From Haloarcula rubra (GTDB taxonomy: Archaea > Halobacteriota > Halobacteria > Halobacteriales > Haloarculaceae): DNA of 64,000 bases. The notes under the pieces are model-generated. The model was not told the DNA's origin and made no database searches. It saw only the letters and a program-made list of their open reading frames with translations. Of the stretch, positions 1 through 64,000 are shown piece by piece; position 1 is the stretch's first letter, and every line of letters starts with the position of its first letter. The position numbers were made by a program, and so were the translations under genes. Location of the stretch: contig NZ_RKLR01000010.1 in the NCBI RefSeq assembly GCF_019599465.1, forward strand, positions 1-64,000, written 5' to 3'.

Positions 1-1498
1 CCGGGCAACGGCCGTCGGTGTGCGCGCGAAACTCCGGTTCGAACTCGTCGAGAGCTGTCGTCACGGGCCGTGGCGCGTGCGCGCCAATCTGGCAGTTGCT
101 GGACCGGCGCATCACCCGCCCCAGTTCGCGTAGTTTGTCCGTCTCGAACGAGCCGTCGTACACGTCACGCAAGAGTTCGGCGAGTTGTGTCGTCCCTTCG
201 CGCCCGGGGACGCAACGGCCGCTGTTCTCCGTGGCGGCGAACCGCGCTCGCTCGCCAACGGTCGCCAGCGCACAGCGGTCGTCGGCGAGCAGTTCCACGA
301 CGCCGTCCGTGCCGAGACCGGCGGCCCGTAAGGATTGTGCCGTCGGGGCGACGTCGAGGTCACGGGTGATACCGCCGAGGACGCCGCCGACACAGGCCAT
401 CTTGAACGAGCCACCTATTTCGACGGCGTCGCGAACAGTATCGAGACTCCCGTCGGACCCCAGTTCGACAGTCGCAGGGGCAGCCACGTCACCAGTGACC
501 GTGACGAGTCGGGTGCCGGGGTCGGCGGCGTCCGAGTCGACCTGTTCGGGAGTCCGGATGGCCTGTCTGACCTGCGCGACGGTCCGAGGCGTGTGAATCA
601 CCGTCGGCCGGCCGTAGAGGCCGCGTTCGGCCGGGCTCGGTGGCTGGAGACGAGGTTCGATGCGGTCAGCACCCTCCAGCGCTTCCAGTGCCGCCGTGGG
701 CTCACCGGCGCGATACTCGTCGGGGCCGGCCACCAGTTGGGGGACCACGGGCAAGGTCTCGGCGGCGGCGTCGACGGCCCGTTGCAGATGCCTATGGAGC
801 GGAGTCTCCGCTTCGTTCAGAAAGAGGACGGCGTCCTCGGCACCGACGTACTGGGCCACCGCTGCCAGCCCGTCGAGGACGGCGAACGGGGCGGCGGCGA
901 GAAGCGTCTCGTCTGGCCCCGGCAGGTCGCTCGCGTCGTTCGCGTTGACGACGACGACTGAGTCACCGTCTGCCTCACGTGTCGTCTCCCAGACATCGGC
1001 CACCGGGTCGTCGGCGGCTGCGTCGCCACGACCACGCCCGAGGATACCGGACTCGGTCGCCGCCTCGGCCGTCCGGTCGGCCGAGACGAACGACCAGTCG
1101 GCGGGCGTGAGCGGGTCCGCCCAGCCACATGGGCCGAGAACGGCCCGGCGGCCGACAGAGAGTGGTCCCGACTCCGGCGTCGGAAGCGTCGTCGTCTCAG
1201 GGTCGTGGTCGACCACGGCCATGGCCTCGTCGGTCGGGAGAGTTCCGTCTTCGAGCGTCGCGACAAGGTCTCGAACGAGCGACGGCGGCGGGTCGTCAAC
1301 GAACACTGTCTGTCCCGTCTTCGTCAGCATGACGAGTGGGTCGTAGGTCGTGATGCCGGTGGGCCCAGTTCTGACTACCGGGACCGAATCGGCGGCCTCC
1401 TGTGCCGCTGTTACGACCGCCTCCCCCGCGTCCGTCCGGGCGTCTGTCGCGACGCGGACGAGGGGTGAACGGCCGACGGCACCTGTGGCTCGTGTCAT
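1..1498 (-). CDS. NuoF-like (NADH dehydrogenase 51 kDa subunit) protein with degenerate cofactor motifs, 3' end beyond window
   Basis: The reading frame is open from an ATG at 1498 to the window edge (about 499 residues, C-terminus missing). The N-terminal ~130 residues resemble the thioredoxin-like lead-in of HoxF/HndC proteins (for example RRAVLGPCGWADPLTPADW). The middle follows the NuoF FMN/NAD domain (ESGILGRGRGD near residue 150, then VVVVNAND). The SLBB-like part has GLYGRPTVIHTPRTVAQV, and the C-terminal iron-sulfur region has SGRCVPGREG near residue 426 and SSNCQIG near 469. The usual GRGGAGFP flavin loop is altered, and two of the four cysteines for the N3 4Fe-4S cluster are replaced (Ser and Gly), so normal NADH oxidation is doubtful. 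No other complex I gene is adjacent. A TATA-like box sits 25-32 nt upstream, supporting this start. Family assignment is from remembered motifs. Confidence 0.8.
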   Translation of the reverse strand, partial: MTRATGAVGRSPLVRVATDARTDAGEAVVTAAQEAADSVPVVRTGPTGITTYDPLVMLTKTGQTVFVDDPPPSLVRDLVATLEDGTLPTDEAMAVVDHDPETTTLPTPESGPLSVGRRAVLGPCGWADPLTPADWSFVSADRTAEAATESGILGRGRGDAAADDPVADVWETTREADGDSVVVVNANDASDLPGPDETLLAAAPFAVLDGLAAVAQYVGAEDAVLFLNEAETPLHRHLQRAVDAAAETLPVVPQLVAGPDEYRAGEPTAALEALEGADRIEPRLQPPSPAERGLYGRPTVIHTPRTVAQVRQAIRTPEQVDSDAADPGTRLVTVTGDVAAPATVELGSDGSLDTVRDAVEIGGSFKMACVGGVLGGITRDLDVAPTAQSLRAAGLGTDGVVELLADDRCALATVGERARFAATENSGRCVPGREGTTQLAELLRDVYDGSFETDKLRELGRVMRRSSNCQIGAHAPRPVTTALDEFEPEFRAHTDGRCP

Positions 1499-1522
1499 TG
1501 ACTCGCACGTCGTGCCGGAGGG

Positions 1523-1530
1523 ATAAAAAT
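1523..1530 (-). promoter_or_regulatory. TATA-like box of the NuoF-like gene
   Basis: ATTTTTAT on the minus strand lies 25-32 nt before the ATG at 1498, the spacing expected for a leaderless haloarchaeal transcript. Confidence 0.55.
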
Positions 1531-1678
1531 CCCACACGCCGCCCGTTGGTCGTCCGTCCACAACCCGGGGGTAGCGACCGATGACACAACGAGTTCGTTC
1601 GCCGATACGTCGGCGGACGGAACCTCAGGGCCGGTCCGACCGAAGCGATTAGGGGGCTCTGTCGCGGTGACTCTGGTG

Positions 1679-1951
1679 ATGACCAATCCGCAATTCGAGA
1701 CAGTCAAGACCGACGCCGCGGCGGCCATCACCGAAGACGACTTGCACTCGGTGTACGCCGGCCTCGTCCACGAGGACGGCCGCCACGAGTACTACTTCGG
1801 CAACGACACCGAATCAGCCGAGGAACTCCGCGAAGCCGCCGCGGTCCAGCTCGGCATGTTGGTGCGGGTGCTCGCCGACCGTTCGGACAGCAGCGTCGCG
1901 GAGATAACCGACCTCGCCGCGGAGCGCGCCGAGAACATGGAACTGCGCTGA
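1679..1951 (+). CDS. Small acidic haloarchaeal protein of unknown function
   Basis: A 90-residue acidic soluble protein beginning MTNPQFETVK, ending AERAENMELR. It is predicted largely alpha-helical in the second half, with an aromatic patch (HEYYFGND) in the middle. An upstream GTG at 1667 in the same frame would add four residues; the ATG was preferred because the following sequence reads like a normal cytosolic N-terminus. I recognise no catalytic motif. It stands alone between divergent and convergent neighbours (NuoF-like gene upstream on the other strand, ridA convergent downstream 27 nt away). Codon use is typical of the window, so it is likely real, but its job is unknown. Confidence 0.65.
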   Translation: MTNPQFETVKTDAAAAITEDDLHSVYAGLVHEDGRHEYYFGNDTESAEELREAAAVQLGMLVRVLADRSDSSVAEITDLAAERAENMELR

Positions 1952-1978
1952 CGTACCGAGCGAGGTCGTAGGTGGTGA

Positions 1979-2359
1979 TTACTCAGTCGTCGCTATAGCC
2001 TCTATCTCGACGGCAGCACCCTTAGGCACGGCCCCAGCGCCGACGGCGCTCCGCGCCGGAGGGTCCTCGTCGAAGAACTCGCTGTACGCTTCGTTGAATT
2101 CGTCGAAGTCGTCGATGTCGTCTAAGAACACCGTCGTCTTGAGCAGGTCGTCGAGGGAGAGGCCCTCCGATTCGAGGATGGCCTTGACGTTCTCCATACA
2201 CTGGCGTGTCTGGTCCGCGACGGATTTGTCGTCCAGCAGTTCGCCGTCCGTCGTCAGGGGGAGTTGCCCCGCCGTGATGAGGAGGTCGCCGTTGGTCGTC
2301 GCCTGACTGTACGCGCCGACCGCCGCCGGCGCATCGTCGGTGCTGATTGTGCGCTTCAT
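1979..2359 (-). CDS. ridA: RidA family enamine/imine deaminase
   Basis: A 126-residue protein, the normal size of RidA/YjgF/UK114 proteins, which in other organisms hydrolyse reactive enamine/imine intermediates such as 2-aminoacrylate formed by PLP enzymes. Family features visible are the start SAPAAVGAYSQA-like segment (here DDAPAAVGAYSQAT), GQLPLTTDGEL, QTRQCMENVKAILESEG, KTTVFLDDIDDFDEFNEAY, and the C-terminal PPARSAVGAGAVPKGAAVEI holding the conserved Arg of the ligand pocket. The ATG at 2359 was chosen because the conserved domain starts at once and a TTTAAG box lies about 26 nt upstream; a longer frame to 2422 would add an unlikely basic extension. Single gene, probably cytosolic trimer. 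Confidence 0.92.
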   Translation of the reverse strand: MKRTISTDDAPAAVGAYSQATTNGDLLITAGQLPLTTDGELLDDKSVADQTRQCMENVKAILESEGLSLDDLLKTTVFLDDIDDFDEFNEAYSEFFDEDPPARSAVGAGAVPKGAAVEIEAIATTE

Positions 2360-2455
2360 AGTCGCCCGTTGCCGGGCCCGTTTCTTAAATCCCAGTCGAG
2401 CGTCCCGGTGGCGCCACAGCACGTCAGCGAGACGACCTGTTGTGTGGTGAATCGA

Positions 2456-2866
2456 CTACTGATTGATGACGACGATGGCGGTCAACGCCAGCCCGATTCC
2501 CGCGACCTTCTGGACTGACACCGGTTCGCCCAGCGCGACGGTGCTGATGACCGCTGCCGTCACGAAGTACATTCCGCCGATAGTCGAGACAACGGCCGTC
2601 GAACCGACGGAGACACCGATGAACGTCGAGACGACGCCGATGGCGGCGGCGATGCCCGCCGCCCCGGAGTACATCAATCCACGGTTCGTGACCGCGATCG
2701 AGACGTCGGAGGCGGCGACGTAGACGCCGGTGACGACAGCTGCAGTCGCGTAGGAGAGGAACGCCGCCATCACCGGGTCGATACTGTTCGATGCGACGTT
2801 ACCGAGGATAATCCAGAACCCCCACGCAATCATGGTCCCGAAACCGAACAGGACGGCAGAGTTCAT
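2456..2866 (-). CDS. EamA/DMT-type small membrane transporter (single EamA unit)
   Basis: A 136-residue, very hydrophobic protein with about five predicted membrane segments (residues ~3-22, 31-52, 66-85, 88-110, 117-135). This is one EamA repeat of about 137 residues, whereas most EamA proteins have two. Motifs typical of the family are the late Gly/Ala-rich helix VSTIGGMYFVTAAVISTVALGEP followed by a final helix (shown here as several pieces: VSTIGGMYFVTAA, VALGEPVSVQKVAG). Single-unit proteins of this superfamily work as dimers and export small amphipathic compounds; the substrate is unknown. It is monocistronic and separated from ridA by about 100 nt. Confidence 0.8.
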   Translation of the reverse strand: MNSAVLFGFGTMIAWGFWIILGNVASNSIDPVMAAFLSYATAAVVTGVYVAASDVSIAVTNRGLMYSGAAGIAAAIGVVSTFIGVSVGSTAVVSTIGGMYFVTAAVISTVALGEPVSVQKVAGIGLALTAIVVINQ

Positions 2867-3021
2867 CCGCTGTCACCCGATGGAGGGGGCCTCATAATTG
2901 ACTCGAGGAAGTCGGTCCTCAACCACAGGTCTGTATCACACGACAGTCGGTGCATCGGCGGCAGTTCTCTCCCCGGGTTATTGAGTCTCCTGCCCGCGGA
3001 GACAGAGTGGTACTGCGCGGG

Positions 3022-3031
3022 TATTTTTATA
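3022..3031 (+). promoter_or_regulatory. TATA-like box of the K+ channel gene
   Basis: TATTTTTATA, with its centre about 29 nt before the GTG at 3055 and 38 nt before the GTG at 3064. It shows that the true start is near 3055-3064 and not at the far upstream ATG of the open frame at 2950. Confidence 0.6.
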
Positions 3032-3063
3032 TCGAGACATCCAACACCTTGGTAGTGGTTGAC

Positions 3064-4311
3064 GTGTCAGACGAGCCCGGAGAACCTGCACTCGAGGAAG
3101 TGTTCTACCCCACAGAGCGGGTGCCGTTCGTCGAGTGGCAGCAGTTCTCCGGGGCTAAACCCACCGTGGTCCTGACCGGCGTCACCACCCTGCTCGCGTT
3201 CGTGACTGGGATGTCGAACCTCAGTCAACCGACGGTCACCGTGGACGGACCGCTCACCGCAGTCGTGACGGTGCCAGCCGGGTTCACCCAGTTCGCCGGC
3301 GTCCTATTCGCTTTCGTTCTCGGACTGGTCACAGTCGGGTTACAGCGCCGGAAGCGACTCGCCTGGCGCGTAGCGATGCTCGTGCTACCGACCCTCGCAC
3401 TCCTGCCGCTTGCGACGCTCCAGACGACAGACGTCCCGCTCTTGGTGCTCCTCGTCCTCACCGTTCCGTCGCTGGTCTGGAACAGGGAGGCCTTCGACCA
3501 GTCTGTCGACCTCTCGCCGTTGCAGATAGCGGCACTGGCGGCGATGGTCGGCGTCGGTCTCTACGGGGTCGTGGGCGCGTACGCGCTCAGGAACCAGTTC
3601 CTCGAACTCGACACGTGGAGCGACGCGGTGTACTACGTCATCGTAACCATCGCGACAGTGGGATACGGGGACATCACGCCAGCGACGATGCAAGCGCGGT
3701 GGTTCTCGCTCTCGATTATCCTGTTCGGGACGGGCGCGTTCACCGTCGCAGTTGGCGCACTCGTCGGCCCTCTCATCGAATCGCGGATGGCGACAGCGTT
3801 CGGAATCATGACTGCCGCAGAACTCACACTCTTCGAGGACCACGTCGTGGTGCTCGGATACGGCGACGTGACAGCATCGTTGTTGAAAGAACTCGGGGCA
3901 GAGACTGACGTCGTCGTCGTGACGGACGACCCCGACACTGCCGCCGCTATCACGTCCGACGACGTGAGTGTCCTCACAGAGGACCCGACGGACGAGGACG
4001 TTCTGATGGACGCGTCCGTCGACACAGCACGCGGCGTGGTTGTGGGAAGCAACGACGACGCGAAGGACGTCCTCGCCGTCATCGCGGCGAAGAACGTCGC
4101 CCCGAACGTTCGTGTCGTCGCGGCCGCGACAGAGGAGAAACACGTCGACAAGTTCGACTCGGTCGGTGCCGACGAGGTCATCAACCCGCGAACCATCGGC
4201 GGCCGTTTGCTCGGCCAATCGGTGCTGGGGGAGTCAGCCTCTCTGTCGGATACCGACGGCATCGGTCCCGAACGATCCACAGGGCGAGAGAGCGGCAATA
4301 CTGGAAACTGA
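3064..4311 (+). CDS. Potassium channel with pore loop and RCK (TrkA-N) domain
   Basis: A membrane ion channel of about 415 residues. Hydrophobic segments fill roughly residues 35-190 and include extra helices before the pore. The pore signature TVGYGD with the following inner helix lies near residues 200-230 and is diagnostic of K+ selectivity. After residue ~255 comes a soluble RCK/TrkA-N Rossmann domain (VVVLGYGDVTASLLKEL, a variant of the GxGxxG dinucleotide loop), ending with GGRLLGQSVLGES. Such channels are gated by ligands bound to RCK domains. The start is uncertain: GTG at 3064 (MSDEPGEP) or GTG at 3055; the promoter box argues against 2950. A CAP-like membrane protein gene follows 28 nt downstream on the same strand. 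Confidence 0.9.
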   Translation: MSDEPGEPALEEVFYPTERVPFVEWQQFSGAKPTVVLTGVTTLLAFVTGMSNLSQPTVTVDGPLTAVVTVPAGFTQFAGVLFAFVLGLVTVGLQRRKRLAWRVAMLVLPTLALLPLATLQTTDVPLLVLLVLTVPSLVWNREAFDQSVDLSPLQIAALAAMVGVGLYGVVGAYALRNQFLELDTWSDAVYYVIVTIATVGYGDITPATMQARWFSLSIILFGTGAFTVAVGALVGPLIESRMATAFGIMTAAELTLFEDHVVVLGYGDVTASLLKELGAETDVVVVTDDPDTAAAITSDDVSVLTEDPTDEDVLMDASVDTARGVVVGSNDDAKDVLAVIAAKNVAPNVRVVAAATEEKHVDKFDSVGADEVINPRTIGGRLLGQSVLGESASLSDTDGIGPERSTGRESGNTGN

Positions 4312-4339
4312 TTTACCCGTCCGGCCGCAAGTGTGGGTG

Positions 4340-4861
4340 ATGGTAGCACAACGGGAGGGGGTCGGCCTGTTGACTATCGGGACGATATTCGTCGTCGTCT
4401 TCACACTCATGTACGGCGGCGTCGAACTCTCACAAGGAGAGTTGCTCCCAGCGGATACCACCAATCAGACAGAGGAAGACACCCGTGGAGCGATGTGGAC
4501 GGAGATCAACGAGCGCAGGGCCGACCGGGGCTTCGAGCCGATGCCGTCGGATCGATTCGTCCGCGGCATCGCACAGGACACGACCGACACACTCGTCACC
4601 GACACCAGTTCGAACGGGACGGAACGCACGGAGCGACCGCTCACGAACACGCGTCTGTTCTGTACGCAGGTTCCAGTCAGCGTACAGCGCTCGAACGACA
4701 CGGCCGCGACGGCCGTCGCCCTCGTAGACGAACTGGACGACTCAGCCGAGCGAAGCGCGCTCTATCGCCCGTCGGCACAGTTCCGTTCGGGCATCGGGGT
4801 CGCTATCGACGACGGCCGGGTGTACGCGGTTTTCCGGTCCTGTGAGCAGGTCGATACCTGA
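4340..4861 (+). CDS. Membrane-anchored CAP/SCP-like domain protein
   Basis: A 173-residue protein. An N-terminal hydrophobic segment (about residues 7-26, VGLLTIGTIFVVVFTLMYGG) would anchor it with the rest outside the cell. The outer part contains MWTEINERRADRGFEPMPS followed by AQDTTD, which resembles the first helix of CAP (cysteine-rich secretory/SCP) domains; these usually run 'N..R...GL.PL..D..L...A..H...M'. The canonical His residues of the CAP cavity are not evident, so this may be a divergent member. It follows the channel gene by 28 nt and could be co-transcribed. A GTG at 4331 is an alternative start. Function is unknown. Confidence 0.65.
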   Translation: MVAQREGVGLLTIGTIFVVVFTLMYGGVELSQGELLPADTTNQTEEDTRGAMWTEINERRADRGFEPMPSDRFVRGIAQDTTDTLVTDTSSNGTERTERPLTNTRLFCTQVPVSVQRSNDTAATAVALVDELDDSAERSALYRPSAQFRSGIGVAIDDGRVYAVFRSCEQVDT

Positions 4862-4953
4862 CCGTCCGCACCGACGTCGAATCGGGTCGTGTGGTCACGA
4901 TCGGGGTGGTGGCTACGGTACTACTATACGGGTCCGATACCGAATCTAGTCGT

Positions 4954-6807
4954 ATGGCCACGTCAGCAGACGGCAGCGTCCAGCGAGTCGTCGCAGGCGT
5001 CCTCGCACCACTGTGTGTCGTCTCAGGGGCCATCGTCCTCTCGGGGTTCTTTTTTCCGGCGTTCGTCGGCGAGGCGGTCAGCGGCGCGGCCTGGCTCGGA
5101 CTCTCGCTCCTGTTTTTCAGTTCCGGGCTAGGGTATCTCGCCGTGTTACCTCACCGATCTGACGACGTGCAATCGGCAGATCGGTATCTGCTGAAAGTCA
5201 GACAGACGAACATGCGGACCGCTATTCAAACCTTCCTCGCTGGACAGGACCCGCTGACGCTCGGACTTCCAGTGGTCGTCTTCGCCCTCTTTTTCGGTCT
5301 GCAGGTCGTCGCCCCGAGCCGGACGTCGGCCGCTGTCGACGCCGCCACTGGCACGGTACTGCGGACTGGGGGCCCGCTGTTCCTCCTCGCCGTCTTCCTC
5401 GCCGTCTGTTACTGTCTGTTCCTGTTGCTTGGGCCGTGGGGCGACATCACGCTCGGATCGGCTGACACGGACCCCACGTACACGTATCCGACGTACTTCA
5501 CGCTCGTCTTCACCGCCGGTATCGCGGCCGGACTGGTGTTCTGGGGGCCGGCCGAGGCGCTGTTTCACTACGGCGACCCGCCGCCGTACTTCGGCGCATC
5601 GCCCCAGTCGGCGGCTGCGGTCGGCGACGCGCTGGTGTACAGCCTGTTTCACTGGGGCATCTCGGCGTGGAGTGCGTACGTGGTAATCGGCGTCCCCATC
5701 GCGTACTTCGTGTTCGAGCGCGGCGCCCCACTCCGCGTCTCGACTATTCTTGCCCCGTTCCTCGGCGTGGACGGGTTGGACTCTCGCTGGAGTCGACTCG
5801 TCGACACGCTGGCCGTGTTCGCCACCATCGGCGGCATCGCGACGTCCGTGGCACTGGTGAGCCAGCAGTTCCTCGCCGGCATCTCGTTCCAGTGGGAGGT
5901 CGTCGTCGGTCCGACTGGCCCGTTGTTGTTCGTCGGTGGCTTGACCGTCATCTTCGTCCTCTCGGCCGTCACCGGCATCCACCGCGGCATCCGGCGTATC
6001 GCCGGCCTGAACGTCGTCCTCTTCGGCCTGTTCGCGCTGTTGCTCGTCGGGGTCGGCCCGCGGTCGTTCATCGTCGAACAGGGCACGCGGGCACTGGGTC
6101 GATACATCGTCCACTTCGTGCCCCTCAGTCTGTACACCGGCGGCGAGTGGGTCGCCAACTGGACGGTCTGGAACTGGTCGTGGTGGTTCTCGTGGGCACC
6201 CTTCGCCGGCCTCTTCATCGCTGCGCTATCCCGAGGTAGACGCGTCAGGACCGTCGTGTTCACGAGCGTTGTCGCCACCGCCGCCGCGACGGTGGTCTGG
6301 TTCCTCTTGCTGGGCGGAACGTCCCTGTTCGTCCAACAGACCGGACGAGCGAACGTCCTCGGAGCGATTGCCAGCAGTAGTGCCTCGGAGGCCGTCGCCG
6401 GGTTCGCGCTGTTCGCGTCACTCCCGCTCGGACGCCTCCTCTCGTTCCTCTTTCTGGCACTCATCGTGGTGTTCATGACGACGTCCGCCGACACGTCGAC
6501 GCTGGTCGTCTCGCTGCTCTCGACGCGGCGAGGACAGGTGCCGTCGACCGGGAGCGTCGTCTTCTGGGGCGTCTTTCAGGGTGCGGTAGCCACGGCGGTA
6601 CTGCTCGTCGGTGGCGCGGGGACGTTACAGGCACTCGCCGTGCTCACCGGCGGACCCTTCGCCGTCATCTCCGTGGTCGCTGTGGGTGGGCTGACGCTGA
6701 CGTGGTACCGGCACGAGCGGGGGCACACGTCGGTGCTCAGACGGTGGCTGGACCGGCTGCCGACGATCCAGACCCATCACGATGTCGAACCGCCGGACGA
6801 GAAGTGA
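4954..6807 (+). CDS. BCCT family (betaine/carnitine/choline) transporter
   Basis: A 617-residue polytopic membrane protein with about 12 hydrophobic segments. Signature BCCT motifs are GLVFWGPAEALFHYGDPPP (the GxxxWGxxEPxxHY element), SLFHWGISAWSAYVVIG, and the aromatic box NWTVWNWSWWFSWAPFAGLF that binds quaternary amines through cation-pi contacts; then SADTSTLVVS near the end. In haloarchaea such carriers import compatible solutes such as glycine betaine for osmoadaptation. The ATG at 4954 was chosen because a CTATAC box lies 25-30 nt upstream; the frame is open to 4891 but that part would be untranslated. The N-terminal ~90 residues carry two extra hydrophobic segments before the core fold, a mild oddity. 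Convergent with the glutamine amidotransferase gene downstream. Confidence 0.93.
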   Translation: MATSADGSVQRVVAGVLAPLCVVSGAIVLSGFFFPAFVGEAVSGAAWLGLSLLFFSSGLGYLAVLPHRSDDVQSADRYLLKVRQTNMRTAIQTFLAGQDPLTLGLPVVVFALFFGLQVVAPSRTSAAVDAATGTVLRTGGPLFLLAVFLAVCYCLFLLLGPWGDITLGSADTDPTYTYPTYFTLVFTAGIAAGLVFWGPAEALFHYGDPPPYFGASPQSAAAVGDALVYSLFHWGISAWSAYVVIGVPIAYFVFERGAPLRVSTILAPFLGVDGLDSRWSRLVDTLAVFATIGGIATSVALVSQQFLAGISFQWEVVVGPTGPLLFVGGLTVIFVLSAVTGIHRGIRRIAGLNVVLFGLFALLLVGVGPRSFIVEQGTRALGRYIVHFVPLSLYTGGEWVANWTVWNWSWWFSWAPFAGLFIAALSRGRRVRTVVFTSVVATAAATVVWFLLLGGTSLFVQQTGRANVLGAIASSSASEAVAGFALFASLPLGRLLSFLFLALIVVFMTTSADTSTLVVSLLSTRRGQVPSTGSVVFWGVFQGAVATAVLLVGGAGTLQALAVLTGGPFAVISVVAVGGLTLTWYRHERGHTSVLRRWLDRLPTIQTHHDVEPPDEK

Positions 6808-6823
6808 CCCGACGAGGGGGCGC

Positions 6824-7396
6824 TCAGACGCCGGCGACGTTCGTACAGAAGTTCTCGACGATCTGTTTGCCAGCGTCGGTGAGGATACTCTCGGGGTGGA
6901 ACTGAACGCCCATATGCGGGTGCTCGGTGTGCTGGACGCCCATCACGATGCGCTGTTCGTCGTCCGTGTGAGCCGTCTCCACGAGTTCGCCGGGCAGGTC
7001 GTCGTCCTCGACTGCCAGCGAGTGGTACCGACCCACCTCGAAGGGGTCGTCGACGCCCTCGTAAAGGTCAGTGTGGTCGTGCTTCACCTCGGATGGTTTT
7101 CCGTGAACTACCTCCGGGGCGTGGCCGACGGGCGACCCGTGGGCCGCACACAGCGCCTGATGACCGAGACAGACACCGAGCGCCGGGTAGGTGGTCTTCG
7201 CGAACACGTCGATTGAGACGCCCGCGTCGGCCGGTGTCCCCGGGCCGGGTGAGACGACGATGCCGTCCGGGTCGAGGGCACGGATGCCCGCGACGTCGAT
7301 GTCGTCGTTGCGCCGGACCTCCACGTCGGCGAACTCGCCCACGTACTGGACGAGGTTGTACGCGAAGGAGTCGTAGTTGTCGATGATGAGTATCAT
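6824..7396 (-). CDS. pabA: Glutamine amidotransferase, anthranilate/aminodeoxychorismate synthase component II
   Basis: A 190-residue class I glutamine amidotransferase that releases ammonia from glutamine for the partner synthase. It begins [18 protein letters not shown], has the oxyanion strand VVSPGPGTP, the nucleophile elbow GVCLGHQ (Cys near residue 79) and the His-Glu pair in GVQFHPES (near 168-170), completing the catalytic triad. Its start overlaps the stop of the upstream component I gene by 4 nt (ATGA), so the two are translationally coupled. TrpG and PabA cannot be told apart from this protein alone, and one subunit often serves both enzymes; the PabA name follows the partner. Confidence 0.9.
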
Positions 7397-8898
7397 CGGA
7401 CCCCCTCCATCGGGCCGGCGGTAGACTCTACGGCGAACGACCCCTGTTCACCGAGCGCTTCGTCTACGGCGTTGACGAGTGCACGAGCCTTGTCCAGCGT
7501 CTCTTGGTACTCTTTCGCTGGCACCGAATCGTGGACGACACCGCCGCCGACGCGCAGACGATACTCGCCCTCGTGGCGGACGAGCGTACGAATGGTGATG
7601 TTGAGCGTCGCCCGGTCGTCGAAGCCGAAGACGCCGATACTCCCCGTGTAAGGGCCGCGTCGAGTCGTCTCCACTTCGTCGATAATCTCCATCGTGCGTG
7701 GCTTCGGCGCGCCGGTAATGGTGCCACCGGGGAAGACGGCCGCGACGGCATCTGCGATGCTCACGTCGTCGCGGCGCTGGCCTTCGACCAGCGAGACGAG
7801 GTGCATCACCTCCGAGTAGCGGTCGACGCGGCGGTACTCGGCCACGTCGACGCTGCCGTACTCGCTGACCTTCCCGAGGTCGTTGCGCTCGAGGTCGACC
7901 AGCATCGCGTGTTCGGCCCGTTCCTTCTCGTCGGTCGTGAGGTCACGCTCCAGTTCGTCGTCTTCCTCGGGCGTGTCACCCCGTGGGCGCGTGCCTGCGA
8001 TGGGTTCGGTCAACAGTCGGTCGCCGTCGACATCCAACAGGAGTTCGGGACTGGCACTGACGAGGTCGACGCCCGGGAACTCCAGCAGTCCCGAGTACGG
8101 CGCAGGGTTCACCCGCCGGACGGCGTCGAACGTCTCGACTGGGTGAACAGCGGCCGGGGCCGTCAGGCGATGGGAGACGTTCGTCTGAAAGGTGTCGCCG
8201 TCACGGACGTACTGTTTGATTTTCCTGACTCGTTCGGCGTAGGCCGCCTCGCCGCACTCGCTCTCGAAGGTTGCCTGCTGACTTGCGGTAGGGGGCGACT
8301 GGACGTGACGGTCGCCGTGGAGGGCGGACTCCGCGACCGCCGTCGCCCGCTCGAGTCCGTTGTCGTAGGCCGCCTCGGCGTCGTCCTCGACCACCGGACA
8401 CGCGGTCACCCGGAGGGTTACCTCCCCGTCGTGTGGTTCCTCCCAGGCGGCGACGCAGTCGAACACGCCGAGTTGGAGGCGCGGGAGACCGTCGGACACC
8501 GTCGTCGACGGGATGTCCTCCAGTTCACGTGCCACGTCGTAGGACAGCCATCCGAACGCTCCACAGGGGTACGGCACGTCACACTCTCCGCGGACGAGAG
8601 TCTCTCGGTCGAGAGCGGAGTCAATGGCCTCGATACTGGGACTGCCGTCACCGTCAGCCGTGGCGTCTGCCCCGACTTCCACTTGTTCGACCGGGTCCAC
8701 GGCGAAGTACCCCCACCCGGATTGCCCACCTGTCGTCTCCAGATAGATACCCTCCTCGCCCGTTCGTGCACGACGATACGCCTCGAACGGGTCGGTGACG
8801 GTGATGCGTACTTCGACGGGGACGCGGGCACCCGAGGGTGCCGACGCGGCAGTCTCGACGAACGTTGCTCGCTCCGTGACGGTTCGTATATCACTCAT
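7393..8898 (-). CDS. pabB: Chorismate-utilising synthase component I (PabB/TrpE family)
   Basis: A 501-residue chorismate-binding enzyme. With the amidotransferase subunit it would make 4-amino-4-deoxychorismate (folate/p-aminobenzoate branch) or anthranilate (tryptophan branch). Visible elements are [42 protein letters not shown], the chorismate site [20 protein letters not shown], and the C-terminal [20 protein letters not shown]. The [11 protein letters not shown] version is the one usual in PabB (TrpE mostly has AGTxxGAPK), and the N-terminal LLES tryptophan-inhibition motif is replaced by YLETTGG; these favour PabB. Against it, the PIAGT Ala is TrpE-like, and no pabC lies next to it. The two-gene operon ends with component II. 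Confidence 0.85.
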
Positions 8899-8917
8899 CT
8901 GGTACTAGAGCCTCCGC

Positions 8918-8957
8918 GAGGGCCGATATGCAGCCCTCGGTGTGGTTGTGTAACACC
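8918..8957 (-). promoter_or_regulatory. Two tandem hairpins in the leader of the pabB/pabA operon
   Basis: Two inverted repeats adjoin: GAGGGC/GCCCTC at 8918-8923 and 8933-8938 with a 9-nt loop, and GGTGT/ACACC at 8939-8943 and 8953-8957, also with a 9-nt loop. They lie 20-59 nt before the start codon. An AGTTTTTG stretch near 8973-8980 could be the TATA box, which would place at least the first hairpin in the 5' leader. A regulatory role is inferred only. Confidence 0.35.
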
Positions 8958-9223
8958 ATACACTGGACCCGACAAAAACTTTGCGTGAACGGTGGATTCG
9001 GCCAAAACAGTGCCAGTTTGGGAACTGAATGACGTCGATTTCGGGACGAATATCCGACTGTATTTCAACGGGTGGACTATTCCCCATCCGCTGTTATATC
9101 GCCGGGGACTGAGTGGGTGAGCGAGTGCGGTGGCCACACAGTCGGGGGTCGACTGGTGTCGGCCCCGGCCCGTTCCAGCGTGGACTGGGGCCGAGCCTCG
9201 CCACCCACGTCAGTGACATCACT

Positions 9224-10117
9224 ATGACTACGATAATCGACGGCAACGACATCGCGGACGGAATTCGGGCCGAGGTCAGTGCGTGTACCGACACACTCGC
9301 GGAATCAGACGTGCGGCCGGGCCTTGCGACAGTGCTGATGAGCGACGACGGGGCCAGCGAGACGTACGTCTCGATGAAACAGCGGGCCTGTGAGGAGACG
9401 GGTATCGCCGGGTTCCATCACGAAATCGACCCGGAAGAACCCGCGGAGGTGTTGTTCGACCGTATCGAGGAACTGAACGCCGATCCGACAGTCCACGGTA
9501 TCCTCGTACAGATGCCGGTGCCGGACCACGTAGACAAACGGGAGGTACTGGAGCGTATCGACCCCGTGAAAGACGTCGACGGCTTCCACCCCGAGAACGT
9601 GGGTCGATTGGTCGCTGGTAACGCTCGCTTCAAGCCATGTACACCTCACGGCGTCCAGAAGATTCTGGCCGCCGAAGGCATCGAGACGGAGGGCAAAGAC
9701 GCCGTCGTGGTCGGCCGGTCTGATATCGTCGGCAAACCGATGGCGAACCTCCTCGTCCAGTACGGCGAGGGTGGCAACGCGACGACGACGGTGTGTCACT
9801 CTCGGACCCAGAACCTCGCCGAGAAGACTCGGAACGCCGACATCGTGATTGCGGCCGCCGGCGTCCCCGAGATGATAGACGGCGAGATGATTCAGGAAGG
9901 TGCGACGGTCATCGACGTGGGCATCAACCGCGTCGATGCAGACAACGAGAAGGGGTACGAACTAGTCGGCGACGTGAACTTCGATAGCTGTCGCGAAAAG
10001 GCGGGCGCAATCACGCCGGTCCCCGGTGGCGTCGGACCGCTCACCATCGCGATGTTGCTCTACAACACGGTCAAAGCGGCGAGCATCCAGTCCGGCGTCT
10101 CAGTCAACCTCCCGTAA
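9224..10117 (+). CDS. folD: Bifunctional methylenetetrahydrofolate dehydrogenase/cyclohydrolase FolD
   Basis: A 297-residue FolD, the normal length. It interconverts 5,10-methylene-THF, 5,10-methenyl-THF and 10-formyl-THF for one-carbon metabolism in the cytosol. Motifs are YVSMKQRACEETGI with the catalytic Tyr and Lys, QMPVPDHVD, the family signature PVKDVDGFHPENVGRL, PCTPHGV, the NADP-binding VVVGRSDIVGKPMANLL, CHSRT, DIVIAAAGVPE, and the C-terminal PVPGGVGPLTIAMLLYNT. The start is set by homology; the frame is open back to 9113. A TTATAT box near 9092 would give a leader of about 105 nt, unusually long for this organism, unless an unseen promoter is closer. The divergent neighbour is the pabB/pabA operon, also linked to folate if PabB is right. 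Confidence 0.95.
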   Translation: MTTIIDGNDIADGIRAEVSACTDTLAESDVRPGLATVLMSDDGASETYVSMKQRACEETGIAGFHHEIDPEEPAEVLFDRIEELNADPTVHGILVQMPVPDHVDKREVLERIDPVKDVDGFHPENVGRLVAGNARFKPCTPHGVQKILAAEGIETEGKDAVVVGRSDIVGKPMANLLVQYGEGGNATTTVCHSRTQNLAEKTRNADIVIAAAGVPEMIDGEMIQEGATVIDVGINRVDADNEKGYELVGDVNFDSCREKAGAITPVPGGVGPLTIAMLLYNTVKAASIQSGVSVNLP

Positions 10118-10199
10118 TCGGCCCTTCGCCGAGGGTCCGAGTTGCTCTTCCAAGAACCCTTAACAACTTGATAAAACGAGGTTCGTCGGATTGGTCACG

Positions 10200-10400
10200 T
10201 CACTGCGTCTCGACGGCGCCACACTCCGGACAGACGACCTCGACCTCGCTGGACGAGGCCCCAACCGTCTCTATCAAATTGTGTCCGTCAGCGCACTGTT
10301 CGTGTAAGTACACCTCGTGGTTGCCGTGCTGGTCGAGGACGATGTGGTCCCGTTCCGAACCAGAGACCACTCCGTGACAGTAGTGGCACTCACCGCTCAT
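10200..10400 (-). CDS. Small CxxC zinc-binding protein
   Basis: A 66-residue protein with two Cys pairs, CHYCHG at residues 5-8 and CPECGA near 57-60, plus an internal HEQC and several His. The pattern matches the very small one- or two-finger proteins common in haloarchaea, where a few act in swarming, biofilm or stress control. The segment between pairs (DHIVLDQHGNHEVYLHEQC) is beta-like. No DNA-contacting motif can be named. Monocistronic, convergent with folD upstream on the other strand; a TATA-like stretch (ATTTATCG) lies about 22-28 nt before the ATG. Confidence 0.75.
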   Translation of the reverse strand: MSGECHYCHGVVSGSERDHIVLDQHGNHEVYLHEQCADGHNLIETVGASSSEVEVVCPECGAVETQ

Positions 10401-10523
10401 ACAGATATGGTCGCAATCCGACGATAAATAACTAGCCCACAGGGCCTATAGAGGGCCAATTGTGGAGTGGGTAAGCCGGCTTAACACTGGCACAACTAAG
10501 GCTATGCAGCGGGAACTTTGGGT

Positions 10524-11387
10524 ATGGAATACGGATACACAGGCGACGCTCACGAACGGTTGTTCGAGTCCTACAAATCTGACTCGGACCCGTTTCCCGA
10601 GCAGACACCGATGGAGTTCCCGAGGCGGGAACACCGGCGCAAGGAGGTAGACATCCTCAAGCGGTTGTTCTTCCCGACCTGCTGGAACTCCGACGAGCTG
10701 ATCCAGGACGAGTTGGCGGTGCTGAACAACCTCGACGGCCTCGGTGCGCTCTTCTACGCCGGTATGCGGCCATACTCCAACGGCGACGTCTCCAAAACCG
10801 TGGCCGAGACTATCGACCGCTTACCCGACATCCGCCGCCGTCTCAAGAAAGACGTCGAAGCGGCATACAAGGGTGACCCGGCGGCCAAGACCTATCTCGA
10901 GATAATCCGATCGTACCCGGGGTTCCTCGCCATTATGGTCCAGCGCGTAGCGCACGAACTGTACAAACTCGGCGCGACCGAGTACGCCCGTGAGTTGACC
11001 GAGTACGCGAAGACGGAGACGGGCATCGACATCCACCCGGGGGCCGAAATCGGCGAATACTTCTTCATCGACCACGGCACCGGCGTCGTCATCGGCGAGA
11101 CAGCAACCGTTGGCGACTGGGTCCGCATATATCAGGACGTGACCCTCGGTGCGCTCCACTTCGAAGAAGAAGAAGGCGAGGAGCACGCCCTGAAGAAGGG
11201 GTACAAGCGTCACCCCGACATCGGCGACCACGTCGTTATTGGCGCCGGCACGAAGGTGTTAGGTGACATCCACGTGGGCGATCACGTCAGTATCGGCGCG
11301 AACTCGTGGGTCACCGAGGATATCCCCGACAACACGAAGGTGTTCGTCAGCGAGCACCCCGAGCAGGTGCGAAAACGCAACGACTAG
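10524..11387 (+). CDS. cysE: Serine O-acetyltransferase
   Basis: A 287-residue protein that would acetylate L-serine with acetyl-CoA to O-acetylserine, the precursor of cysteine. The N-terminal ~130 residues are alpha-helical (SAT N-domain) and include YPGFLAIMVQRVAHELYKLG. The C-terminal half is a left-handed beta helix of hexapeptide repeats: GIDIHPGAEIGEYFFIDHG, TGVVIGETATVGDWVRIYQD, then HPDIGDHVVIGAGTKVLG and VGDHVSIGANSWVTEDIP. The catalytic HPGA and DHG elements are present. The ATG at 10524 is the first after a TTG; the N-terminal extension is somewhat longer than in bacterial EpsC. No cysK is adjacent. Confidence 0.92.
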   Translation: MEYGYTGDAHERLFESYKSDSDPFPEQTPMEFPRREHRRKEVDILKRLFFPTCWNSDELIQDELAVLNNLDGLGALFYAGMRPYSNGDVSKTVAETIDRLPDIRRRLKKDVEAAYKGDPAAKTYLEIIRSYPGFLAIMVQRVAHELYKLGATEYARELTEYAKTETGIDIHPGAEIGEYFFIDHGTGVVIGETATVGDWVRIYQDVTLGALHFEEEEGEEHALKKGYKRHPDIGDHVVIGAGTKVLGDIHVGDHVSIGANSWVTEDIPDNTKVFVSEHPEQVRKRND

Positions 11388-11406
11388 AGCTCTCGCGATC
11401 CAATCC

Positions 11407-11562
11407 TCAGTCAGCGGGGCGTCGGCGGTGCCAATTGCACGAACGACAGACGACCAACCCCGAGCGGTGTTCGAGCGTCCCGTGACACGTCGGACAGACC
11501 GCTGGTTCGTTCATGCGCTCGACCCCGCCGTCCCCATCTGTTCGCACAGACCGATGGACCAT
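11407..11562 (-). CDS. Tiny zinc-ribbon protein
   Basis: A short reading frame with CPTCHG and CRSCNW separated by 14 residues, a compact zinc ribbon (EHRSGLVVC between them). Length is 51 residues from the ATG at 11562 or 35 from the ATG at 11514 (MNEPAV). Many haloarchaeal microproteins share this layout. It is convergent with the serine acetyltransferase gene (19 nt apart), and no function can be named. Confidence 0.6.
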   Translation of the reverse strand: MVHRSVRTDGDGGVERMNEPAVCPTCHGTLEHRSGLVVCRSCNWHRRRPAD

Positions 11563-11594
11563 ACCGTGACTAACTCTCTGACGGCCGTTCAAGA

Positions 11595-11804
11595 TTGACG
11601 GTCACATGTACACCGATTTATACACCTCCCGGGCGGATAGATACGGTATTCCCGCCGAAGCGGCGACGGTTTGGCCGCAGTTCGGCGACAGTGCTCTACG
11701 GCGCTGACGGCTCTGTCGAGGTATTTTCGGCATCGGATATCGAGACCGGAGAACAGAACTTTGTCATCGTTGAGGGTATGACCGCTATCGTACAGCGTCC
11801 GTGA
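11595..11804 (+). CDS. Small hypothetical protein
   Basis: A 69-residue frame starting at a TTG (no in-frame ATG near the 5' end). The second half (TVLYGADGSVEVFSASDI, then EQNFVIVEG) reads like a genuine acidic beta-rich haloarchaeal protein. The first half is Arg/Pro-rich and less convincing. A TTTATACACC stretch near 11616 inside the frame could mean that the real start lies further in, but no ATG or GTG follows at a suitable place. Unknown function. Confidence 0.4.
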   Translation: MTVTCTPIYTPPGRIDTVFPPKRRRFGRSSATVLYGADGSVEVFSASDIETGEQNFVIVEGMTAIVQRP

Positions 11805-12392
11805 ATCTGTGCTCGCCCGCGGTCACTTCTCGACTCGTCGATGCCTCGATCGTTACATCAAGCGTCGACGCTGTCGCCGGTGAGTATTTAAACTGCAACG
11901 CATCTCCCGACCTATCTTTAAGTAGTCGGTCCCTCTCGGTGGTGATGGGTTCCGTGAGCGTTTGAGCGTCGTAGCCCACTCCCATACGCTGGCAGCGGAC
12001 CCGTCTGGCATACTCGTGGATGCCTCAATCGCATCCACGTTTTCAAGTGATTCTGATGCAGCCGACGGATGAGTGCATCGATTAAAAAGGCGACAGAGTT
12101 CGTCCAACTGTGTCTGTAGAATATATCTAAGCCATAATCTATCTAACTGAGCCCCAATATACTGATCGCTCTTGCGTAGCACATTGTTAATGGCTCGCTG
12201 TCTTTCGGTTTTGGTTTGTGTCGGATGAACTCTGGTCGGGACAGAGAAGCGTTCAGGTCGGTGTTTGTAGACACCCATCAGAATTCTGCAATCGCGTCAA
12301 CAATCTCTTATGGGAGAGCGTATACTGATAATCGTTCTAGCTTGCGTAGTAATGCTACACTATTTTGAGATTAGTATGTCTATACTGTCCAC
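11805..12392. other. AT-richer intergenic stretch with a perfect hairpin
   Basis: No convincing gene in 588 nt. Minus-strand frames exist (for example 11853-12278) but have atypical, basic composition. At 12015-12039 a perfect inverted repeat, CGTGGATGC and GCATCCACG, surrounds a 7-nt loop. The 12100-12200 part is locally AT-rich. A TATTTT box at 12361-12366 serves the next gene. Confidence 0.5.
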
Positions 12393-12680
12393 GTGACTGC
12401 CAGTCCGACCCTGTTATACAAACCCGACGACGACGAGGAGTTGAGCACTGCCATCGTGTCGGCGCTCTCTGACGCCAAAGGGAGAGACGTGAGCCAAGAC
12501 GAATGCGTTCTGTACGACAGTATCGACCCGGATGCACTGGACAAACTGTTCAGAGGAGAGAGCGATGAAGATACGGTCAAAGTCGAGTTCACGACCCACG
12601 GTGCGATCGTGATTCTCTGGGGTAACGGTGACATCACGATTCAGGTGGAAGACCTGGAATCAGACCCAAATTACGCCTGA
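12393..12680 (+). CDS. HalOD1 output-domain protein
   Basis: A 95-residue protein made of a single HalOD1 domain, a haloarchaeal module usually found as an output unit or alone. Diagnostic residues are VLYDSIDPDALDKLF near 44-58 and the late strand GAIVILWGNGDITIQVED. Its biochemical role is not established; it is assumed to take part in signalling. The GTG at 12393 is supported by a TATTTT box 27-32 nt upstream (leaderless). It stands alone, upstream of a CBS-domain gene 108 nt away. Confidence 0.8.
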   Translation: MTASPTLLYKPDDDEELSTAIVSALSDAKGRDVSQDECVLYDSIDPDALDKLFRGESDEDTVKVEFTTHGAIVILWGNGDITIQVEDLESDPNYA

Positions 12681-12788
12681 TTGCCTCTCAGGGGCCCTCC
12701 CATACAGTTCTCAGTGAGTAGTGACGGCTGCACGGAGAGCCAGTAGTCGGGAACAAGAACGAAGACCCCCGTGGTCGTTAGTACTGCT

Positions 12789-13163
12789 ATGCCATCACAG
12801 GAACAGGCAATCGTCGAAGACGTGATGTCCACCCCGCTCGTGACTATCGCGCCCGACGCGACGGTGGTCGAAGCGGCCAAAGAGATGCGGCGACGCGACA
12901 TCAGCGCGCTGCTAGTCACGACCGCACCGCCGTCTATCGTGACGAGTACCGACATCATCGACGCCGTCTCCGAGGAACGAGACACGTCTGAGCTAAACGT
13001 CGCCGACATCATGACCGAGTCCGTCGAGACGGTCCCGCCTGACCTACGTCTCGTGGAGACGGCGGCGATGATGGAGAACTTCGGAATCAATCACCTCCCG
13101 GTCGTCGAAGACGACTTCATCGGGATGGTGTCCTCGACGGACATTACGGCCACGCTCTCGTAA
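12789..13163 (+). CDS. Protein with two CBS domains
   Basis: A 124-residue protein consisting of a CBS pair (Bateman module). The first repeat starts VEDVMSTPLVTIAPDATVVE and ends VTSTDIIDAV; the second starts VADIMTESVETVPPDLRLVE and ends GMVSSTDITATL. Bateman modules bind adenine nucleotides and pass energy state to partner proteins. No catalytic domain is attached, as for many stand-alone archaeal CBS proteins, so the partner is unknown. The ATG at 12789 (MPSQEQAIV) was preferred to an upstream GTG at 12771. Confidence 0.9.
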   Translation: MPSQEQAIVEDVMSTPLVTIAPDATVVEAAKEMRRRDISALLVTTAPPSIVTSTDIIDAVSEERDTSELNVADIMTESVETVPPDLRLVETAAMMENFGINHLPVVEDDFIGMVSSTDITATLS

Positions 13164-13245
13164 TCCCTTCCTCGGCGTCCCTACCGGACTATCCGGGTCC
13201 GAAACACACCGTGCGTTTTTGTGTATACGTCTGGTTTCCCGACCC

Positions 13246-13713
13246 ATGAAAGCGACCACCCTCACGCTCCGTGGCGAGTCTGCACATCGCTTTGCGGACG
13301 CCTTCGTCGACGAGAAGGCCGATGAAAGCCGCCGGTCCTTGAACAAGCGGGGCGTGCGAAACATCCACCGGTACGAGGGGACCGACGTCACGCAAATCGC
13401 CTACGAGCGAGCGTCCGCCCATCTCGATTCTTGGCTGTTGGTCTCGCTCCTCCTCGAACCAGTTGACGAGGAAACCGCTACACTCGTCGTCATGCTCGGC
13501 GGCGGTGGGGAAGGGCCGTTCAAGTTGGACGAGGTCACCCTCAAGCGCGTTCTGGAGGGGGAAGAGGCAGTCGGAGCCACGGGGCGGTTGGCGACCGTGC
13601 TCAAAGACGTTCGGGCAGTCTGTGAGTTACTGGACCTCGACGTCGAGACCGAATGGGAATCGGACGCCGACGCTGGCCTCGCCGAAAAATTCGTCGCAGA
13701 AATTTTCGAGTAG
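13246..13713 (+). CDS. Hypothetical acidic protein, 155 residues
   Basis: Starts MKATTLTLRGESAHRF. The sequence alternates charged helices and short strands (SWLLVSLLLEPVDEETATLVVMLGGGG split by a Gly-rich loop, then FKLDEVTLKRVLEGEEAVG). The first strand-helix unit resembles small DNA- or RNA-binding regulators but no family could be named with certainty. A GTTTTTGTGTATAC stretch about 25-35 nt upstream of the ATG at 13246 can serve as promoter. Convergent with the mobA-type gene downstream, 24 nt apart. Confidence 0.65.
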   Translation: MKATTLTLRGESAHRFADAFVDEKADESRRSLNKRGVRNIHRYEGTDVTQIAYERASAHLDSWLLVSLLLEPVDEETATLVVMLGGGGEGPFKLDEVTLKRVLEGEEAVGATGRLATVLKDVRAVCELLDLDVETEWESDADAGLAEKFVAEIFE

Positions 13714-13736
13714 CCAGATGGTAGCCTCCACGCCGG

Positions 13737-14342
13737 TCAGAACCGCTCGGCGGCCGCCTCGAACTCCTCGCGCGTGTTCAGATTCTCGAACGTCTCCATG
13801 GTTGTGTGGTTCGCTATCTCCTCACGGTCGACGACGACGTAGTCGAGGTCGAACAGCGCTTCGACGATTTTGTGTTCACCTCGTTCGAGCGCTCGGTCGC
13901 AGGCCGACTCCATCGCGTCGGTCCGATACACCGCCTGTGTTGTCTGGAACCACTCGTCGGGACGTGGGACTGCGGCGTCGTGCCCCTCGGCTCGGTCGAA
14001 GAGGTACGACACGAACGACGGGTCGACGAACGGCATGTCACAGGCGACGACGACGCCGTACTCGCTCTCGGTGGCACGGAGGCCGCGGCCGATACCCGCC
14101 ATCGGTCCCTCGTCGGGCGTTTCGTCGAACGCGAATTTCGGCGTGATGCCACACCCGTCTAACGCTGCTTCGATGGCATCGCCCTGATCACGCCGACAGT
14201 TCACCACGAGTTCGTCGACCACCAGCGTGAGTCGGTCGACGACCCGCCGAATCATCGGCGTTCCCGCGAGGTCCGCGACTGCCTTGTCCCGGTCCCCGAA
14301 TCGTGTCGACCGTCCACCGGCGACGACGACGCCTGCTCCCAT
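13737..14342 (-). CDS. mobA: MobA-type molybdenum cofactor guanylyltransferase
   Basis: A ~201-residue nucleotidyltransferase (GT-A fold). MobA attaches GMP to molybdopterin-Mo, forming the guanine dinucleotide cofactor. Visible are the nucleotide loop VVVAGGRSTRFGDRDKAVADL, with the conserved Gly-rich signature and Lys, then DEGPMAGIGRGLRA, CDMPFVDPSFVSYL (the Asp binds Mg) and the C-terminal FENLNTREEFEAA typical of MobA. The ATG at 14342 puts the signature at residue ~4 as in relatives; in-frame ATGs at 14366 and 14369 would add eight or nine residues. A relaxed-specificity NTP-transferase is the alternative. Confidence 0.85.
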   Translation of the reverse strand: MGAGVVVAGGRSTRFGDRDKAVADLAGTPMIRRVVDRLTLVVDELVVNCRRDQGDAIEAALDGCGITPKFAFDETPDEGPMAGIGRGLRATESEYGVVVACDMPFVDPSFVSYLFDRAEGHDAAVPRPDEWFQTTQAVYRTDAMESACDRALERGEHKIVEALFDLDYVVVDREEIANHTTMETFENLNTREEFEAAAERF

Positions 14343-14792
14343 ATACGAACGTTCTCGAGTCGACATCAAGAAGGTTGCTCACCACCGGCGGTCACTGCGT
14401 GTAGGACTCGGCGAGTGAAAGGCAGCAGTCTGGGGCTTGGACACAAGCTATCTCTCCGGTTGCTCATCAGTGAAGATACAACACGAGCGGTGAGACGGCA
14501 CAAACGGTCGTTCGAGTAAGCACACTCCGTGTAGTAGCAGACAAAATTGAAAATGCGGTTTTGAAGCACATGTGCCTCGAGAACAGCTATACGAGTCTGG
14601 TCGGGTATTTACTCGTGTGAGACGATGGAACAGTAGTTTATCAGTATTTTTGGTTATTTTGTCTCTACTTCTCCCAATACGTCGACAGCCGTGGCTGCTA
14701 TCGCGACATTGCCGCCAAAACGCAGTTGCACTACGACGTCGCCGAGGCACTTTGTGACAACGCCCTTCTACCCGGGGTGCGAACGTAGAATA
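14343..14792. other. Intergenic stretch without recognisable gene
   Basis: 450 nt between mobA and the coiled-coil gene. Frames on both strands are short, and Arg/Cys-rich. Composition is less GC-rich between 14510 and 14670. I see no tRNA, CRISPR or clear insertion-sequence ends. Confidence 0.4.
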
Positions 14793-15275
14793 ATGAGTAA
14801 TGACGACGCGATGCTATCGGTGGAGGAACTGGTCGACTATTGCCAGACACAGGCGAGATTGTTGTGGGGGCGTGTCGAGACACTCGGAGAAGAGACCGAC
14901 GAGATGCTGGCGGAAATAGACGAGGAGATTGCAGACGCACGAACACAGTTAGAGGAGCACTCGACGGAAGACCGCGCCGAACCCCCCGTACCAATGATGG
15001 CCGACGAAATCGGAGATATCGAGGCCCTAGAGTCAGAACTCGAGGAGAAGCAGGCAATCATCAAGGCGAAGCAAGCACGTCGTTCCGCGTTTCAGGACCT
15101 GGCCTCGGCCTACGTCGACTTGGCCGAAGAACTCGCCGCCAACGTCGACGACGTCGAGGAATCACTCTCTCGAATCGTCAGCTTCGAACACGAATTCGAC
15201 GCGCCGGCCTACTTCGAAGACAGGCAGACACTCCTCGAAGCCGCGGGTGGGTCGGGAACGAACGATGAGAGATGA
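14793..15275 (+). CDS. Coiled-coil protein of unknown function
   Basis: 160 residues from MSNDDAMLSVEELVDYC. Almost the whole protein is predicted helical, with two long coiled-coil stretches (about residues 25-65, ETDEMLAEIDEEIADARTQL, and 70-125, ALESELEEKQAIIKAKQARR) joined by a Pro-rich turn (EPPVPMMAD). No catalytic motif or membrane segment. The ATG was selected because the upstream part of the open frame (to 14691) is basic and Thr/Pro-rich, unlike the body. It may be a scaffold or a chaperone-like partner; nothing in the neighbourhood shows which. Confidence 0.65.
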   Translation: MSNDDAMLSVEELVDYCQTQARLLWGRVETLGEETDEMLAEIDEEIADARTQLEEHSTEDRAEPPVPMMADEIGDIEALESELEEKQAIIKAKQARRSAFQDLASAYVDLAEELAANVDDVEESLSRIVSFEHEFDAPAYFEDRQTLLEAAGGSGTNDER

Positions 15276-15877
15276 GATGTCGAGAGTGAATCCATCGACG
15301 TAGTGGCCGTGTTCGTGCCTGAATATCGACTGAGACTATCTGAAGTAGTCCGGTCGACATCGAGCTGCGTTTCACTGCTACAGCATCCTCGATTACTGTA
15401 CTCAAATACTGGAGGATAGCACCACCCGTGCGAACGTCGACCGGTATATCTCGAAACGGCTTCGAAAATAGGTTCTGGAAGTCCTCGACTCTCGTATTTC
15501 GGTTAGTTTATCTAAATCTGGTCAATCTGTCTCTATCGTAGGCCGATATGACGTTACTGAGAACAGGGTATCAGAGATGCCGTGGACGCTAAGCGGACTG
15601 AATATCTAACACAGGTACACGCGTTATGGAGTGTGAGCTCTATATCGGTCTGCTGCTCTTTCTGCAGGACAATATTTGCGAGAGCCGAACGCGAATTTCG
15701 ACGACGACTAACGGGGGCGATGGTGAACCCATCATGTATAGAGCGAGGATAACAGTCGTTATAACGAGCCACAGCGGCAGGACAAAGTGCTCATCCGGCC
15801 GCGATGGGGGGAAGACTGCTCCGTCGGAAGTACGGCTTCTTCTGTGGAACCGGCAAGCAGCGAGAATCCAGGTGCCA
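15276..15877. other. Intergenic stretch without recognisable gene
   Basis: 602 nt. Several AT-rich patches (around 15480-15560 and 15600-15680) and only short frames with unlikely composition. It marks the edge between the core-like region and the catabolic island starting with the iclR gene. Nothing else seen. Confidence 0.4.
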
Positions 15878-16642
15878 CTACGAGAACTGTGAGTTGATTT
15901 CGATGACGTTGGCGGACCGAGTCACCATCTTCGGCAGTTCTTCTTCGTACAGTTCGCCCTCGAATCTGCTCGCTGGGCCCGAGACACTGAGCGCCCCGAC
16001 GACTTCACCTTTGGTGACGACCGGTGCGGCCACACAGCGAAGCCCCTCGATTTTCTCCTCTCGGTCGAAAGCGTACCCCTGTTCGCGGACGGCCTCCAAC
16101 TCCTCGAACAGCTCCTCTCGAGTCGTGATGGTCGACGACGTGTATTGTGGGAGGCCATGTTGCTCGACTATCTCCTCGACTCTTTCTTCGTCCATGTAGG
16201 CCAGCATCGCCTTACCTAGGGAGATGCAGTGGAGGTACTCGCGGTCGCCGACGGACGATGCCGTCTGGACGGCCCGCTCGCCGCCGGTCTTGTAGATGTA
16301 CACCGCACGGCCGTGTTCCTCGGTCGCAAACTGCGCGAGTTCGCCGCTGTCGGCCGCCAGTTCGTTCAGTTCCTCGCGAACGACGTCGTATATCTGGAGT
16401 CGGTCCTTGACTGTCTCGGCGAGTTCGAGGTACCTGAGGCTCAGCCGATAGACTCCGTCCTGTTTCACGACGTACTCGTTCTCGGCGAGCGTCGCGAGAT
16501 GGCTGTGGACCGTTCCCTTCGAGTACTCCAGCGTCTCGGCGATCTCGGTGATACCGGCCCCGTCTCGCTCCTGTAGGAACTCGATGATGTTCAACGATAT
16601 CTGTACCGCATCCACCGTCCGTGATTTCGACGAGGTTCCCAT
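15878..16642 (-). CDS. IclR family transcriptional regulator of the catabolic island
   Basis: 254 residues, the standard IclR size. An N-terminal winged helix (TVDAVQISLNIIEFLQERD, then GITEIAETLEYSKGTVHSHL with recognition helix) is followed by the effector domain (KDRLQIYDVVREELNELAAD, YLHCISLGKAMLAYM, REQGYAFDREEKIEGLRCVA, GALSVSGPASRF). IclR proteins are tetramers that sense sugars, sugar acids or aromatics; haloarchaeal relatives such as XacR of Haloferax volcanii control sugar degradation. The ATG at 16642 fits a TTTATGATAA box 21-30 nt upstream. It diverges from the F420-dependent oxidoreductase gene and begins the catabolic island, so it is the likely local regulator. A palindrome abuts its promoter, suggesting autoregulation. 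Confidence 0.9.
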   Translation of the reverse strand: MGTSSKSRTVDAVQISLNIIEFLQERDGAGITEIAETLEYSKGTVHSHLATLAENEYVVKQDGVYRLSLRYLELAETVKDRLQIYDVVREELNELAADSGELAQFATEEHGRAVYIYKTGGERAVQTASSVGDREYLHCISLGKAMLAYMDEERVEEIVEQHGLPQYTSSTITTREELFEELEAVREQGYAFDREEKIEGLRCVAAPVVTKGEVVGALSVSGPASRFEGELYEEELPKMVTRSANVIEINSQFS

Positions 16643-16662
16643 ACTGAGCATTTCAAATCCCG

Positions 16663-16690
16663 TTATCATAAATGTTCGTACGTGACGAAC
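16663..16690 (-). promoter_or_regulatory. iclR promoter with adjoining palindromic operator candidate
   Basis: TTTATGATAA at 16663-16672 (minus strand) is the TATA-like box. Just upstream, GTTCG (16674-16678) and CGAAC (16686-16690) form a palindrome with a 7-nt spacer. The same GTTCG-N7-CGAAC layout recurs at 37677-37693. A position next to the TATA box, where TFB would bind, suits repression or activation by the IclR protein. Binding is inferred. Confidence 0.5.
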
Positions 16691-16902
16691 GATTTCCAGT
16701 GTTTGCATCAGACGAACGACTATCCAGTCGCGAGTGGTTTTCATAAATTGGTTATCCACCCGACCGTTCAATACTCGTGTGAATCCGAGAAATAATCACG
16801 CACTCCCGATATGGGGTCGTCACCCGTTCGCCAGACGCAAACTCACCGTGATTATTGTCTGCAAATCGTTTGTGCTGTCGAATTTCGGCGAGCGAGGAAA
16901 AC

Positions 16903-16910
16903 AAATAATA
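16903..16910 (+). promoter_or_regulatory. TATA-like box of the F420-dependent oxidoreductase gene
   Basis: AAATAATA is 27-34 nt before the ATG at 16937, supporting a leaderless start there. Confidence 0.5.
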
Positions 16911-16936
16911 CGCGCCAATCACAGTGTGTGTGTACG

Positions 16937-17914
16937 ATGGTTAGCATCGACTATATGGCCCATCAGGAGCAGTACAGTCCGTCGCAACTGTTGGATTTTT
17001 CTGTAGCGGCCGCCGACAACGGATTCGACTTCGTCTGGACCTCGGACCACTTTCACCCGTGGTTCCACACGGACGCTGAGGCAGGGTTCGCCTGGTCCTG
17101 GCTCGGTGCCGCCACCGAACGCATCGACATCCCCATCGGCACCTGTGTGACGCCCGCTGGCGAACACTACCACCCCGCGCTGATGGCACAGGCCTTCGCA
17201 ACGCTGCAAGAGATGCACGACGAGCGGGTGGTTCTGGGTCTCTCGACAGGTGAGGCGATGAACGAGAAGCCGATGGGCCACGACTGGCCCGAATACGGCG
17301 TCCGCCGGAACCGTCTGGAGGAGACGCTGGAAATCGTCCACGGGCTCTGGGAGAACGAGGACTTCTACAGCTACGAGGGCGACCACTTCGAGGTCGACGA
17401 CGCCCATCTCTACACCATGCCAGAGGAGCGACCCGAAGTGCAAATCGCCGCCAACGGGCCGAGTACAGCGTCGCTGACCGGCGAGTACGGCGACGGCTTC
17501 ATCACGGTCAAGACCGGTCACGAGTACACCGAGCGGATGTACCCAGCCATCCAGCGCTATGCTGAAGAGGCCGGCCGCGACCCTAACGAAATCGAGACGA
17601 CGCTACTCGTCATCGCGTCCTACGACGAGGACTACGAGCGCGCCCGGGCGTCGACCCGCCCCTGGTGGGCGACGACCCAGAACGTCTTCGACAAGGCGAT
17701 GGCGAACCCGAAAGACATCGAGGCGGAGGGTGAGAAAGCAACTCAGGAACAGGTCGAAGAGAAGTTCCTCATCGCCGACGACCCGAGCGACATCGCGGCG
17801 CAATTGGAAGCGTACGCAGAGATGGGCTTCGACCGCATCGCACTCGGCAACACCAGTCCGGAGCCCGAACGGTTCTTCGAAGTGATGGGCGACGAGGTTA
17901 TCCCGTCGCTGTAG
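16937..17914 (+). CDS. LLM-class F420-dependent oxidoreductase (FGD-like)
   Basis: 325 residues with a luciferase-like TIM barrel. Features are DFSVAAADNGFDFVWTSDHFHPW near residues 21-43 (the SDHFHPW signature of F420-dependent sugar-phosphate/alcohol dehydrogenases, split here: FVWTSDHFHPW), GTCVTPAGEHYHPALMAQAF, GLSTGEAMNE, and IQIAANGPSTASLTGEYGDG-like QIAANGPSTAS. Enzymes of this group transfer hydride between coenzyme F420 and an alcohol or glucose-6-phosphate. The sequence is closest in layout to the FGD-type family, but the substrate cannot be deduced. It opens the plus-strand part of the island, divergent from iclR, and precedes the IolD-like gene by 82 nt, so it may oxidise the sugar or cyclitol handled here. 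Confidence 0.85.
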   Translation: MVSIDYMAHQEQYSPSQLLDFSVAAADNGFDFVWTSDHFHPWFHTDAEAGFAWSWLGAATERIDIPIGTCVTPAGEHYHPALMAQAFATLQEMHDERVVLGLSTGEAMNEKPMGHDWPEYGVRRNRLEETLEIVHGLWENEDFYSYEGDHFEVDDAHLYTMPEERPEVQIAANGPSTASLTGEYGDGFITVKTGHEYTERMYPAIQRYAEEAGRDPNEIETTLLVIASYDEDYERARASTRPWWATTQNVFDKAMANPKDIEAEGEKATQEQVEEKFLIADDPSDIAAQLEAYAEMGFDRIALGNTSPEPERFFEVMGDEVIPSL

Positions 17915-17962
17915 CTTGTATTCCGGCAGTCCGACCTGGAGGCATCAGCCTTCGGGGGAATG

Positions 17963-17970
17963 TTTAATAA
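17963..17970 (+). promoter_or_regulatory. TATA-like box of the IolD-like gene
   Basis: TTTAATAA ends 27 nt before the ATG at 17997, which fits a leaderless transcript starting at MPRLNG. Confidence 0.5.
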
Positions 17971-17996
17971 GTGGGGACTGTATTTTTACGAACGAG

Positions 17997-19736
17997 ATGC
18001 CCAGACTGAATGGTGGCGAGATTATCGCCAAATATCTGGAGAAGGAGGGCGTCGAATACTTGGTCGGAATCCCCGGTCACGGGAGTACGAACCTACTCGA
18101 CGCGTTCAACGACTCCGACGTAGAAGTCATCCAACCACGACACGAGGAAGGGGCGACACACCTTGCAGACGGGTACGCGCGCGCCAGCGGCGAGCCACTG
18201 GCCGTGTTCACCTCCATCGGACCCGGGGCGACCAACACCGTCACAGGCGCGGCGACGGCGTACGTCGACTCCATCCCGATGATCATCTTCACGGGTGCGC
18301 CACAGACCCACGAATACGGGCAGGGAATCCTACAGGAGATAGAGCGCCAGAAGCCCGGGGACTTCCCGAGCGTGATGGAACCGGTGACGAAGCAGAGCTT
18401 CGAGGTGAGCAGTGTCGAACGTCTCCCCCGAGTGCTGCGGCGTGCGTTCCAGATAGCCCTCTCCGGGCGTCCCGGCCCAGTTCACGTCGACGTACCGATG
18501 GACGTACAGGGGGCGGCTGCTGACGTCGAGCTTCCGGAACCGACCCAGAGCCGCCCACACAGTCGACCCGGTGGGGATCCACGAACCGTCTCCGACGCCG
18601 CCGAACTGTTAGAAGATGCCGAGCGTCCGGTCATCGTCCCCGGCGGCGGAACTATGCTCGCCGAGGCGTGGGACGAGGTGCAGGAACTCGCAGAACACTT
18701 GCAAGCCCCCGTCAGTCCGACGTTCCAGGCCAAAGGGATAATTCCCGAAGACCACCCGCTCTACGTTGGGTTCGCCGGCTGGATCGGCTCGACGGCGGGC
18801 AACGAGCTCGTCTCGAACGCCGACGTGATACTGGCCGTTGGATGTCGGTTTACCGACTTGCACACCTCCTCGTTCGAGGACGGCGTAAGCTTCGACATCC
18901 CGCCGAGTAAACTGATTCACGTCGACATCGACCCACAGGAAATAGGGAAGAACTTCCCAGTCGAAGTCGGCATCCAGGGCGACGCGAAGGTCGTCACGCG
19001 TCAGATTACCGAGGAACTGCAAGAGCGGATGGACCCGGTCTCCAGGGAGGACAACGAGTACTACGAAGAGGCCCAGGAGTTGTGGGAAGAGTGGGAGAGC
19101 ATGGTCGCCGAGCGATGGGAGGACGACAGCGTCCCGATGAGTATCTCTCGGGCGGTCGCAAGCCTTCGGGACGTCCTCCCGCGTGACGGCGTCGTCGTCT
19201 CCAGCGCGGGCCAGCCACAGGAGACGGTCAACCCCGAGTTCCCTGTCTACGAACCGCGGACGAACATCTCGTGTGGCGGGTTCTCGACGATGGGCTTCGG
19301 CGTCTCGGCCGCCATCGGCGCGAAACTCGCCAAGCCGGACAGTCCGGTGGTAGACGTCGAGGGCGACGGGAGTTTCATGATGTGCAATCAGGAAGTCGCC
19401 TGCGCCGTCGAACACGACATCGACGTCACCTACCTCATCGTCAACAACCACGGCTGGAAGTCCATACGGAACCTGCAGGTCGACAAGTACGGATGGGACC
19501 GTGTGCTGAACACCGAGTTCAACGAGGAGACGGACATCGATTTCATGGCGATGGCCGAAGGCTTCAGCGTCGACTTCGCCGAACGCGTCGTCAAGCCGGA
19601 GAAACTCGACAGTGTGCTTGAAGACGCCATCGCGCACGACGGGCCGGCTATCGTCGAAGCGGTCGTCGAACCCGACAACCCGGACTCCGGGGCCATCATC
19701 ACCGGAGAGTGGGACCTCGCAGACCTCGAAAAGTAA
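17997..19736 (+). CDS. Thiamine-diphosphate enzyme resembling IolD (trihydroxycyclohexane-1,2-dione acylhydrolase) or acetolactate synthase
   Basis: 579 residues with the three-domain ThDP fold. The N-terminal PYR domain has QPRHEEGATHLADGYAR with the catalytic Glu near residue 50. The central domain has VILAVGCRFTDLHTSSF, where the RxTD--TSS pattern matches IolD more than acetolactate synthase. The C-terminal PP domain carries the Mg/ThDP motif VEGDGSFMMCNQEV near 454 through NNHGWKSI near 483, followed by RNLQVDKYG and EFNEETDIDFMAMAEGF, again IolD-like (NLQMD..., VDYAKVAEGYG). IolD hydrolytically opens the ring of the dione formed from inosose. General acetolactate synthase-like carboligase remains the alternative. 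A decayed second copy lies at 26093. Comparison is from memory. Confidence 0.8.
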   Translation: MPRLNGGEIIAKYLEKEGVEYLVGIPGHGSTNLLDAFNDSDVEVIQPRHEEGATHLADGYARASGEPLAVFTSIGPGATNTVTGAATAYVDSIPMIIFTGAPQTHEYGQGILQEIERQKPGDFPSVMEPVTKQSFEVSSVERLPRVLRRAFQIALSGRPGPVHVDVPMDVQGAAADVELPEPTQSRPHSRPGGDPRTVSDAAELLEDAERPVIVPGGGTMLAEAWDEVQELAEHLQAPVSPTFQAKGIIPEDHPLYVGFAGWIGSTAGNELVSNADVILAVGCRFTDLHTSSFEDGVSFDIPPSKLIHVDIDPQEIGKNFPVEVGIQGDAKVVTRQITEELQERMDPVSREDNEYYEEAQELWEEWESMVAERWEDDSVPMSISRAVASLRDVLPRDGVVVSSAGQPQETVNPEFPVYEPRTNISCGGFSTMGFGVSAAIGAKLAKPDSPVVDVEGDGSFMMCNQEVACAVEHDIDVTYLIVNNHGWKSIRNLQVDKYGWDRVLNTEFNEETDIDFMAMAEGFSVDFAERVVKPEKLDSVLEDAIAHDGPAIVEAVVEPDNPDSGAIITGEWDLADLEK

Positions 19737-19793
19737 ACCGACTTTGCGGTGTTCCGACTCCGTTTTACTAGCTATACTAAACGGTATATCTGT

Positions 19794-20951
19794 CTAGCTC
19801 ATCTGGACCAGGACCTTTCCGTCGACGCGCTTTGCAGCCTGCCGGACGGCCGTGTCAGCGTTTTCGAGGTCGAACGTCGACGTAATCAGCGGCAGGTTAT
19901 CGAGTTGGCCACTGGCCATCAGCCGAATCGTTCGCGGGAACACCTGTTGTCCGGTGTGACCCTCGGAGCCGTACAGTTGAGCGCTGCTACCCTGATACTT
20001 CCGAAGAGCGATGTCGGGGTCCGACCCCGCGTTGCTGATGTGGACGACGTTCGCGCGCTCTGCTAGGGTGTCCTCGATGACGGGATAGGTTTGAGCGACG
20101 GCGCCGCTCGTCTCGACGTGGACGTCTGCACCCTCGCCGTGGGTCACCTCGCGGACTGTCTCGACCGGGTCGACCTCGATGGGGTTGTAGACGTGTTCGA
20201 ACCCGAGGTCGTGCGCTATCTTCCGGCGCTGGTCGGACGGTTCGAAGGCGATGACCTTCCCCGCTCCGGCCGCACGAGAGACGTTCATCCCGGTGAGGCC
20301 GATTGGGCCGGCCCCATGGTAGACGTGGTAGTCGCCGGGCCAGATGCCTTCGGCCCGCCCGAACAGGCCGTAATAGGTAATCGTGCTGGGTTCGATTGTC
20401 GCTGCCGCCCGGAAGAGGTCGTCCTCGTCGTCGTAGGCTCGTTCGAGCGACGAGACGCTCCAGAGAATCTTCTCCGGGACGGTGACGTACTCGGCGAACG
20501 CGCCGTCCATCGTGAACCCGATCTGTTCGAAATTCGCACAGTGGCCGTGGAAGCCCTGCCGACACATCTGACAGCGACCACAGTAGTCTGTCACCTCGGC
20601 TGTGACAGGTTCACCGGGCTCGAAGAGGTCGGCTTCGTCGCCGGTCTCGACGACTTCGCCGGAGAACTCGTGGCCGGTGACCGACGGGAACTTCGTGTAC
20701 GCCGAGTAATGCATGTAGCCGTCGTCGTCGGTCTCTATCATCGAGACGTCGCTCCCACAGATACCGGTGTACTTGACGCGGACCAGTACCTCGTCGTCAG
20801 AAGGTTCCGGTCGCGTTCGTTCTTCGACGGACAGTTCGGGGTCTCGCCAGACCTGCGAGGAGTTCATCGCGCGGTGACGCTCCTGCTCATCGTCCGACAG
20901 GTCGTAGTCGGAACGGGGACTCCACTCTGCGTCGAGTACGAGTGCTCGCAT
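19794..20951 (-). CDS. Zinc-dependent medium-chain dehydrogenase resembling scyllo-inosose 3-dehydrogenase
   Basis: 385 residues. The catalytic zinc site is TGICGSD (Cys near 73) and GHEFSG. Structural-zinc cysteines are in DYCGRCQMCRQGFHGHC, and the NAD fold has YHGAGPIGLTGMNVSRAAGAG. The N-terminus (MRALVLDAEWSPRSDYDLSD, then SSQVWRDPEL) and ETDDDGYMHYSAYTKFPSV match the unusual family around Thermotoga maritima TM0412, described as a scyllo-inosose 3-dehydrogenase of a variant myo-inositol pathway. Here it sits between the IolD-like ThDP enzyme (convergent) and an SDR. A GTTATATTC box about 23-31 nt upstream supports the ATG at 20951. Other polyol dehydrogenase activities remain possible. 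Confidence 0.8.
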   Translation of the reverse strand: MRALVLDAEWSPRSDYDLSDDEQERHRAMNSSQVWRDPELSVEERTRPEPSDDEVLVRVKYTGICGSDVSMIETDDDGYMHYSAYTKFPSVTGHEFSGEVVETGDEADLFEPGEPVTAEVTDYCGRCQMCRQGFHGHCANFEQIGFTMDGAFAEYVTVPEKILWSVSSLERAYDDEDDLFRAAATIEPSTITYYGLFGRAEGIWPGDYHVYHGAGPIGLTGMNVSRAAGAGKVIAFEPSDQRRKIAHDLGFEHVYNPIEVDPVETVREVTHGEGADVHVETSGAVAQTYPVIEDTLAERANVVHISNAGSDPDIALRKYQGSSAQLYGSEGHTGQQVFPRTIRLMASGQLDNLPLITSTFDLENADTAVRQAAKRVDGKVLVQMS

Positions 20952-21031
20952 GATTGGCACAGAACACCTATCAGAATATAACTGTAGGGGGTCAGGTCGC
21001 CGTCGGTGGGCGTCGTCTCCCTCGGTTCCGC

Positions 21032-21817
21032 TCAGAACGTCTGCCACCCGCCGTCGACGTACACCATCTCACCGGTGACGTAGTCGGCCTGTTCGCTGGC
21101 CAGAAAGAGCACCGTCGGTGCGATGTCCTCTGGGTAGCCCGGTCGGTCGAGTGGAATCGGCTTCGTGAGGTCACCGGCCGCGACGGACTCCTCTTTCTCG
21201 TCAGCGCCCGCGCCGAACTCGGTTGCGATGTGGCCCGGAGCAACGGCGTTGACACGCACGCCGTGGTCGGCAAGTTCGAGCGCTGCACCACGGGTAATCA
21301 TGCGAATGGCCCCCTTCGTGGAGTCGTAGGGAATCTGGTCCGCCTGTGCGTGCGTCGAACTTATCGAGGCCGTGTTGACGATGACCCCACCCTCGCCGCG
21401 GTCGCGCATGTCGGCTGCGGCCGCCTGCGTCCCGAAGAACACGCCGTTCGTGTTGGTGCCGTGGATTTTCTCGAAGGTGTCCCGGTCGACCGAGAAGAGG
21501 TCGCCGCGGGTGAACCACCCCGCGTTGTTCACCATCACGTCGACGCCGCCGTACTCACGGGCTGCCTTGACTACGCTCGCGATTGCGTCCGGTTCCGAAA
21601 CGTCGGTTTCGGCGTACTCGGCCGTGCCGCCCTCAGCTCCGATGACCTCGTGTGTCGGTCGGTCGGCGTCGGCGTCCTTCGGGTCGGGGTCGATGTCGGC
21701 GTTCAACACCGTGGCCCCCGCATCACCGAACGCGAGTGCGATTGCCCGACCGATGCCGGAACTGCCGCCAGTGACGATAACGGTCTCTCCCTCGAAGTCG
21801 AAGCTGGTGCGACCCAT
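21032..21817 (-). CDS. Short-chain dehydrogenase/reductase
   Basis: 261 residues, classical SDR. The cofactor loop is TGGSSGIGRAIAL; acidic ADIDPDP after strand 2 favours NAD; NNAG is present, and the active site is Ser in ASISSTHAQ with YDSTKGA (YxxxK). The C-terminus PGYPEDIAPTVLFLASEQAD is followed by the family ending GEMVYVDGGW. Such enzymes oxidise sugars or polyols at C1 (glucose/galactose dehydrogenase type) or reduce ketones. It faces the MmsA gene divergently with 91 nt between starts, so both may share control. A TTTATT box 23-28 nt upstream supports the ATG at 21817. The exact substrate is unknown, but a role in the island's polyol route is likely. Confidence 0.9.
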   Translation of the reverse strand: MGRTSFDFEGETVIVTGGSSGIGRAIALAFGDAGATVLNADIDPDPKDADADRPTHEVIGAEGGTAEYAETDVSEPDAIASVVKAAREYGGVDVMVNNAGWFTRGDLFSVDRDTFEKIHGTNTNGVFFGTQAAAADMRDRGEGGVIVNTASISSTHAQADQIPYDSTKGAIRMITRGAALELADHGVRVNAVAPGHIATEFGAGADEKEESVAAGDLTKPIPLDRPGYPEDIAPTVLFLASEQADYVTGEMVYVDGGWQTF

Positions 21818-21908
21818 ATCCCACCCTACAGTTCGGTCCAAATAAATGGGCCGGTTCACCCTGTCCGTGCGTAACATCTATGTAGTTCGGTGTAGACGTT
21901 CTCCATGC

Positions 21909-23414
21909 ATGACGAGCAAGCAAGAGCAGTCGCCAGCGCCGACTGCCGTACCCGACACCGTACAGAACTACGTCGGTGGCGAGTGGGTCACAGTCAAGGG
22001 TGACGACGGCCAACCGGTCGTCAATCCGGCCACGAACGAGACACTAGCGGACGTGACGTTCTCGGACCGGTCGGCCGTCGACGATGCCATCCAGACGGCC
22101 GACGAGGCCTTTGAGGAGTGGCGCGCCACTTCGCCCGTCGACCGCGTGCAGTACCTATTCGACCTCAAGCAGGAACTCGAAGATAGACAGGAGGACATCG
22201 CGCAGGCACTCACGCGCGAACACGGCAAGACGCTCGGGGAGGCCCGCGGCGAGATCCGCCGCGGTATCGAGAACGTCGAGGTGGCGGCCGGCATCCCCAA
22301 CATGCTCCGAGAGGGAAGCGGCAACGTAGAAGGCATCGCCCCGAACATGGACGAACACGCCGTCCGCCAGCCACTGGGCGTCTTCACCGCCATCACACCG
22401 TTCAACTTCCCCGCGATGATTCCCCTGTGGTTCCTGCCCTACGCCGTCGCGACGGGCAACACCTTCGTCCTCAAGCCCAGCGAAAAGGTGCCGCTCAGTT
22501 CGCAACTCATCTTCGAGGCCGTCGACGCCGCTGGCTTCCCCGACGGCGTCGTCAACCTCGTCAACGGCGGTGTCGACACAGTCAACACGCTACTGGAACA
22601 CGAGGACGTGGCCGGCGTCTCCTTCGTCGGTTCGACGCCCGTCGCCCAACACATCTACGAGACGGCCGCCCAGCACGGCAAGCGCGTGCAGGCACAGGGC
22701 GGTGCGAAGAACTACGCCGTCGTCACGCCGGATGTCGAACTCGAAGACGCCGTCCCCAACATCATCGGCTCCGTCTACGGCAACGCCGGTCAACGCTGTC
22801 TCGCCAACGACGTCGTCGTCGGCGTCGGCGACGTCTACGACGACCTGCGCGAGGAGATTCTCGACGACGTCGACGACCTCACCGTCGGCAACGGCCTCGA
22901 AGAGGACACCGACGTCGGACCGCTCATCACCGGCGAGTCCGCGGAGCGCGTCGTCGGGATGATAGAGGACGCCGTCGAGGAAGGTGCCGACCTCGTCGTG
23001 GACGGCCGTGATTTCGAGCATCCCGAGTACCCCGACGGGAACTTCCTCGGCCCGACGCTCCTCGAAAACGTCACCACCGACATGGACATCACCCAGACCG
23101 AAATCTTCGGCCCGGTGATGGCGCTGGCAGAGGCCGAGGACTTAGACGAGGCCATCGAGATGGTCAACAGCACCGAGTACGGCAACGCGTCCTCGCTGTA
23201 CACCGAGAACGGTGCCGAGGCCCGCAAGTACCGGTACGAGGTCGACGCGGGCAACATCGGCATCAACGTCGGCGTCTGCGCGCCGATGGGCTTCTTCCAC
23301 TTCGGCGGCCGGAAGGGCTCGTTCTTCGGTGACCTCCACGCACAGGGCGAGGACGCCGTGAATTTTTACACCGACAAGACCATCGAGATTCAGCGCTGGT
23401 ACAGCAACGCCTGA
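21909..23414 (+). CDS. mmsA: CoA-acylating methylmalonate-semialdehyde dehydrogenase (MmsA/IolA)
   Basis: 501 residues of the aldehyde dehydrogenase superfamily. The enzyme turns malonate or methylmalonate semialdehyde into acetyl-CoA or propionyl-CoA with NAD and CoA, releasing CO2; it is the last step of bacterial inositol (IolA) and valine catabolism. Subfamily marks are ITPFNFPAMIPLWFLPYAV, TFVLKPSEKVPLSSQL, VGSTPVAQHIYETAAQHGKR, the nucleophile region YGNAGQRCLAND (Cys), and the ending GVCAPMGFFHFGGRKGSFFG then DLHAQGEDAVNFYTDKT, which separates MmsA from ordinary ALDHs. The usual Glu general base of non-CoA ALDHs is absent, as in other CoA-dependent members. The ATG at 21909 gives MTSKQEQ. 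Its place in an inositol-type cluster fits an IolA role. Confidence 0.92.
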   Translation: MTSKQEQSPAPTAVPDTVQNYVGGEWVTVKGDDGQPVVNPATNETLADVTFSDRSAVDDAIQTADEAFEEWRATSPVDRVQYLFDLKQELEDRQEDIAQALTREHGKTLGEARGEIRRGIENVEVAAGIPNMLREGSGNVEGIAPNMDEHAVRQPLGVFTAITPFNFPAMIPLWFLPYAVATGNTFVLKPSEKVPLSSQLIFEAVDAAGFPDGVVNLVNGGVDTVNTLLEHEDVAGVSFVGSTPVAQHIYETAAQHGKRVQAQGGAKNYAVVTPDVELEDAVPNIIGSVYGNAGQRCLANDVVVGVGDVYDDLREEILDDVDDLTVGNGLEEDTDVGPLITGESAERVVGMIEDAVEEGADLVVDGRDFEHPEYPDGNFLGPTLLENVTTDMDITQTEIFGPVMALAEAEDLDEAIEMVNSTEYGNASSLYTENGAEARKYRYEVDAGNIGINVGVCAPMGFFHFGGRKGSFFGDLHAQGEDAVNFYTDKTIEIQRWYSNA

Positions 23415-23585
23415 AATCCCGCGGCCTCAGCTCTAATTTCGAGTCGCTCGACGTCCGTTTTCGACGTACCGCTCTCGGGAGGAGTCACATCTCGAAGCAG
23501 CCGTTTCGAAAGGGGCAGATGTGGCGTAAAAAAGCCCGAGAGGGGGCGTCGAAGCGGTGTGCGTACGTCGGCGGCGTCGGCCGGC

Positions 23586-24377
23586 TCAGTCGGACGAGGC
23601 GGGAATCTCTTCTTCGAGGGCCGCGGCGTAGTCGTCTATCGCACGGTCGACGCTGTCCATCAACAGAGCGATATCCTTCCCCGCGATGAGGAAGTCGAAC
23701 CCCTGTTCCAACCGGGCCTCGATGGCGTCTAGGTCGACAGTGAGCGTCCCGACCGGGACGCCGGCGCGGTCGCTCGCGTCGATAATCCGCTGGATGGCGT
23801 CGCCGAACTCCGCGGAGTCCCACTCGGCGAACATGCCCAACGCGCCCGAGAGGTCGGCCGGGCCGACGAACAGCGCGTCGATGCCGTCGACGCTGGCTAT
23901 CTCCTCGGCGTTCTCGAGTCCCTCCTCGGTCTCTATCTGTGCGATGGTGAGGATAGAACCGTTGGCGTTTGCCACGTACTCTTCGAAGTTCCTGCCATAG
24001 CCCGTCGCCCGGCTTCCGGCGATACCGCGTATCCCCTCGGGGGGATATCGAATGGATTCGACGAGCGTCCGAGCCTCCTCGGCGGAGTTTATCATCGGCA
24101 CCATCACGCCGGCGACGCCGATGTCTACCACCCGCTTCAGACGGACCGGATCGTTCCACGGAACGCGGACGACCGTGTCTGTTCCGCTGCTCGCGGCGTC
24201 GACCCCGCGGGCCATGTTTTCGACTGTCTCCATCGACATCGTCGTGTGTTCCATATCGACCAAGACGAAGTCCAGGTCTAGCTGCGCCACGCCTTCGGCG
24301 ACTTTCGGGTGGCCGATAGAGAGCCACGTTCCGAGTGGGTGTCCGCCTGTATCGATTGCGTCCTTGATGTTGGTCAT
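23586..24377 (-). CDS. HpcH/HpaI family class II 2-oxo acid aldolase
   Basis: 263 residues, TIM barrel. Motifs are DLDFVLVDMEHTTMSMETV (catalytic metal side), AGVMVPMINSAEEARTLVES, RYPPEGIRG, and QIETEEGLENAEEIASVDGID leading to LFVGPADLSGALG, in which Glu and Asp bind the divalent metal. The family splits 2-oxo-3-deoxy or 4-hydroxy-2-oxo acids into pyruvate and an aldehyde. In this island it could cleave a keto-deoxy sugar acid made by the neighbouring enolase-superfamily dehydratase (divergent, 326 nt away), or the ring-opened cyclitol product. The ATG at 24377 matches the family N-terminus (LGTWLSIGHP follows); the frame is open far upstream but that part is not homologous. No phosphate-binding motif is apparent. 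Confidence 0.9.
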   Translation of the reverse strand: MTNIKDAIDTGGHPLGTWLSIGHPKVAEGVAQLDLDFVLVDMEHTTMSMETVENMARGVDAASSGTDTVVRVPWNDPVRLKRVVDIGVAGVMVPMINSAEEARTLVESIRYPPEGIRGIAGSRATGYGRNFEEYVANANGSILTIAQIETEEGLENAEEIASVDGIDALFVGPADLSGALGMFAEWDSAEFGDAIQRIIDASDRAGVPVGTLTVDLDAIEARLEQGFDFLIAGKDIALLMDSVDRAIDDYAAALEEEIPASSD

Positions 24378-24703
24378 AGCTGTGTTTCGGCTGGCCAGTA
24401 GCGCCGTGACTGGGGATGGCCCGGCGTCGACTGACGTTCTATCAACTAGCTCTACGCGGAGGCACAAAAATATGCAGGCTTCTCTCAAGGTGGTCGCTCC
24501 GAGGGTCACTCGGGTGCCGTATCGCTGGTGCCACCGGAAAATATAACAGGACGAGTGCTGATACTCCAGTTGATGCGATTCGGTATCACGGCATCCCGTG
24601 ACTTCAGCCTCTACCGCACGGCTGTGGCCGAGTCGCCGGCTGGAACCTACGTCGACGGCAGACCGGCCGACCGACACCGCTAGCCGATTTCCGAGACACA
24701 ACC
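24378..24703. other. Divergent promoter region between aldolase and dehydratase genes
   Basis: 326 nt without a gene. A TATTTTTG (minus, about 24464-24471) and an AAATATAAC (plus, about 24539-24547) could be the two promoters, giving leaders of about 60 and 130 nt. No copy of the GTTCG-N7-CGAAC palindrome is present here. Confidence 0.35.
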
Positions 24704-25939
24704 ATGTACGAAGACTTCGCTTCCAAACTCGCAGCGACCATGTGGGCCGACTTCGATGAAACGCCCCGTCGGGCGACCGGCCCCACACCAGAGATAACCG
24801 ATCTAGACACGGTGGTCATCGACGGGAACTTCCCGTGGACCATCGTCACTGTGGAGACGAGCGAGGGCGTCACCGGCATCGGCGAGGCCTACCCCTCGCC
24901 CGGCGTCCATGAGATAATAACCGACTATCTGCGACCCGTGCTCGTCGGTGAGAACCCAACCGACGTGGAACGGCTCTACAACCTGATGCGGGGAAGCCTT
25001 TCCGGGCGTGGTTCACAGGAGGGCGTCGGTACCATCGCAATCAGTGGCGTCGAAATCGCCCTGTGGGACGCCGCCGGAAAACTCCTCGACCAGCCAGTGT
25101 ACCAGTTGCTGGGCGGAAAGACACGCGAGGAAGTGACCGTCTACGCGGACTGCCACGCCGGCGAGGCGATGGTCGAATCAGCCGAGGAAGGCCAGGAGGA
25201 GTCCACCTACGAACCGGCGGCGTACGCGCAGGCCGCACGCGCGGCCGTCGACGACGGCTTCGACGTCGTGAAGTTCGACCTCGACGTGCCGTCGGGCCGG
25301 GAGATCGACACGCTCTCGCGGCACTTCGACCCGCCCGAAATCGAGCACAAGCGGCAGGTCGTCGAGGCCGTCACCGAGGAGATCGGCCACGACGCCGAGG
25401 TGGCCGTCGACCTCCACTGGAACTTCAGTCCGGAGACGGCCGAGCGCCTCTGTCGCACGCTCGAACCGTACGACCTCGCGTGGATAGAGGACCCGATGCC
25501 CCCGGAGAACACTGACGCGATGCGCGAGTTGAAACGCCGCGTCGACGCGACCATCCTGACCGGCGAGAACCGCTACGGGCGTCACGGCTTCCGTGACCTC
25601 ATCGAGGACCAAGCCGTCGACTTCCTCGCGCCGGACGTCCCGAAGACCGGCGGCATCGCCGAGACGAAGAAGATAGCCGACATGGCCGAGGCCTACTACC
25701 AAGCCCTGATTCCGCACAACATCGGCAGTCCGGTCGCCACCGCCGCGACGGCCCACGTCGGCGCGACGGTGCCGAATTTCGTCGCCTTAGAGTACCACGC
25801 CCGCGAGGTGCCATGGTGGGAGGACCTGCTCGTCCGCGAGGAGGACTTCATCCAGAACGGCCGCATTCGGGTGCCGGACGCCCCCGGACTGGGCATCGAA
25901 CTCGACTGGGACGTGGTCGAAGCCCACCGGAAGGAGTAG
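24704..25939 (+). CDS. Enolase-superfamily sugar-acid dehydratase (mandelate racemase/muconate lactonizing type)
   Basis: 411 residues with the N-terminal capping domain (to ~140) and a modified TIM barrel. Catalytic pattern: KFDLD near 190 (Lys base), metal ligands Asp in DLHWN near 236, Glu in WIEDP near 263, Glu in TGENRYG near 287, and His in LIPHNIGSP near 337. This is the layout of acid-sugar dehydratases that convert an aldonic acid such as gluconate, galactonate, arabinonate or xylonate to the 2-keto-3-deoxy acid; haloarchaeal XacD and gluconate dehydratase have the same length. With the neighbouring aldolase and the glucose dehydrogenase further on, it could form a branch of a non-phosphorylated Entner-Doudoroff type route. 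Specificity is unknown. Confidence 0.9.
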   Translation: MYEDFASKLAATMWADFDETPRRATGPTPEITDLDTVVIDGNFPWTIVTVETSEGVTGIGEAYPSPGVHEIITDYLRPVLVGENPTDVERLYNLMRGSLSGRGSQEGVGTIAISGVEIALWDAAGKLLDQPVYQLLGGKTREEVTVYADCHAGEAMVESAEEGQEESTYEPAAYAQAARAAVDDGFDVVKFDLDVPSGREIDTLSRHFDPPEIEHKRQVVEAVTEEIGHDAEVAVDLHWNFSPETAERLCRTLEPYDLAWIEDPMPPENTDAMRELKRRVDATILTGENRYGRHGFRDLIEDQAVDFLAPDVPKTGGIAETKKIADMAEAYYQALIPHNIGSPVATAATAHVGATVPNFVALEYHAREVPWWEDLLVREEDFIQNGRIRVPDAPGLGIELDWDVVEAHRKE

Positions 25940-26092
25940 CAGCGTCTCTGCTCGTAGCCGACTTCGTCTCATCTCCAGTACACGTTCGAGGTCGTCAGCA
26001 GCAGTGGCTTTGACCGCAAATCACCATCTATAGGGGCTGAACGGCCCCATCTGAACAGAATATTGATAACGGTTCTTTCTGAACGTGAGCGT

Positions 26093-26625
26093 ATGCCACG
26101 GCTGAACGGTAGTGAAATCATCGGACAGTATCTGGAGAAAGAGTGCGTCGAGTATCTCGTTGGGATTCCCGGCCACGGGAGTACACTGATGATAGACGCG
26201 TTCAACGACTCCGACGTCAAGGTCTTTCAACCGTGGCACGAACAGGGAGCGACCCACATCGCGGACGGGTCACGCCCACGCGAACGGGGACCCCATCGTG
26301 GTGTACACCTCCATCGGGCCGGGTGCGACCAACACCGTCACAGGCGCGGCGACGGCGTTCGTCGACTCCGTCCCGATGGGCATCGTCACGGACTAACCAC
26401 AGACCCACGAGTACGGACAGGGCATCCTCTAGGAGATAGAGCGCAAGCGCCCGGCCGACTTCCCGAATGTGATGGAACCGGTGACCAAGCAGACGTTCCA
26501 GGTCCACGACGTCGAGCAACTGCCGCGCACACTCAGACGCGCGTTTCAGGAGGCCGTGACAGCCCGTCCGGGACCGGTCCACGTCGAGGCCCTCGAACAC
26601 GTCCTGTTCTGTCCGGAGGTCGAAC
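26093..26625 (+). pseudogene. Decayed, truncated second copy of the IolD-like ThDP gene
   Basis: The first ~58 codons read MPRLNGSEIIGQYLEKECVE, VGIPGHGSTLMIDAFNDSDV and WHEQGATHIADG, plainly homologous to residues 1-58 of the intact gene at 17997. A frameshift near 26268 moves the similarity to another frame (HANGDPIVVYTSIGPGATNT, then VTGAATAFVDSVPMGIV). In-frame stops follow: TAA near 26395 (where the intact gene encodes Gly-Ala) and TAG at 26431 (Gln in the intact gene). Similarity continues through EIERKRPADFPNVMEPVTKQ and TARPGPVHVE and fades near 26600. The remaining two thirds are missing. It follows the dehydratase gene and precedes the ABC importer, so it likely results from duplication then decay. 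Confidence 0.9.
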
Positions 26626-26906
26626 GCGCTCCCCGCAGTGACCCCGATAGTTCTGGGTCTGTGTATTTCGGTCATACCGCTGGAGCCACGTCGTCGAGCT
26701 ACCCGAAAGTAATTTCCTATGCCGTCGGTCGCGTTCACGACGCTGCTGCTCGCCCGGCCAGCCAAGGTGAAGTGACTGCCGACCAGCACCATGACCCGCC
26801 CCCGGACCGATCTCCACCGCCGAAATGGGCCTCGAAACATTAGTTTCGGAATAAACAGTTGAACTCAACAGCATGATTTATTACGTAGGAAAGATAGAGT
26901 GGAGAT

Positions 26907-28331
26907 GTGACTCGAGCTAGCAATGCGAGAACGGATAGTGGTAGCGACACGAACGACAGAGCTGAGCGATCAGCCACGTCACGACGGAAGTTCATCGGTG
27001 CGACAGCGGGCGTCGTGGCCCTATCCGGCCTCGCCGGTTGCGGGGGCGGTGACGGCGGCGGCGGTGGCTCCGACGGCGGGTCTACTGGATCCGGGTCGAA
27101 TCAGACCGCACAGGAACTGTCTGTCGCGGCAGTCGAGGGGTCCGGTCGTCTGTTCAAGCGACTCGTCGACGAGTACGTCTCCGACGACACAGGCATCACG
27201 GTCAACGTCGAACTGTTCCCGTACGCGAACCTCTTCGAGAAGACGAACAGCGTCCTCTCGACGCAGGGCGACGCGTACGACATCGCGTTCATGGACGACC
27301 CATGGTTCCCGCAGTTCGCCGGGCACGTCGACCCGATTCAGCAGTGGCTCCCGGAGGACCTGCCGATGGACCAACTCATCGAGACCACCGTCGACATCGC
27401 GACGTGGCCTACGCCGGGCGCGCCGAACATCCCGTCGGCGGAAGGGATGGACGAGCAGATCCGGGGACAGGTCATCGTCGGCAACACGCAGTTGTTCGCC
27501 TACAACAGCGGGTTCTACGATCAGGTCGGCGCAGACGCCCCCGAAACGTGGGGCGATGTCTACGAGACCGGCCAGAAGATATCCCAGCAGATAGACGGCA
27601 CGAACGGGTACATCATCCGCGGGAAGCGGGGGAACCCGGTGATGGCGAACTTCTTCGCCCTCGGTAACGCCATCGGCGGGACGATGTTCGACGACGACTG
27701 GCGATACAACTGGGCCGGTGAGAACGGGACGGAGGCCGTTCGGTTCTACACTGAAGACCTCAAATCCATCAGTCCGGACGGCGTCACCTCCTTCGACAGT
27801 GACGCGGTGCTCAACGGGTTAGCGAGCGGGTCCGCTGCGCAGGCTCCTGCATGGCCGTCGGCCGCGTCACTCCTGCTCGATTCCGAAGAGTCCGACCAGG
27901 CCGACAGCATTTCGTTCACCCCCATCCCGAAAGGCCACACCGGCGCGGAGCGACAGGCGCCGACCCAGGGGAACTGGATCATGGGTATCAACAGCTACAT
28001 CGACGACTCGAAGAAGAGGGCTGCCGGCGAGGTCATCAGGTCGGCCATCTCGAAGGAAGCACAGAGCAAGTACGTCGAACTCGGCGGCGTGCCGTTCCGC
28101 CACGACACCTTCGAGGAGAACATGGACGCCCAGCCGTGGTTCCCGGCACTGTACGAGAGCCTCCAGACCGCACAGTACCGGCCGCGTACGCCGCTGTACT
28201 CCGAGTTCGGTATCGGACACGGCGAACTTCTCAACGCCGCGCTCGCCGGCGACCTGTCGCCGAGCGAGATGACCCAAGAGGCGAAAAGCCAAGTCGAAGG
28301 CATCCTCTCGAACGCCAACTACTACGAGTGA
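26907..28331 (+). CDS. ABC sugar importer, substrate-binding lipoprotein (CUT1 type)
   Basis: 474 residues. The N-terminus has a twin-arginine signal (TSRRKFIGATAGVVALSG) ending in the lipobox LAGC, then a long Gly/Ser-rich linker; Tat export and lipid anchoring are usual for haloarchaeal binding proteins. The mature part has an extracellular solute-binding fold of the MalE/UgpB type (FKRLVDEYVSDDTGITVNVE, AYDIAFMDDPWFPQFAG, APETWGDVYETGQKI, then PIPKGHTGAERQAPTQGNW). It would capture a sugar or polyol outside the cell. The start is GTG at 26907, with a TTTATTAC box about 26-32 nt upstream. Permeases and ATPase follow in order, forming a complete importer. Confidence 0.92.
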   Translation: MTRASNARTDSGSDTNDRAERSATSRRKFIGATAGVVALSGLAGCGGGDGGGGGSDGGSTGSGSNQTAQELSVAAVEGSGRLFKRLVDEYVSDDTGITVNVELFPYANLFEKTNSVLSTQGDAYDIAFMDDPWFPQFAGHVDPIQQWLPEDLPMDQLIETTVDIATWPTPGAPNIPSAEGMDEQIRGQVIVGNTQLFAYNSGFYDQVGADAPETWGDVYETGQKISQQIDGTNGYIIRGKRGNPVMANFFALGNAIGGTMFDDDWRYNWAGENGTEAVRFYTEDLKSISPDGVTSFDSDAVLNGLASGSAAQAPAWPSAASLLLDSEESDQADSISFTPIPKGHTGAERQAPTQGNWIMGINSYIDDSKKRAAGEVIRSAISKEAQSKYVELGGVPFRHDTFEENMDAQPWFPALYESLQTAQYRPRTPLYSEFGIGHGELLNAALAGDLSPSEMTQEAKSQVEGILSNANYYE

Positions 28332-28424
28332 AACAGTCACCTATGGAACGCGATTCACGACCAACCCCGACGTTCTCCGGTGCCCGTGACGTAGGCACCC
28401 CACCACGGGCAGGAGAGGATACCG

Positions 28425-29369
28425 ATGGCAACTGACACGGATAGTGAGACAGTCACCCCGGATGTCGCGCAGTTCAGTACGGATACGTCTAGCCGCGAGG
28501 AGGCGCTACTGTGGGTCGACGACCATCTGAAGTGGTTGATGACGATTCCCGCGGTGCTTATCCTGTTCTCGTTGACGTTTTACCCGTTACTTCGGGCGCT
28601 GCAGTTCTCGACGCAGTCGTATCTGCCGACCGGAACGGTGTTCGTCGGCGTCGAGAACTACGTGCAACTGCTCAGCGACGGGGCGTTCCTCAACTCGCTG
28701 GTCGTTACGGCGAAGTTCGTCGGCATCGCCGTCGGAGTCGAGTTCATCCTGGGATTCGCTATGGCGTTGGTGCTGAACAAGAAGATCAAAGTCCGAGGTC
28801 TCTGGCAGACGTTGATACTCATTCCGATGATTCTGTCGCCGACGGTTATCGGACTGATCTGGCGGCTTATGTACGCACCAAACGGTCTGCTGGACTTCAT
28901 CGCCGCGCCGCTGACCGGTGGGGCGAACGTCGGTTGGATCAGCGAGACGAGCGTCGCGCTGTACTCTGTCATCCTCACCGACATCTGGCAGTGGACGCCC
29001 CTAGTGGTGCTGGTGCTGTTCGCTGGACTACAGTCGGTTCCGGACGACATCAGCGAGGCGGCGGTCATGGACGGCGCGTCTCGACGACAGCGCTTCATGC
29101 ACATCACGCTGCCGTACCTCAAGTCGCTGATCGTGTTGATTCTGATCATCCGGCTGGTGGACGCCCTCCGCGTGTTCGCGAAGGTGTTCATCCTCACCCG
29201 CGGCGGCCCGTCCGACGCGACGAACGTGATCAGCATGGAGATGTACCGGACCGCGTTCCGGTTCAACAACTTCGGCGAAGCCTCTGCGATGGCCGTCTCG
29301 CTCCTCGTGCTGGTGTTGATACTGGCCATGAGCTTCGTCAATATCGCTAACGTGGAGTTCGGATCATGA
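28425..29369 (+). CDS. ABC sugar importer, permease 1 (MalF/UgpA type)
   Basis: 314 residues with six predicted membrane helices; the first is ILFSLTFYPLLRALQFST (about residues 45-65), which leads into the P2-type loop FVGVENYVQLLSDGAF. The EAA loop that docks the ATPase is DISEAAVMDGASRRQRFMHI (about 206-225), followed by LPYLKSL. It forms the membrane channel with the second permease. The start codon of that gene overlaps this stop by 4 nt, so translation is coupled. It starts 93 nt after the binding-protein gene. Confidence 0.92.
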   Translation: MATDTDSETVTPDVAQFSTDTSSREEALLWVDDHLKWLMTIPAVLILFSLTFYPLLRALQFSTQSYLPTGTVFVGVENYVQLLSDGAFLNSLVVTAKFVGIAVGVEFILGFAMALVLNKKIKVRGLWQTLILIPMILSPTVIGLIWRLMYAPNGLLDFIAAPLTGGANVGWISETSVALYSVILTDIWQWTPLVVLVLFAGLQSVPDDISEAAVMDGASRRQRFMHITLPYLKSLIVLILIIRLVDALRVFAKVFILTRGGPSDATNVISMEMYRTAFRFNNFGEASAMAVSLLVLVLILAMSFVNIANVEFGS

Positions 29370-30283
29370 CGACGAAACAAGACACCTCGGTCGATGCGAT
29401 GCCCTACACGGAGCCGTCAGGGCTCGAAAAGATACACGAACGCCTCACGGAGACCGGACTCACGAAAGCCGGCGTCTACGGTGCTCTCGCACTCTTTCTG
29501 GTCTGGACACTGTTCCCAGTCTACTGGCTGGTGACGGCCACGCTGAAGACGCGCGAGACACTACTGTCGTTCCCGCCGCAGTGGATACCGCTAGACGCGC
29601 AGTTCGGCAACTACGCGCGATTGTTCGCAGAACGGCCCGAGTTCGTGACGTTCATCACGAACAGCGTCATCGTCACTGTCGTCACGACGATCGTTGCGAC
29701 GACCATCGGCGCGATGGCCGCCTACGCGTTCGTGACCTTCGATTACCCCTACAATCTGGACTTCCACCTGCCGTTTTACATCCTGTCGACGCGGTTCATG
29801 CCGCCTATCGTCACGATAATTCCCCTGTTCGTCATCTTCCGCGGGTTCGGGTTAGTGAACACGCTCCGGGGACTCATCCTCGTCTACACGATGTTCAACA
29901 TCCCGTTCGCGGTGTGGATGATGAAGGGGTTCTTCGAGGAGGTGCCAGAGAGTCTCATCGAGTCCGCGATGATCGACGGGCACACACACCTCGGCGCGTT
30001 CTTCAAAATCGTGCTGCCACTCGTGAAGCCCGGCCTCATCGCGTCGGCCATCTTCACGACGATAATCACGTGGAACGAACTGCTGTTCGCCGTGATTCTC
30101 GCACAGAGTTCGCAGGCGATTACCGTTCCCGTGGGACTTGCCTCGTTCGTCACGAAGTTCTCGGTGCAGTGGATCAACATGAGTGTCGCGGCGACGATAG
30201 CCCTCGCTCCCGTCTTGCTGTTCGCGTTCATGGCGCGACAGCAGCTCGTCAGAGGGTTCAGCATGGGGGCGGTCGGCAAATGA
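29366..30283 (+). CDS. ABC sugar importer, permease 2 (MalG/UgpE type)
   Basis: 305 residues with six predicted helices; the first is GALALFLVWTLFPVYWLV (about 36-55). The EAA loop reads ESLIESAMIDGHTHLGAFFK near 195-215, followed by LPLVKPGLIASAIF, the standard ATPase contact. The N-terminus overlaps permease 1 by 4 nt. It completes the transmembrane part of a CUT1 importer. A very short frame overlaps its 3' end, and the ATPase gene starts 85 nt later. Confidence 0.92.
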   Translation: MTTKQDTSVDAMPYTEPSGLEKIHERLTETGLTKAGVYGALALFLVWTLFPVYWLVTATLKTRETLLSFPPQWIPLDAQFGNYARLFAERPEFVTFITNSVIVTVVTTIVATTIGAMAAYAFVTFDYPYNLDFHLPFYILSTRFMPPIVTIIPLFVIFRGFGLVNTLRGLILVYTMFNIPFAVWMMKGFFEEVPESLIESAMIDGHTHLGAFFKIVLPLVKPGLIASAIFTTIITWNELLFAVILAQSSQAITVPVGLASFVTKFSVQWINMSVAATIALAPVLLFAFMARQQLVRGFSMGAVGK

Positions 30284-30375
30284 GCGCACACCGACGCTCA
30301 CAGTCGAACGGTCGTGCCGGAGCGCCGGCATCGAATCGAGTCACTGCGGCAACGGAGAGTGACAAGCAATGGTAA
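30280..30375 (+). CDS. Possible 31-residue linking peptide between permease and ATPase genes
   Basis: An ATG overlapping the permease stop (ATGA) opens a 31-codon frame ending SDKQW, whose TAA overlaps the ATPase ATG at 30369. The product is basic and Ser/Ala-rich with no recognisable fold. Its two end overlaps suggest that it may simply carry ribosomes across the 85-nt gap (translational coupling). Coding status is unproven. Confidence 0.25.
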   Translation: MSAHRRSQSNGRAGAPASNRVTAATESDKQW

Positions 30376-31508
30376 CTGTCGAATACGAATCAGTCAAGAA
30401 GGCGTACGGCGAAACGATAGCAATCGAAGACATCGACCTCGAGGTCGACGACGGCGAGTTCACGATACTGCTGGGTCCGAGCGGGTGCGGCAAGACGACC
30501 ACGCTCCGGTGTCTGGCCGGACTCACGGAACCCACCTCGGGGACGATTACGCTCGACGGTCACGACGTGACCAACGTACATCCGAAGAACCGGAACATCG
30601 CGATGGTGTTCCAGAACTTCGCGTTGTACCCCCACATGACCGTCCGTGAGAACATCGGCTACCCGCTGAAGGTCGCCGACGTCGGCAAAGAGGAACGTGA
30701 GAACCGCATCGAACAGGTCGCGGAGACGCTGGAGATTCCGGAACTGCTCGACCGGGACATCGCCAACCTCAGCGGTGGGCAACAGCAGCGCGTCGCGCTG
30801 GGTCGGGCAATCATCCGTCGTCCGGCGGTGTTCCTGATGGACGAGCCGCTCGCGAACCTTGACGCGAAGCTCAAAATCAGCATGCGCAGCCGCATCAAGG
30901 TGCTCCAGCGGGAGATGGATATCACGACGCTTTACGTCACCCACGACCAGGAGGAGGCGATGTCACTCGGTGACAAGCTCGTCGTTATGGACAAGGGCCA
31001 TATCCAACAGATAGGGACCCCCGACGAGGTGTACCACCAGCCGGTGAACCAGTTCGTCGCCGGGTTCATCGGGTCGCCGTCGATGAACTTCGTCGAGGTC
31101 AGCCATTCTGACGGACAGATTCAAGCCGAGAACGCGCCGGAAGACTTCGACGTGACGCTCGACGACGCCGTCGTGAAGCGATACAGCGGCACCGACGAGA
31201 TGACGCTCGGCGTCCGCCCGCAGTACTTCAGCATCCACACCGAGGAGACGGCCAACGCGGTGGAGGCCGAAGTCGAAGTGACCGAACCACAGGGAGACGA
31301 ACAGATAGTCGAAGTGGCTGCTGGCGACGTGAGCTTGACCGTCGTCGCGCCGAGCACCATCGACACGACGCGTGGCGACACAGTCTGGCTCACGCTGGAG
31401 GACGAACTCGTCCACGGCTTCGACCCCGAGACCGGAGACAGAATCGGCGACCCCGAAGAGATGGTCGCGACGACGCGCGCTTCCTCGTCGGCGGGGTCGC
31501 AGTCTTAA
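30369..31508 (+). CDS. ABC sugar importer, ATPase (MalK/UgpC type)
   Basis: 379 residues. Nucleotide-binding domain: Walker A LLGPSGCGKTTTLRC near 34-48, Q-loop VFQNFALYPHMTV, signature NLSGGQQQRVALGRA near 133-147, Walker B VFLMDEPLANLDAKL, and H-loop YVTHDQEEAMSL. The C-terminal ~140 residues are the TOBE/OB regulatory domain typical of CUT1 ATPases (LGVRPQYFSIH; GDTVWLTLEDELVHGFDPET). It energises the binding protein/permease complex. Haloarchaeal enzymes of this type sometimes serve several importers. The gene ends the importer operon; a convergent glucose dehydrogenase gene follows 48 nt on. Confidence 0.94.
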   Translation: MVTVEYESVKKAYGETIAIEDIDLEVDDGEFTILLGPSGCGKTTTLRCLAGLTEPTSGTITLDGHDVTNVHPKNRNIAMVFQNFALYPHMTVRENIGYPLKVADVGKEERENRIEQVAETLEIPELLDRDIANLSGGQQQRVALGRAIIRRPAVFLMDEPLANLDAKLKISMRSRIKVLQREMDITTLYVTHDQEEAMSLGDKLVVMDKGHIQQIGTPDEVYHQPVNQFVAGFIGSPSMNFVEVSHSDGQIQAENAPEDFDVTLDDAVVKRYSGTDEMTLGVRPQYFSIHTEETANAVEAEVEVTEPQGDEQIVEVAAGDVSLTVVAPSTIDTTRGDTVWLTLEDELVHGFDPETGDRIGDPEEMVATTRASSSAGSQS

Positions 31509-31556
31509 CCGAACGATTCGATTACCACTCGTCCCGTCTAGGCTCAGCGGAAGCCG

Positions 31557-32624
31557 TCACTTCTCAAAGGAGACGACCGTCTTAATCGTCTCGTCGCCGT
31601 CGAGCAACGCGTCCTCAACCTCCTCAACGGCGTAGATGCCGCTGACGAGGTCGTCGAGAACGGCCGTGGGCACTGTCTGCAACCACTCGACCGCGGCCTC
31701 GAAGTGGGGTCGGCGCGAGTTCACGACACCGAGGACACCTTTGTTGTTGACGACGAGGTCCGAGTGGAAGCCGCCACCTTCTACCTCGAACGTGCTATCG
31801 CCCGGTATCCCCTGGAGGGTCACGATGCCGTTGGGGCCGAGCGCACCTACTGCGTCGATAGCGTGCCGTGGATAGCCGGTCGTCTCGAAGACGAAGTCCG
31901 CCGGTTCGTAGACATCGGGGAACTCAGGTAGTTCGGTCTCCCGCGAGTCGACGTACGTCGCTCCGACCGACTCGACGAACTCGATGGTCGGGTCAGGTCG
32001 GTCGCGGCGACCGAGACAGTACGTCCGGTCGAACTCCTCGCCCGTCGAGAGGCGGGCGATGGCCAGCAACCCGAGGTTGCCGTTGCCGAGGACGAACGCA
32101 GTTTCCGGGCGCCAGTCGAACCCCGACCGGGCCGCGAACGACTGGTCGAGGGCTTTCTCCGCGATGCTCGCTGGTTCGACGAAGATGCCGTAGTCGGCGA
32201 GCGAGTCGGGCACCGGAACGAGGTATTCGGGATCGGCGGTGAAGTACTCCGCCATGTAGCCGTGTGCGCCCGTGATGCCGCACTCGGAGAACGTTCCGGG
32301 GGGTGCCATGTCGAGTTCGCCCGTCTCGGCGAACCGCGACGTCTCGTCTGTCGGCCGGCGCACCATCGGGACCACCACGTCGCCCGTTTCGAAGTCGCTA
32401 CCGTTCGGGTCTTCGACGACGCCTACCGCCTCGTGACCGATTACGAGGTGGTCGGCGCCGTCCGGAGGGTCACCGCCAATGTCGCCGGCGACGATTCGCC
32501 TGTCCGACCCATCGATACCGACTCGACGCGTTCGGACGAGCACTTCGTCGTCCGAGGGGACGGGATCGGCCGCTTCGATGACACGCAGTTCCGGGCCGTC
32601 CGGATAGAGTGCTACGGCTTGCAT
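31557..32624 (-). CDS. gdh: Haloarchaeal glucose 1-dehydrogenase (zinc-dependent MDR)
   Basis: 355 residues, matching the haloarchaeal glucose dehydrogenase family that oxidises glucose (and some related aldoses) to the lactone in the semi-phosphorylated Entner-Doudoroff pathway. Zinc-site segment GIDGSD has Asp where most MDRs have Cys, as in the Haloferax mediterranei enzyme, with GHEAVG supplying His-Glu. GAHGYMAEYFTADPEYLVP, FDWRPETAFVLGNGNLGLL and CLGRRDRPDPTIEFVESVGA are family hallmarks; no structural-zinc lobe is present. A TATAAAT box 29-35 nt upstream supports the ATG at 32624. In this island the true substrate may be another polyol or sugar. Confidence 0.88.
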   Translation of the reverse strand: MQAVALYPDGPELRVIEAADPVPSDDEVLVRTRRVGIDGSDRRIVAGDIGGDPPDGADHLVIGHEAVGVVEDPNGSDFETGDVVVPMVRRPTDETSRFAETGELDMAPPGTFSECGITGAHGYMAEYFTADPEYLVPVPDSLADYGIFVEPASIAEKALDQSFAARSGFDWRPETAFVLGNGNLGLLAIARLSTGEEFDRTYCLGRRDRPDPTIEFVESVGATYVDSRETELPEFPDVYEPADFVFETTGYPRHAIDAVGALGPNGIVTLQGIPGDSTFEVEGGGFHSDLVVNNKGVLGVVNSRRPHFEAAVEWLQTVPTAVLDDLVSGIYAVEEVEDALLDGDETIKTVVSFEK

Positions 32625-32652
32625 TGATACAACAAATCGATGCACCCACACG

Positions 32653-32659
32653 TATAAAT
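32653..32659 (-). promoter_or_regulatory. TATA-like box of the glucose dehydrogenase gene
   Basis: ATTTATA on the minus strand, 29-35 nt upstream of the ATG at 32624. Confidence 0.5.
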
Positions 32660-32722
32660 CTCTACCTCTCGGTCGGTCGTTCCGCGGCCTCTGAGAGGGA
32701 GTTCGGCCCGTTCTCCGCTCGC

Positions 32723-33805
32723 TCAGTCGTCCGTCTGGGGCGTCTCCCCGCGGTACGTCCGGAACAGGTCGACGATGACTTGCAGGTCGTCTCGCGCCTC
32801 CGCGAACGTCGTTCGGACCGGGGCCTCACCCTCGGTGCAGTCGAGGAAGTACTCCAGTTCCCGCTTGAACGGTTCCTCGTACGACGGCGTCTCCACGGTG
32901 TCGGTCAGTTCCTCGGTGCCCTCTTTGATGCGGAGTTCGGTGGGCGTGTTCTTGATGAACGGGTTCGAGAAGTCGACCGTAACCATCCCCTCCGGCGAAT
33001 CGACGCGGACGAACTCCTCGAACCACTTCCGGTCGGAGTCGCCGGTCTCCAGAATGCACTCGACGCCGTCCTCGTAAGTTAGGTGTGCCGTCGCGTAACG
33101 GCCGTCGGCGAAGACGTTCACGTGGTCGATAGACTCGACGTCGCCGAACAGGCCTCTGAGCGCGTTCACGTCGTGACAGACGTGTTCGAGTTGGAAGTCG
33201 TAGGCGTCGACGAGCGTCTCGTCGTCCGTACCGATGGCTTGCTCGATGTCTGTCTGCCGTTTGGCGCCACTCTCTTCGATGACCGATTCGGGCGGCGACC
33301 CGGGGACCAAGTCGTACACCTCCTCGACGATTCGGAAGTGGTCGGGGTCGACGTCGTAAGCGGTGACGAGGTCGATTTCGTCCAACTCGTCGACGACCGT
33401 TTGGGCTCGCTCGTAGGACGGATCGTATCGTTTCATGTAGGCGACCATCGCCGTCGCGTCGCTCGCTTCGGCCGCTTCGACCATCCGGTCTGCGTCCTCG
33501 GGCGTCGCTGCTAACGGTTTCTCGACCAGCGTGTGGATATCCGCATCGAGCGTGTCTACCGTGACGTCCGCGTGCGTGTGCGATGGTGTGAGGACCACTA
33601 CGGCGTCGAGTTCGTCACCGACGTCGGCGAGGAGTTCCTCGTGTGCCCGGTAAACGTTCGGGACGTTGTATCGTTCCGCGAGCGTCGCCGCTCTGTCCTC
33701 CGCAGGGTCGACGAAGGCGTGCAACTCCGCGTCCGACAACTCGGCGAGGTAGGGGATGTGCATGACCTGTGCGACGAGGCCGCAACCAATGATTCCGAAT
33801 CGCAT
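32723..33805 (-). CDS. Gfo/Idh/MocA family sugar or cyclitol dehydrogenase
   Basis: 360 residues. N-terminal Rossmann domain: GIIGCGLVAQVMHIPYLAEL (GxGxxx variant), then VVVLTPSHTHADVTVDTLDA and the hallmark VEKPLAAT (EKP, catalytic Lys near 95). The C-terminal alpha/beta domain has HVCHDVNALRGLFGD, the HxxxD-type His-Asp pair of the active site. Relatives include myo-inositol 2-dehydrogenase (IolG), glucose-fructose oxidoreductase and rhizopine enzymes. In a cluster with IolD-, IolE- and IolA-like proteins, an IolG-type first step (inositol to inosose) is a sensible inference. The TATAAAC box about 26 nt upstream fits an ATG at 33805 or 33808; the long open frame to 33985 is not homologous. 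Confidence 0.88.
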   Translation of the reverse strand: MRFGIIGCGLVAQVMHIPYLAELSDAELHAFVDPAEDRAATLAERYNVPNVYRAHEELLADVGDELDAVVVLTPSHTHADVTVDTLDADIHTLVEKPLAATPEDADRMVEAAEASDATAMVAYMKRYDPSYERAQTVVDELDEIDLVTAYDVDPDHFRIVEEVYDLVPGSPPESVIEESGAKRQTDIEQAIGTDDETLVDAYDFQLEHVCHDVNALRGLFGDVESIDHVNVFADGRYATAHLTYEDGVECILETGDSDRKWFEEFVRVDSPEGMVTVDFSNPFIKNTPTELRIKEGTEELTDTVETPSYEEPFKRELEYFLDCTEGEAPVRTTFAEARDDLQVIVDLFRTYRGETPQTDD

Positions 33806-34056
33806 CATCTCAGATTCTCTGTCGTGCTGTTTATAGCTTCTGGTGGCCGCACCTCGTCCGGCGGTCGAGTCACCCGGCGCCACTCGTGGAGAAAGATTGA
33901 AGCGGAGCCACAGAGACGTTCCAGTCGATAGACCGACACCGAGTCCGACAGAGAGACAATCATGAGTGGAACCCGATACCGACACGATGACCCACGTATC
34001 GAGGGGCCGAACGATATCCGCGACGAACCGGGCTGCCAGACCAGACAGAGGCGTCG

Positions 34057-34986
34057 ATGATCGTCGGACTCAGCTCGGCGCTCGCACTACTCGCCTCGGT
34101 CTTCGCGGGTCTGCAGGCCGTCAGCGTCGAGTACGGGCTGTCGAACGGGGAGTACGAGGACGGAAGGTCGCCTGCACTTGCGGCCGCGTTCCTCAGCATC
34201 CTCGTCAGTGTCGTCGTCTTCTGGACCCTGCTACTCGTCCGTGGTGTCTCCTTCGCTTCGCTGACGGTCGAGTCGGCCGCACCGTTCGTCGTGGCGGGCC
34301 TCGCGAATCCGGCGGTGTTCCGGCTGCTGTACTTCCAGAGCATCGACCACATCGGTGCCCGTATCTCGGCAGCCATCGTCAGTGCCAACCCCGCCGTCGC
34401 CGCAATACTGGCTGTGCCGCTGTTCAGCGAGCCGCTTACCGTGCTCTCAGGTGTCGGTCTCCTGTGTATCGTCGGCGGCAGCGTAGTGTTGCAGGTGTCG
34501 TCAACCGCCGGCGAGTCGCACGACGACCTCCTCGTAGAAGAACTCGCGCGGGTCGGTCTCACGGATCTGGTTCGCCCAGTCGCAGCGATGCTACTGCTCG
34601 GCTGTTCGTTTGTTCTCGTGAAGGTAGGTCTGAACGGCTACGGCGACACGCTGGTCGGCACCGCTCTCGGACAGACGTCGGCGCTCGTCGCGTTCGGACT
34701 CCTGTTTGGCGTCTCTCGCACGTCTCGGCGTCAGGCCGGAATCCGAGATCGACTGGCACTCGCCGCGTTCACCCTCGCCGGCGTCTTCGTCGCGGGCAAC
34801 TGGCTGGCCTGGTTCTCGGCGTTACAACTCGGTACCGTCGTCACCGTCGTCCCGCTCTCGAACGTCTATCCGCTGGTCGTCGTCGCGCTCTCGTACGCCA
34901 TGGTGCGACGAGTGCCGAAGTCGCCGCGCGTGCTGGTCGGCATAACTGCCATCGTCGCCGGTGCGACGCTGATGCAGTTGGCCTGA
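34057..34986 (+). CDS. EamA/DMT family transporter (two EamA units)
   Basis: 309 residues and about ten predicted membrane helices in two EamA repeats, joined near residue 150-170 by a hydrophilic link (STAGESHDDLLVEELARVG). The repeats end with ISAAIVSANPAVAAILAVPL and LGTVVTVVPLSNVYPLVVVA, the conserved late helix of each unit. The family exports metabolites or amino acids. Its position inside the catabolic island, divergent from the Gfo/Idh gene, suggests it moves a pathway intermediate or toxic sugar, but direction and substrate are unknown. Confidence 0.88.
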   Translation: MIVGLSSALALLASVFAGLQAVSVEYGLSNGEYEDGRSPALAAAFLSILVSVVVFWTLLLVRGVSFASLTVESAAPFVVAGLANPAVFRLLYFQSIDHIGARISAAIVSANPAVAAILAVPLFSEPLTVLSGVGLLCIVGGSVVLQVSSTAGESHDDLLVEELARVGLTDLVRPVAAMLLLGCSFVLVKVGLNGYGDTLVGTALGQTSALVAFGLLFGVSRTSRRQAGIRDRLALAAFTLAGVFVAGNWLAWFSALQLGTVVTVVPLSNVYPLVVVALSYAMVRRVPKSPRVLVGITAIVAGATLMQLA

Positions 34987-35026
34987 GACTCTGTGTAGTG
35001 TCCTCGGCGGCGACCGAAGCGACGTC

Positions 35027-35842
35027 TCACTCGGCGATGATACCTTGCCAGTAGTCGTAGTTCTCCATCGCGTGGACCAGCGGCTTCTCCGTCTGGTTCT
35101 CGATTTCGATGGTGTAGTGACCGTCGTAGCCGGCCGACTCTAACGCCTCGTAAACACCAGCGAAGTCGAGGACCCCCTCGCCCAAATCGGTGAACGAGCG
35201 GAAGTAGTTGATGACGTTATCGAGGTGGAAGTCCCCCTCAGTGAGGCTGTCCCGGACATCGGCGAACCCGGTCGGCGGCGCCACGTCCTTGAGGTGAACG
35301 TAGGCGATGTCGTCGGCGAACCGCTCGACGCCGTCGGTCACGTCACCGTCGGGGAAGTGCTCTCCGTAGGGGTAGTAATGCGCAGTGTCCCAGAGTAGTT
35401 CGAGATCGTCGACGGCGTCGAGCAATCGGCGTGTCTCGGCCGCGCTCTCGACGTGGGTCGCACCGTGGTGGTGGACCAGCGGCGTCACGTCCGCGTCAGT
35501 CGCCGCCCCGGCGAGTCGGGTGAACCACTGCTGGACCGTCTCGTCGTCCTGTCGCCCTCGTTGGGGCGGCAGGAAGCCGACGAACTCGGCGCCGAGGTCG
35601 GCGAGCATCGGCAGGTCGTCGGCGACCCGGCCAACGGCCGCCTCGTCTTCGAGCCACTCGCTCATAACACAGTAGAGGTCGAGGTCGTTCTCCGCGAGTA
35701 GCCGTTCGACGGTGTCGGGACCAGTCTTCCGAATCTTCTCGAGTCCTATCTCGGCGCCGTCGTACCGGCAGGCCGCGATGTCACGGAGTCCACGGTCGAT
35801 ATCCGCCGCATCGTACATCATGGTCGTGTATCCTACGCCCAT
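35027..35842 (-). CDS. Sugar phosphate isomerase/epimerase family TIM barrel, IolE-like (copy 1)
   Basis: 271 residues (AP-endonuclease 2-type xylose isomerase-like barrel). Metal and substrate residues lie in ACRYDGAEIGLEK, THVESAAE, WDTAHYYPYGE, FADDIAYVHLKDVAPP (His and Asp ligands) and the closing YTIEIENQTEK. The part LDNVINYFRSFTDLGEG, then VLDFAGVYEALESAGYDG, follows the layout of inosose dehydratase IolE (FT.lG.G.vDF..v...L...GY.G). IolE removes water from 2-keto-myo-inositol. A paralogue with clear similarity lies at 36789, across the aldo/keto reductase gene. The ATG at 35842 (MGVGYTTMMYD) matches the paralogue start; a CAAATAGG-like box lies near -27. Epimerase activity (IolO type) is the alternative. 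Confidence 0.85.
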   Translation of the reverse strand: MGVGYTTMMYDAADIDRGLRDIAACRYDGAEIGLEKIRKTGPDTVERLLAENDLDLYCVMSEWLEDEAAVGRVADDLPMLADLGAEFVGFLPPQRGRQDDETVQQWFTRLAGAATDADVTPLVHHHGATHVESAAETRRLLDAVDDLELLWDTAHYYPYGEHFPDGDVTDGVERFADDIAYVHLKDVAPPTGFADVRDSLTEGDFHLDNVINYFRSFTDLGEGVLDFAGVYEALESAGYDGHYTIEIENQTEKPLVHAMENYDYWQGIIAE

Positions 35843-35896
35843 ACACCAGTTGGGTGCGTGTGGCGACAAATAGGTTCGGGTGGCCCCGAGGACAAC

Positions 35897-36751
35897 CTAC
35901 CAACGCATCCAGTCCGGGTCCTCACAGCGGTGGGTCCGCTCGATGGCGTCGATACTGTCGATGTCCTCGTCGTCAAGGTCCACAGAGAGCGCCTCGAAGT
36001 TGTCCCGAAGGTGATCGACCGAACTCGTCCGGGGGATAGCGGCCACACCGTCCTTCGAGAGTAGCCACGCGAGGCTCACGACTGCCTCGGAGACGCCGTG
36101 CTTCTCGGCGACCACCGAGATGGCGTCCACGTCGAAGACTGCACCCTGTGCCAGCGGCGAGTATGCGACCAACTGCGTGTCGGTGTTGGCGAGGAACGCT
36201 CGGAGTTCGTCCTGCTGGAGCAGTGGGTGCATCTCCACCTGTAGGGCATCGATGTGAACGTCAACGAGGTCCCACGCGAGTTCCATGTCAGCTATCGTGT
36301 AGTTGCTCACGCCGAGGTGGTCGACGACGCCGTCTTCGACGTACTCTTCGAGAATCGGCAGGACGGTCTCGATGTCGTCCTGGCTCCGAGGCCAGTGGTG
36401 ATACAGCAGGTCTACGCGGTCGAGTCCTAACCGCTCGAAACTCTCCTGGACGGCTCGGTGGACGTAGGACTCGCTCTTCTCGGGTTCCTCGAAGTGCGCG
36501 ACTTTCGTGGCCACGAAGAGGTCGTCCCTGTCGACGCCGCTATCTGCGATGGCCTCGCCGACCTCTCGCTCGTTCTCGTAGAGTCGCGCCGTGTCGAGAT
36601 GGCGGTAGCCGACGTCGAGTGCCGCCGCGATGGTCTCAGTTCCTGATTCATCCGTGAGTGAGTACGTTCCGAGGCCTAGCTGCGTTTGCTGGTCGAACAC
36701 GTCCGACAGTTCACAGGCAGGGATTAAATCTGTGACGGAGAAGGCAGTCAC
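35897..36751 (-). CDS. Aldo/keto reductase
   Basis: 284 residues, (alpha/beta)8 barrel using NAD(P)H. The catalytic tetrad is visible: Asp and Tyr in HLDTARLYENEREVGEAI (near 52 and 57), Lys in VATKVAHF (near 82) and His in LLYHHWP (near 118). NADPH-binding elements are YSPLAQGAVF and IPRTSSVDHLRDNFEALS. The enzyme would interconvert a ketone/aldehyde and alcohol, plausibly a keto-sugar or keto-cyclitol here because it is placed between the two IolE-like genes, all three on the same strand with short gaps (37-54 nt) suggesting an operon. Confidence 0.92.
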   Translation of the reverse strand: MTAFSVTDLIPACELSDVFDQQTQLGLGTYSLTDESGTETIAAALDVGYRHLDTARLYENEREVGEAIADSGVDRDDLFVATKVAHFEEPEKSESYVHRAVQESFERLGLDRVDLLYHHWPRSQDDIETVLPILEEYVEDGVVDHLGVSNYTIADMELAWDLVDVHIDALQVEMHPLLQQDELRAFLANTDTQLVAYSPLAQGAVFDVDAISVVAEKHGVSEAVVSLAWLLSKDGVAAIPRTSSVDHLRDNFEALSVDLDDEDIDSIDAIERTHRCEDPDWMRW

Positions 36752-36788
36752 CCGGTCGGGATTAGACGCAGAGGTGGCTAGGAGACCG

Positions 36789-37595
36789 TCAGCGGTCCGT
36801 GACCGACCGAAGGTGGTCCATGTTCTCTTTGGCGTGGACCAGCGGGTGGTTACGCTCGTTCTCTATCTCGATGGTCAGGTACCCGTCGTAGTCGACGTCG
36901 TCGAGGGTCGCCACGGCCTCGCCGAAGTCGATGACGCCGCGACCGAGGTCGGTGAACGCCCAGACGCAGTTGATGATGCTGTCGTAGTCCTTCTTCCCCT
37001 CGGTGAGATTCTGGATGTGATACTCGAATTCGGCTGGCGGGTCGATATCCTTCAGATGGACGTACGCGATGTCGTCGGCGAACCGCTCGATGCCCTCGCC
37101 GACCGACTCGCCGTATGGGTAGTAGTGTGCCGTATCGAATAGGAGCTCCAGATTGTCAGGCCCTTCGTCTAACCAGTAGCGTATCTCCTCGGGTTGTTCG
37201 ACGTGCGCCCCGAAGTGGTGGTGGACGACGGGAGTGACGCCAGCTTCGGCCGCTGCTTCGCAGATGTCCTCCAGCCACTCGGCGAACGTCTCGTCGTCGA
37301 CAACCCCTCGGGGCGGCGGCAGGATGCCGAGGAACGTCGACCCGAGGTCGCCGGCGAGTGCCGCGCCGTCGACGGCGCGCTGCCGGTCTTCCTCGGTGTT
37401 CAGCCATCCCGCCATCACGCAAAACAGGTCTATGTCGTACTCGTCGAGGAGGGATCCGAGCGTATCGGCCCCCAGCGCCTCCACTTTCTCTAACCCGATT
37501 TCGACGCCGTCGTATCGGCAGGCCGCAAAATCGCTGATGCCCGTTGTTGCCACTGATTCGGAGTCGTACATGATAGTGGTGTATCCGACATTCAT
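36789..37595 (-). CDS. Sugar phosphate isomerase/epimerase family TIM barrel, IolE-like (copy 2)
   Basis: 268 residues, paralogous to copy 1. Shared signatures are MNVGYTTIMYD, ACRYDGVEIGLEKVE, PVVHHHFGAHVEQPEE, FDTAHYYPYGES, FADDIAYVHLKDIDPP and YLTIEIENERNHPLVHAKEN. The DYDSIINCVWAFTDLGRG segment, followed by VIDFGEAVATLDDVDYDG, again follows IolE. As first gene of the minus-strand trio it is preceded by a GAATTATG promoter-like box near 37620-37628, and a GTTCG-N7-CGAAC palindrome 82-98 nt upstream of the ATG. Two differing copies might act on two stereoisomers or on successive steps (dehydratase and epimerase). Confidence 0.85.
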   Translation of the reverse strand: MNVGYTTIMYDSESVATTGISDFAACRYDGVEIGLEKVEALGADTLGSLLDEYDIDLFCVMAGWLNTEEDRQRAVDGAALAGDLGSTFLGILPPPRGVVDDETFAEWLEDICEAAAEAGVTPVVHHHFGAHVEQPEEIRYWLDEGPDNLELLFDTAHYYPYGESVGEGIERFADDIAYVHLKDIDPPAEFEYHIQNLTEGKKDYDSIINCVWAFTDLGRGVIDFGEAVATLDDVDYDGYLTIEIENERNHPLVHAKENMDHLRSVTDR

Positions 37596-37676
37596 ACATA
37601 GAGGACAATTCATGCGACAGTCATAATTCTACCGCTGGAACGACGACGGCACCTCCAAGTGGAATCAAAAGTAATC

Positions 37677-37693
37677 GTTCGTGAGTTGCGAAC
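37677..37693. promoter_or_regulatory. Palindromic operator candidate GTTCG-N7-CGAAC
   Basis: Same half-sites and same 7-nt spacer as the palindrome beside the iclR promoter (16674-16690). It lies 82-98 nt before the ATG of the IolE-like copy 2. A one-mismatch version, GTTCG-N7-CAAAC, is at 37863-37879. Role as an IclR binding site is inferred. Confidence 0.5.
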
Positions 37694-38563
37694 GCTGTCC
37701 ATCATATTGGATAACATCCGTACCCGTGTTATACAGATGGGTTGGTCAATCTATGGCGAAGTCGGACCACCAGTGCGGTCATCTACTGCATAGAAACACT
37801 TGCATCCGGAACGTCGTTGGACCTAGCTGCCATCGAAAGGTGAATCGTATCTCGAGAGTTTCGTTCGTCTCGTACAAACGTGTTCATGGTATGTTTTCAC
37901 TTGACAGTCAGATAGGACTGCTGTTCCGACGGGTTGCTGTCGAGGGGTACCGAGCGACTTAGGACGCTCAACCTTCGTACGGAGAGATCCCGAGAACTCC
38001 GACTATCGGCCATGACACCCCACGCAAAGAACAGGGTTTCGCAATCCACAGCCACTCCCGTGGAGTAGGCTTTGTGGCTGGGTTCTCTTTGCATATGCGT
38101 CGTTAGCCAAGCAGTCGGCGACGATAGCCGAACTACCGTTCGGTCCACGCGAACCGGCGATACCTCTGGCACCACCGACACACTGGACACTCACCACGGT
38201 GGTCGTCGACCAGATCGGGGCCAGCCACCACCGCCCACCGTGGAGAGTGCGTTGCAGGTCTTCGAAATTGCTAAAGATGGCCACCATCAGCGCAGTCGGA
38301 TATGGTTAACCGAGATCGTGGAACCGTGGAAACGAGAGGACCAGTATCTACGGCGGAGAAAATGCCGGCGCTCACGACGCCGAGGAAATTTCCGTCGATA
38401 CCTTCGGCAGGGCCCAGCGAAAGTCCTCGATACGGGATTACATGTCGGTGGATGAAGAATGTGATAAGGGTTATACGTGATATTAAGACTTGGCCGGACA
38501 TGTAGGCTGAACCTCGTCCTGTCGACACGCGCATCGGTCGTGTGACCGTGGCCCACCACCAGC

Positions 38564-38573
38564 TTTTATATAT
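38564..38573 (+). promoter_or_regulatory. TATA box of ppsA
   Basis: TTTTATATAT, a near-ideal archaeal TATA box, 23-32 nt before the ATG at 38596. Confidence 0.7.
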
Positions 38574-38595
38574 CGATAGTCGGTATCGGTGGTAA

Positions 38596-40884
38596 ATGCC
38601 AGTAGCTTGGTTAAGTGCGGTTAGTACCAGCGACGTCGATAGCGCCGGTGGCAAAGGGGCCTCGCTCGGCGAGTTGCGTGATGCGGGCCTCCCAGTTCCC
38701 CCCGCGTTCGTCGTCACCGCCGACACGTACCGGACGTTCATCGAAGAGGCCGGAATCGCCGAAGATCTGTTCGAGGCCGTCGACGTCGACAGCGAGGATT
38801 CGGCAGCCCTCGCCGAAGCCGAACAGCGAGCCCGCGAACTCATCGTGGACACTAACATCCCCGAGCGGGTCGAGTCCTCTATTCTGGCCGCGTACGACGA
38901 CTTCGACGGAGACCCGTTCGTCGCCGTCCGTTCGTCGGCGACAGCAGAGGACTTACCCGACGCCTCTTTCGCCGGGCAACAGGAGACGTTCCTCAACGTC
39001 GACCGGGAAGACCTGCTGGATCGGATCAAGCGGTGCTGGGCGTCGCTGTTCACTCAGCGTGCGATTTACTACCGCAACGAGCAGGGGTTCGCCCACGAGG
39101 ACGTTGACATAGCCGTCGTCGTCCAGCGGATGGTCGACGCCGAGAAGTCCGGCGTCATGTTCACTCGCCACCCCTCCACGGGTGACCCTGAGATTACCGT
39201 CGAAGCCGCTTGGGGTCTCGGCGAAGCCGTCGTCTCCGGTGCCGTCTCACCCGACAACTACACCTACGACCGAAAGGCTGAGTCCGTCGAGACGGTCACC
39301 GTCGCAACGAAGAAGACCAAGCACGTTCGGGACGACGAGACAGGCGAGACTGTGGAGCGAACGGTCGCCGACGACCGGCAGGACGAACGCGTACTCGACG
39401 AGGGAGAACTGGCAGAGCTACACTCGCTCGGGGAACTGATCGAAGACCACTACGAGCAACCACAGGACGTGGAGTGGGCTATCACTGAGGGGAACGTCTA
39501 TCTTCTCCAGTCCCGCCCGATAACCACCATCGACGACAACGTCGACGAGTCCCGCAACGGCCACGGTAATACTGTCGACGACGCATCGGACGACAGCGAC
39601 GTTCTCGTCGACGGACTCGGCGCGAGTCCCGGGACAGTGACCGGAACAGCCCGCATCGTCGGAACGCTCGACCAACTCGACAAGGTCAATCAAGGCGACA
39701 TCATCGTCACGGAGATGACGACGCCCGACATGGTCCCAGCGATGAAACGCGCCGGCGCACTCGTCACCGACGAAGGTGGGATGACCAGTCACGCGGCGAT
39801 CGTCTCGCGTGAACTCGGCGTCCCGGCCGTCATCGGGTCGGAGACGGCAACCTCGACACTCACCGACGACCAGATAGTCTCGGTCGACGGCGACCGTGGC
39901 GTGGTCGTCGACGGCCACCGAGAGCCATCGACAGACGACGGATCCGAGGCCCAATCGAGCGCCGTCACTGACCAATCGGGCGGAGGTAACAAACCGATGA
40001 CGGCGACGGATATCAAAGTAAACGTCTCGATTCCGGAGGCCGCCGAGCGCGCGGCCGCGACGGGCGCAGACGGTGTCGGCTTGCTCCGCATGGAACACAT
40101 GGTCCTCTCGACGAACAAGACGCCTCAGCAGTACGTCGCTGACCACGGCGAGGAGGCGTTCGTGAACACGCTCACGGACTCCATGCGAACCGTCGCAGAG
40201 GCGTTTTACCCCCGGCCGGTCCGCGTGCGGACGCTCGACGCACCCTCCGACGAGTTCCGGCAACTGGAAGGCGGCGAGGACGAACCGAGCGAGCACAATC
40301 CAATGCTGGGGTATCGCGGCATCCGTCGGTCTCTGGACGACCCTGAAACGTTCAAACTTCAGTTGCGAGCTTTCCGGAAACTGTACGAGATGGGCTACGA
40401 TAGCCTCGAACTGATGCTCCCGTTGGTCAACGACGCCGAAGACGTCCACCGAGCGAAGTCGTTGATGCGAGAGGCCGGCATCGACCCGGCGAAACGCGAT
40501 TGGGGCGTGATGGTCGAGACGCCCGCGAGTGCGCTGTGCATCGAGGACCTCTGTGAGACGGGGCTAGACTTCGTCTCGTTCGGCACGAACGACCTCACGC
40601 AGTACACGCTAGCTGTCGACCGGAACAACGGTACGGTCGCGGACCGCTACGACGAACTCCATCCGGCCGTGATGCGGTTGCTCCACGACGTCATCGAGAC
40701 GTGCCGCGAGTACGATGTCGCGACGAGTATCTGTGGCCAGGCGGCGTCGAAGCCTCGCATGATTCAGGAACTGGTCGATACGGGTATCACATCCATCAGC
40801 GTCAACGTCGACGCCGTCCAAAACGCCCAGAAGGAAGCTAAACGCGTCGAACAACGGCTCATTCTCGAATCGGTTCGAGACTGA
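38596..40884 (+). CDS. ppsA: Phosphoenolpyruvate synthase
   Basis: 762 residues, full length. It converts pyruvate, ATP and water to PEP, AMP and phosphate and feeds gluconeogenesis. Domain order: ATP-grasp nucleotide-binding domain (GGKGASLGEL near 19; VRSSATAEDLPDASFAGQQE near 116-135; EAAWGLGEAVVSG), linker, phospho-histidine domain with DEGGMTSHAAIVSRELGVPA (catalytic His near 400), a Ser/Asp-rich bridge near 430-470, then the PEP/pyruvate barrel (DGVGLLRMEHMVL, GVMVETPASALCIEDL, FGTNDLTQYTLAVDRNN, SICGQAASKPRM with the catalytic Cys). Its place next to a sugar/cyclitol island that would release pyruvate or acetyl-CoA suggests it recovers carbon for hexose synthesis. Confidence 0.95.
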   Translation: MPVAWLSAVSTSDVDSAGGKGASLGELRDAGLPVPPAFVVTADTYRTFIEEAGIAEDLFEAVDVDSEDSAALAEAEQRARELIVDTNIPERVESSILAAYDDFDGDPFVAVRSSATAEDLPDASFAGQQETFLNVDREDLLDRIKRCWASLFTQRAIYYRNEQGFAHEDVDIAVVVQRMVDAEKSGVMFTRHPSTGDPEITVEAAWGLGEAVVSGAVSPDNYTYDRKAESVETVTVATKKTKHVRDDETGETVERTVADDRQDERVLDEGELAELHSLGELIEDHYEQPQDVEWAITEGNVYLLQSRPITTIDDNVDESRNGHGNTVDDASDDSDVLVDGLGASPGTVTGTARIVGTLDQLDKVNQGDIIVTEMTTPDMVPAMKRAGALVTDEGGMTSHAAIVSRELGVPAVIGSETATSTLTDDQIVSVDGDRGVVVDGHREPSTDDGSEAQSSAVTDQSGGGNKPMTATDIKVNVSIPEAAERAAATGADGVGLLRMEHMVLSTNKTPQQYVADHGEEAFVNTLTDSMRTVAEAFYPRPVRVRTLDAPSDEFRQLEGGEDEPSEHNPMLGYRGIRRSLDDPETFKLQLRAFRKLYEMGYDSLELMLPLVNDAEDVHRAKSLMREAGIDPAKRDWGVMVETPASALCIEDLCETGLDFVSFGTNDLTQYTLAVDRNNGTVADRYDELHPAVMRLLHDVIETCREYDVATSICGQAASKPRMIQELVDTGITSISVNVDAVQNAQKEAKRVEQRLILESVRD

Positions 40885-41344
40885 GGCGGTTCAGTCGGCT
40901 CGACGATCGGACGAGAAGGTTCTGTTCGGATAAAAGCGGTACTTCAGATAATAAATTCCGTCTGGAATTGTTTTATTGTGGTTCGAACTCTTCTGAATAT
41001 CGGTTTCACCAGTCGTATTTATATCCACACAAATCAAGAAGTCGAAAGACCGTTAAACAAATAAAGAGAGGATATCTATAGATAGATAGCCACTACAACA
41101 TCCAGAATATTTACATTAACCGTTTTTGTTTCCACATCTCACAAATAAGAGAGTGGATTTGACATATCGAGGTAGTTTGGACGCTAAAGAACAGTATTGG
41201 GGTGTTTTTGCGCTTTTCTGCCCACAACTACAGTGAAGACCCACTCACAGCTGGGGCTCGCGCACCGATCAACAGCCAACACTCTATCCCGGTAGCCATG
41301 TGACGACACTACACAGTTGGTTTTGGTGACGCGCTCGGCTTAGT
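40885..41344. other. AT-rich intergenic stretch
   Basis: 460 nt between ppsA and the convergent antiporter gene. It is clearly richer in A/T than its neighbours (notably 40960-41160), with several TATA-like runs and a GATAGATAG tandem near 41080. No gene, repeat array or origin-type box recognised. Confidence 0.5.
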
Positions 41345-43213
41345 TCACTGGGTGCAGTACTCGATTGCGTCGCGAACTGCGCCCTTCTGCCCAATAAACG
41401 TGATGTGGTCGCCGTCGTATAAGACATCATCAGCGTGTGGAACCCGGCTTTCACCGTCTCGATTGATGAGTGCGATGTAACAATCGTCTGGGAGTTCGTG
41501 CCCGATATCGGCGACGGTCTTCCCAGCAATCCCCTCACCGGTCAGTTCAATCTCCTGAACGTCCCCAATTCGGTCCATCTCTGTCATCCAGTGAGCAATT
41601 CCAGGCCGCTCGATGAAGTTGTCCATCGACCACGCCACCGACATACCAGTGGGCACTGCCTCGACGTCGAGGTCTTCGAACGCGTCAACGTTGGCTGGTT
41701 GGTTCACCCGGGCGATGACTGTCTCGACGTCGAAACGATTCTTCGCTAGTTGAGCGACGAGGAGATTCACATCGTCGTTACCGGTCGCTGGAGCGATCAC
41801 TTTCGCCTTGTGCGCGCCGGCAGCCTCAAGTACATCGACGTCTGTCCCGTCGCCATGTCTCACTGTAAAGCCTGCTCTGCGAGCGTCCTCGACAACCTGG
41901 CTGTTATTGTCGATGACGACTACCTCTTCACCGCGGTCTTCGAGTCGTTCGGCGAGCGCCCGTCCGACCCGGCCACCACCGATTACCAGAACCCGCATGG
42001 GGATTACGTCCAGCGCCTCGGCTATATGTCGTGCGAATCCCCCTTGGAAGACGACTGTCGCCAGAATAACGAGGAACACGGTCCCGACGAGCGTGGATGC
42101 CGCCTCGGCATTTGTCGCCTGCAGGTCGAGCGCAAAGAGCGTGGCCACACTCGCTGGGATGATACCACGTGGGCCGATAGCGCCGATGAACAGTCGCTCC
42201 CGGAGGCTGAATCGACCACCTGTCGTACACAGTAATACGAGCGCGGGTCGGACGACGAGAGTAACTGCACCGACCACGAGCAACCCACCGAGTCCGAGCG
42301 CAAGCAAGTCGCGGACCGACAGGAGCGCTGCCAGAACGATAAAGACGAACGCCAGTACCAGCAGCGTGACGTCGCCTTTGAACTGCTCGATCTCTTCTCG
42401 GTACGGGATATCTGCATTGCCGAGGACGAATCCGCCAGTTGCGACAGCGGCGATCCCTGCCTCAGAGGCACCGACCTGTGCCGCGATCAACTCCGCGATG
42501 CCGTACGAGCCCAGAGCCGCGATAAGGACGATGAGTCGAGCGTTCTGTGGGGCGTTCTCTGCTGAAAGGTCCACGTGCCGCAGGACGTACCAGACCACAC
42601 CGGCGACGGTGACGCCGACCCCGATGCCAATGCCGAACCGGAGCGCGAACTCGGAGACAAGCGTGAGGATGCTGTGGTCTTCCAGGACGACGTATTCGAA
42701 CGTAACGATGGCTAGGATGGCCGCCGTGACGTCGTTGGCTACACCTTCGGTTTCGAGTGTTGTCGAAACGCGCTCGCGGACGGCGACGACATTCATGATG
42801 GGTGTGATAACTGTCGGACCTGTTGCAACCAGTAACGCGCTGATGAGAAACGCTATACCCCACGTCGTGCCGAGTGCATATCGAACGACCAGCGCCGTTC
42901 CGACCAGCGAGATGAGCGCACCTACGGTAACGAGTCGGATCGACTCGAACGGGGCCTGTCGAAGACGATCGATGTGCAGATGGAATGCGCCTTCGAAAAC
43001 GATGATCGCTACACTGAGGCCGACGATTGCTGGTAGGGCCTGCCCGAACGCCTGTGGGTTAATCACGCCTAGTCCCTCGGGACCGACAGCAACACCCGCG
43101 AGAATGAGGAACAACACGCTCGGGACAGCGAGCTTATCTGCGAGTACCTGAGCGGCCACACCGAGCCCCATGACGGTGACGACCAGAACGATCGTATCTG
43201 TCGCAGCAGTCAC
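41345..43213 (-). CDS. Cation:proton antiporter with TrkA-N and TrkA-C domains
   Basis: 622 residues. About twelve membrane helices fill residues 1-385 and form a CPA-type Na+(K+)/H+ exchanger: LAVPSVLFLILAGVAVGPEG, IVFEGAFHLHIDRLRQAPFE, ATGPTVITPIM, EGVANDVTAAILA (an ND pair in the transport core) and GAIGPRGIIPASVATLFAL. The soluble tail has TrkA-N (RVLVIGGGRVGRALAERLED near 395) and TrkA-C (VQEIELTGEGIAGKTVADIG), which would sense NAD(H) or nucleotides. In haloarchaea such proteins export Na+ and maintain K+ and pH balance. Monocistronic. Confidence 0.93.
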   Translation of the reverse strand: MTAATDTIVLVVTVMGLGVAAQVLADKLAVPSVLFLILAGVAVGPEGLGVINPQAFGQALPAIVGLSVAIIVFEGAFHLHIDRLRQAPFESIRLVTVGALISLVGTALVVRYALGTTWGIAFLISALLVATGPTVITPIMNVVAVRERVSTTLETEGVANDVTAAILAIVTFEYVVLEDHSILTLVSEFALRFGIGIGVGVTVAGVVWYVLRHVDLSAENAPQNARLIVLIAALGSYGIAELIAAQVGASEAGIAAVATGGFVLGNADIPYREEIEQFKGDVTLLVLAFVFIVLAALLSVRDLLALGLGGLLVVGAVTLVVRPALVLLCTTGGRFSLRERLFIGAIGPRGIIPASVATLFALDLQATNAEAASTLVGTVFLVILATVVFQGGFARHIAEALDVIPMRVLVIGGGRVGRALAERLEDRGEEVVVIDNNSQVVEDARRAGFTVRHGDGTDVDVLEAAGAHKAKVIAPATGNDDVNLLVAQLAKNRFDVETVIARVNQPANVDAFEDLDVEAVPTGMSVAWSMDNFIERPGIAHWMTEMDRIGDVQEIELTGEGIAGKTVADIGHELPDDCYIALINRDGESRVPHADDVLYDGDHITFIGQKGAVRDAIEYCTQ

Positions 43214-43645
43214 TGGGAGTCTCGTGTCTGTTTTTCTCTGCCGGGTACAATTCAGTTTCTACTTTTCACCCAGTTATACTGGAGAATTTTTTCATGACGG
43301 GGATTGAATATCCATACTGAGCGACTCACCAAAACACTGCATCACAGAGAGTTAGTGGCCGATTCGCGCGCTGTATGCAGCAATGCTTTTTCGAACTACT
43401 CAGTCGATGTCAGTAATCAGCACGGTGGATTTTACTGCCACTCTACGATGTACCAACTGCACAGTGAGTTTGCTTATTGCCTCCTCAGACCGGTATTAGC
43501 AGCGGGCCGCCACCAGTGTCACATCTGCGTGGTTGCTGTCGAGGCCACTGAAAATCACTGTCCAATCGGCCACGCGACAACGGTTTGATCGGTGTCTCAA
43601 TCGAAACTATCGTGGCTGACGTTCACAATCAACATATAGGACGAA
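43214..43645. other. Intergenic stretch with one copy of a recurring short motif
   Basis: 432 nt, no recognised gene. A GCGCGCTGTATGCAGCA segment at 43366-43382 is similar to segments at 44733-44759 and 48774-48800. The rest is AT-moderate with short frames only. Confidence 0.4.
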
Positions 43646-44470
43646 TTAGTTCCGGAGTCGCTGGATTCGCTTCTCCGTGGGCGGATGCGTCGAAAACAGT
43701 CGTTCGAACATCCCCTTGTCGGCGTTGAAGATACAGAGGGCGTTCATGCTGTCCTCTACAGTCGACTCACGACCCTCCGCACCACGAGAGATTTTTTCGA
43801 GGGCGCGGGCCAGTGGCTCCCCAGTTCCGATGGCTTGCCTAGCGTCTGCATCAGCGACGTACTCACGGTACCGTGAGATGGCGAGAACAAACACCATCAC
43901 GAGCGCGTTTGCCACCGAGGAGGCAACCATCGCCAAAATCCACGACCCGATGTTACGCTCACCGCCAAACAGCACCGCGAAATACGCGACGTAGCCCACT
44001 AGCATCCCGATAGACTGCCCGATGACCATGGTAATCACGTCCCGGTTTTTGATGTGAGCCAGTTCGTGAGCGACCACACCTTCGAGTTCGTCGTCGTCTA
44101 ACAGTTGCATCAACTCAGTCGAGACGACGACGACTCCGGCACCTTTCCGCCCGACAGCAAAGGCGTTGGGGACGCCCATATCCATCGTCATGAGCCGGGG
44201 TTCGTCGATACCCATATCGCGGCAGAGCCGCCGGACCATCTGGTGGACGTAGCCAAACCGCTGGTCGTCGGGCATATCCTTGGCTTTCCGGAGCGCCAGC
44301 CACTTCCCGAGTTTGTACTGGATAGCCGGAACGACGAGAATACCGACCAGTAATACCGGTATCAGTGGCAGTCCCAAAAGTACCGACAGCGCAGTCCCGG
44401 CGAAGATATAGAACGCGAACAGGATTGCACCAACGACGAGCATCCGTAGTTGCAGGCCAAAATCTGTCAT
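43646..44470 (-). CDS. htpX: HtpX-type membrane zinc metalloprotease (M48)
   Basis: 274 residues. Two N-terminal membrane helices (residues ~8-30 and 33-55) are followed by the protease domain with the zinc motif HELAHIKNRD (HExxH near 143) and the third ligand Glu in SRYREYVADADARQ, with further hydrophobic segments between. MGVPNAFAVGRKGAGVVVVS is typical of HtpX. The protease removes damaged membrane proteins. The ATG at 44470 (MTDFGLQLRM) was chosen because a GTTTTACC box lies 23-30 nt upstream; an in-frame ATG at 44530 would add 20 residues. Ends with the family tail STHPPTEKRIQRLR. Confidence 0.92.
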   Translation of the reverse strand: MTDFGLQLRMLVVGAILFAFYIFAGTALSVLLGLPLIPVLLVGILVVPAIQYKLGKWLALRKAKDMPDDQRFGYVHQMVRRLCRDMGIDEPRLMTMDMGVPNAFAVGRKGAGVVVVSTELMQLLDDDELEGVVAHELAHIKNRDVITMVIGQSIGMLVGYVAYFAVLFGGERNIGSWILAMVASSVANALVMVFVLAISRYREYVADADARQAIGTGEPLARALEKISRGAEGRESTVEDSMNALCIFNADKGMFERLFSTHPPTEKRIQRLRN

Positions 44471-45068
44471 GGGGGTTTCTACTATGTCTGTCGGTAAAAC
44501 CCCCTTGAACCAGTCTCGCGGCCAGTCCATTGACCCGAGAGGGTTATTCAGAGCATCGTAGACCAGGTGTCAAAAACACAGCAGACGGTCAGCACGGAGC
44601 GCGCATTCATTACGTCATCGCGATGACTCTGGCCCTCTGTCTGTTGCTCCGATTGCTGAAAGACGCTGATGGACTCTGAGCAGTCGATCGACTTATCGAG
44701 TGATTCGGGGTCCCGCTGCTTTGCGAAAATGGTGACTGATACTCGCACTGTATGCAGCAGCGACTCTTCCACCCGCAGAACGTCTATCAGGACCAGTGTG
44801 ACCGATACAGAGAATGGATACGGCAGCGGCTCACCGAGCTACCGGGGTGCTGTCAGGAGTCGGATGCCGACAACGGGGACGTCTGTACACGAGTGGAGCG
44901 GCCGCCTGCGTGACGGCGAGGCTGAAGCGGTCCTACTCGGTGATGTCGGTCCTCTCCGGCAGTTCGGGGCCGACGACCGCGGTTCGCAGGTCTACAACGC
45001 TCTGTCTAAGTCGACGAGAACTACCCTTTCAGGCGGGCGCCGACGACGGAGAGGTGGAACGGACGGGA
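44471..45068. other. Intergenic stretch with recurring short motif
   Basis: 598 nt between htpX and the acyl-CoA synthetase. No convincing gene. Contains the htpX TATA-like box (44493-44500) and, at 44733-44759, a GTGACTGATACTCGCACTGT segment continuing into ATGCAGCA, similar to 43366-43382 and 48774-48800. Possibly debris of a mobile element. Confidence 0.4.
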
Positions 45069-46649
45069 TCACCCGGCAGGGTCGGCGTGGGATTCCCGGA
45101 GTTCGACCTTGCGGATTTTGCCAGTGGATGTTTCGGGGAGGTCCTCGACGAACTCGACGACGGTCGGACACTTGAAGTGCGCGAGGTTGTCGCGGGCGAA
45201 CTCGATGACCCCGTCCTCGGAGAGGTCGGCGCCAGCGGCGGGCACGACGATCGCTTTGGGCGTCTCGCCCCATTTCTCGTGGGGGACGCCGATCACGGCG
45301 ACGCGCTCGATGTCGGGGTGGTTATAGAGGGCGTCTTCGACCTCGACGCTAGAGATGTTCTCGCCGCCGCTGATGATAACGTCCTTCTTGCGGTCCTTGA
45401 TCGAGATCATCCCGCGCTCGTCGATAGTGGCGAAGTCGCCGGTATGGAACCACCCGTCGACCCGGTCGGTGAAGGCCTCCCGGGTTCGCTCGGGTTTGTT
45501 CCAGTAGCGGTCCATGACCTGGTTGCCGCGGACGATTATCTCACCCATCGTCTCGTCGTCGGGCGGGACGTCATCGCCGTCCTCGTCGACGACGCGCAGC
45601 TCGGTCCCGAGCATGGCGTGGCCCTGTCTGGTCTTGATGGCGAGGCGACCCTCACTCTCGATTCGACGCGGCGAGTTGCTCGTCGTGATGAGCGGGCCGG
45701 TCTCGGTCAGCCCGTAGACGTGGAGGATGTTCCAGCCGAGTTCGTCCTCGACGGTCCGGATGGTGGCCTCGGGCGGCGGGCTGGCGGCGGTCGCGATCCT
45801 GACCGGCTTGTCACCGGTCGCCGGGACATCGTGGTCCTGGTAGTGGTCGACCATCGAGTTGAGAACCGTCGGCGCGCCACAGAGGTAGGTCACGTCGTGG
45901 GCCTGGATGCGCTCGAAGGCGCCCGCTGCGTCGAAGTGGCGCTGGCAGACGTGCGTCCCGCCGACGCCAGTGACGACGTAGGGGTAACCCCACCCGTTGA
46001 CGTGGAACATCGGGAGCGTCCAGAGGTAGGCGTCGTCGTCGGTGACCTCGGTGTGGTGCGCGGTGATCAGCGCGTGCCAGTGTTCGGTGCGGTGGGTTCG
46101 GACCACGCCCTTCGGCTCGCCGGTCGTCCCGCTCGTGTAGTTGATCGTCGCGGGGTCGTCCTCGGAGATGTCGGGGCGCTCTGCCTCGTCGGGGTCAGCC
46201 GCTGCAAGGAGCGATTCGTAGTCGCGCCAGTCGCCGTCGACGCGGTCGGCCGGGTTGGCGACGAACGTCGTGGCGGGGACCTGGTCGCGGACCGCCTCGA
46301 TCTTCTCGGCGTACTCGTAGTCGGCGACGACCGCCTGGGCCCCACAGTCGTCGAGAATGTACTCGTAGTCCTCGGCGATAAGCCGATAGTTGAGCGGAAC
46401 CGAGATGGCCCCGAGGACGTTGATCGCGTACAGCGTCTCCAGAAACCAGTGTGTGTTCGGTGAGAGTAGTGCCACGCGGTCGCCCGCCTCGATGCCGAGA
46501 TGCGCGAGCGCCGCCGCTGCGCGGTCGACCCGCTCGCCGAACTCGGCGTACGTGTACTCCGTGCCGTCGTGGGCAATCACGCCAACGGCGTCTCCGTAGA
46601 CATCGACCCCTCTGTCGAGGAAGTCGAGCGTCGTCATCGGTCGGTGCAT
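45069..46649 (-). CDS. Acyl-CoA synthetase (AMP-forming, fatty-acid CoA ligase type)
   Basis: 526 residues of the ANL superfamily; it activates a carboxylic acid to acyl-AMP and then acyl-CoA. Motifs are the P-loop-like INYTSGTTGEPKGVVRTHR near 169-187, MFHVNGWGYP, the adenylate motif HVYGLTETGPL near 318, GWFHTGDFATIDERGMISIKD with the hinge Asp, and the C-terminal catalytic Lys in ETSTGKIRKVELRE. The size and the MFHVNGW element match medium/long-chain acyl-CoA ligases. The ATG at 46649 has a TTTACGTCAT box 21-30 nt upstream. It diverges from a thiolase/DUF35 operon, so the two units probably belong to one acyl-CoA degradation or synthesis route. Confidence 0.92.
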   Translation of the reverse strand: MHRPMTTLDFLDRGVDVYGDAVGVIAHDGTEYTYAEFGERVDRAAAALAHLGIEAGDRVALLSPNTHWFLETLYAINVLGAISVPLNYRLIAEDYEYILDDCGAQAVVADYEYAEKIEAVRDQVPATTFVANPADRVDGDWRDYESLLAAADPDEAERPDISEDDPATINYTSGTTGEPKGVVRTHRTEHWHALITAHHTEVTDDDAYLWTLPMFHVNGWGYPYVVTGVGGTHVCQRHFDAAGAFERIQAHDVTYLCGAPTVLNSMVDHYQDHDVPATGDKPVRIATAASPPPEATIRTVEDELGWNILHVYGLTETGPLITTSNSPRRIESEGRLAIKTRQGHAMLGTELRVVDEDGDDVPPDDETMGEIIVRGNQVMDRYWNKPERTREAFTDRVDGWFHTGDFATIDERGMISIKDRKKDVIISGGENISSVEVEDALYNHPDIERVAVIGVPHEKWGETPKAIVVPAAGADLSEDGVIEFARDNLAHFKCPTVVEFVEDLPETSTGKIRKVELRESHADPAG

Positions 46650-46928
46650 GGTGTGTCAAGACGTGACGGTATGACGTAAAGGTCTTTCTCCCGGACGACG
46701 CGAACACGCGACCTCCACGGGCGGTAAAGGGCGTTTCTGGGGTTCCTAAGCCCTTAGGGGCTGATCCAGACACTGCACATTCAGCACGGGCCTATATGAA
46801 TAGGTCCCAATGTGGTAGGCCCCGACACACTCCAGAGACTGATGTCAAAATGGCATTTCCATCTAATGTTGTGGTTCAGGCGCGCACTGTCCAAACCATT
46901 ATTATCATTAGTTGAGGATTCCCAGACG

Positions 46929-48095
46929 ATGTCCACAGCTCATCTCATCGCGGTCGGGTCCTCTCCGCTGGGCAAGACAGACCTGCCTGGCCGGGATTTA
47001 TTCTCGAAAGCACTGGCCGAGGCCTTCGAGGACCTGCCCGATCCAGCCGACGTCGTCGACGCGCTGTACGTCGGCGCCCAGTCCGAACGGTACGAGAATC
47101 AGATCATGCAGGGTACGCTCATGGCCGAATGGGCCGGACTGCGGAACGTCCCCGCAGAGCGTGTCGAGGCGTGTGCAGCCGCTGGTGCGCTCGCGCTCAA
47201 GAACGCAGTCCGGGACGTTCGGGCGGGCGTCCACGACGCGGTGCTGGCCTGTGGCGTCGAGAAGATGACCGCCGGCGGGACCGAAGGTGCCACGAACGCG
47301 CTCGGTGCCGCCTTCGAGCGGGCCTTAGAACAGCGGTCCGGAATCACCGCGCCCGCCACGTACGCCCTGCTCGCGCGGCGGTACCTCCACGAAACCGACG
47401 CGACGGAACGGGACTTAGGCAGGATCGCCGTGAAGAACCACGGGAACGCGGCGGCCAACCCACGGGCGATGTTCCAGCAAGCAGTCGACATCGAGACTGT
47501 CATGGACGCTCCCGAAGTCGCTCCCCCACTGAAACTGTACGACTGTGCGCCGGTTACCGACGGAGCCGCCGCCATCGTCGTCGCAAACGACGAGGTCGCG
47601 GCCGACCTACAGGGCCGTCCCGATACGATCCGCGTGGCCGGCGTCGGATCGGCAGCCAACAACCTCGCCGTCGCGGAGCGCGACCTGACGTTCGTCGAGG
47701 GGGCGAACGTCGCTGCCTCCACCGCCTACGAGGACGCCGGCGTGGGCGCCGCAGATATCGACGTCGCGGAAGTCCACGACGCCTTCACCGTCTGTGAGGC
47801 ACTGCTGGCCGAGGCCGCCGAGTTCGCTCCCAAAGGTCGCGGAATCGAGACCGTAGAGGTGCCTGGGGACCGGTCAGCGGGCTGGACCGACGTCCAGATC
47901 AACACCAGCGGCGGACTGAAGGCCCGTGGACACCCTATCGGGGCGACCGGGCTGTTGCAGGCCGTCGAAGCCTACGAACAACTCACTGGACGAGCCGGTG
48001 AACGGCAAGTGGCCGACGCCGACACTGCGCTGCTCATCAACGAAGGTGGCGTCGCGGACGCTCATACCGTGGCCACCGTCCTGACTGCACAATGA
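46929..48095 (+). CDS. Thiolase (acetyl-CoA C-acyltransferase, SCP-x-like)
   Basis: 388 residues. The nucleophile Cys is in RVEACAAAGALALKNAVRD (near 80), the HDAFT active-site His is in VAEVHDAFTVCEALL, and the C-terminal INTSGGLKARGHPIGATG gives the GHPxGATG motif. This is the archaeal SCP-x/acetoacetyl-CoA thiolase type, which condenses or cleaves acyl-CoA. Such thiolases usually pair with a DUF35 OB-fold/zinc-ribbon protein, and one follows with an ATGA overlap, so the complex is very likely. An AT-rich TTATTATCATTAG box about 20-32 nt upstream supports the ATG at 46929. Confidence 0.92.
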   Translation: MSTAHLIAVGSSPLGKTDLPGRDLFSKALAEAFEDLPDPADVVDALYVGAQSERYENQIMQGTLMAEWAGLRNVPAERVEACAAAGALALKNAVRDVRAGVHDAVLACGVEKMTAGGTEGATNALGAAFERALEQRSGITAPATYALLARRYLHETDATERDLGRIAVKNHGNAAANPRAMFQQAVDIETVMDAPEVAPPLKLYDCAPVTDGAAAIVVANDEVAADLQGRPDTIRVAGVGSAANNLAVAERDLTFVEGANVAASTAYEDAGVGAADIDVAEVHDAFTVCEALLAEAAEFAPKGRGIETVEVPGDRSAGWTDVQINTSGGLKARGHPIGATGLLQAVEAYEQLTGRAGERQVADADTALLINEGGVADAHTVATVLTAQ

Positions 48096-48586
48096 CCGAC
48101 GATAGTGACTCACCGATGACAGACACCGAAAACACGACGACGGGACCGCTCGCACCGGAAGACATCACTGCCGACTCGGCGTTCACGCTCCCGGGCTTCT
48201 TCGACGCGTTATCTGAGGGCCGATTGTTGGCCGCCCGCTGTACCGAGTGTGATACACATATGCTCCCGCCTCGCCCCGCCTGTTACGGCTGTGGCAGCCG
48301 AGCAGTTACACTATCGGAACAGCCCCGAACCGGCGAGGTAATCTCGTACACGTCGGTCAACCGACCCCCGTCTGCGTTCGAACACTTAGCGCCGATCACC
48401 GTTGCAGTGGTCGAACTCGACTCATCGGCTCGGCTTACGGGTCGCGTTGCCGCTCCGCTTGATGACGTCAGTATAGGCGACCGCGTCGAACTCAGAGTCA
48501 GAGATCCCGAGACAGTCGATATCGATCCGGACTTCGACCTGTCCTACGAGGAGGAGTGGCCGATTCACGTCTTCGAACTGATGTGA
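48092..48586 (+). CDS. Zn-ribbon/OB-fold (DUF35) thiolase partner
   Basis: 164 residues. The rubredoxin-like zinc knuckle is ARCTECDTHMLPPRPACYGC near 49-68 (two CxxC pairs), followed by an OB fold (GEVISYTSVNRPPSAFEHLA, ITVAVVELDSSARLTGRVA, VSIGDRVELRV). Proteins of this family bind CoA and form a channeling complex with an archaeal thiolase (and HMG-CoA synthase). It overlaps the thiolase gene by 4 nt. An N-terminal ~30-residue acidic extension precedes the domain; a second ATG nine codons in (48116) is an alternative start. Confidence 0.92.
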   Translation: MTDDSDSPMTDTENTTTGPLAPEDITADSAFTLPGFFDALSEGRLLAARCTECDTHMLPPRPACYGCGSRAVTLSEQPRTGEVISYTSVNRPPSAFEHLAPITVAVVELDSSARLTGRVAAPLDDVSIGDRVELRVRDPETVDIDPDFDLSYEEEWPIHVFELM

Positions 48587-49032
48587 ACGGCCAGACACTG
48601 TCGACGTCCTTTTCGGATGAACTCGTGACCTGGTCGACTGGAGCCATACCGTCCAGAACTGATATATGGCGTCACTGGCCGCGGCGACAAGTGGGACCAC
48701 GTCGCTGAACACACAAGCCGCTAGTTTCTCTGGACAGGGCAACCCAATGGCGACGACGAAGTGAGTGGCAGGAATTGATACGCGCGGTGTATACAGCATA
48801 CGCCACTCAGAGAAGAGCAATCACCAATTGAGGCACTATCATCAGTTCTGTTAGTGAGACCGCCACCAGTTTAGAGCTAATCTCAGGTTCTGTCATAAAC
48901 TCCGTACTCAATACAGAGGATGTACGCTGCACAGGGATTGTGTTCCTTTCATATCGAAGTCACTGAACCACTGCCCAGTATGGGTGGGGGAGAGACCAAC
49001 AACAGTTAGGTTCCATCCCTCAACAATGTAGG
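48587..49032. other. Intergenic stretch with third copy of a recurring motif
   Basis: 446 nt with no recognised gene. GAATTGATACGCGCGGTGTA followed by TACAGCATACG at 48772-48802 resembles segments near 43370 and 44745. Nothing else seen. Confidence 0.4.
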
Positions 49033-49035
49033 ATG

Positions 49036-49884
49036 ATGCAGTTCGTTCGATACACCACTGGTAGTGCCGCACAGTGGGGGGTTCGTCGTGACGACGAAAT
49101 CGTCCCGCTAACTGGTCTCCGTGAAGACGTTTCGTACCAACAACTGACCGATGCGGGGTTCCTTCGTATCGTCGAGGATGCCGTTGATGCGATGGCGGAC
49201 CGTTCGATTCCATCGTCGGAAGCAAAGCTCCTCGCACCGGTCCCTAGACCAGGGAAGATGATTTGTGTCGGTCTGAACTACCACGACCACGCAGAAGAAC
49301 AAGACGAGGAGGTCCCCGAACGTCCGTTGCTGTTCGGAAAAGCTGGGACCGCTGTTACCAATCCCGGCGATCCCATCGTTCATCCCTCGGAACTCGACGA
49401 GGTCGACTACGAGGTCGAACTCGGCGTCGTAATTGGACGGACTGCCAAGGATGTCAGCGCGGAGGACGCACGCGACTACATCGCTGGGTACACCGCAATC
49501 AACGATGTCAGCGGCAGAGACGCACAGTTCGACGACGGACAGTTCTTCCGCGGGAAGAGTTACGACACGTTCGCCCCGATGGGTCCAGCGCTAGTTCCTG
49601 ACGACCGTCTAGATCCATCTTCCCTAGACGTCGCTTGCCGGGTCAACGGCGACACCAAGCAGTCTTCCAACACCGAGGAGTTCATCTTCGGCGTCGCTGA
49701 GGTTGTCGAATACATCAGTGGGATCACCACCCTTCGCCCCGGCGACGTCATCTCGACTGGTACGCCTGGTGGGGTCGGTATCTTCCGCGACCCGCCCGAA
49801 CTGCTCGAACCCGGTGACACTGTCGACGTCGAGATAGAAGGGATCGGGACACTGACTAACCACGTTGTCGCCGATCGAGACTAA
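49036..49884 (+). CDS. Fumarylacetoacetate hydrolase family protein
   Basis: 282 residues. The small N-terminal domain is followed by the FAH beta-roll: KMICVGLNYHDHAEE (catalytic His), PLLFGKAGTAVTNPGDPIVHP, VDYEVELGVVIGRTAKDVS with the metal-binding Glu pair, AGYTAINDVSGRDAQF, FFRGKSYDTFAPMGPALVP with Asp/Lys, and VISTGTPGGVGIF near the end. Family members hydrolyse or decarboxylate 2-oxo/diketo acids (acylpyruvase, 2-hydroxyhepta-diene-dioate isomerase, 2-keto-3-deoxy acid dehydratase). It might handle oxo acids from the catabolic island, but lies 12 kb away. ATG at 49033 or 49036. Confidence 0.9.
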   Translation: MQFVRYTTGSAAQWGVRRDDEIVPLTGLREDVSYQQLTDAGFLRIVEDAVDAMADRSIPSSEAKLLAPVPRPGKMICVGLNYHDHAEEQDEEVPERPLLFGKAGTAVTNPGDPIVHPSELDEVDYEVELGVVIGRTAKDVSAEDARDYIAGYTAINDVSGRDAQFDDGQFFRGKSYDTFAPMGPALVPDDRLDPSSLDVACRVNGDTKQSSNTEEFIFGVAEVVEYISGITTLRPGDVISTGTPGGVGIFRDPPELLEPGDTVDVEIEGIGTLTNHVVADRD

Positions 49885-50148
49885 CGGCAGCATACGACCG
49901 AATCAATTTGTAGGTCGCGATTGATATCAGCAGTCGCCGACTGATGACCAGTTTATTATCTACTATCAGTATATGTTAATATTGCATTCTTAGTAGTATA
50001 TATGGTTAGAACCTGATATCAGCCTCTAAATATCCCCACATGAAATGAACTTCATTTCTGAAAGAGATCTTCAGTCTAAAACTCGGCAATATAAACATAG
50101 TCAGCCCAAAAACCTATGCAACTAGTGCCGATATAGGTTTCCTAAACA
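49885..50148. other. AT-rich spacer at the start of the accessory island
   Basis: 264 nt, strongly AT-rich (49960-50130), with many TATA-like runs and no gene. It marks a composition change between the core-like genes to the left and the accessory genes to the right. Confidence 0.45.
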
Positions 50149-50352
50149 TTATTGCTGAGATTGGTTTCGGGCGACATCAATCGCGTTGTCGATCGGCCCG
50201 ATTTCTGTGAATCGGTCGTCAAAAGAATGCTCGTCGGCATGTTCCGCGAGGAGATCGGCATAGACCTCTGCTTCCTCATCATCCTCGATGTCGCGGAGGA
50301 GGTCAGCGATACGACGAGCGTCGCGGGCGGCCAGCAGGATTTGCTCGGCCAT
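50149..50352 (-). CDS. Small acidic helical protein of unknown function
   Basis: 67 residues, MAEQILLAARDARRIADLLR at the start, highly acidic middle (DIEDDEEAEVYADLLAEHAD) and Gln-rich end. Predicted as two helices. A CGTAGGGCTGAGATAA region precedes it, with ATTTATCG-like box about 27 nt upstream. Small proteins of this type in haloarchaea are often antitoxin-like or regulatory, but no motif proves this here. Confidence 0.55.
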   Translation of the reverse strand: MAEQILLAARDARRIADLLRDIEDDEEAEVYADLLAEHADEHSFDDRFTEIGPIDNAIDVARNQSQQ

Positions 50353-50537
50353 ACACTGTTATCTCAGCCCTACGATAAATATCTTCTATAGCTCAGACCG
50401 TATCGAAACGTCCAATATCTTCTGCTATCCCGATTGAAGCCTCACACTTCTCGAAAACATATCTAATATCTACTATTATTTGAGTAACGTAAGTTATCTA
50501 CTAAAATTATTAACATTTCGGGCGTCGTTCTGCAGTT
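50353..50537. other. AT-rich promoter region of the HNH/NurA operon
   Basis: 185 nt with divergent promoters. ATTATTAACA near 50507-50516 lies 22-31 nt before the GTG at 50538 and is the probable TATA element of the operon. Confidence 0.4.
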
Positions 50538-52343
50538 GTGAAAGCGCCCTACACCCGTATCGACGACAGAACCAGCCTCAACGCAATCTTCGACGAAGTA
50601 GACTGGGAACTTGGGTCGAATCTTGCGGTCAAAAAGCCGATGGCGAATGTGCTGACGCTTCAGTCTGCGCCCCCTACTGTAGAAGGTCGATCAATCACGG
50701 GGACAGCAGATAGCCCGTTCATCTGCGCAGCTGAATTCTCTCAGTCTCATCACTGGCCGACGGCCGGCGTCTGGGAGGTTCTCGATGCAGAGACAGCCAC
50801 GCTTTGGTTGGTCGACGGCCGGACGATCCGTGACTGGCCGTGGGCGGTGTATAGCGCCGTTACCGACACGGTGGCAGAAACGGTTGGATTATCGGGAGAC
50901 CGTGTCAGCACACTCCTCAGCAGTACGGCAGCCCGGTTAACAGAGAAAATGCTGGATCGTGGGCCAATTCGACAACCGTCTGACTATCGCGAACACTATC
51001 ACCGACATGGCTATCGGTGGACGGTCGACAGGGTCGACCGTCGAAGTCTCGAATCGTTTATTCGGTGGAACTTCCTCAACCATCCCCAACGACGAGATAA
51101 CGAGGCCCAGACTCTCGAGTGCATAATCACCGGGCTCCGGTACATGGCGACCCAACTTCGGGCTGAAGCAGATATCGTCGAACATCTGGACAGACCATCT
51201 GATGAGCGGCCCCGGCTCAGTCGACAGCCGTTCATTCGGATCGCGTATCCGACCGACACACATCGGCGCGAAACGAACGTTGCAGTCCGATCCCACACTG
51301 ACCTGCAGGCAACAAAATTGAATCCTATCGAGACAGATGTTGCCACGGCTATCGAAGGCGTCGAGTCAGCCCACGACCTCGATATCGTCCACTCACCAGT
51401 CGAGGTCTGTTCACAGCCGGCTGAGGTAATCGACGCTGGGAAGGCATCCGATATTGCGCCCGTTCGGGTGGGGGCAGACCGATGGGAACGTGCCCACCCA
51501 ACCGAACTGGAAGCGCACTCGCGGACGACGAGCGACGCTGTTCGGCGTTTCATCATCACCCGGCTCGGACTCGATCCGAACGAGTCGCAGTTCGAGCGCG
51601 TGTTCATACACTTAGTGCAGTACCTCCGTGAGGTAGGCGGGCTCCAACCGAGAGCACCGAGTTGTGCCGCTAGTCAGCAACTGCGAACGCTCACTGGGTC
51701 TACCGACCTGCCTCTGCCGCTTCTCCACTGGTGTGCTGTGACGGGGTTGTTCGGAATTCCGACCTTCGAGACGCCCGACCTGTTCACCGCGTTGCCGTAC
51801 AGTCACACCCTGTCCGCTGCTGCAGAACGCCTGCACCGCCATCATTCGACTGTTCGAAATCTCTGTCGTGGCTGTGGGACGTACTTCGACGTCGATCCGG
51901 AGTCGCCAAGGTGGACCTGTGAACGCTGTTCACCCGAAGTGAGTCCAACGCTGGAGCGGACGGAACTATCGGCGTTCGAGGCGGATCAGGAATCACACTG
52001 TTACATCTGTCTCTCGCCAGTTGCTACTGGTCAACTCCAACGGCATCACATAATCCCACGAGACGTCTTCGAGGATGACCGTGTCAGGGATAGACCAGTC
52101 AATACGGTCACCGTCCACGCTGCCAAGTGCCCCGGGCATCCACACGCAATCTCCCATCAAACATTGGATGCGGATATCGACAGAGCGTGGAACCACCAAC
52201 TAGTCGAACACGAACCAGCACGCTGGTTCAATCTCACACATCTTGCCTGGGTACTCCACGAACTCGGCGACCAGATGGCCCCACCGACTCGTCAGCGAGT
52301 GATCGAACTTATCTACCGAATGTGGACCGAACAGTTCGAATGA
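50538..52343 (+). CDS. Large protein with zinc ribbon and HNH-type nuclease-like motif
   Basis: 601 residues, GTG start supported by a promoter box. The N-terminal ~430 residues match nothing I recognise. They include SHHWPTAGVWEVLDAETATL, LWLVDGRTIRDWPWAVYSAV and a His-rich EHYHRHGYRW. Near 444-466 is a zinc ribbon (CRGCGTY ... WTCERC). Near 490-525 a further CYICLSP with QLQRHHIIPRDVFEDD and NTVTVHAAKCPGHPH has the His-His/Asn/Cys-His order of HNH endonucleases. The stop overlaps the next gene's start (ATGA), tightly coupling it to a NurA-family nuclease. A DNA-processing or defence role is inferred. The N-terminal part may be a new domain. Confidence 0.75.
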   Translation: MKAPYTRIDDRTSLNAIFDEVDWELGSNLAVKKPMANVLTLQSAPPTVEGRSITGTADSPFICAAEFSQSHHWPTAGVWEVLDAETATLWLVDGRTIRDWPWAVYSAVTDTVAETVGLSGDRVSTLLSSTAARLTEKMLDRGPIRQPSDYREHYHRHGYRWTVDRVDRRSLESFIRWNFLNHPQRRDNEAQTLECIITGLRYMATQLRAEADIVEHLDRPSDERPRLSRQPFIRIAYPTDTHRRETNVAVRSHTDLQATKLNPIETDVATAIEGVESAHDLDIVHSPVEVCSQPAEVIDAGKASDIAPVRVGADRWERAHPTELEAHSRTTSDAVRRFIITRLGLDPNESQFERVFIHLVQYLREVGGLQPRAPSCAASQQLRTLTGSTDLPLPLLHWCAVTGLFGIPTFETPDLFTALPYSHTLSAAAERLHRHHSTVRNLCRGCGTYFDVDPESPRWTCERCSPEVSPTLERTELSAFEADQESHCYICLSPVATGQLQRHHIIPRDVFEDDRVRDRPVNTVTVHAAKCPGHPHAISHQTLDADIDRAWNHQLVEHEPARWFNLTHLAWVLHELGDQMAPPTRQRVIELIYRMWTEQFE

Positions 52344-53668
52344 CGCACTTCAACCGCGAGCATCACGTTATCGAGGCAGCTTTCGAGGAACTGGCCTCGC
52401 GGGTCGCCCAGTCAACCAGGACCGCGCCGACGGCCGACGCCGTCTGGGAGTGCATTGACGAGGCGGGATCAGACGCACTCGTGTCACTGGTTGGTGAGTC
52501 ACCCACGATTCGGACACTGTCGCACAACGCATTCGCGGATATCGATCCAGTCCGGCCAGCATACGGACTCGACGCCGGATCAACCGGTGGGATTCAGTTA
52601 CAGTCCGGCCACCGTGTCTGCCGCTGTCGTTCGATGTTTGGCGTGCTCGGCGAGAAACGAGACGTCTGGGCCGACCAGACGTTGCTCCACTCGGCTATCG
52701 ACCCGTACCCAGGGACTGAACAGTACTACTCTTCGCGGATAACGAGCCGGGGCTATGGCGATGCCCGAACACGAAGCCACGTCGTTGCTTTGCCGAGTCC
52801 GACGGACGGTCGTGAGACCGACGAGCTCGTGACGCTGTTGCAGTTTTTGGCCGAGGCGCTGCACCTACAGGCGTGTGTCCACCAGCTCGATGGTCCACTC
52901 TACCTCGATGGGGCGTTGCTTCCATTGGGGCTGGCCAGTCGGCTACAGTTTTCCAGCGATACCGCGACACGAGACTCACCGTGGTTAGAGCTCGCCAGAG
53001 TCGTGTTGGCTACCTTTGCGACAGCGATAGCGGTTCACCTCGAACACGGGCACCGTGTGTTCGCGGTCGCGAAAACGCAAGAGACGAATGCGCTTGTAGG
53101 AACACTCAACGAACGTATCACAGCGGGAAAGACAGAGGTGAGTGCTGTTCGGCCGACGTCAGCAGCCGATGCAGTGCTGCCGTGGCAAACGGACCGCCAG
53201 TTCATCAGCCAATTGCTTGCTGAACAGGTCTCGGACACTGCACCGGAAACGACTTGGACCTATACGCCGTGGTTGGCACAACCAACACTGCCAGCCCCAC
53301 ACGCAGACCATCGACGGCATCCGCTTGCCGAGGTGGCCTTGTCGTATGTACCACAAGAATTGCTGTCGCGGGCCTACTTTTTCGTCAGAATTCCGAACCA
53401 GAACGGGCTCTACCGTATCGAGGCGCCATTGCCGACGATTCAGACAGTCACACAGGGTGAACGAGAGCGCTTACAGCGTCTCGTCATGCGGGAAATGGCA
53501 CAGACCAAGGGAACTGCCCAGCCAGTCGCACGGGCCGATGAGAAAGTGCGGCTTGGGTATGCTGCGCGAGAAGAGGTGCAAGAGACTGTCGAACGAGTGT
53601 TCGACGCGGCCGGTATCACTACCCAGCGTGTGCCCGCCCACAATCGGGACATTCGCTGGCAACACTAG
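52340..53668 (+). CDS. NurA-domain 5'-3' nuclease family protein
   Basis: 442 residues. NurA motifs are the metal-binding Asp in PAYGLDAGSTGG (near 78), DGPLYLDGALLPLGLASRLQ (Asp near 184 and 190), and HRVFAVAKTQETNALV with the conserved Lys near 245; a late RAYFFVRIPNQNGLYRIEAP corresponds to the C-terminal strand pair of the family. NurA normally works as a ring with the HerA hexameric translocase to resect DNA ends, or in HerA-based defence systems. No HerA/FtsK-like ATPase is present in this window; the partner here is the HNH-like protein, overlapping by 4 nt. It may recruit HerA encoded elsewhere or work differently. Confidence 0.8.
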   Translation: MTHFNREHHVIEAAFEELASRVAQSTRTAPTADAVWECIDEAGSDALVSLVGESPTIRTLSHNAFADIDPVRPAYGLDAGSTGGIQLQSGHRVCRCRSMFGVLGEKRDVWADQTLLHSAIDPYPGTEQYYSSRITSRGYGDARTRSHVVALPSPTDGRETDELVTLLQFLAEALHLQACVHQLDGPLYLDGALLPLGLASRLQFSSDTATRDSPWLELARVVLATFATAIAVHLEHGHRVFAVAKTQETNALVGTLNERITAGKTEVSAVRPTSAADAVLPWQTDRQFISQLLAEQVSDTAPETTWTYTPWLAQPTLPAPHADHRRHPLAEVALSYVPQELLSRAYFFVRIPNQNGLYRIEAPLPTIQTVTQGERERLQRLVMREMAQTKGTAQPVARADEKVRLGYAAREEVQETVERVFDAAGITTQRVPAHNRDIRWQH

Positions 53669-53909
53669 ATCGGTGCCGAGATTCAGCGGGCCGAATCGGT
53701 ACAGAATTTCGAGGCGCGTATGAACGCGTCAATTGCACTCCAGCGAGTGGGAGAGGCAATCACAGTCCGGGTTCGTACAGTAGAAATCGAATACCTGGGA
53801 CGTCGATGCGGCGATACACCAGGATGCCAGTAATCAGTTTCCTGATCCGAGTCGTATTCGGTCTGGCAGCGCTCCGTAGAACTGCACACCTCGTTTCCGC
53901 ACTGTGCCG

Positions 53910-54347
53910 CTACTCGTTCCAGAATGCCTCGATCCGTTCGTCAAGACTGGTGAGGACGGTGGCGAGTACGTCCCGCCACTCGTCCGGATAGTCCTCGTCC
54001 TCGCCTGGTGTCGATGCATCCGGGGGCGGGTGGAAGTGCTCGCGGGTGGTGTGGTCGTTCGGGTGACGCTCCCAACGGCGATCCCAGGATTCCCCCGTTT
54101 GGTATTGCTCGGCGTAATGGATGTTGACGTCGTCAGTCTCGAACCACCGGATCCGAAGATATGCACGCGTAATCCTGCTGGGGAAGTAACCGAGATCGTA
54201 GTCGGCGACGACGGCGTTCGGTGCATACGGGGGACGTGCTTGCACATCGTCGAAGCGAGCGCTTCGGGTAAGGTGCGCGGCAATGCGGTCGAGAAGTTCA
54301 GTATCGATAGGGCCGGTATTGGGCGGATCAGCCGGGTTGTCAGGCAT
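53910..54347 (-). CDS. TumE-like toxin candidate
   Basis: 145 residues. NAVVADYDLGYFPSRITRAY, LRIRWFETDDVNIHYAEQY, RWERHPNDHTTREHFHPPPD and DVLATVLTSLDERIEAFW recall the TumE (DUF6516) toxin-like family, whose members also show a repeated His-rich core with an ending of the type 'VL..L..RI..FW'. Its ATG at 54347 overlaps the stop of the upstream winged-helix gene, the arrangement of a toxin-antitoxin operon. TumE toxins of bacteria are translation-directed RNases; that activity is inferred here only. Alternative: haloarchaeal conserved protein co-acting with its regulator. Confidence 0.65.
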   Translation of the reverse strand: MPDNPADPPNTGPIDTELLDRIAAHLTRSARFDDVQARPPYAPNAVVADYDLGYFPSRITRAYLRIRWFETDDVNIHYAEQYQTGESWDRRWERHPNDHTTREHFHPPPDASTPGEDEDYPDEWRDVLATVLTSLDERIEAFWNE

Positions 54348-54909
54348 CGATGGGACCAGGAGTGCCACCAGAGACTGGGTGGTCACGCCGCGCCGCATCT
54401 AGAAGCGCCGCTCTACGTTCGAGCGTTTTCCATTCCGAGAGTGCCTCCCACGCGTCTTCCGTTGCCATGTCCCGACTGACTTCGACGAGAGAGACCGCGT
54501 CCGGATCGTCTGCCTCAAACTGTTCCCTGTAATCTTCGATTTGGTCGATGGCGTCCGAAAGCGCCTCGACGATTTCTTGTTCAGAGTAGTCCTCGCGGAT
54601 GCGATCGATCCGTCGCCACTCGAAGTACGCGTCGTTGCGCTCGTATCGGACCGGGCGGCCGCTGTGGCGGTGAACCAGCCCCATCTCGTCGAACCACTCT
54701 AGGTAGTCTCGGGCGGTTTCGGTATCGCAGTCAGCGAGATCAGCGATGTCGGACACTTTCGTAGGTGTTCGAAGTTCGGTGACGACGTCGAGGAGTCGCT
54801 CACGGATCGGCCCGCCCTTGAGCAGCGAGTCAGGCGACTCTAGCTCGTCGATGTCTGGCGGTGCTTCGTCGCCAGCGTACGCGTCGTCGGGAATATCAGT
54901 GATGTCCAT
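54340..54909 (-). CDS. Winged-helix regulator, antitoxin-like partner
   Basis: 189 residues. An acidic N-terminus (DAYAGDEAPPDIDELESPDS) precedes a winged helix near 32-85: IRERLLDVVTELRTPTKVSD, IADLADCDTETARDYLEWFD, MGLVHRHSGRPVRYERN. A helical tail (EIVEALSDAIDQIEDYREQF; WEALSEWKTLERRAALLDAA) probably binds the partner or dimerises. The overall design is common in haloarchaea with a small downstream gene like the one here. A TATATA box near 54946-54952 would give a leader of about 12 nt. Autoregulation is likely by analogy with TA operons. Confidence 0.75.
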   Translation of the reverse strand: MDITDIPDDAYAGDEAPPDIDELESPDSLLKGGPIRERLLDVVTELRTPTKVSDIADLADCDTETARDYLEWFDEMGLVHRHSGRPVRYERNDAYFEWRRIDRIREDYSEQEIVEALSDAIDQIEDYREQFEADDPDAVSLVEVSRDMATEDAWEALSEWKTLERRAALLDAARRDHPVSGGTPGPIDA

Positions 54910-55127
54910 TCGCGAGGCCTCCTTGCTATGACCTATCGCTTGAAGCGGTATATATCTACTGAACACTGAATTATTTCTGCTTCATTCTAAATCCGGCGAG
55001 GTACCACGCATCTCATCCCCGGATTGCGGTTTCATGTCCGATTCTGTGCAGTCACATTGTCCCGTCAATACGTTGCGACGAAGATGGTAGCGCGATGAGT
55101 CGGTTAACTGGGTTCAATCACTTCGAA

Positions 55128-55167
55128 TTAACCAACATATTGGGGATTTACTCTGATTGTTGGTTAA
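55128..55167. repeat. Inverted repeat IR1 (TTAACCAACA ... TGTTGGTTAA)
   Basis: Ten-base perfect arms at 55128-55137 and 55158-55167 with a 20-nt interior, about 80 nt before the AbiEi start. The same 9-bp arms with 22-23 nt spacers recur at 56944-56984 and 60561-60600. Could be an AbiEi operator or a module-boundary site. Confidence 0.75.
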
Positions 55168-55246
55168 GCCTGCTCGTCTCCCCCGTCCGCGGCAGTCGCA
55201 AGGCTAAAGCAGGCCCGTGTTTATACTCTATGTAAGAAACGCAGGT

Positions 55247-56077
55247 ATGGGCACCATAGAACAATTGCAGAATATACGCCAGGGCCTCTCGACTCGAGAA
55301 AGTCGACTCCTTGCACGACTCGCTGGCGCGGGTCACCAGATCATCTCCGTCGACGACATCGAGACGACGCTGGAGGTCCCCCCAAACACCGCCCGCGAGA
55401 TTGCCTCCCGGCTCACCGAGAAGGGCTGGCTCGACCGGCTCTTCCCGGGCACGTATCTCATCATTCCACTCACTGCCGGCGAGGAGGCCGTGTACACAAC
55501 CCATGAGTACCTCATCGCGGCCCACGTCGCCGAGCCGATGTATATCGGCTACTACAGCGCCCTCAGCCACCACGGGCTGATCGAACAGGTCCCCCGGACG
55601 GTGTACGTCGTCACGCCGACCCGAGCGCAAAGCCGGGAGATCCACGGCGTCCCGTACCGCGTCACGACAGTCACCGAGCGGAAATTCTTCGGCTTTGAGC
55701 CGACATCGATCGAGGGCACGACCGTTCAGGTCAGCGGCCTGGAGAAGACGCTGGTCGACTGTGCGGACCACCCCGAGTTCTGTGGAGGCCTTCGGGAACT
55801 TGCGACCGCGATGCGTACTGCCGACGAACGGGGGTGCGACTGGGTCACTGTCGGCGAGTACCTCGAACGCCTCGACAACGGCGCTGCGACCAAGCGGATC
55901 GTCTACCTCGCCGACCAGCTCGGCATCGACCTCCCCGCCCGCGAGGAACTCGTCGCGTCTTTCACGAGTGGGTACTCGCTGCTGGACCCGACGCGGCCCG
56001 ACACCGGATCGACCGACAGTACGTATCGCCTCCGAATCAACGTCGAGCCAGCCATGCTGGAGCCGACGGAGTCCTGA
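55247..56077 (+). CDS. abiEi: AbiEi-type antitoxin/regulator of a type IV toxin-antitoxin system
   Basis: 276 residues. N-terminal winged helix (LSTRESRLLARLAGAGHQII, DDIETTLEVPPNTAREIASR, LTEKGWLDRLFPGTYLI) and the AbiEi C-terminal domain (YIGYYSALSHHGLIEQVPRT, VYVVTPTR, GLEKTLVDCADHPEFCGGLR). AbiEi proteins bind inverted repeats in their own promoter and oppose AbiEii without direct contact. Here an inverted repeat lies upstream (55128-55167) and a TTTATACT box near 55220-55227, 20-27 nt before the ATG at 55247. The toxin gene follows after 5 nt. Confidence 0.88.
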   Translation: MGTIEQLQNIRQGLSTRESRLLARLAGAGHQIISVDDIETTLEVPPNTAREIASRLTEKGWLDRLFPGTYLIIPLTAGEEAVYTTHEYLIAAHVAEPMYIGYYSALSHHGLIEQVPRTVYVVTPTRAQSREIHGVPYRVTTVTERKFFGFEPTSIEGTTVQVSGLEKTLVDCADHPEFCGGLRELATAMRTADERGCDWVTVGEYLERLDNGAATKRIVYLADQLGIDLPAREELVASFTSGYSLLDPTRPDTGSTDSTYRLRINVEPAMLEPTES

Positions 56078-56082
56078 TCGCG

Positions 56083-56886
56083 ATGATCAGTCAGGACCGG
56101 CTCCGGATTCTCGCTCGCGAACTGGGCGTTCGGCAAGGGTACGCCGAAAAGAACTACGTCAATTCGTGGCTCCTCTGGGGCATCTTCACGAGCGACTACG
56201 GCGACAACCTCCTGTTCAAAGGCGGGACCGCGCTGTCCAAGCTGTATTTCCCGCAATCGTGGCGATTCTCGGAGGACCTCGATTTTGGCGTCGAAGGGGA
56301 GTACCAGGGGTCCAAACAGGAGCTCCAAGCGGTCCTCGATACGATTGCCGACCGCTCTGGCATCGAATTCGAGATTCGCGAGCACCACGAATCCCAGCAG
56401 AACCACTATCCAACCCACTACGTCGACATCAGCATTCAGTACCGGGCCGTCCTCAGCCACCCCAACACGATCAGCATCGACGTGATGGTCGACGAGCACG
56501 TCGCCTTCGACCCTGTTCAGCACTCTCACGCGTACGAAGACGTGCCCGAATTCGACCTTCAGGCGTACAGCGTCGAGGAGATCTTCGCCGAAAAGCTCCG
56601 AGCGATCTACCAGCGCGGGGCCGCCCGTGACTACTACGACCTCTATCAGCTGCTCGAGACCGATTCGGTCACGATCAACTTTGCCGACGTGGGGCCCGCC
56701 CTCGACGCGAAGTGCAAACACGATGGGCTCACCGTTGATCTGAACGACGGACTCCCGGACGAGCAACAAGAAACGATCAGCCACCAGTGGGAGACTACGC
56801 TGCCGGACCTGACCGGTGACCCGCCGGCGTTCGAAATGGTCTGGGAACAGCTGGACACGGCAATCTCCCGACAGGGATCGTCGTAG
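56083..56886 (+). CDS. abiEii: AbiEii-type nucleotidyltransferase toxin
   Basis: 267 residues. The nucleotidyltransferase core has LLFKGGTALSKLYFPQSWRF (near 44-63) and SEDLDFGVEG (metal-binding Asp pair), with third acidic strand TISIDVMVDEHVAFDP. Further AbiEii marks are YSVEEIFAEKLRAIYQRGAARDYYD, split as EEIFAEKLRAI and ARDYYDLYQLLE (Lys and Asp-Tyr-Tyr-Asp). Members modify tRNA or other targets by nucleotide transfer and stop growth, protecting populations from phage. It is the second gene of a two-gene operon and is followed 57 nt downstream by inverted repeat IR2. Confidence 0.9.
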   Translation: MISQDRLRILARELGVRQGYAEKNYVNSWLLWGIFTSDYGDNLLFKGGTALSKLYFPQSWRFSEDLDFGVEGEYQGSKQELQAVLDTIADRSGIEFEIREHHESQQNHYPTHYVDISIQYRAVLSHPNTISIDVMVDEHVAFDPVQHSHAYEDVPEFDLQAYSVEEIFAEKLRAIYQRGAARDYYDLYQLLETDSVTINFADVGPALDAKCKHDGLTVDLNDGLPDEQQETISHQWETTLPDLTGDPPAFEMVWEQLDTAISRQGSS

Positions 56887-57323
56887 GCAACGGCCGATAT
56901 CGGTGTCGATGGCCGATGGGTGTTGCATCCGGAGCTCTGGTGATTAACCAACAATTCGGGATATCTGGCTGGTGCGTTGGTTAACTTTGGCTGGCGAATC
57001 CACCGAGTCAATCGTTGATTGTCTCGTTATCGGGTCTTTCCGCAGTTCTACATAAGAGCGAGATAGTCAGACATGCCACCGACCGTGCTCTAGTAAAAAC
57101 TGCAGGCTGGACACTGCACACGTCACGCCTGTTGTGACGGGGAGATGTAGCGCGAGAGCGTTGCGTGCGTTACGAACACACGCGACGACTCTGTACAGAA
57201 GGGGGCGCTGCCGGTTGCTGTGGCTAGCGTAGCCGGGCGTCGGCGGCGGCAGGGCACGTGCAACCGCGTCCAACTGCAGTAGGTGGAGACGTTTGCGTGG
57301 CTATCCAGTCGCTGTCACAGGGC
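56887..57323. other. Intergenic region after the AbiE module
   Basis: 437 nt containing inverted repeat IR2 (56944-56984) and no recognised gene. Minus-strand frames near 57067-57273 are Arg/Pro/Leu-rich with no domain. Confidence 0.4.
56944..56984. repeat. Inverted repeat IR2 (TTAACCAAC ... GTTGGTTAA)
   Basis: Nine-base perfect arms at 56944-56952 and 56976-56984 with a 23-nt interior. Arms equal those of IR1; the interior shares pieces (CAAT, GATAT, CTGGT, GCGTTGG) with IR3. It follows the AbiEii stop by 57 nt, so the pair IR1/IR2 brackets the AbiE operon. Confidence 0.75.
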
Positions 57324-58190
57324 TCAGGCGGGTTCCCCCGTCACAACGGGCGTGACACCACCGATGGACGCTTTCTGGTCTGAGCCGTCGATCAGATCTA
57401 ACCCAACGTAGCGCTTCTCCAGTAGCCCTTCAGCGGTGTCCATGTCCATCGCGAGGATCGGTGTGGCCTCCTGGGTACTGTCGATGCAGCGGCGTTTCTC
57501 GACGAGGTCGGCCCCACCGAGGTCGATAAGCGTGTCCCAGACGCGGGCGACCGTCTGTCGATGGGGTTGTCGTCCCAGTGTACCGACGAGAGCCGTCTCG
57601 ACGTCGTCTCTGGTCATGAACACGCCACTGCCGTCAGTCCGTTCGGTGGCGAACTCCGGCCAGGCTTTGGCCACCTTGATAGCGCGGTAGGTGTTCTGTC
57701 GGTTCGATTCTTCGACGAACACGTTCTTGATTTTAGCCTCCCGGCAGTTGGCGAAGAAGTCCAGCGGCGACGAACTCGGCTCGGTCCCAGACTGGTCGGC
57801 CTCTGTCAGATCTGTGTCGGTGTCCATCTGGGCGACACTGGCGATGGCGCTCTTCGCGACTTCGTGGGTCTCTTCTTGGTCCTCTTCGAGGTCGTCCAGT
57901 CGGGACTGGTTGGTCGCCGCCTGGCCGCTGGCACTGGTCGCGATTTCGTGGGTCTTCTCTCGTTGGGCTTCGAGTTCCTCGACGCGTTCCTGCAGATCCT
58001 CGATGGTCCCGACGAGTGTCTCACAGAGCTGCACGACGAGTGGGTTGACGTCCGCGTCGTCGAGGGCAGCAAGTAGGTCCGCAGGGTCGTCGTCGGCGTG
58101 GTCGATGTCTGTTCCTTGGTGCTCAGCGAGCGCATTGTCTCGGTCGTCTGCGTCGGTGCTGTCGTCGTCGGCTGTCGTAGATCGTGGCAT
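57324..58190 (-). CDS. Coiled-coil protein with C-terminal helical/winged-helix-like part, accessory-island type
   Basis: 288 residues, ATG at 58190. An acidic low-complexity start (TADDDSTDADDRDNALAEHQ) leads to a long coiled coil (about 60-130: VGTIEDLQERVEELEAQREK, QSRLDDLEEDQEETHEVAKS), containing an imperfect internal repeat (KTHEIATSASGQ / ETHEVAKSAIAS). The C-terminal ~130 residues look globular, with TYRAIKVAKAWPEFATERTD, GTLGRQPHRQTVARVWDTLI (helix-turn-helix-like) and a final strand region. It resembles replication- or partition-associated proteins of haloarchaeal mobile elements, but I cannot name the family. Its leader contains the tRNA-like element at 58201-58247, only 11 nt from the ATG. 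Confidence 0.7.
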   Translation of the reverse strand: MPRSTTADDDSTDADDRDNALAEHQGTDIDHADDDPADLLAALDDADVNPLVVQLCETLVGTIEDLQERVEELEAQREKTHEIATSASGQAATNQSRLDDLEEDQEETHEVAKSAIASVAQMDTDTDLTEADQSGTEPSSSPLDFFANCREAKIKNVFVEESNRQNTYRAIKVAKAWPEFATERTDGSGVFMTRDDVETALVGTLGRQPHRQTVARVWDTLIDLGGADLVEKRRCIDSTQEATPILAMDMDTAEGLLEKRYVGLDLIDGSDQKASIGGVTPVVTGEPA

Positions 58191-58200
58191 TGTGACCACA

Positions 58201-58247
58201 GTGCCCGTCCCGGAATCGAACCGGGCGTCCCGACCACGGTACGGGCA
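58201..58247 (-). ncRNA. Miniature tRNA-like element (acceptor stem plus T arm, no D or anticodon arm)
   Basis: Read on the minus strand, a 7-nt TGCCCGT (58241-58247) and its exact complement ACGGGCA (58202-58208) form a perfect acceptor-type stem. Inside is CCCGGTTCGATTCCGGG (58209-58225), a perfect 5-bp T arm with a standard TTCGATT loop. Only 15 nt (58226-58240) take the place of the D and anticodon arms. Position 58201 would be a discriminator C. It ends 10 nt before the ATG of the coiled-coil gene. It could be a processed leader, a mimic recognised by tRNA enzymes (RNase P, tRNase Z), or a relic of an attachment site in a tRNA gene. Confidence 0.65.
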
Positions 58248-58361
58248 GTGAATGGCTGGGGCAAGCGTGTCGTTCGGGGCACAGCGCTGCTGCTCGCGGT
58301 GGAGTGGCGCCGCTACACAGTGCTCGTGCGGGCTGCTCGTCGTCCCCCTCAGGCGCTACTG

Positions 58362-58667
58362 TCAGCCGACCCCCTCAGGTGGTGGGCAGCCCTGAATGCC
58401 GGGGCCCTGCCGGTGTCGACACTCCTGAATGGGAACCTCGAGGGTCGTGAGGTCGGCTCGACGAACGGCTTCGGTGAGCCGACGGCGGCGTGGCCGGTCA
58501 CCGATGGAGGCCGCTATCCGAAGGACTGTCTCGTGGGCGAGGTCGGCGAGGAGCGTCCCGGTGATGGTCTGGCTATCGTCGTTAGTTGCACAGACGAGGA
58601 GCCACGGATCGGACTCGTACATCTCCAGAACAACCACTTCGCCCACTTCCGGCAGCGTCGTCGTCAT
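58362..58667 (-). CDS. Small hypothetical protein encoded with a PadR-like regulator
   Basis: 101 residues. The first half is beta-rich (LPEVGEVVVLEMYESDPWLL, then VCATNDDSQTITGTLLADL) and resembles a small SH3- or OB-like barrel; the rest is Arg-rich. Its ATG overlaps the stop of the preceding regulator gene (ATGA at 58664-58667), so the two form an operon. I do not recognise the family. The C-terminal tail (QECRHRQGPGIQGCPPPEG) has low complexity. Confidence 0.6.
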   Translation of the reverse strand: MTTTLPEVGEVVVLEMYESDPWLLVCATNDDSQTITGTLLADLAHETVLRIAASIGDRPRRRRLTEAVRRADLTTLEVPIQECRHRQGPGIQGCPPPEGVG

Positions 58668-58981
58668 TGTCGTCGCCTCCCGGACCGCAGGGCGTCGGGT
58701 GGACAAACGGCCTGTAGGTCGCGAGCGTGTCGATAGAGGACGGTACGGCCGGCGTCAGTCAGTCGGTACGCGTTCGTGCGCTCGTCGAGTGGCTCGGGTG
58801 AGAGCAGGCCCAGTTCGGCAAGTTGGCTGAGGTTCTGGTACAGCCGACTGTGGTTGATGGGGTCGGCGTACCGGTCGTCAAGGTAGTCCTTCAGCGCGAG
58901 GCCGTAGGGCTCGTCGTCGACGGCGGTGATGGCTTCCAACAGGTCGCGCTGAAAGCCGGTCAGACTATGGTAGGTCGTCAT
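58664..58981 (-). CDS. PadR-like winged-helix transcriptional regulator
   Basis: 105 residues. LTGFQRDLLEAITAVDDEPY, GLALKDYLDDRYADPINHSR, LYQNLSQLAELGLLSPEPLD and RTNAYRLTDAGRTVLYRHAR follow the winged helix of small PadR-type regulators common on haloarchaeal plasmids and integrated elements. The recognition helix is HSRLYQNLSQL. It is the first gene of a pair and may control that operon and the neighbouring elements. No clear promoter box was found. Confidence 0.8.
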   Translation of the reverse strand: MTTYHSLTGFQRDLLEAITAVDDEPYGLALKDYLDDRYADPINHSRLYQNLSQLAELGLLSPEPLDERTNAYRLTDAGRTVLYRHARDLQAVCPPDALRSGRRRQ

Positions 58982-59400
58982 ACGGTACCCCCCTGTGTGG
59001 GCGTGGCCGAGGGGTCGATGGTAGACCTAGAAAAGCTACTGAAAGGTGGTGTAGGAAAGTTGGACTTCGCGTGTCGGTTTTCGTATATGGCATGCTGTGG
59101 GGCGTTCGTGGGCCGCTCAGCCGATGAGCGAAAGATGGACGAAAGTGAGCGAACATACCGTGGTCTGGTGGTTCGGGAATCGGTGATTCGTGCACGAAAG
59201 TGGGCAGGCGGGCGATGCAACTCTTCGTCGGTGGGTTGGTGGTCGGTCATGGGTTCAGTGCGACGCCGCCGTCGTTCTGGGCGTCACCTATCCTATGCTT
59301 TACACTGGGCCACCAAATAAGTTTCTACGAATAAGCTAATTCATTCGTATGTATTTTTAAGCCGGTGATTACTTTGCAAAGACGGTTCCAGTAGAGAGCA
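58982..59400. other. Intergenic region, no convincing gene
   Basis: 419 nt. A minus-strand frame (58978-59250) is Arg/Ser/Thr/Pro-rich and considered non-coding. Near 59330-59365 an AT-rich run (GTATGTATTTTTAAG) can serve as promoter for the gene at 59401, with a leader of about 25 nt. Confidence 0.4.
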
Positions 59401-59640
59401 ATGGCTGGTCGTCCGAAAGATGTCTCTGACGACGAAATCCTACATGAAGTCGCGCTTGCGCGTGGACCTGTAGTGACTGCGCCGGAATTAGCAGACCGGC
59501 TGGATATGTCTGGAGCAGGCGTGAACAAACGTCTGGATCAGTTGGTTGAAGACGGATACCTCCATGAGCGTCAGGTGGGTGCAAATGCTATTGTCTACTG
59601 GCTCACCGACGAAGGCCGAGTTCGCGTAGCAGATTCTTAG
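59401..59640 (+). CDS. Small winged-helix DNA-binding protein (a)
   Basis: 79 residues: DDEILHEVALARGPVVTAPE, LADRLDMSGAGVNKRLDQLV, EDGYLHERQVGANAIVYWLT. This is one winged helix with recognition helix GAGVNKRLDQL and a wing ending in VGANAIVYWLTDEG. It is convergent with a second small winged-helix gene, their stop codons overlapping. The two share the pattern 'TA.E...(..)VS/MS...RL..L...G.....VGA.A.VYW/VWW', so are probably distant paralogues. Targets unknown. Confidence 0.8.
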   Translation: MAGRPKDVSDDEILHEVALARGPVVTAPELADRLDMSGAGVNKRLDQLVEDGYLHERQVGANAIVYWLTDEGRVRVADS

Positions 59641-59849
59641 TCGGCGATCCACCAGACTTTCGCACAAGCACCCACGTCTTTGGTTTTCACTTCACCTTGC
59701 TGCCTCATTTCGTGGAGCCTGTCCAAAATAGTACCACTCGACACACCAAACTCATCGGATATTTCTTTAGCAGTACAGAACGACCTTTCGTGGGATTTCA
59801 TGTACGAGAGCACATCTTGGTTCGAGAATGTTCGTGGTCGAGGGGACAT
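59637..59849 (-). CDS. Small winged-helix DNA-binding protein (b)
   Basis: 70 residues: FSNQDVLSYMKSHERSFCTA, KEISDEFGVSSGTILDRLHE, MRQQGEVKTKDVGACAKVWW. Single winged helix with recognition helix SSGTILDRLHEM and the same VGAxAxVWW wing as protein (a). The 3' ends of the two genes overlap by 4 nt on opposite strands. A CATATTTTAC-like AT-rich run at about 59868-59890 may be the promoter. Confidence 0.8.
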   Translation of the reverse strand: MSPRPRTFSNQDVLSYMKSHERSFCTAKEISDEFGVSSGTILDRLHEMRQQGEVKTKDVGACAKVWWIAD

Positions 59850-59998
59850 ATCTTGAGTGGTAATAGTTTCTGCGTATGTAAAATTTTATGTCCGATGAGG
59901 TACGCAGTTTAGAATAGGAACACACGCGTCGCTGGTCGATTTCCGTCGAAATCGCCCCGGTGTAGGAGCACCGAGACGCGTGGTTCCGGTGAGAACCA

Positions 59999-60304
59999 AT
60001 GGCAACTACGCAAGCGAACCCTCAAGAACGTATCGCACGCCAACTGCCCACTCAGTCGCCCAGCCTGTTTCTCGGCGTCGACGGTGACACCGCCCACTAC
60101 TGGGAAAGTTACGAATGCACGGTGGCCGTCGTTCCGCGTGAAGCGATCTTGGCCGACGACGCCGAAGTGTTCCGGCTCGACGAGACGCCTCGTCCTACGC
60201 TCGATGACGGGTGCCAGCATGTTCGCCGAACGCGTGGCTGGAACGTCGGTCCACGCGTTGACGGCTCGCTGATGGGCGACCTTGCCCGAGGTGGCGAGGC
60301 ATGA
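59999..60304 (+). CDS. Hypothetical protein, first of a two-gene unit
   Basis: 101 residues from MATTQANPQERIARQLPTQS. LFLGVDGDTAHYWESYECTV, AVVPREAILADDAEVFRLDE suggest a small beta-rich domain; WNVGPRVDGSLMGDLAR closes it. Proteins of this type occur in haloarchaeal accessory regions, but I know no function. It overlaps the next gene by 4 nt (ATGA), indicating translational coupling. Confidence 0.6.
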   Translation: MATTQANPQERIARQLPTQSPSLFLGVDGDTAHYWESYECTVAVVPREAILADDAEVFRLDETPRPTLDDGCQHVRRTRGWNVGPRVDGSLMGDLARGGEA

Positions 60305-60552
60305 GTTGTACCGTGGAACAGCGCGAACAGGTCCGACGTGCTGCTCGAGCTATCGAGCACACTGTATCAACGGTCGCCGTCGACGTCGTCACACCTGGTG
60401 CGAGTCAGTACGACGCGTGGACGCTCGATGCCGTGTTGCAAGAGCCGGAGGGTGTGCCGCCCGAAGTGCTTCGGGAGTTAGCGTTGGCCGAGTTGACGCT
60501 CCGGCCGACGCCCTCACAGGCCGAGTATCAGCACGTGACGGCTACAGTGTAG
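60301..60552 (+). CDS. Hypothetical protein, second of a two-gene unit
   Basis: 83 residues from MSCTVEQREQVRRAARAIEH. VSTVAVDVVTPGASQYDAWT, LDAVLQEPEGVPPEVLRELA show a small alpha/beta protein; no motif recognised. It is followed 8 nt later by inverted repeat IR3, which would therefore close this module as IR2 closes the AbiE module. Confidence 0.6.
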   Translation: MSCTVEQREQVRRAARAIEHTVSTVAVDVVTPGASQYDAWTLDAVLQEPEGVPPEVLRELALAELTLRPTPSQAEYQHVTATV

Positions 60553-60560
60553 GGGGATAA

Positions 60561-60600
60561 CTAACCAACAATCGATATGCCTCTGGTAGGCGTTGGTTAG
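60561..60600. repeat. Inverted repeat IR3 (CTAACCAAC ... GTTGGTTAG)
   Basis: Nine-base perfect arms at 60561-60569 and 60592-60600 with a 22-nt interior. The outer base differs from IR1/IR2 on both arms in a compensating way (C/G rather than T/A), so the palindrome is kept although the sequence changed. Confidence 0.75.
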
Positions 60601-61245
60601 TCAGTTAGCTGGCTACTGACAAGAAGACTAAATAGATCGAGAGAAACTCCGGAATGCCGGATTTGACTGGGACACATGTCGAGCAGCCGGGTGCCTGCCC
60701 ACGAATGGAGCGGGGGAAACGCTCCCCCTGAGTAGACGCATCATTATTCAGCATCCCGTTTTTAATGGCAATTCGACAGGGAATCGGTCACCGATCAAGG
60801 CGCTGGAGACGGTCGACGCCGACACAAAGATAGTGCCGACGAGTACGAGGCGATCCTCGACGAGTACGACGCCGACCTGGTAGGCGTGTTCGATCACGGA
60901 CGAGCAAATTCGATTTGCGGAACCCGGTTCAAGGATTCTACAGGATTGGCTGTTCAGTATCCGCTCATCTGCCCCGAGGATGGGGATCCTACATTGCTGA
61001 GGAATACGGTCCCGACGAGCAGACCCACGTGTGTGGGAACGTCGTCACTGGCCCGCCTCACGGGACGACTGAGACGGGCTGTCCGAACGATTTGCCTTCC
61101 AAGGATGGGATCAGTCACACTGGCGGCAGGAGTCATTAAAGGATTCGTCCCGATCAACGTTCCCGAGACGACAGATTAGAGTACGCGCTCTGTAGTCATC
61201 ACAACCTCTCCGAAATGTCACTGGTGGATAGTTTCAACAGAACCA
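60601..61245. other. Intergenic region with a possible gene remnant
   Basis: 645 nt. A short hairpin GGAGCG/CGCTCC is at 60707-60725. Around 60800-61140 fragments in different frames look coding-like (SADEYEAILDEYDADLVGVF; YIAEEYGPDEQTHVCG), as in a frameshifted old gene, but I cannot name a parent family. The remainder shows nothing. Confidence 0.4.
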
Positions 61246-63393
61246 CTATTTTTCAATTTCAACGTCAGTGATCTCGAACCGGGCGCCGCCATCCTCGCCT
61301 GCTGTGAGAGAGAGCTCCCAACCGTGAGCTTCTGCAATTTGCCGTGCAATACTCAATCCGAACCCTGTTCCACCCTCTGTACTCGAGTATCCCGCCTCGA
61401 AAACTACGTTTTGATCGTCAGTCTCAATGCCGGGTCCGTCATCCGCCACATAGAAGCCATCATCCAGATCCCCAACAGTAACAGTGACAGTGTTGCCACC
61501 GTGTTCGATGGCGTTCCGAATAAGGTTCTCCAGGAGTTGTCTGAGCCGCTCTCGATCAGCGTGAATCCGTGACTCAGTAACGGTTCGTAGCGTTGCGTCA
61601 GCAGTATCGACAGTTTCCCAGCAGTTCGCCATAATCGAGCCGAGAGATACGATTTCAATATCGCTTACCTGTTTTCCTTCCTGTGCCAGTGTCAGGATAT
61701 TTTCGATCAACCCGTCCATTCGGTCATGCGCCTGTGCAACCTTGTCGAGATGATCGCTGTCGCACGTCTCTTGGGCGAGCTCTAAATGCCCGTCTGCCAC
61801 ACTTAGCGGGTTCCGAAGATCATGACTGACCACGGATGCAAACTCCTTCAACTGTCGTTCTTTTTGCTTCTGCTCCGAGATATTCCGACTAATGACGATG
61901 AACCGCTGCTCACCATCGATAGCGTGCCGTCTGATGTGTATTTCAACAGGGAATTCACTCCCGTCTTTCCGCCGAAATTGGCCCGTTACCTTTGTTTGGG
62001 TGTTTGGCTCCATCCCCGCCCAGAGAGATCTTGCTTCATCGGGAGCGATCGTCTGATCGAGATCCCAGATTTTCATCTCCTTGAGTTCAGCCTCTGTATA
62101 GCCAGTCTGCTCACAGAGACGTGGGTTTGGATCGATGATATTTCCGTCCATGTCGTGTACATTTATCATGTCAGGTGATTCATCAAACAGAGATTCAAGC
62201 CGTGCCGTGGTTTGTCGAAGTGTTTGCTCCCGCTGTCTCCGTGTCGTGATATCCCGGCTATTGACGACAATACCGTCGATGTCTGGCCTTTCTCGGTAGT
62301 CCGTCCCTCTGATTTCGAGCCACCGCCACTCATCGTCGGCTGTCCGGAACCGGAACTCAACGCTGACCCGCTGCTCCGAACTTGTAATAAGACGTTCGAA
62401 GGCCGCATAAGCTGTCGCCGTATCGTCCGGATGAACATACGCGAACGCGTCTTCACCGAGTAACTCTCCTGCCTCGTACCCAAGAATACGCGTGACTGAT
62501 GGACTCTGATACTGGATTCGACCAGCTTCGTCTACTACAGTGATGATGTCAGTTGATCCTTCCAGGTAGGATTTATGTCGTTCAAGCTCTCGCTGTCGCT
62601 CTCTACGATCTGTAATGTCCTGAAATAACGAGATGATCGTTACAACGTCACCGTCAGCGTCTGTGATGACTCGGTTGTGCCATTCACAGTAGATGCGGGT
62701 ACCGTCTTTCCGAACGTTTTCATCGATGCTGTGAAACCCGCCTTCAGCCCGGGAAAGGTCATCAGTTACACGATCGACATTCTCATAACTGTCCTCGGCC
62801 ACGATCTGCTCCCAAGTCTCTCCGAGCAGTTCTTCTTCTGAGTACCCCAGGATTGACTCTCCGGTCTCGTTCAGGCGAACGATTTCGAACTCTTCGTTGT
62901 ACTCCAGCACACCGATCGGTGATTGTTCGATGAGTAGCGCGAGTCGTTCCTGACTATCCTGAAGTGCCGCCGTAGCGTGTTGTTGATTAACCGCATTGAT
63001 GATTCGGTTGGCGAGTACAGTATACTGTCCTGATCCGGTTTCTTTTTGAAGATAATCAGTGACGCCACTGGAGATCGCTTCGCTGGCGACCTCTTCTGAC
63101 CCTTTTCCTGTGTACAGAATGAACGGCAAGTCAGGATATTCCTCCCGGACGATCGAGAGAAATTCGATGCCGGTCTGTTCTGGCATGTCGTAGTCAGACA
63201 CAACACAGACGTACTGTTGGTCCTGGAGGAGGTTAACTGCCTGGGCAACACTCGTGGCTATTGTCACGTCAAAGCGGTCGTCTTCGCGCTCGAGATATGT
63301 CGCAGTCAGGTCAGCGAGGTCCGGATCATCATCCACGTGAAGAACAGGTATTGACTCTAACGGTTCCACAGCGTCGACGAAGTCAGAGCTCAT
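61246..63393 (-). CDS. Sensor histidine kinase with receiver and three PAS domains
   Basis: 715 residues, soluble. N-terminal receiver (VLHVDDDPDLADLTATYLER; phospho-acceptor in VVSDYDMPEQTG near 66-70; Lys in YLQKETGSG). Three PAS domains follow at about 145-262, 268-388 and 392-512 (GVLEYNEEFEIVRLNETGES; ILGYEAGELLGEDAFAYVHP; RLCEQTGYTEAELKEM), each ending in a DIT/NIS-type coil. HisKA has the H box FASVVSHDLRNPLSVADGHL near 523-540, and HATPase_c has N box LIRNAIEHGGN, G1 VADDGPGIE and G2 GGTGFGLSIARQIAEAHGW. Such hybrid kinases are abundant in haloarchaea and sense cytosolic redox, light or ligands. Codon use is less GC-biased than in region 1, suggesting acquisition. No response regulator is adjacent. 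Confidence 0.94.
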   Translation of the reverse strand: MSSDFVDAVEPLESIPVLHVDDDPDLADLTATYLEREDDRFDVTIATSVAQAVNLLQDQQYVCVVSDYDMPEQTGIEFLSIVREEYPDLPFILYTGKGSEEVASEAISSGVTDYLQKETGSGQYTVLANRIINAVNQQHATAALQDSQERLALLIEQSPIGVLEYNEEFEIVRLNETGESILGYSEEELLGETWEQIVAEDSYENVDRVTDDLSRAEGGFHSIDENVRKDGTRIYCEWHNRVITDADGDVVTIISLFQDITDRRERQRELERHKSYLEGSTDIITVVDEAGRIQYQSPSVTRILGYEAGELLGEDAFAYVHPDDTATAYAAFERLITSSEQRVSVEFRFRTADDEWRWLEIRGTDYRERPDIDGIVVNSRDITTRRQREQTLRQTTARLESLFDESPDMINVHDMDGNIIDPNPRLCEQTGYTEAELKEMKIWDLDQTIAPDEARSLWAGMEPNTQTKVTGQFRRKDGSEFPVEIHIRRHAIDGEQRFIVISRNISEQKQKERQLKEFASVVSHDLRNPLSVADGHLELAQETCDSDHLDKVAQAHDRMDGLIENILTLAQEGKQVSDIEIVSLGSIMANCWETVDTADATLRTVTESRIHADRERLRQLLENLIRNAIEHGGNTVTVTVGDLDDGFYVADDGPGIETDDQNVVFEAGYSSTEGGTGFGLSIARQIAEAHGWELSLTAGEDGGARFEITDVEIEK

Positions 63394-63776
63394 TGTGGCT
63401 CCTCGCTGTACAGGTCACACTCACGACTTACTCACCGGTAACCAAGACAACCGCCGTCCTACCATTCTCCAATAAGAACCGAGGGCGAGTGCCATACTCC
63501 ACAGGAATGCTCCCCTTGTTTGTGACAGTGCCGATAACGGACTCCAGCGAAGATTATGAGTTAGCATTTGCTTTTCAGACGATTCCTTAGGACACTAATA
63601 TGATCGCCACTGTTAAATAATTTTGAGTGGCCCCCGACGAATCACCGGTCGACAACTTCCGTTTCAAGGATTTGAAGCCGAGTTCACGGATAAGCCTCAC
63701 CCTCAATAGACGCCCTGACAGGGTATGCAAAGTAAGGTGGGTAAGCTAAAATATTCCATCGACGGAACTCGGATAT
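63394..63776. other. Intergenic region, no gene seen
   Basis: 383 nt, AT-moderate. TATA-like TAAAATATTC near 63746-63755 precedes the broken frame that follows. No other structure recognised. Confidence 0.4.
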
Positions 63777-64000
63777 ATGACAACAGAATTTGATTATGGA
63801 CTTATCACTCGTTCCTCAGTTCTAATACAAAACAGCTATTTTTCCGGTGAACTCGAGGATCAGGATAGGGCAAACCGAGCGAGATTGCTCTAGAAAAACG
63901 CTTCGCGACTTGGCCCTTCACCCGATGCTAGCTTCGAGTGGGGGCAGATCAGTGAAACCCTAGACATACCCGAAGACGAATTCGACGCGGAAGCGATGGT
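63777..64000 (+). pseudogene. Reading frame broken by a TAG after 38 codons, continuing past the window
   Basis: From the ATG at 63777 the frame reads MTTEFDYGLITRSSVLIQNS, YFSGELEDQDRANRARLL, then TAG at 63891-63893. In the same frame the sequence stays open to the window edge (ASFEWGQISETLDIPEDEFD) with normal acidic haloarchaeal composition. An AAAATATTC box about 22-30 nt upstream could be its promoter. It may be a stop-interrupted gene or a 38-residue protein next to unrelated sequence. No family recognised. Confidence 0.4.

Follow-up and report, generated by a model that had tools for sequence, protein, structure and literature searches.

The window analysed here, i.e. the opening 64 kb of a contig of 115 kb from the 4.67-Mb genome of the haloarchaeon Haloarcula rubra, a congener of Haloarcula marina, carries a pair of overlapping genes in which a NurA-family nuclease is coupled not to the HerA translocase but to a 601-residue protein with a zinc ribbon and a probable HNH domain (Table 1). 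We propose that the pair may be a mobile, plasmid-type, two-gene DNA-destroying cassette that cuts incoming or competing DNA and then degrades it, a reading to which we would assign a probability of roughly 0.45. What is understood of NurA concerns, almost without exception, its role as the nuclease of HerA–NurA, and a HerA-free, re-partnered NurA, if true, would show which parts of the protein serve the motor and would provide a minimal system for its own activity.

Table 1. Coordinates of the gene pair and of neighbouring features within the window.
Feature	Coordinates	Strand	Remarks
Candidate promoter element TTATCTACT	50494..50502	+	Same sequence and spacing in H. marina
Gene 1	50538..52343	+	GTG start, 601 aa; residues 1–430 without family match, C-terminal zinc ribbon and HNH-like domain
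Zinc ribbon CxxC...CxxC (C443, C446, C461, C464)	51864..51929	+	4 of 4 Cys identical in the H. marina relative
HNH-like motif C488-x2-C491 ... H503-H504 ... N522 ... C531-x2-H534-x-H536	51999..52145	+	Weak profile matches and alignment
ATGA stop/start overlap of genes 1 and 2	52340..52343	+	Sequence; kept in H. marina
Gene 2, NurA-family nuclease	52340..53668	+	ATG start, 442 aa; D78, E172, D190 and D400 intact
DUF7342 HTH protein and 162-aa protein, separate cassette	53910..54966	-	Alone in four Haloarcula genomes, 81–82% DNA identity
AbiEi/AbiEii type IV toxin–antitoxin, separate cassette	55217..56886	+	PADLOC AbiEi E = 6e-97, AbiEii E = 8e-95

The overlap of the two reading frames described in the first-pass annotation was recovered in the window, and the same ATGA junction is found in the sole other copy of the pair that we detected, which lies intact on the plasmid NZ_CP100405.1 of H. 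marina DT1. Between the two copies the amino acid identity is 59% for protein 1 and 76% for NurA; within protein 1 it is 52–54% in the N-terminal parts and 75% in the C-terminal third. The Nei–Gojobori dN/dS values for the window against H. marina are 0.31/1.55 for gene 1 and 0.17/2.5 for NurA (ratios of about 0.2 and 0.07), with dS being saturated. As the genes are conserved together with dN/dS well below 1, the pair is real and not a product of chance, and both of its members are maintained under purifying selection. The candidate promoter element TTATCTACT is located exactly 44 nt 5' of the gene 1 start codon in both genomes, while the DNA around it has otherwise diverged. The codon usage of the pair is unlike that of most of its neighbours (a per-codon score of about 0 compared with the typical 0.1–0.3). 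The AT-rich flanks reported initially exist on the left side (37% GC at 49890–50148 and at 50353–50537, in a window of 60.5%) but not on the right one, where the GC content is 56%. A conserved third gene upstream of the pair was considered and rejected, the segment 50149–50352 and the H. marina gene at that place, which encodes a nucleotidyltransferase-like protein, being unrelated on inspection. No methylase-type marker of self and non-self was seen in the pair operon.

The gene pair was present in 2 of the 391 genomes of the class, and our pair-level inferences rest on these two loci. Scans of viral and GTDB contigs for short exact peptide patterns, which distant relatives of protein 1 may escape, and of phage and plasmid records yielded nothing beyond H. 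marina. When the C-terminal domain of protein 1 was used in a profile search across the phylum, it matched the window's own genome only, and we found no paper describing an HNH–NurA pair in the open-access literature. Short weak matches to protein 1 in other haloarchaea (G122, G033, G132, G159, G273 and others) were set aside, which leaves the H. marina protein as its one clear relative among all the sequences searched; G122 and G033, the two that were inspected, proved to be an off-frame segment and a zinc ribbon belonging to a small unrelated protein, and the remaining ones were dismissed on length and score alone.

The two copies of the pair were acquired or replaced separately (i.e. are xenologous) rather than inherited in place from the ancestor of the two species, since the dS of the pair (1.5–2.5) is about four to six times that of the core HerA between H. 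rubra and H. marina (0.416) and that of a ligase–thiolase–OB-fold module found near the pair in both genomes (0.37–0.42). This module of acyl-CoA ligase, thiolase and OB-fold genes (45069–48631 in the window, 6672–10287 in L080; 88–89% DNA identity) lies 2–5 kb from the pair in both genomes and is inverted relative to it. Reading the shared neighbourhood as vertical inheritance of the pair was rejected on the dS values; the proximity would be accounted for by an insertion hotspot common to both genomes or by replacement at an old site. H. marina YSSS71 (NZ_CP100408.1) lacks the 54.0-kb segment of the DT1 plasmid (116,900–170,912) in which the pair lies; the junction is clean and falls at the 9-bp GACGTCGTC (L132 12868–12876 compared with L133/L135), just 5' of a short histidine-kinase gene. 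This difference may have arisen by deletion from one H. marina strain or by insertion into the other. The pair is mobile, plasmid-type and sporadic in its distribution. Its occurrence in 2 of 391 genomes, its variability between strains and the xenology of its copies bear out the view that this is not a housekeeping repair locus. They also speak, together with the lack of repair genes at the pair locus, against a plasmid-borne accessory module for DNA repair, which we consider decidedly improbable even though the nearest NurA relatives sit with Mre11, Rad50 and HerA, known for end processing.

The product of gene 2 scores 18.3 bits (E = 0.0018) with the Pfam family PF09376, below the curated cut-off of 21, which is a convenience threshold and not a defining biochemical feature. 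Since 27 of the 29 aligned members of its group match Pfam NurA, the best of them with E = 1e-20, the protein is a divergent NurA and not foreign to the family. The model computed from the 29-sequence alignment (pLDDT 81, pTM 0.84) resembles the NurA of S. solfataricus (2ygk, Z 19.6 over 294 residues), that of T. kodakarensis (9x1m, Z 19.2) and a third NurA structure set (3taz, Z 16.8); the NurA-like chain of TdpAB follows with Z 14.5 and the Argonaute rows with about 10. Residues D78, E172, D190 and D400 are invariant across the 29 members, D78 being, to judge from the motif, the probable counterpart of T. kodakarensis Asp49. The predicted fold and the catalytic residues firmly support the assignment to NurA that had been made at first reading, with an intact active site. 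A BLAST-type search yielded a NurA-like match in 361 of the 391 class genomes, most being core NurA with E around 1e-8 and about 40 being second copies with E down to 4e-33; set against this count is the statement of a 2020 review that Haloferax volcanii has neither HerA nor NurA (PMC7776575). The pair NurA, which is the second NurA of its genome, shares 26% identity with the host's own core NurA and 25–29% with its nearest sequence relatives, encoded in Mre11–Rad50–NurA–HerA operons. In the tree its branch is long, and which branch lies next to it is not certain.

HerA is present neither in the 64-kb window nor at the pair locus of H. marina, and in this respect the original observation of a NurA without its usual partner stands. 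Each of the two pair-holding genomes has a single HerA, that of the window genome being on another contig, where the core NurA of the host lies near it with two genes between. Among the closest NurA relatives, HerA adjoins the nurA gene in 35 of 35 loci, mostly in the order Mre11–Rad50–NurA–HerA; these are the fetched HerA-linked second-copy NurA loci L038–L073, of which L048 has no NurA call. Because HerA adjoins every one of these homologues, which have NurA only in common with the pair, and is absent at the pair loci, the pair NurA has been re-partnered; it would be a paralogue derived from HerA-linked operons. Such second-copy operons occur in about 35 of the 391 haloarchaeal genomes, separately from the core HerA and NurA; some of them stand beside an OLD-family-looking ATPase (cluster 5) or unidentified genes that recur (clusters 4 and 11), and the operons have the look of a mobile system of four genes.

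The pair NurA terminates two residues past a conserved RW, whereas most of the HerA-linked NurAs extend further as an acidic tail, and it differs at P239, F346, L383, P393 and A403, where the HerA-linked set shows little or no variation. In T. kodakarensis NurA the contacts with HerA include C-terminal residues (PMC12977600). The missing tail and the differing residues suggest that the pair NurA may no longer depend on HerA. They also weaken, as does the low identity to the host's own NurA, the explanation that the pair NurA works with the single chromosomal HerA while protein 1 is an adaptor targeting HerA–NurA to specific DNA. We regard that explanation as unlikely, but it draws on the presence of exactly one HerA in each pair-holding genome, on the intact fold of the pair NurA and on the behaviour of the T. 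kodakarensis enzyme, which alone cuts only ssDNA, and slowly, and needs HerA for dsDNA (PMC12977600).

Concerning the partner that would take the place of HerA, the first-pass annotation had noted zinc ribbon and HNH-like motifs preceded by a large unrecognised N-terminal region, and both observations were upheld. Residues 1–430 gave no family match when protein 1, entire and cut into segments, was compared with the profiles of Pfam, NCBIfam, PADLOC and PHROGs. Sequence searches of the PDB returned nothing useful. The support for the HNH assignment is moderate. All of the residues C488, C491, H503, H504, N522, H527, C531, H534 and H536 are identical in the H. marina relative, and the ordered HNH feature (CxxC, H-H, N, C/H) is present in both copies of protein 1. 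The matches of the isolated C-terminal domain to Pfam HNH_5 (E = 0.01) and HNH (E = 0.07–0.1) and that of protein 1 to PHROG 8446, an HNH family (E = 0.0087), are below the cut-offs. An hhalign comparison of the domain with 15 haloarchaeal HNH domains reached E = 0.0013 in one case; 3 of 400 column shuffles scored as high, and the N-terminal stretches scored far lower. A regular expression for the HNH motif matched 0 of 200,000 shuffles, a result that counts for little as the pattern was written post hoc. The AlphaFold model of protein 1, made from two sequences, has a pLDDT of 29.5. Protein 1 is likely, on these sequence comparisons, to be a member of the HNH (beta-beta-alpha-metal) endonucleases, and we infer that it has HNH nuclease activity. 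Homing endonucleases often contain HNH domains, and gene 1 could be imagined as a selfish HNH gene, of the homing type or another, whose position beside a NurA gene is a coincidence. The length of 601 aa and the overlap with the same partner, conserved in two separately acquired copies, leave that idea with scarcely any plausibility.

The toxin–antitoxin island in which the pair had been placed is well supported for AbiEi/AbiEii and only loosely for the DUF7342 genes. The DUF7342 winged-helix gene overlaps the 162-aa gene of an unassigned family, and the two may form a toxin–antitoxin-like pair. The AbiE cassette (55191–56941) is 93–94% identical to plasmid sequences from Halobellus, Halopenitus and Halobacterium and has thus moved between genera recently. 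Neither cassette is part of the pair, and both travel independently of it. Scoring the two neighbourhoods for defence genes gave AbiE in the window and no defence gene beside the H. marina copy, and neither protein of the pair matched any defence model of PADLOC-DB 2.0 at E 0.1. Of the proposal that the pair is an undescribed DNA-processing or antiviral system, the two nucleases in one operon are thus retained, while the antiviral part found no backing in the PADLOC search or in the H. marina neighbourhood.

The proposed cassette would operate as follows. Protein 1 would bind its target through the N-terminal region and the zinc ribbon, its HNH-like domain would nick or cut the bound DNA, and the translationally coupled NurA would degrade the ends or single strands so produced, with no HerA motor of its own. 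The cut-then-degrade order is proposed because T. kodakarensis NurA alone is limited to ssDNA and a duplex-cutting partner would give it access; by cleaving duplex DNA, protein 1 would supply what HerA normally provides. The two proteins would presumably form a physical complex and cleave in this order, and the pair NurA would be independent of the chromosomal HerA. Use against incoming or competing DNA, in defence or in conflict between elements, appears most likely because of the sporadic, plasmid-type distribution; the neighbourhoods add little to a defence role, with AbiE at one of the two loci. The conservation of the ATGA coupling over a deep divergence speaks for the cassette, whereas the existence of two examples only, the position of the HNH match below the Pfam cut-off and the inability of T. 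kodakarensis NurA alone to cut dsDNA speak against it. We put forward more tentatively a wider idea: the pair would be an immune or element-conflict system of haloarchaea, so far undescribed, that works with two nucleases and without HerA, the place of this motor beside NurA having been taken by an HNH protein whose DNA-recognition region is new. If true, haloarchaeal plasmids may carry a DNA-targeting cassette of a new kind.

The archaeal Mre11–Rad50–NurA–HerA operon, including its accessory haloarchaeal copies, has the NurA family in common with the pair, which lacks HerA, Mre11 and Rad50 and has the HNH-like protein in the neighbouring place. TdpAB (8wfd) is a phosphorothioate-linked defence system composed of HerA-like TdpA and NurA-like TdpB. 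TdpB shares the NurA fold seen in our model, but it is paired with a HerA-type ATPase, which the pair NurA does not have at its locus. The operon of Thermus ICETh1 encodes the restriction enzyme Tth111II, the NurA-like TTC1878 and TdtA, and efficient DNA donation requires both the restriction enzyme and the NurA-like gene (PMC5365140). The mobile element and the endonuclease gene located 5' of a NurA-like gene are shared with the pair; the ICETh1 endonuclease is of type IIG. By analogy with this transjugation the pair might be a DNA transfer or plasmid-processing module, in which protein 1 nicks an origin-like site and NurA trims the product, and the plasmid location in H. marina would fit. 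We hold this to be quite unlikely, as ICETh1 possesses the HerA-superfamily pump TdtA, while neither locus of the pair has a HerA/FtsK-type pump equivalent to it or any other transfer gene, and no pump gene follows NurA, which is the second of the pair. The nurA–csm6–herA cluster of Pyrobaculum, located near CRISPR arrays (PMC3396285), is unlike the pair in its link to these arrays, in keeping HerA and in that Csm6 is not an HNH protein; in this cluster, as in the haloarchaeal pair, a NurA paralogue has been re-partnered with another effector nuclease.

Follow-up and report, generated by a model that had tools for sequence, protein, structure and literature searches.

Directly upstream of the gene for a 288-residue protein (P0001), the window, i.e., the whole 64-kb stretch of haloarchaeal DNA analysed here, carries a 46-nt tRNA-like element that lacks an anticodon arm. 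We consider the chances somewhat better than even that it is a haloarchaeal t-element by which a polycistronic mRNA is punctuated. The broader proposition is that anticodon-less mini-tRNAs punctuate haloarchaeal polycistronic mRNAs, that their excision by RNase P and tRNase Z would free single cistrons that are leaderless or carry a protective 5' stem-loop, and that the 5S rRNA leader is one case of this; we hold it tentatively, at a little short of an even chance.

A sequence-only reading of the window had described a perfect acceptor-type stem of 7 bp and an equally perfect T arm of 5 bp whose loop is canonical, located just upstream of the gene on the same strand. Both stems are indeed perfect in the minus-strand sequence 58247-58202 (Table 1). 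The 3' border of the element lies 11 nt before the ATG (58190), from which the C at 58201 is separated by ten bases, and no CCA is found 3' of this discriminator-like C. Employing a strict descriptor (seven Watson-Crick pairs in the acceptor, five in the T stem, a TTCRANN loop and a linker of 8-25 nt), we obtained a single match in the window, the element itself, and none in 60 dinucleotide-preserving shuffles searched on both strands. A match by chance is thus very unlikely, as had been claimed, and a chance hairpin is ruled out by the shuffles and by the covariation described below.

Table 1. Positions in the window of the tRNA-like element, its parts and the neighbouring genes
Feature	Coordinates	Strand	Sequence or remark	Basis
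tRNA-like element (t-element type)	58202..58247	minus		sequence, window-unique descriptor, covariation in 21 distinct relatives, covariance-model matches
Acceptor-like stem, 7 bp	58247-58241 / 58208-58202	minus	TGCCCGT / ACGGGCA	sequence
Linker, 15 nt	58240-58226	minus	ACCGTGGTCGGGACG; holds the mini D-like hairpin	sequence
Mini D-like hairpin in linker	58230..58239	minus	CC-GTGGTC-GG	CC/GG changed to CT/AG, pairing kept
T arm, 5 bp	58225-58209	minus	CCCGG 58225-58221, loop TTCGATT 58220-58214, CCGGG 58213-58209	
Discriminator-like base	58201	minus	C	position by analogy with tRNA and the 5S t-element
Short leader, element to ATG	58191..58200	minus	TGTGGTCACA	sequence
288-residue gene (P0001)	57324..58190	minus	stop codon included	coiled coil at about residues 50-120 and winged-helix-like C-terminal region in a low-confidence model
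Upstream ORF	58362..58706	minus	114 aa from TTG; about 100 aa from a later ATG	
PadR-like winged-helix gene	58664..58981	minus		PF03551, E 5.2e-10

ARAGORN found no tRNA in the 64-kb window, and with its 15-nt linker the element is not a full cloverleaf with an anticodon arm; a true tRNA was rejected. At gathering scores no Rfam family matched in the window. At loose thresholds the sole family matching the element was mascRNA-menRNA (RF01684), at 19.0 bits compared to a gathering score of 42.5 (E 0.093). These RNAs, which undergo 3' processing by tRNA enzymes, likewise have a tRNA-like body without a full anticodon arm, but they are located at the 3' ends of animal lncRNAs; this is a resemblance, not membership.

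We examined 50 loci with homologues of P0001, 30 from the same genus and 20 from other families; fragments of homologues in G125, G177 and G324 and a second piece in G000:C25 were not counted as separate loci. The element was present before the gene in all 30 same-genus loci, with its position before the ATG conserved, and in none of the 20 loci from other families, for which a covariance-model search gave the same result. The proposal that homologues of the gene share the element thus held within the genus but not beyond it, and the element is not bound to the P0001 protein family. The leader TGTGGTCACA is near-identical in most same-genus relatives and different in the most divergent ones (L021, L022, L045 and L046). 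In the window, the GTGGTC hexamer of the mini hairpin is repeated in this leader directly before the ATG (58191-58237, minus strand).

Of 24 distinct 53-nt elements, three of them set apart by the flank alone, 21 entered the covariation analysis and were aligned with MAFFT without structural information. On this alignment, the tRNA-like fold placed standard pairs in 98.6% of cells, and 7 of the 14 pairs had changed on both sides (27 cells versus 8.9 in shuffles). None of 500 shuffles reached the observed number of paired cells or the covariation score, and no slid version of the fold came near. Among the relatives, acceptor stems switch from GCCCGT/ACGGGC to GCCCAC/GTGGGT, and T stems from CCCGG/CCGGG to CTCGG/CCGAG or CTTGG/CCAAG; the outer acceptor pair is G-U in 10 of the 21 sequences. 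The paired switch within the linker was found in 9 of the 21 distinct sequences (pair 11-18), which makes the linker a small D-like arm whose loop is GTGGTC. The sequence-only reading had both the D and anticodon arms replaced by 15 nt. Since the linker hairpin is conserved with covariation, only the anticodon arm is truly missing, and the D arm is retained as a mini hairpin. A long single hairpin, which is the fold of lowest energy for the sequence in the window, was rejected: 94.3% of its cells pair on the same alignment, it covaries only at the acceptor pairs that it shares with the tRNA-like fold, and at three inner pairs it breaks in 7, 2 and 9 of the 21 sequences.

Elements of this kind recur before unrelated genes. 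A covariance model, R1, built from the 21 distinct elements matched in 23 of 32 genomes of the genus and, at E ≤0.01, in 57 of 392 genomes of the order. Matches from outside the genus were taken regardless of what lay downstream; 39 of 41 were used, two being dropped as identical G017 copies. An ATG of an ORF of at least 50 aa lay within 12 nt of 13 of these 39, compared to 6.2% of random positions. A second model, R2, built from 56 R1 matches, found matches in 99 of the 392 genomes at E 0.002; 59 matches, previously unseen and absent from the training set, served as a held-out set. Nineteen of them were 5S rRNA leaders. Among the other 40, an ATG of an ORF of at least 75 aa was found within 12 nt in 11 (null 5.0%, p 3e-6) and within 35 nt in 33 (null 12.2%, p 6e-24), p-values that are too small because the matches are partly homologous; the remaining 7 had no ORF start within 35 nt. 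At the mirror position on the opposite strand, used as a control, 3 of the 40 had an ORF start. The 33 downstream proteins fell into 14 BLASTP clusters, two of which hold 21 of them. When the proteins of the R1 set, one further gene and P0001 itself were added, the downstream proteins compared numbered 53 and formed 24 clusters.

In the held-out alignment, which was fitted to the model, pairing was 94.7%, 12 of the 14 pairs had changed on both sides and 0/500 shuffles matched this; the outermost acceptor pair was unpaired in 30 of the 59 sequences. In a phylum sample of order and other genomes together, 21 of 294 genomes had a match, 19 of them from the order, and the two matches from outside the order were true tRNA-Arg genes. 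ARAGORN called a tRNA over the element at L092 (a 97-nt Gln) and at L185 (Lys); the call at L092 is taken as false, as its homologues were not called.

The elements precede genes in two arrangements, and among the held-out matches the ATG lies anywhere between 0 and 32 nt away. In arrangement (i), to which the gene in the window belongs, the ATG follows the element after 0-12 nt; the other genes include DUF7389 genes (PF24115; L097 and L099), a family of 98-aa proteins (L093, L114, L144 and L219) and, among others, secreted proteins (L092, L095, L137 and L203). In arrangement (ii), a short GC hairpin stands directly 3' of the element and the ATG follows at 14-32 nt; the genes mostly encode Tat-type secreted proteins, one with a camelysin/TasA-like Pfam match (PF12389). 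A search for the class ii pattern in 84,980 species genomes returned 41 stretches, all haloarchaeal by their titles, and 41 of its 49 matches were followed by an ORF of at least 75 aa within 40 nt.

Many of the elements lie between cistrons. Among the 33 held-out elements with a downstream ORF, 22 were at most 60 nt from the stop codon of an upstream same-strand ORF of at least 100 aa (null 8.5%), comprising 8 of 11 in class i and 14 of 22 in class ii. The packing is tightest at L196 (1001-1836). There, an element is followed after 2 nt by an ORF whose terminal TAA forms the first three bases of a second element, and this one is followed after 1 nt by an ORF whose terminal TGA forms the first three bases of a third. 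L097 and L099 each have three elements in a row. In the window the packing is looser, with 114 nt between the end of the upstream ORF and the element.

Several other configurations were observed. The window's own genome contains three tandem genes for Tat/SipW-like secreted proteins (L173-L175; G000:C34, 82440-85841). In each of them, a separate tRNA-like element precedes the gene, and a GC hairpin stands between this element and the ATG. The third element of L196 has no ORF start nearby. Upstream of the 98-aa gene at L086/L114 and L093, there is a second tRNA-like element followed by a GC-rich stem-loop without an ORF start. At L124, L128 and L147, in three genomes, the element precedes a conserved stretch that closes with CGGCACAACCCCC, after which comes the ATG of a 28-29-codon ORF; these stretches are possibly small-protein genes or another RNA.

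The closest known relative of the element is the t-element in the leader of haloarchaeal 5S rRNA. A model built from plasmid elements retrieved the 5S leader t-elements of other haloarchaea (L116-L118 and L139), positioned flush with the 5S start, and the one at L116 carries the same CTGTGGTCAG mini hairpin as the plasmid elements. The window's own genome also has a 5S leader element (L152), with an 8-nt linker. The two kinds share an acceptor-like stem stacked on a T arm, a tRNA T loop, the lack of an anticodon arm, a short linker able to hold the CTGTGGTCAG mini hairpin and a 3' border, putative in the present case, that meets the downstream RNA. The stem/T-arm architecture of the 5S leader type is present in our elements, and its structure is conserved by compensatory change. 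They differ from the 5S leaders in preceding protein-coding genes, often between cistrons, in an acceptor of usually 6-7 bp (shorter in 5S leaders) and in that their cutting is only predicted. According to PMC4326828, which cites Hoelzle et al. 2008, the 5S t-element of Haloferax volcanii is processed by tRNase Z in vitro, and RNase P and tRNase Z act on t-elements in general. PMC4946936 describes constructs in Haloferax in which these two enzymes free crRNAs in vivo from the tRNA-like elements on either side, and further work on tRNase Z is found in PMC3296008, PMC7714728 and PMC11602121. The genome studied here encodes a tRNase Z (351.7 bits). Based on the 5S t-element, the enzymes known to act on t-elements and this gene, we think that the element is a mark for cutting within a polycistronic mRNA.

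The PadR-like gene, probably the first of the operon, and the next ORF would share a transcript that continues into the 288-residue gene. In that RNA, the 46-nt element is expected to fold into a tRNA-like body consisting of an acceptor/T-arm stack and a mini D-like hairpin, with no anticodon arm. RNase P would cut before the acceptor-like stem and tRNase Z after the base following it, a site that analogy places just 3' of the discriminator-like C at 58201. A CCA at this place would block tRNase Z; one was found near the 3' end in 1 of the 59 held-out matches. Both cuts together would free an mRNA that starts about 10 nt upstream of the start codon of the 288-residue gene, a product that would not be strictly leaderless because these 10 nt remain, and its translation or stability may be altered as a consequence. 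For genes of the same class with the ATG 0-3 nt behind the element, cutting would produce leaderless mRNAs; where a short GC hairpin intervenes, it would produce mRNAs with a 5'-terminal stem-loop. A processing signal was one of three functions offered in the sequence-only reading, beside a sensor and an attachment-site relic. It is now the best supported of them, by the 5S t-element architecture, the position flush before gene starts and the location between cistrons, with cutting as its predicted step.

Hoelzle et al. reportedly described in 2012 47 tRNA-like structural elements outside tRNA genes in Haloferax volcanii. Selected ones reportedly showed no cleavage in vitro, and no general function is reported to have been assigned to the set; start-codon position, covariation and recurrence across genera are said not to have been the subject of that study. 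Some of the 47 may be of the same kind as the present element, and if the uncleaved ones are, this would be the strongest point against general cutting. Also speaking against the punctuation reading are the missing element at the 20 loci from other families, the 114-nt gap and the 10-nt remainder in the window, and the outermost acceptor pair that is often unpaired in the held-out set.

Alternatively, the element could stay in the mRNA and control translation, a stable structure by the start codon blocking, timing or helping ribosome entry, perhaps through tRNA mimicry or coupling to the upstream cistron. We regard this as unlikely. It is consistent with the nearness of the ATG (at 0-12 nt in the 11 held-out cases above and at 13-35 nt in another 22 of the 40), with the GTGGTC hexamer just before the ATG in most relatives and with the packing of stop codon, element and ATG at L196. 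However, the constrained part is a tRNA-like body with a canonical T loop, as in the untranslated 5S leader, there is no anticodon-like arm, and spacing that ranges so widely is not what a ribosome-bound element would show; translational control accounts for the nearness of the ATG but for neither the 5S leader nor the varied spacing. Less probable still, at roughly one chance in ten in our estimate, is a regulatory role in which the element senses tRNA-processing capacity, a tRNA-binding protein or the very protein that the gene encodes. Feedback through tRNA-like leaders is known from bacteria and viruses, and the modelled winged-helix-like region of P0001 would suit such a role. Autoregulation, however, does not explain why the same kind of element stands before 24 protein clusters and 5S rRNA and is absent from the homologues in other families.

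Readings at the DNA level fared worse. An inverted repeat acting as an operator or as a replication or recombination site would be in keeping with a largely plasmid-borne gene family and a PadR-like neighbour, but we consider it very improbable: G-U is accepted in the outer acceptor pair, the T loop is tRNA-like, and the mirror control places the gene on one strand only. Next to no probability remains for an attachment-site relic, in which an integrase would have left behind the 3' end of a host tRNA. It is true that tRNA 3' ends are frequent integration sites of mobile elements in haloarchaea, many copies of the element are on plasmids, and the T-arm sequence is canonical. Yet the 24-base 3' half matched no tRNA of the genome at up to 3 mismatches; it occurred at two places, both of them such elements before paralogues of the 288-residue gene. 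A tRNA that differs at more positions, or one absent from the assembly, would have escaped this search. On the strength of the search and of the covariation of both stems we reject the relic; moreover, the 5' acceptor half is retained and the position before the ATG is kept in every same-genus locus.

As a working analogue of the punctuation that we favour, not a family to which the element belongs, mitochondrial transcripts are instructive: according to PMC8437803, mRNAs are freed there when RNase P and RNase Z cut out the tRNAs. Common to both systems are tRNA-shaped marks between cistrons, with leaderless or near-leaderless mRNAs as the product, predicted in our case. The archaeal marks, unlike the mitochondrial ones, are not tRNAs, having no anticodon arm and no adaptor role, and their excision is only predicted. 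A literature search, in which most subscription papers were beyond reach, returned no papers on such elements before archaeal protein genes. T-elements as such are already known; what seems to be new is how widely they are used before and between protein genes. Most haloarchaeal mRNAs are leaderless, and a tRNA-shaped mark between cistrons offers a directly testable answer to how the inner cistrons of operons start. If the proposal is true, two housekeeping tRNA nucleases become mRNA-maturation enzymes, the t-element before 5S rRNA is explained, haloarchaeal mRNA 5' ends can be defined with a new tool, and archaea have a pseudo-tRNA counterpart of mitochondrial tRNA punctuation.

P0001 has homologues in 49 of the 392 genomes of the order, 18 of the 49 listed being in the window's genus. 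Relatives were found in this search of genomes and none in the genome-contig, viral-contig and phage sequence sets. The gene family is largely plasmid-borne: named relatives are on Haloarcula plasmids, and 11 of 23 plasmid records are from Haloarcula. On pHH126 of Haloarcula hispanica N601 (NC_023011.1, about 44625-44576, minus strand), the element precedes HISP_RS17040 and follows two small same-strand genes, one of them likely PadR-like. The structure model of P0001 has a mean pLDDT of 63.4, and no PDB match to it was found at E ≤0.001, the best being F93 of STIV (E 0.031); a coiled coil with a winged-helix-like region is the sole reading kept, with low confidence. A promoter of its own just upstream of the element is a possible alternative source of the message; the AT profile there is flat, and a control at the PadR start (6 loci) likewise gave no peak. 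The window's genome is 4.67 Mb in size. Elsewhere in the window, at 55217-56886 on the plus strand, there are two neighbouring ORFs that seem, from their motifs, to resemble an AbiEi/AbiEii-type toxin-antitoxin pair.
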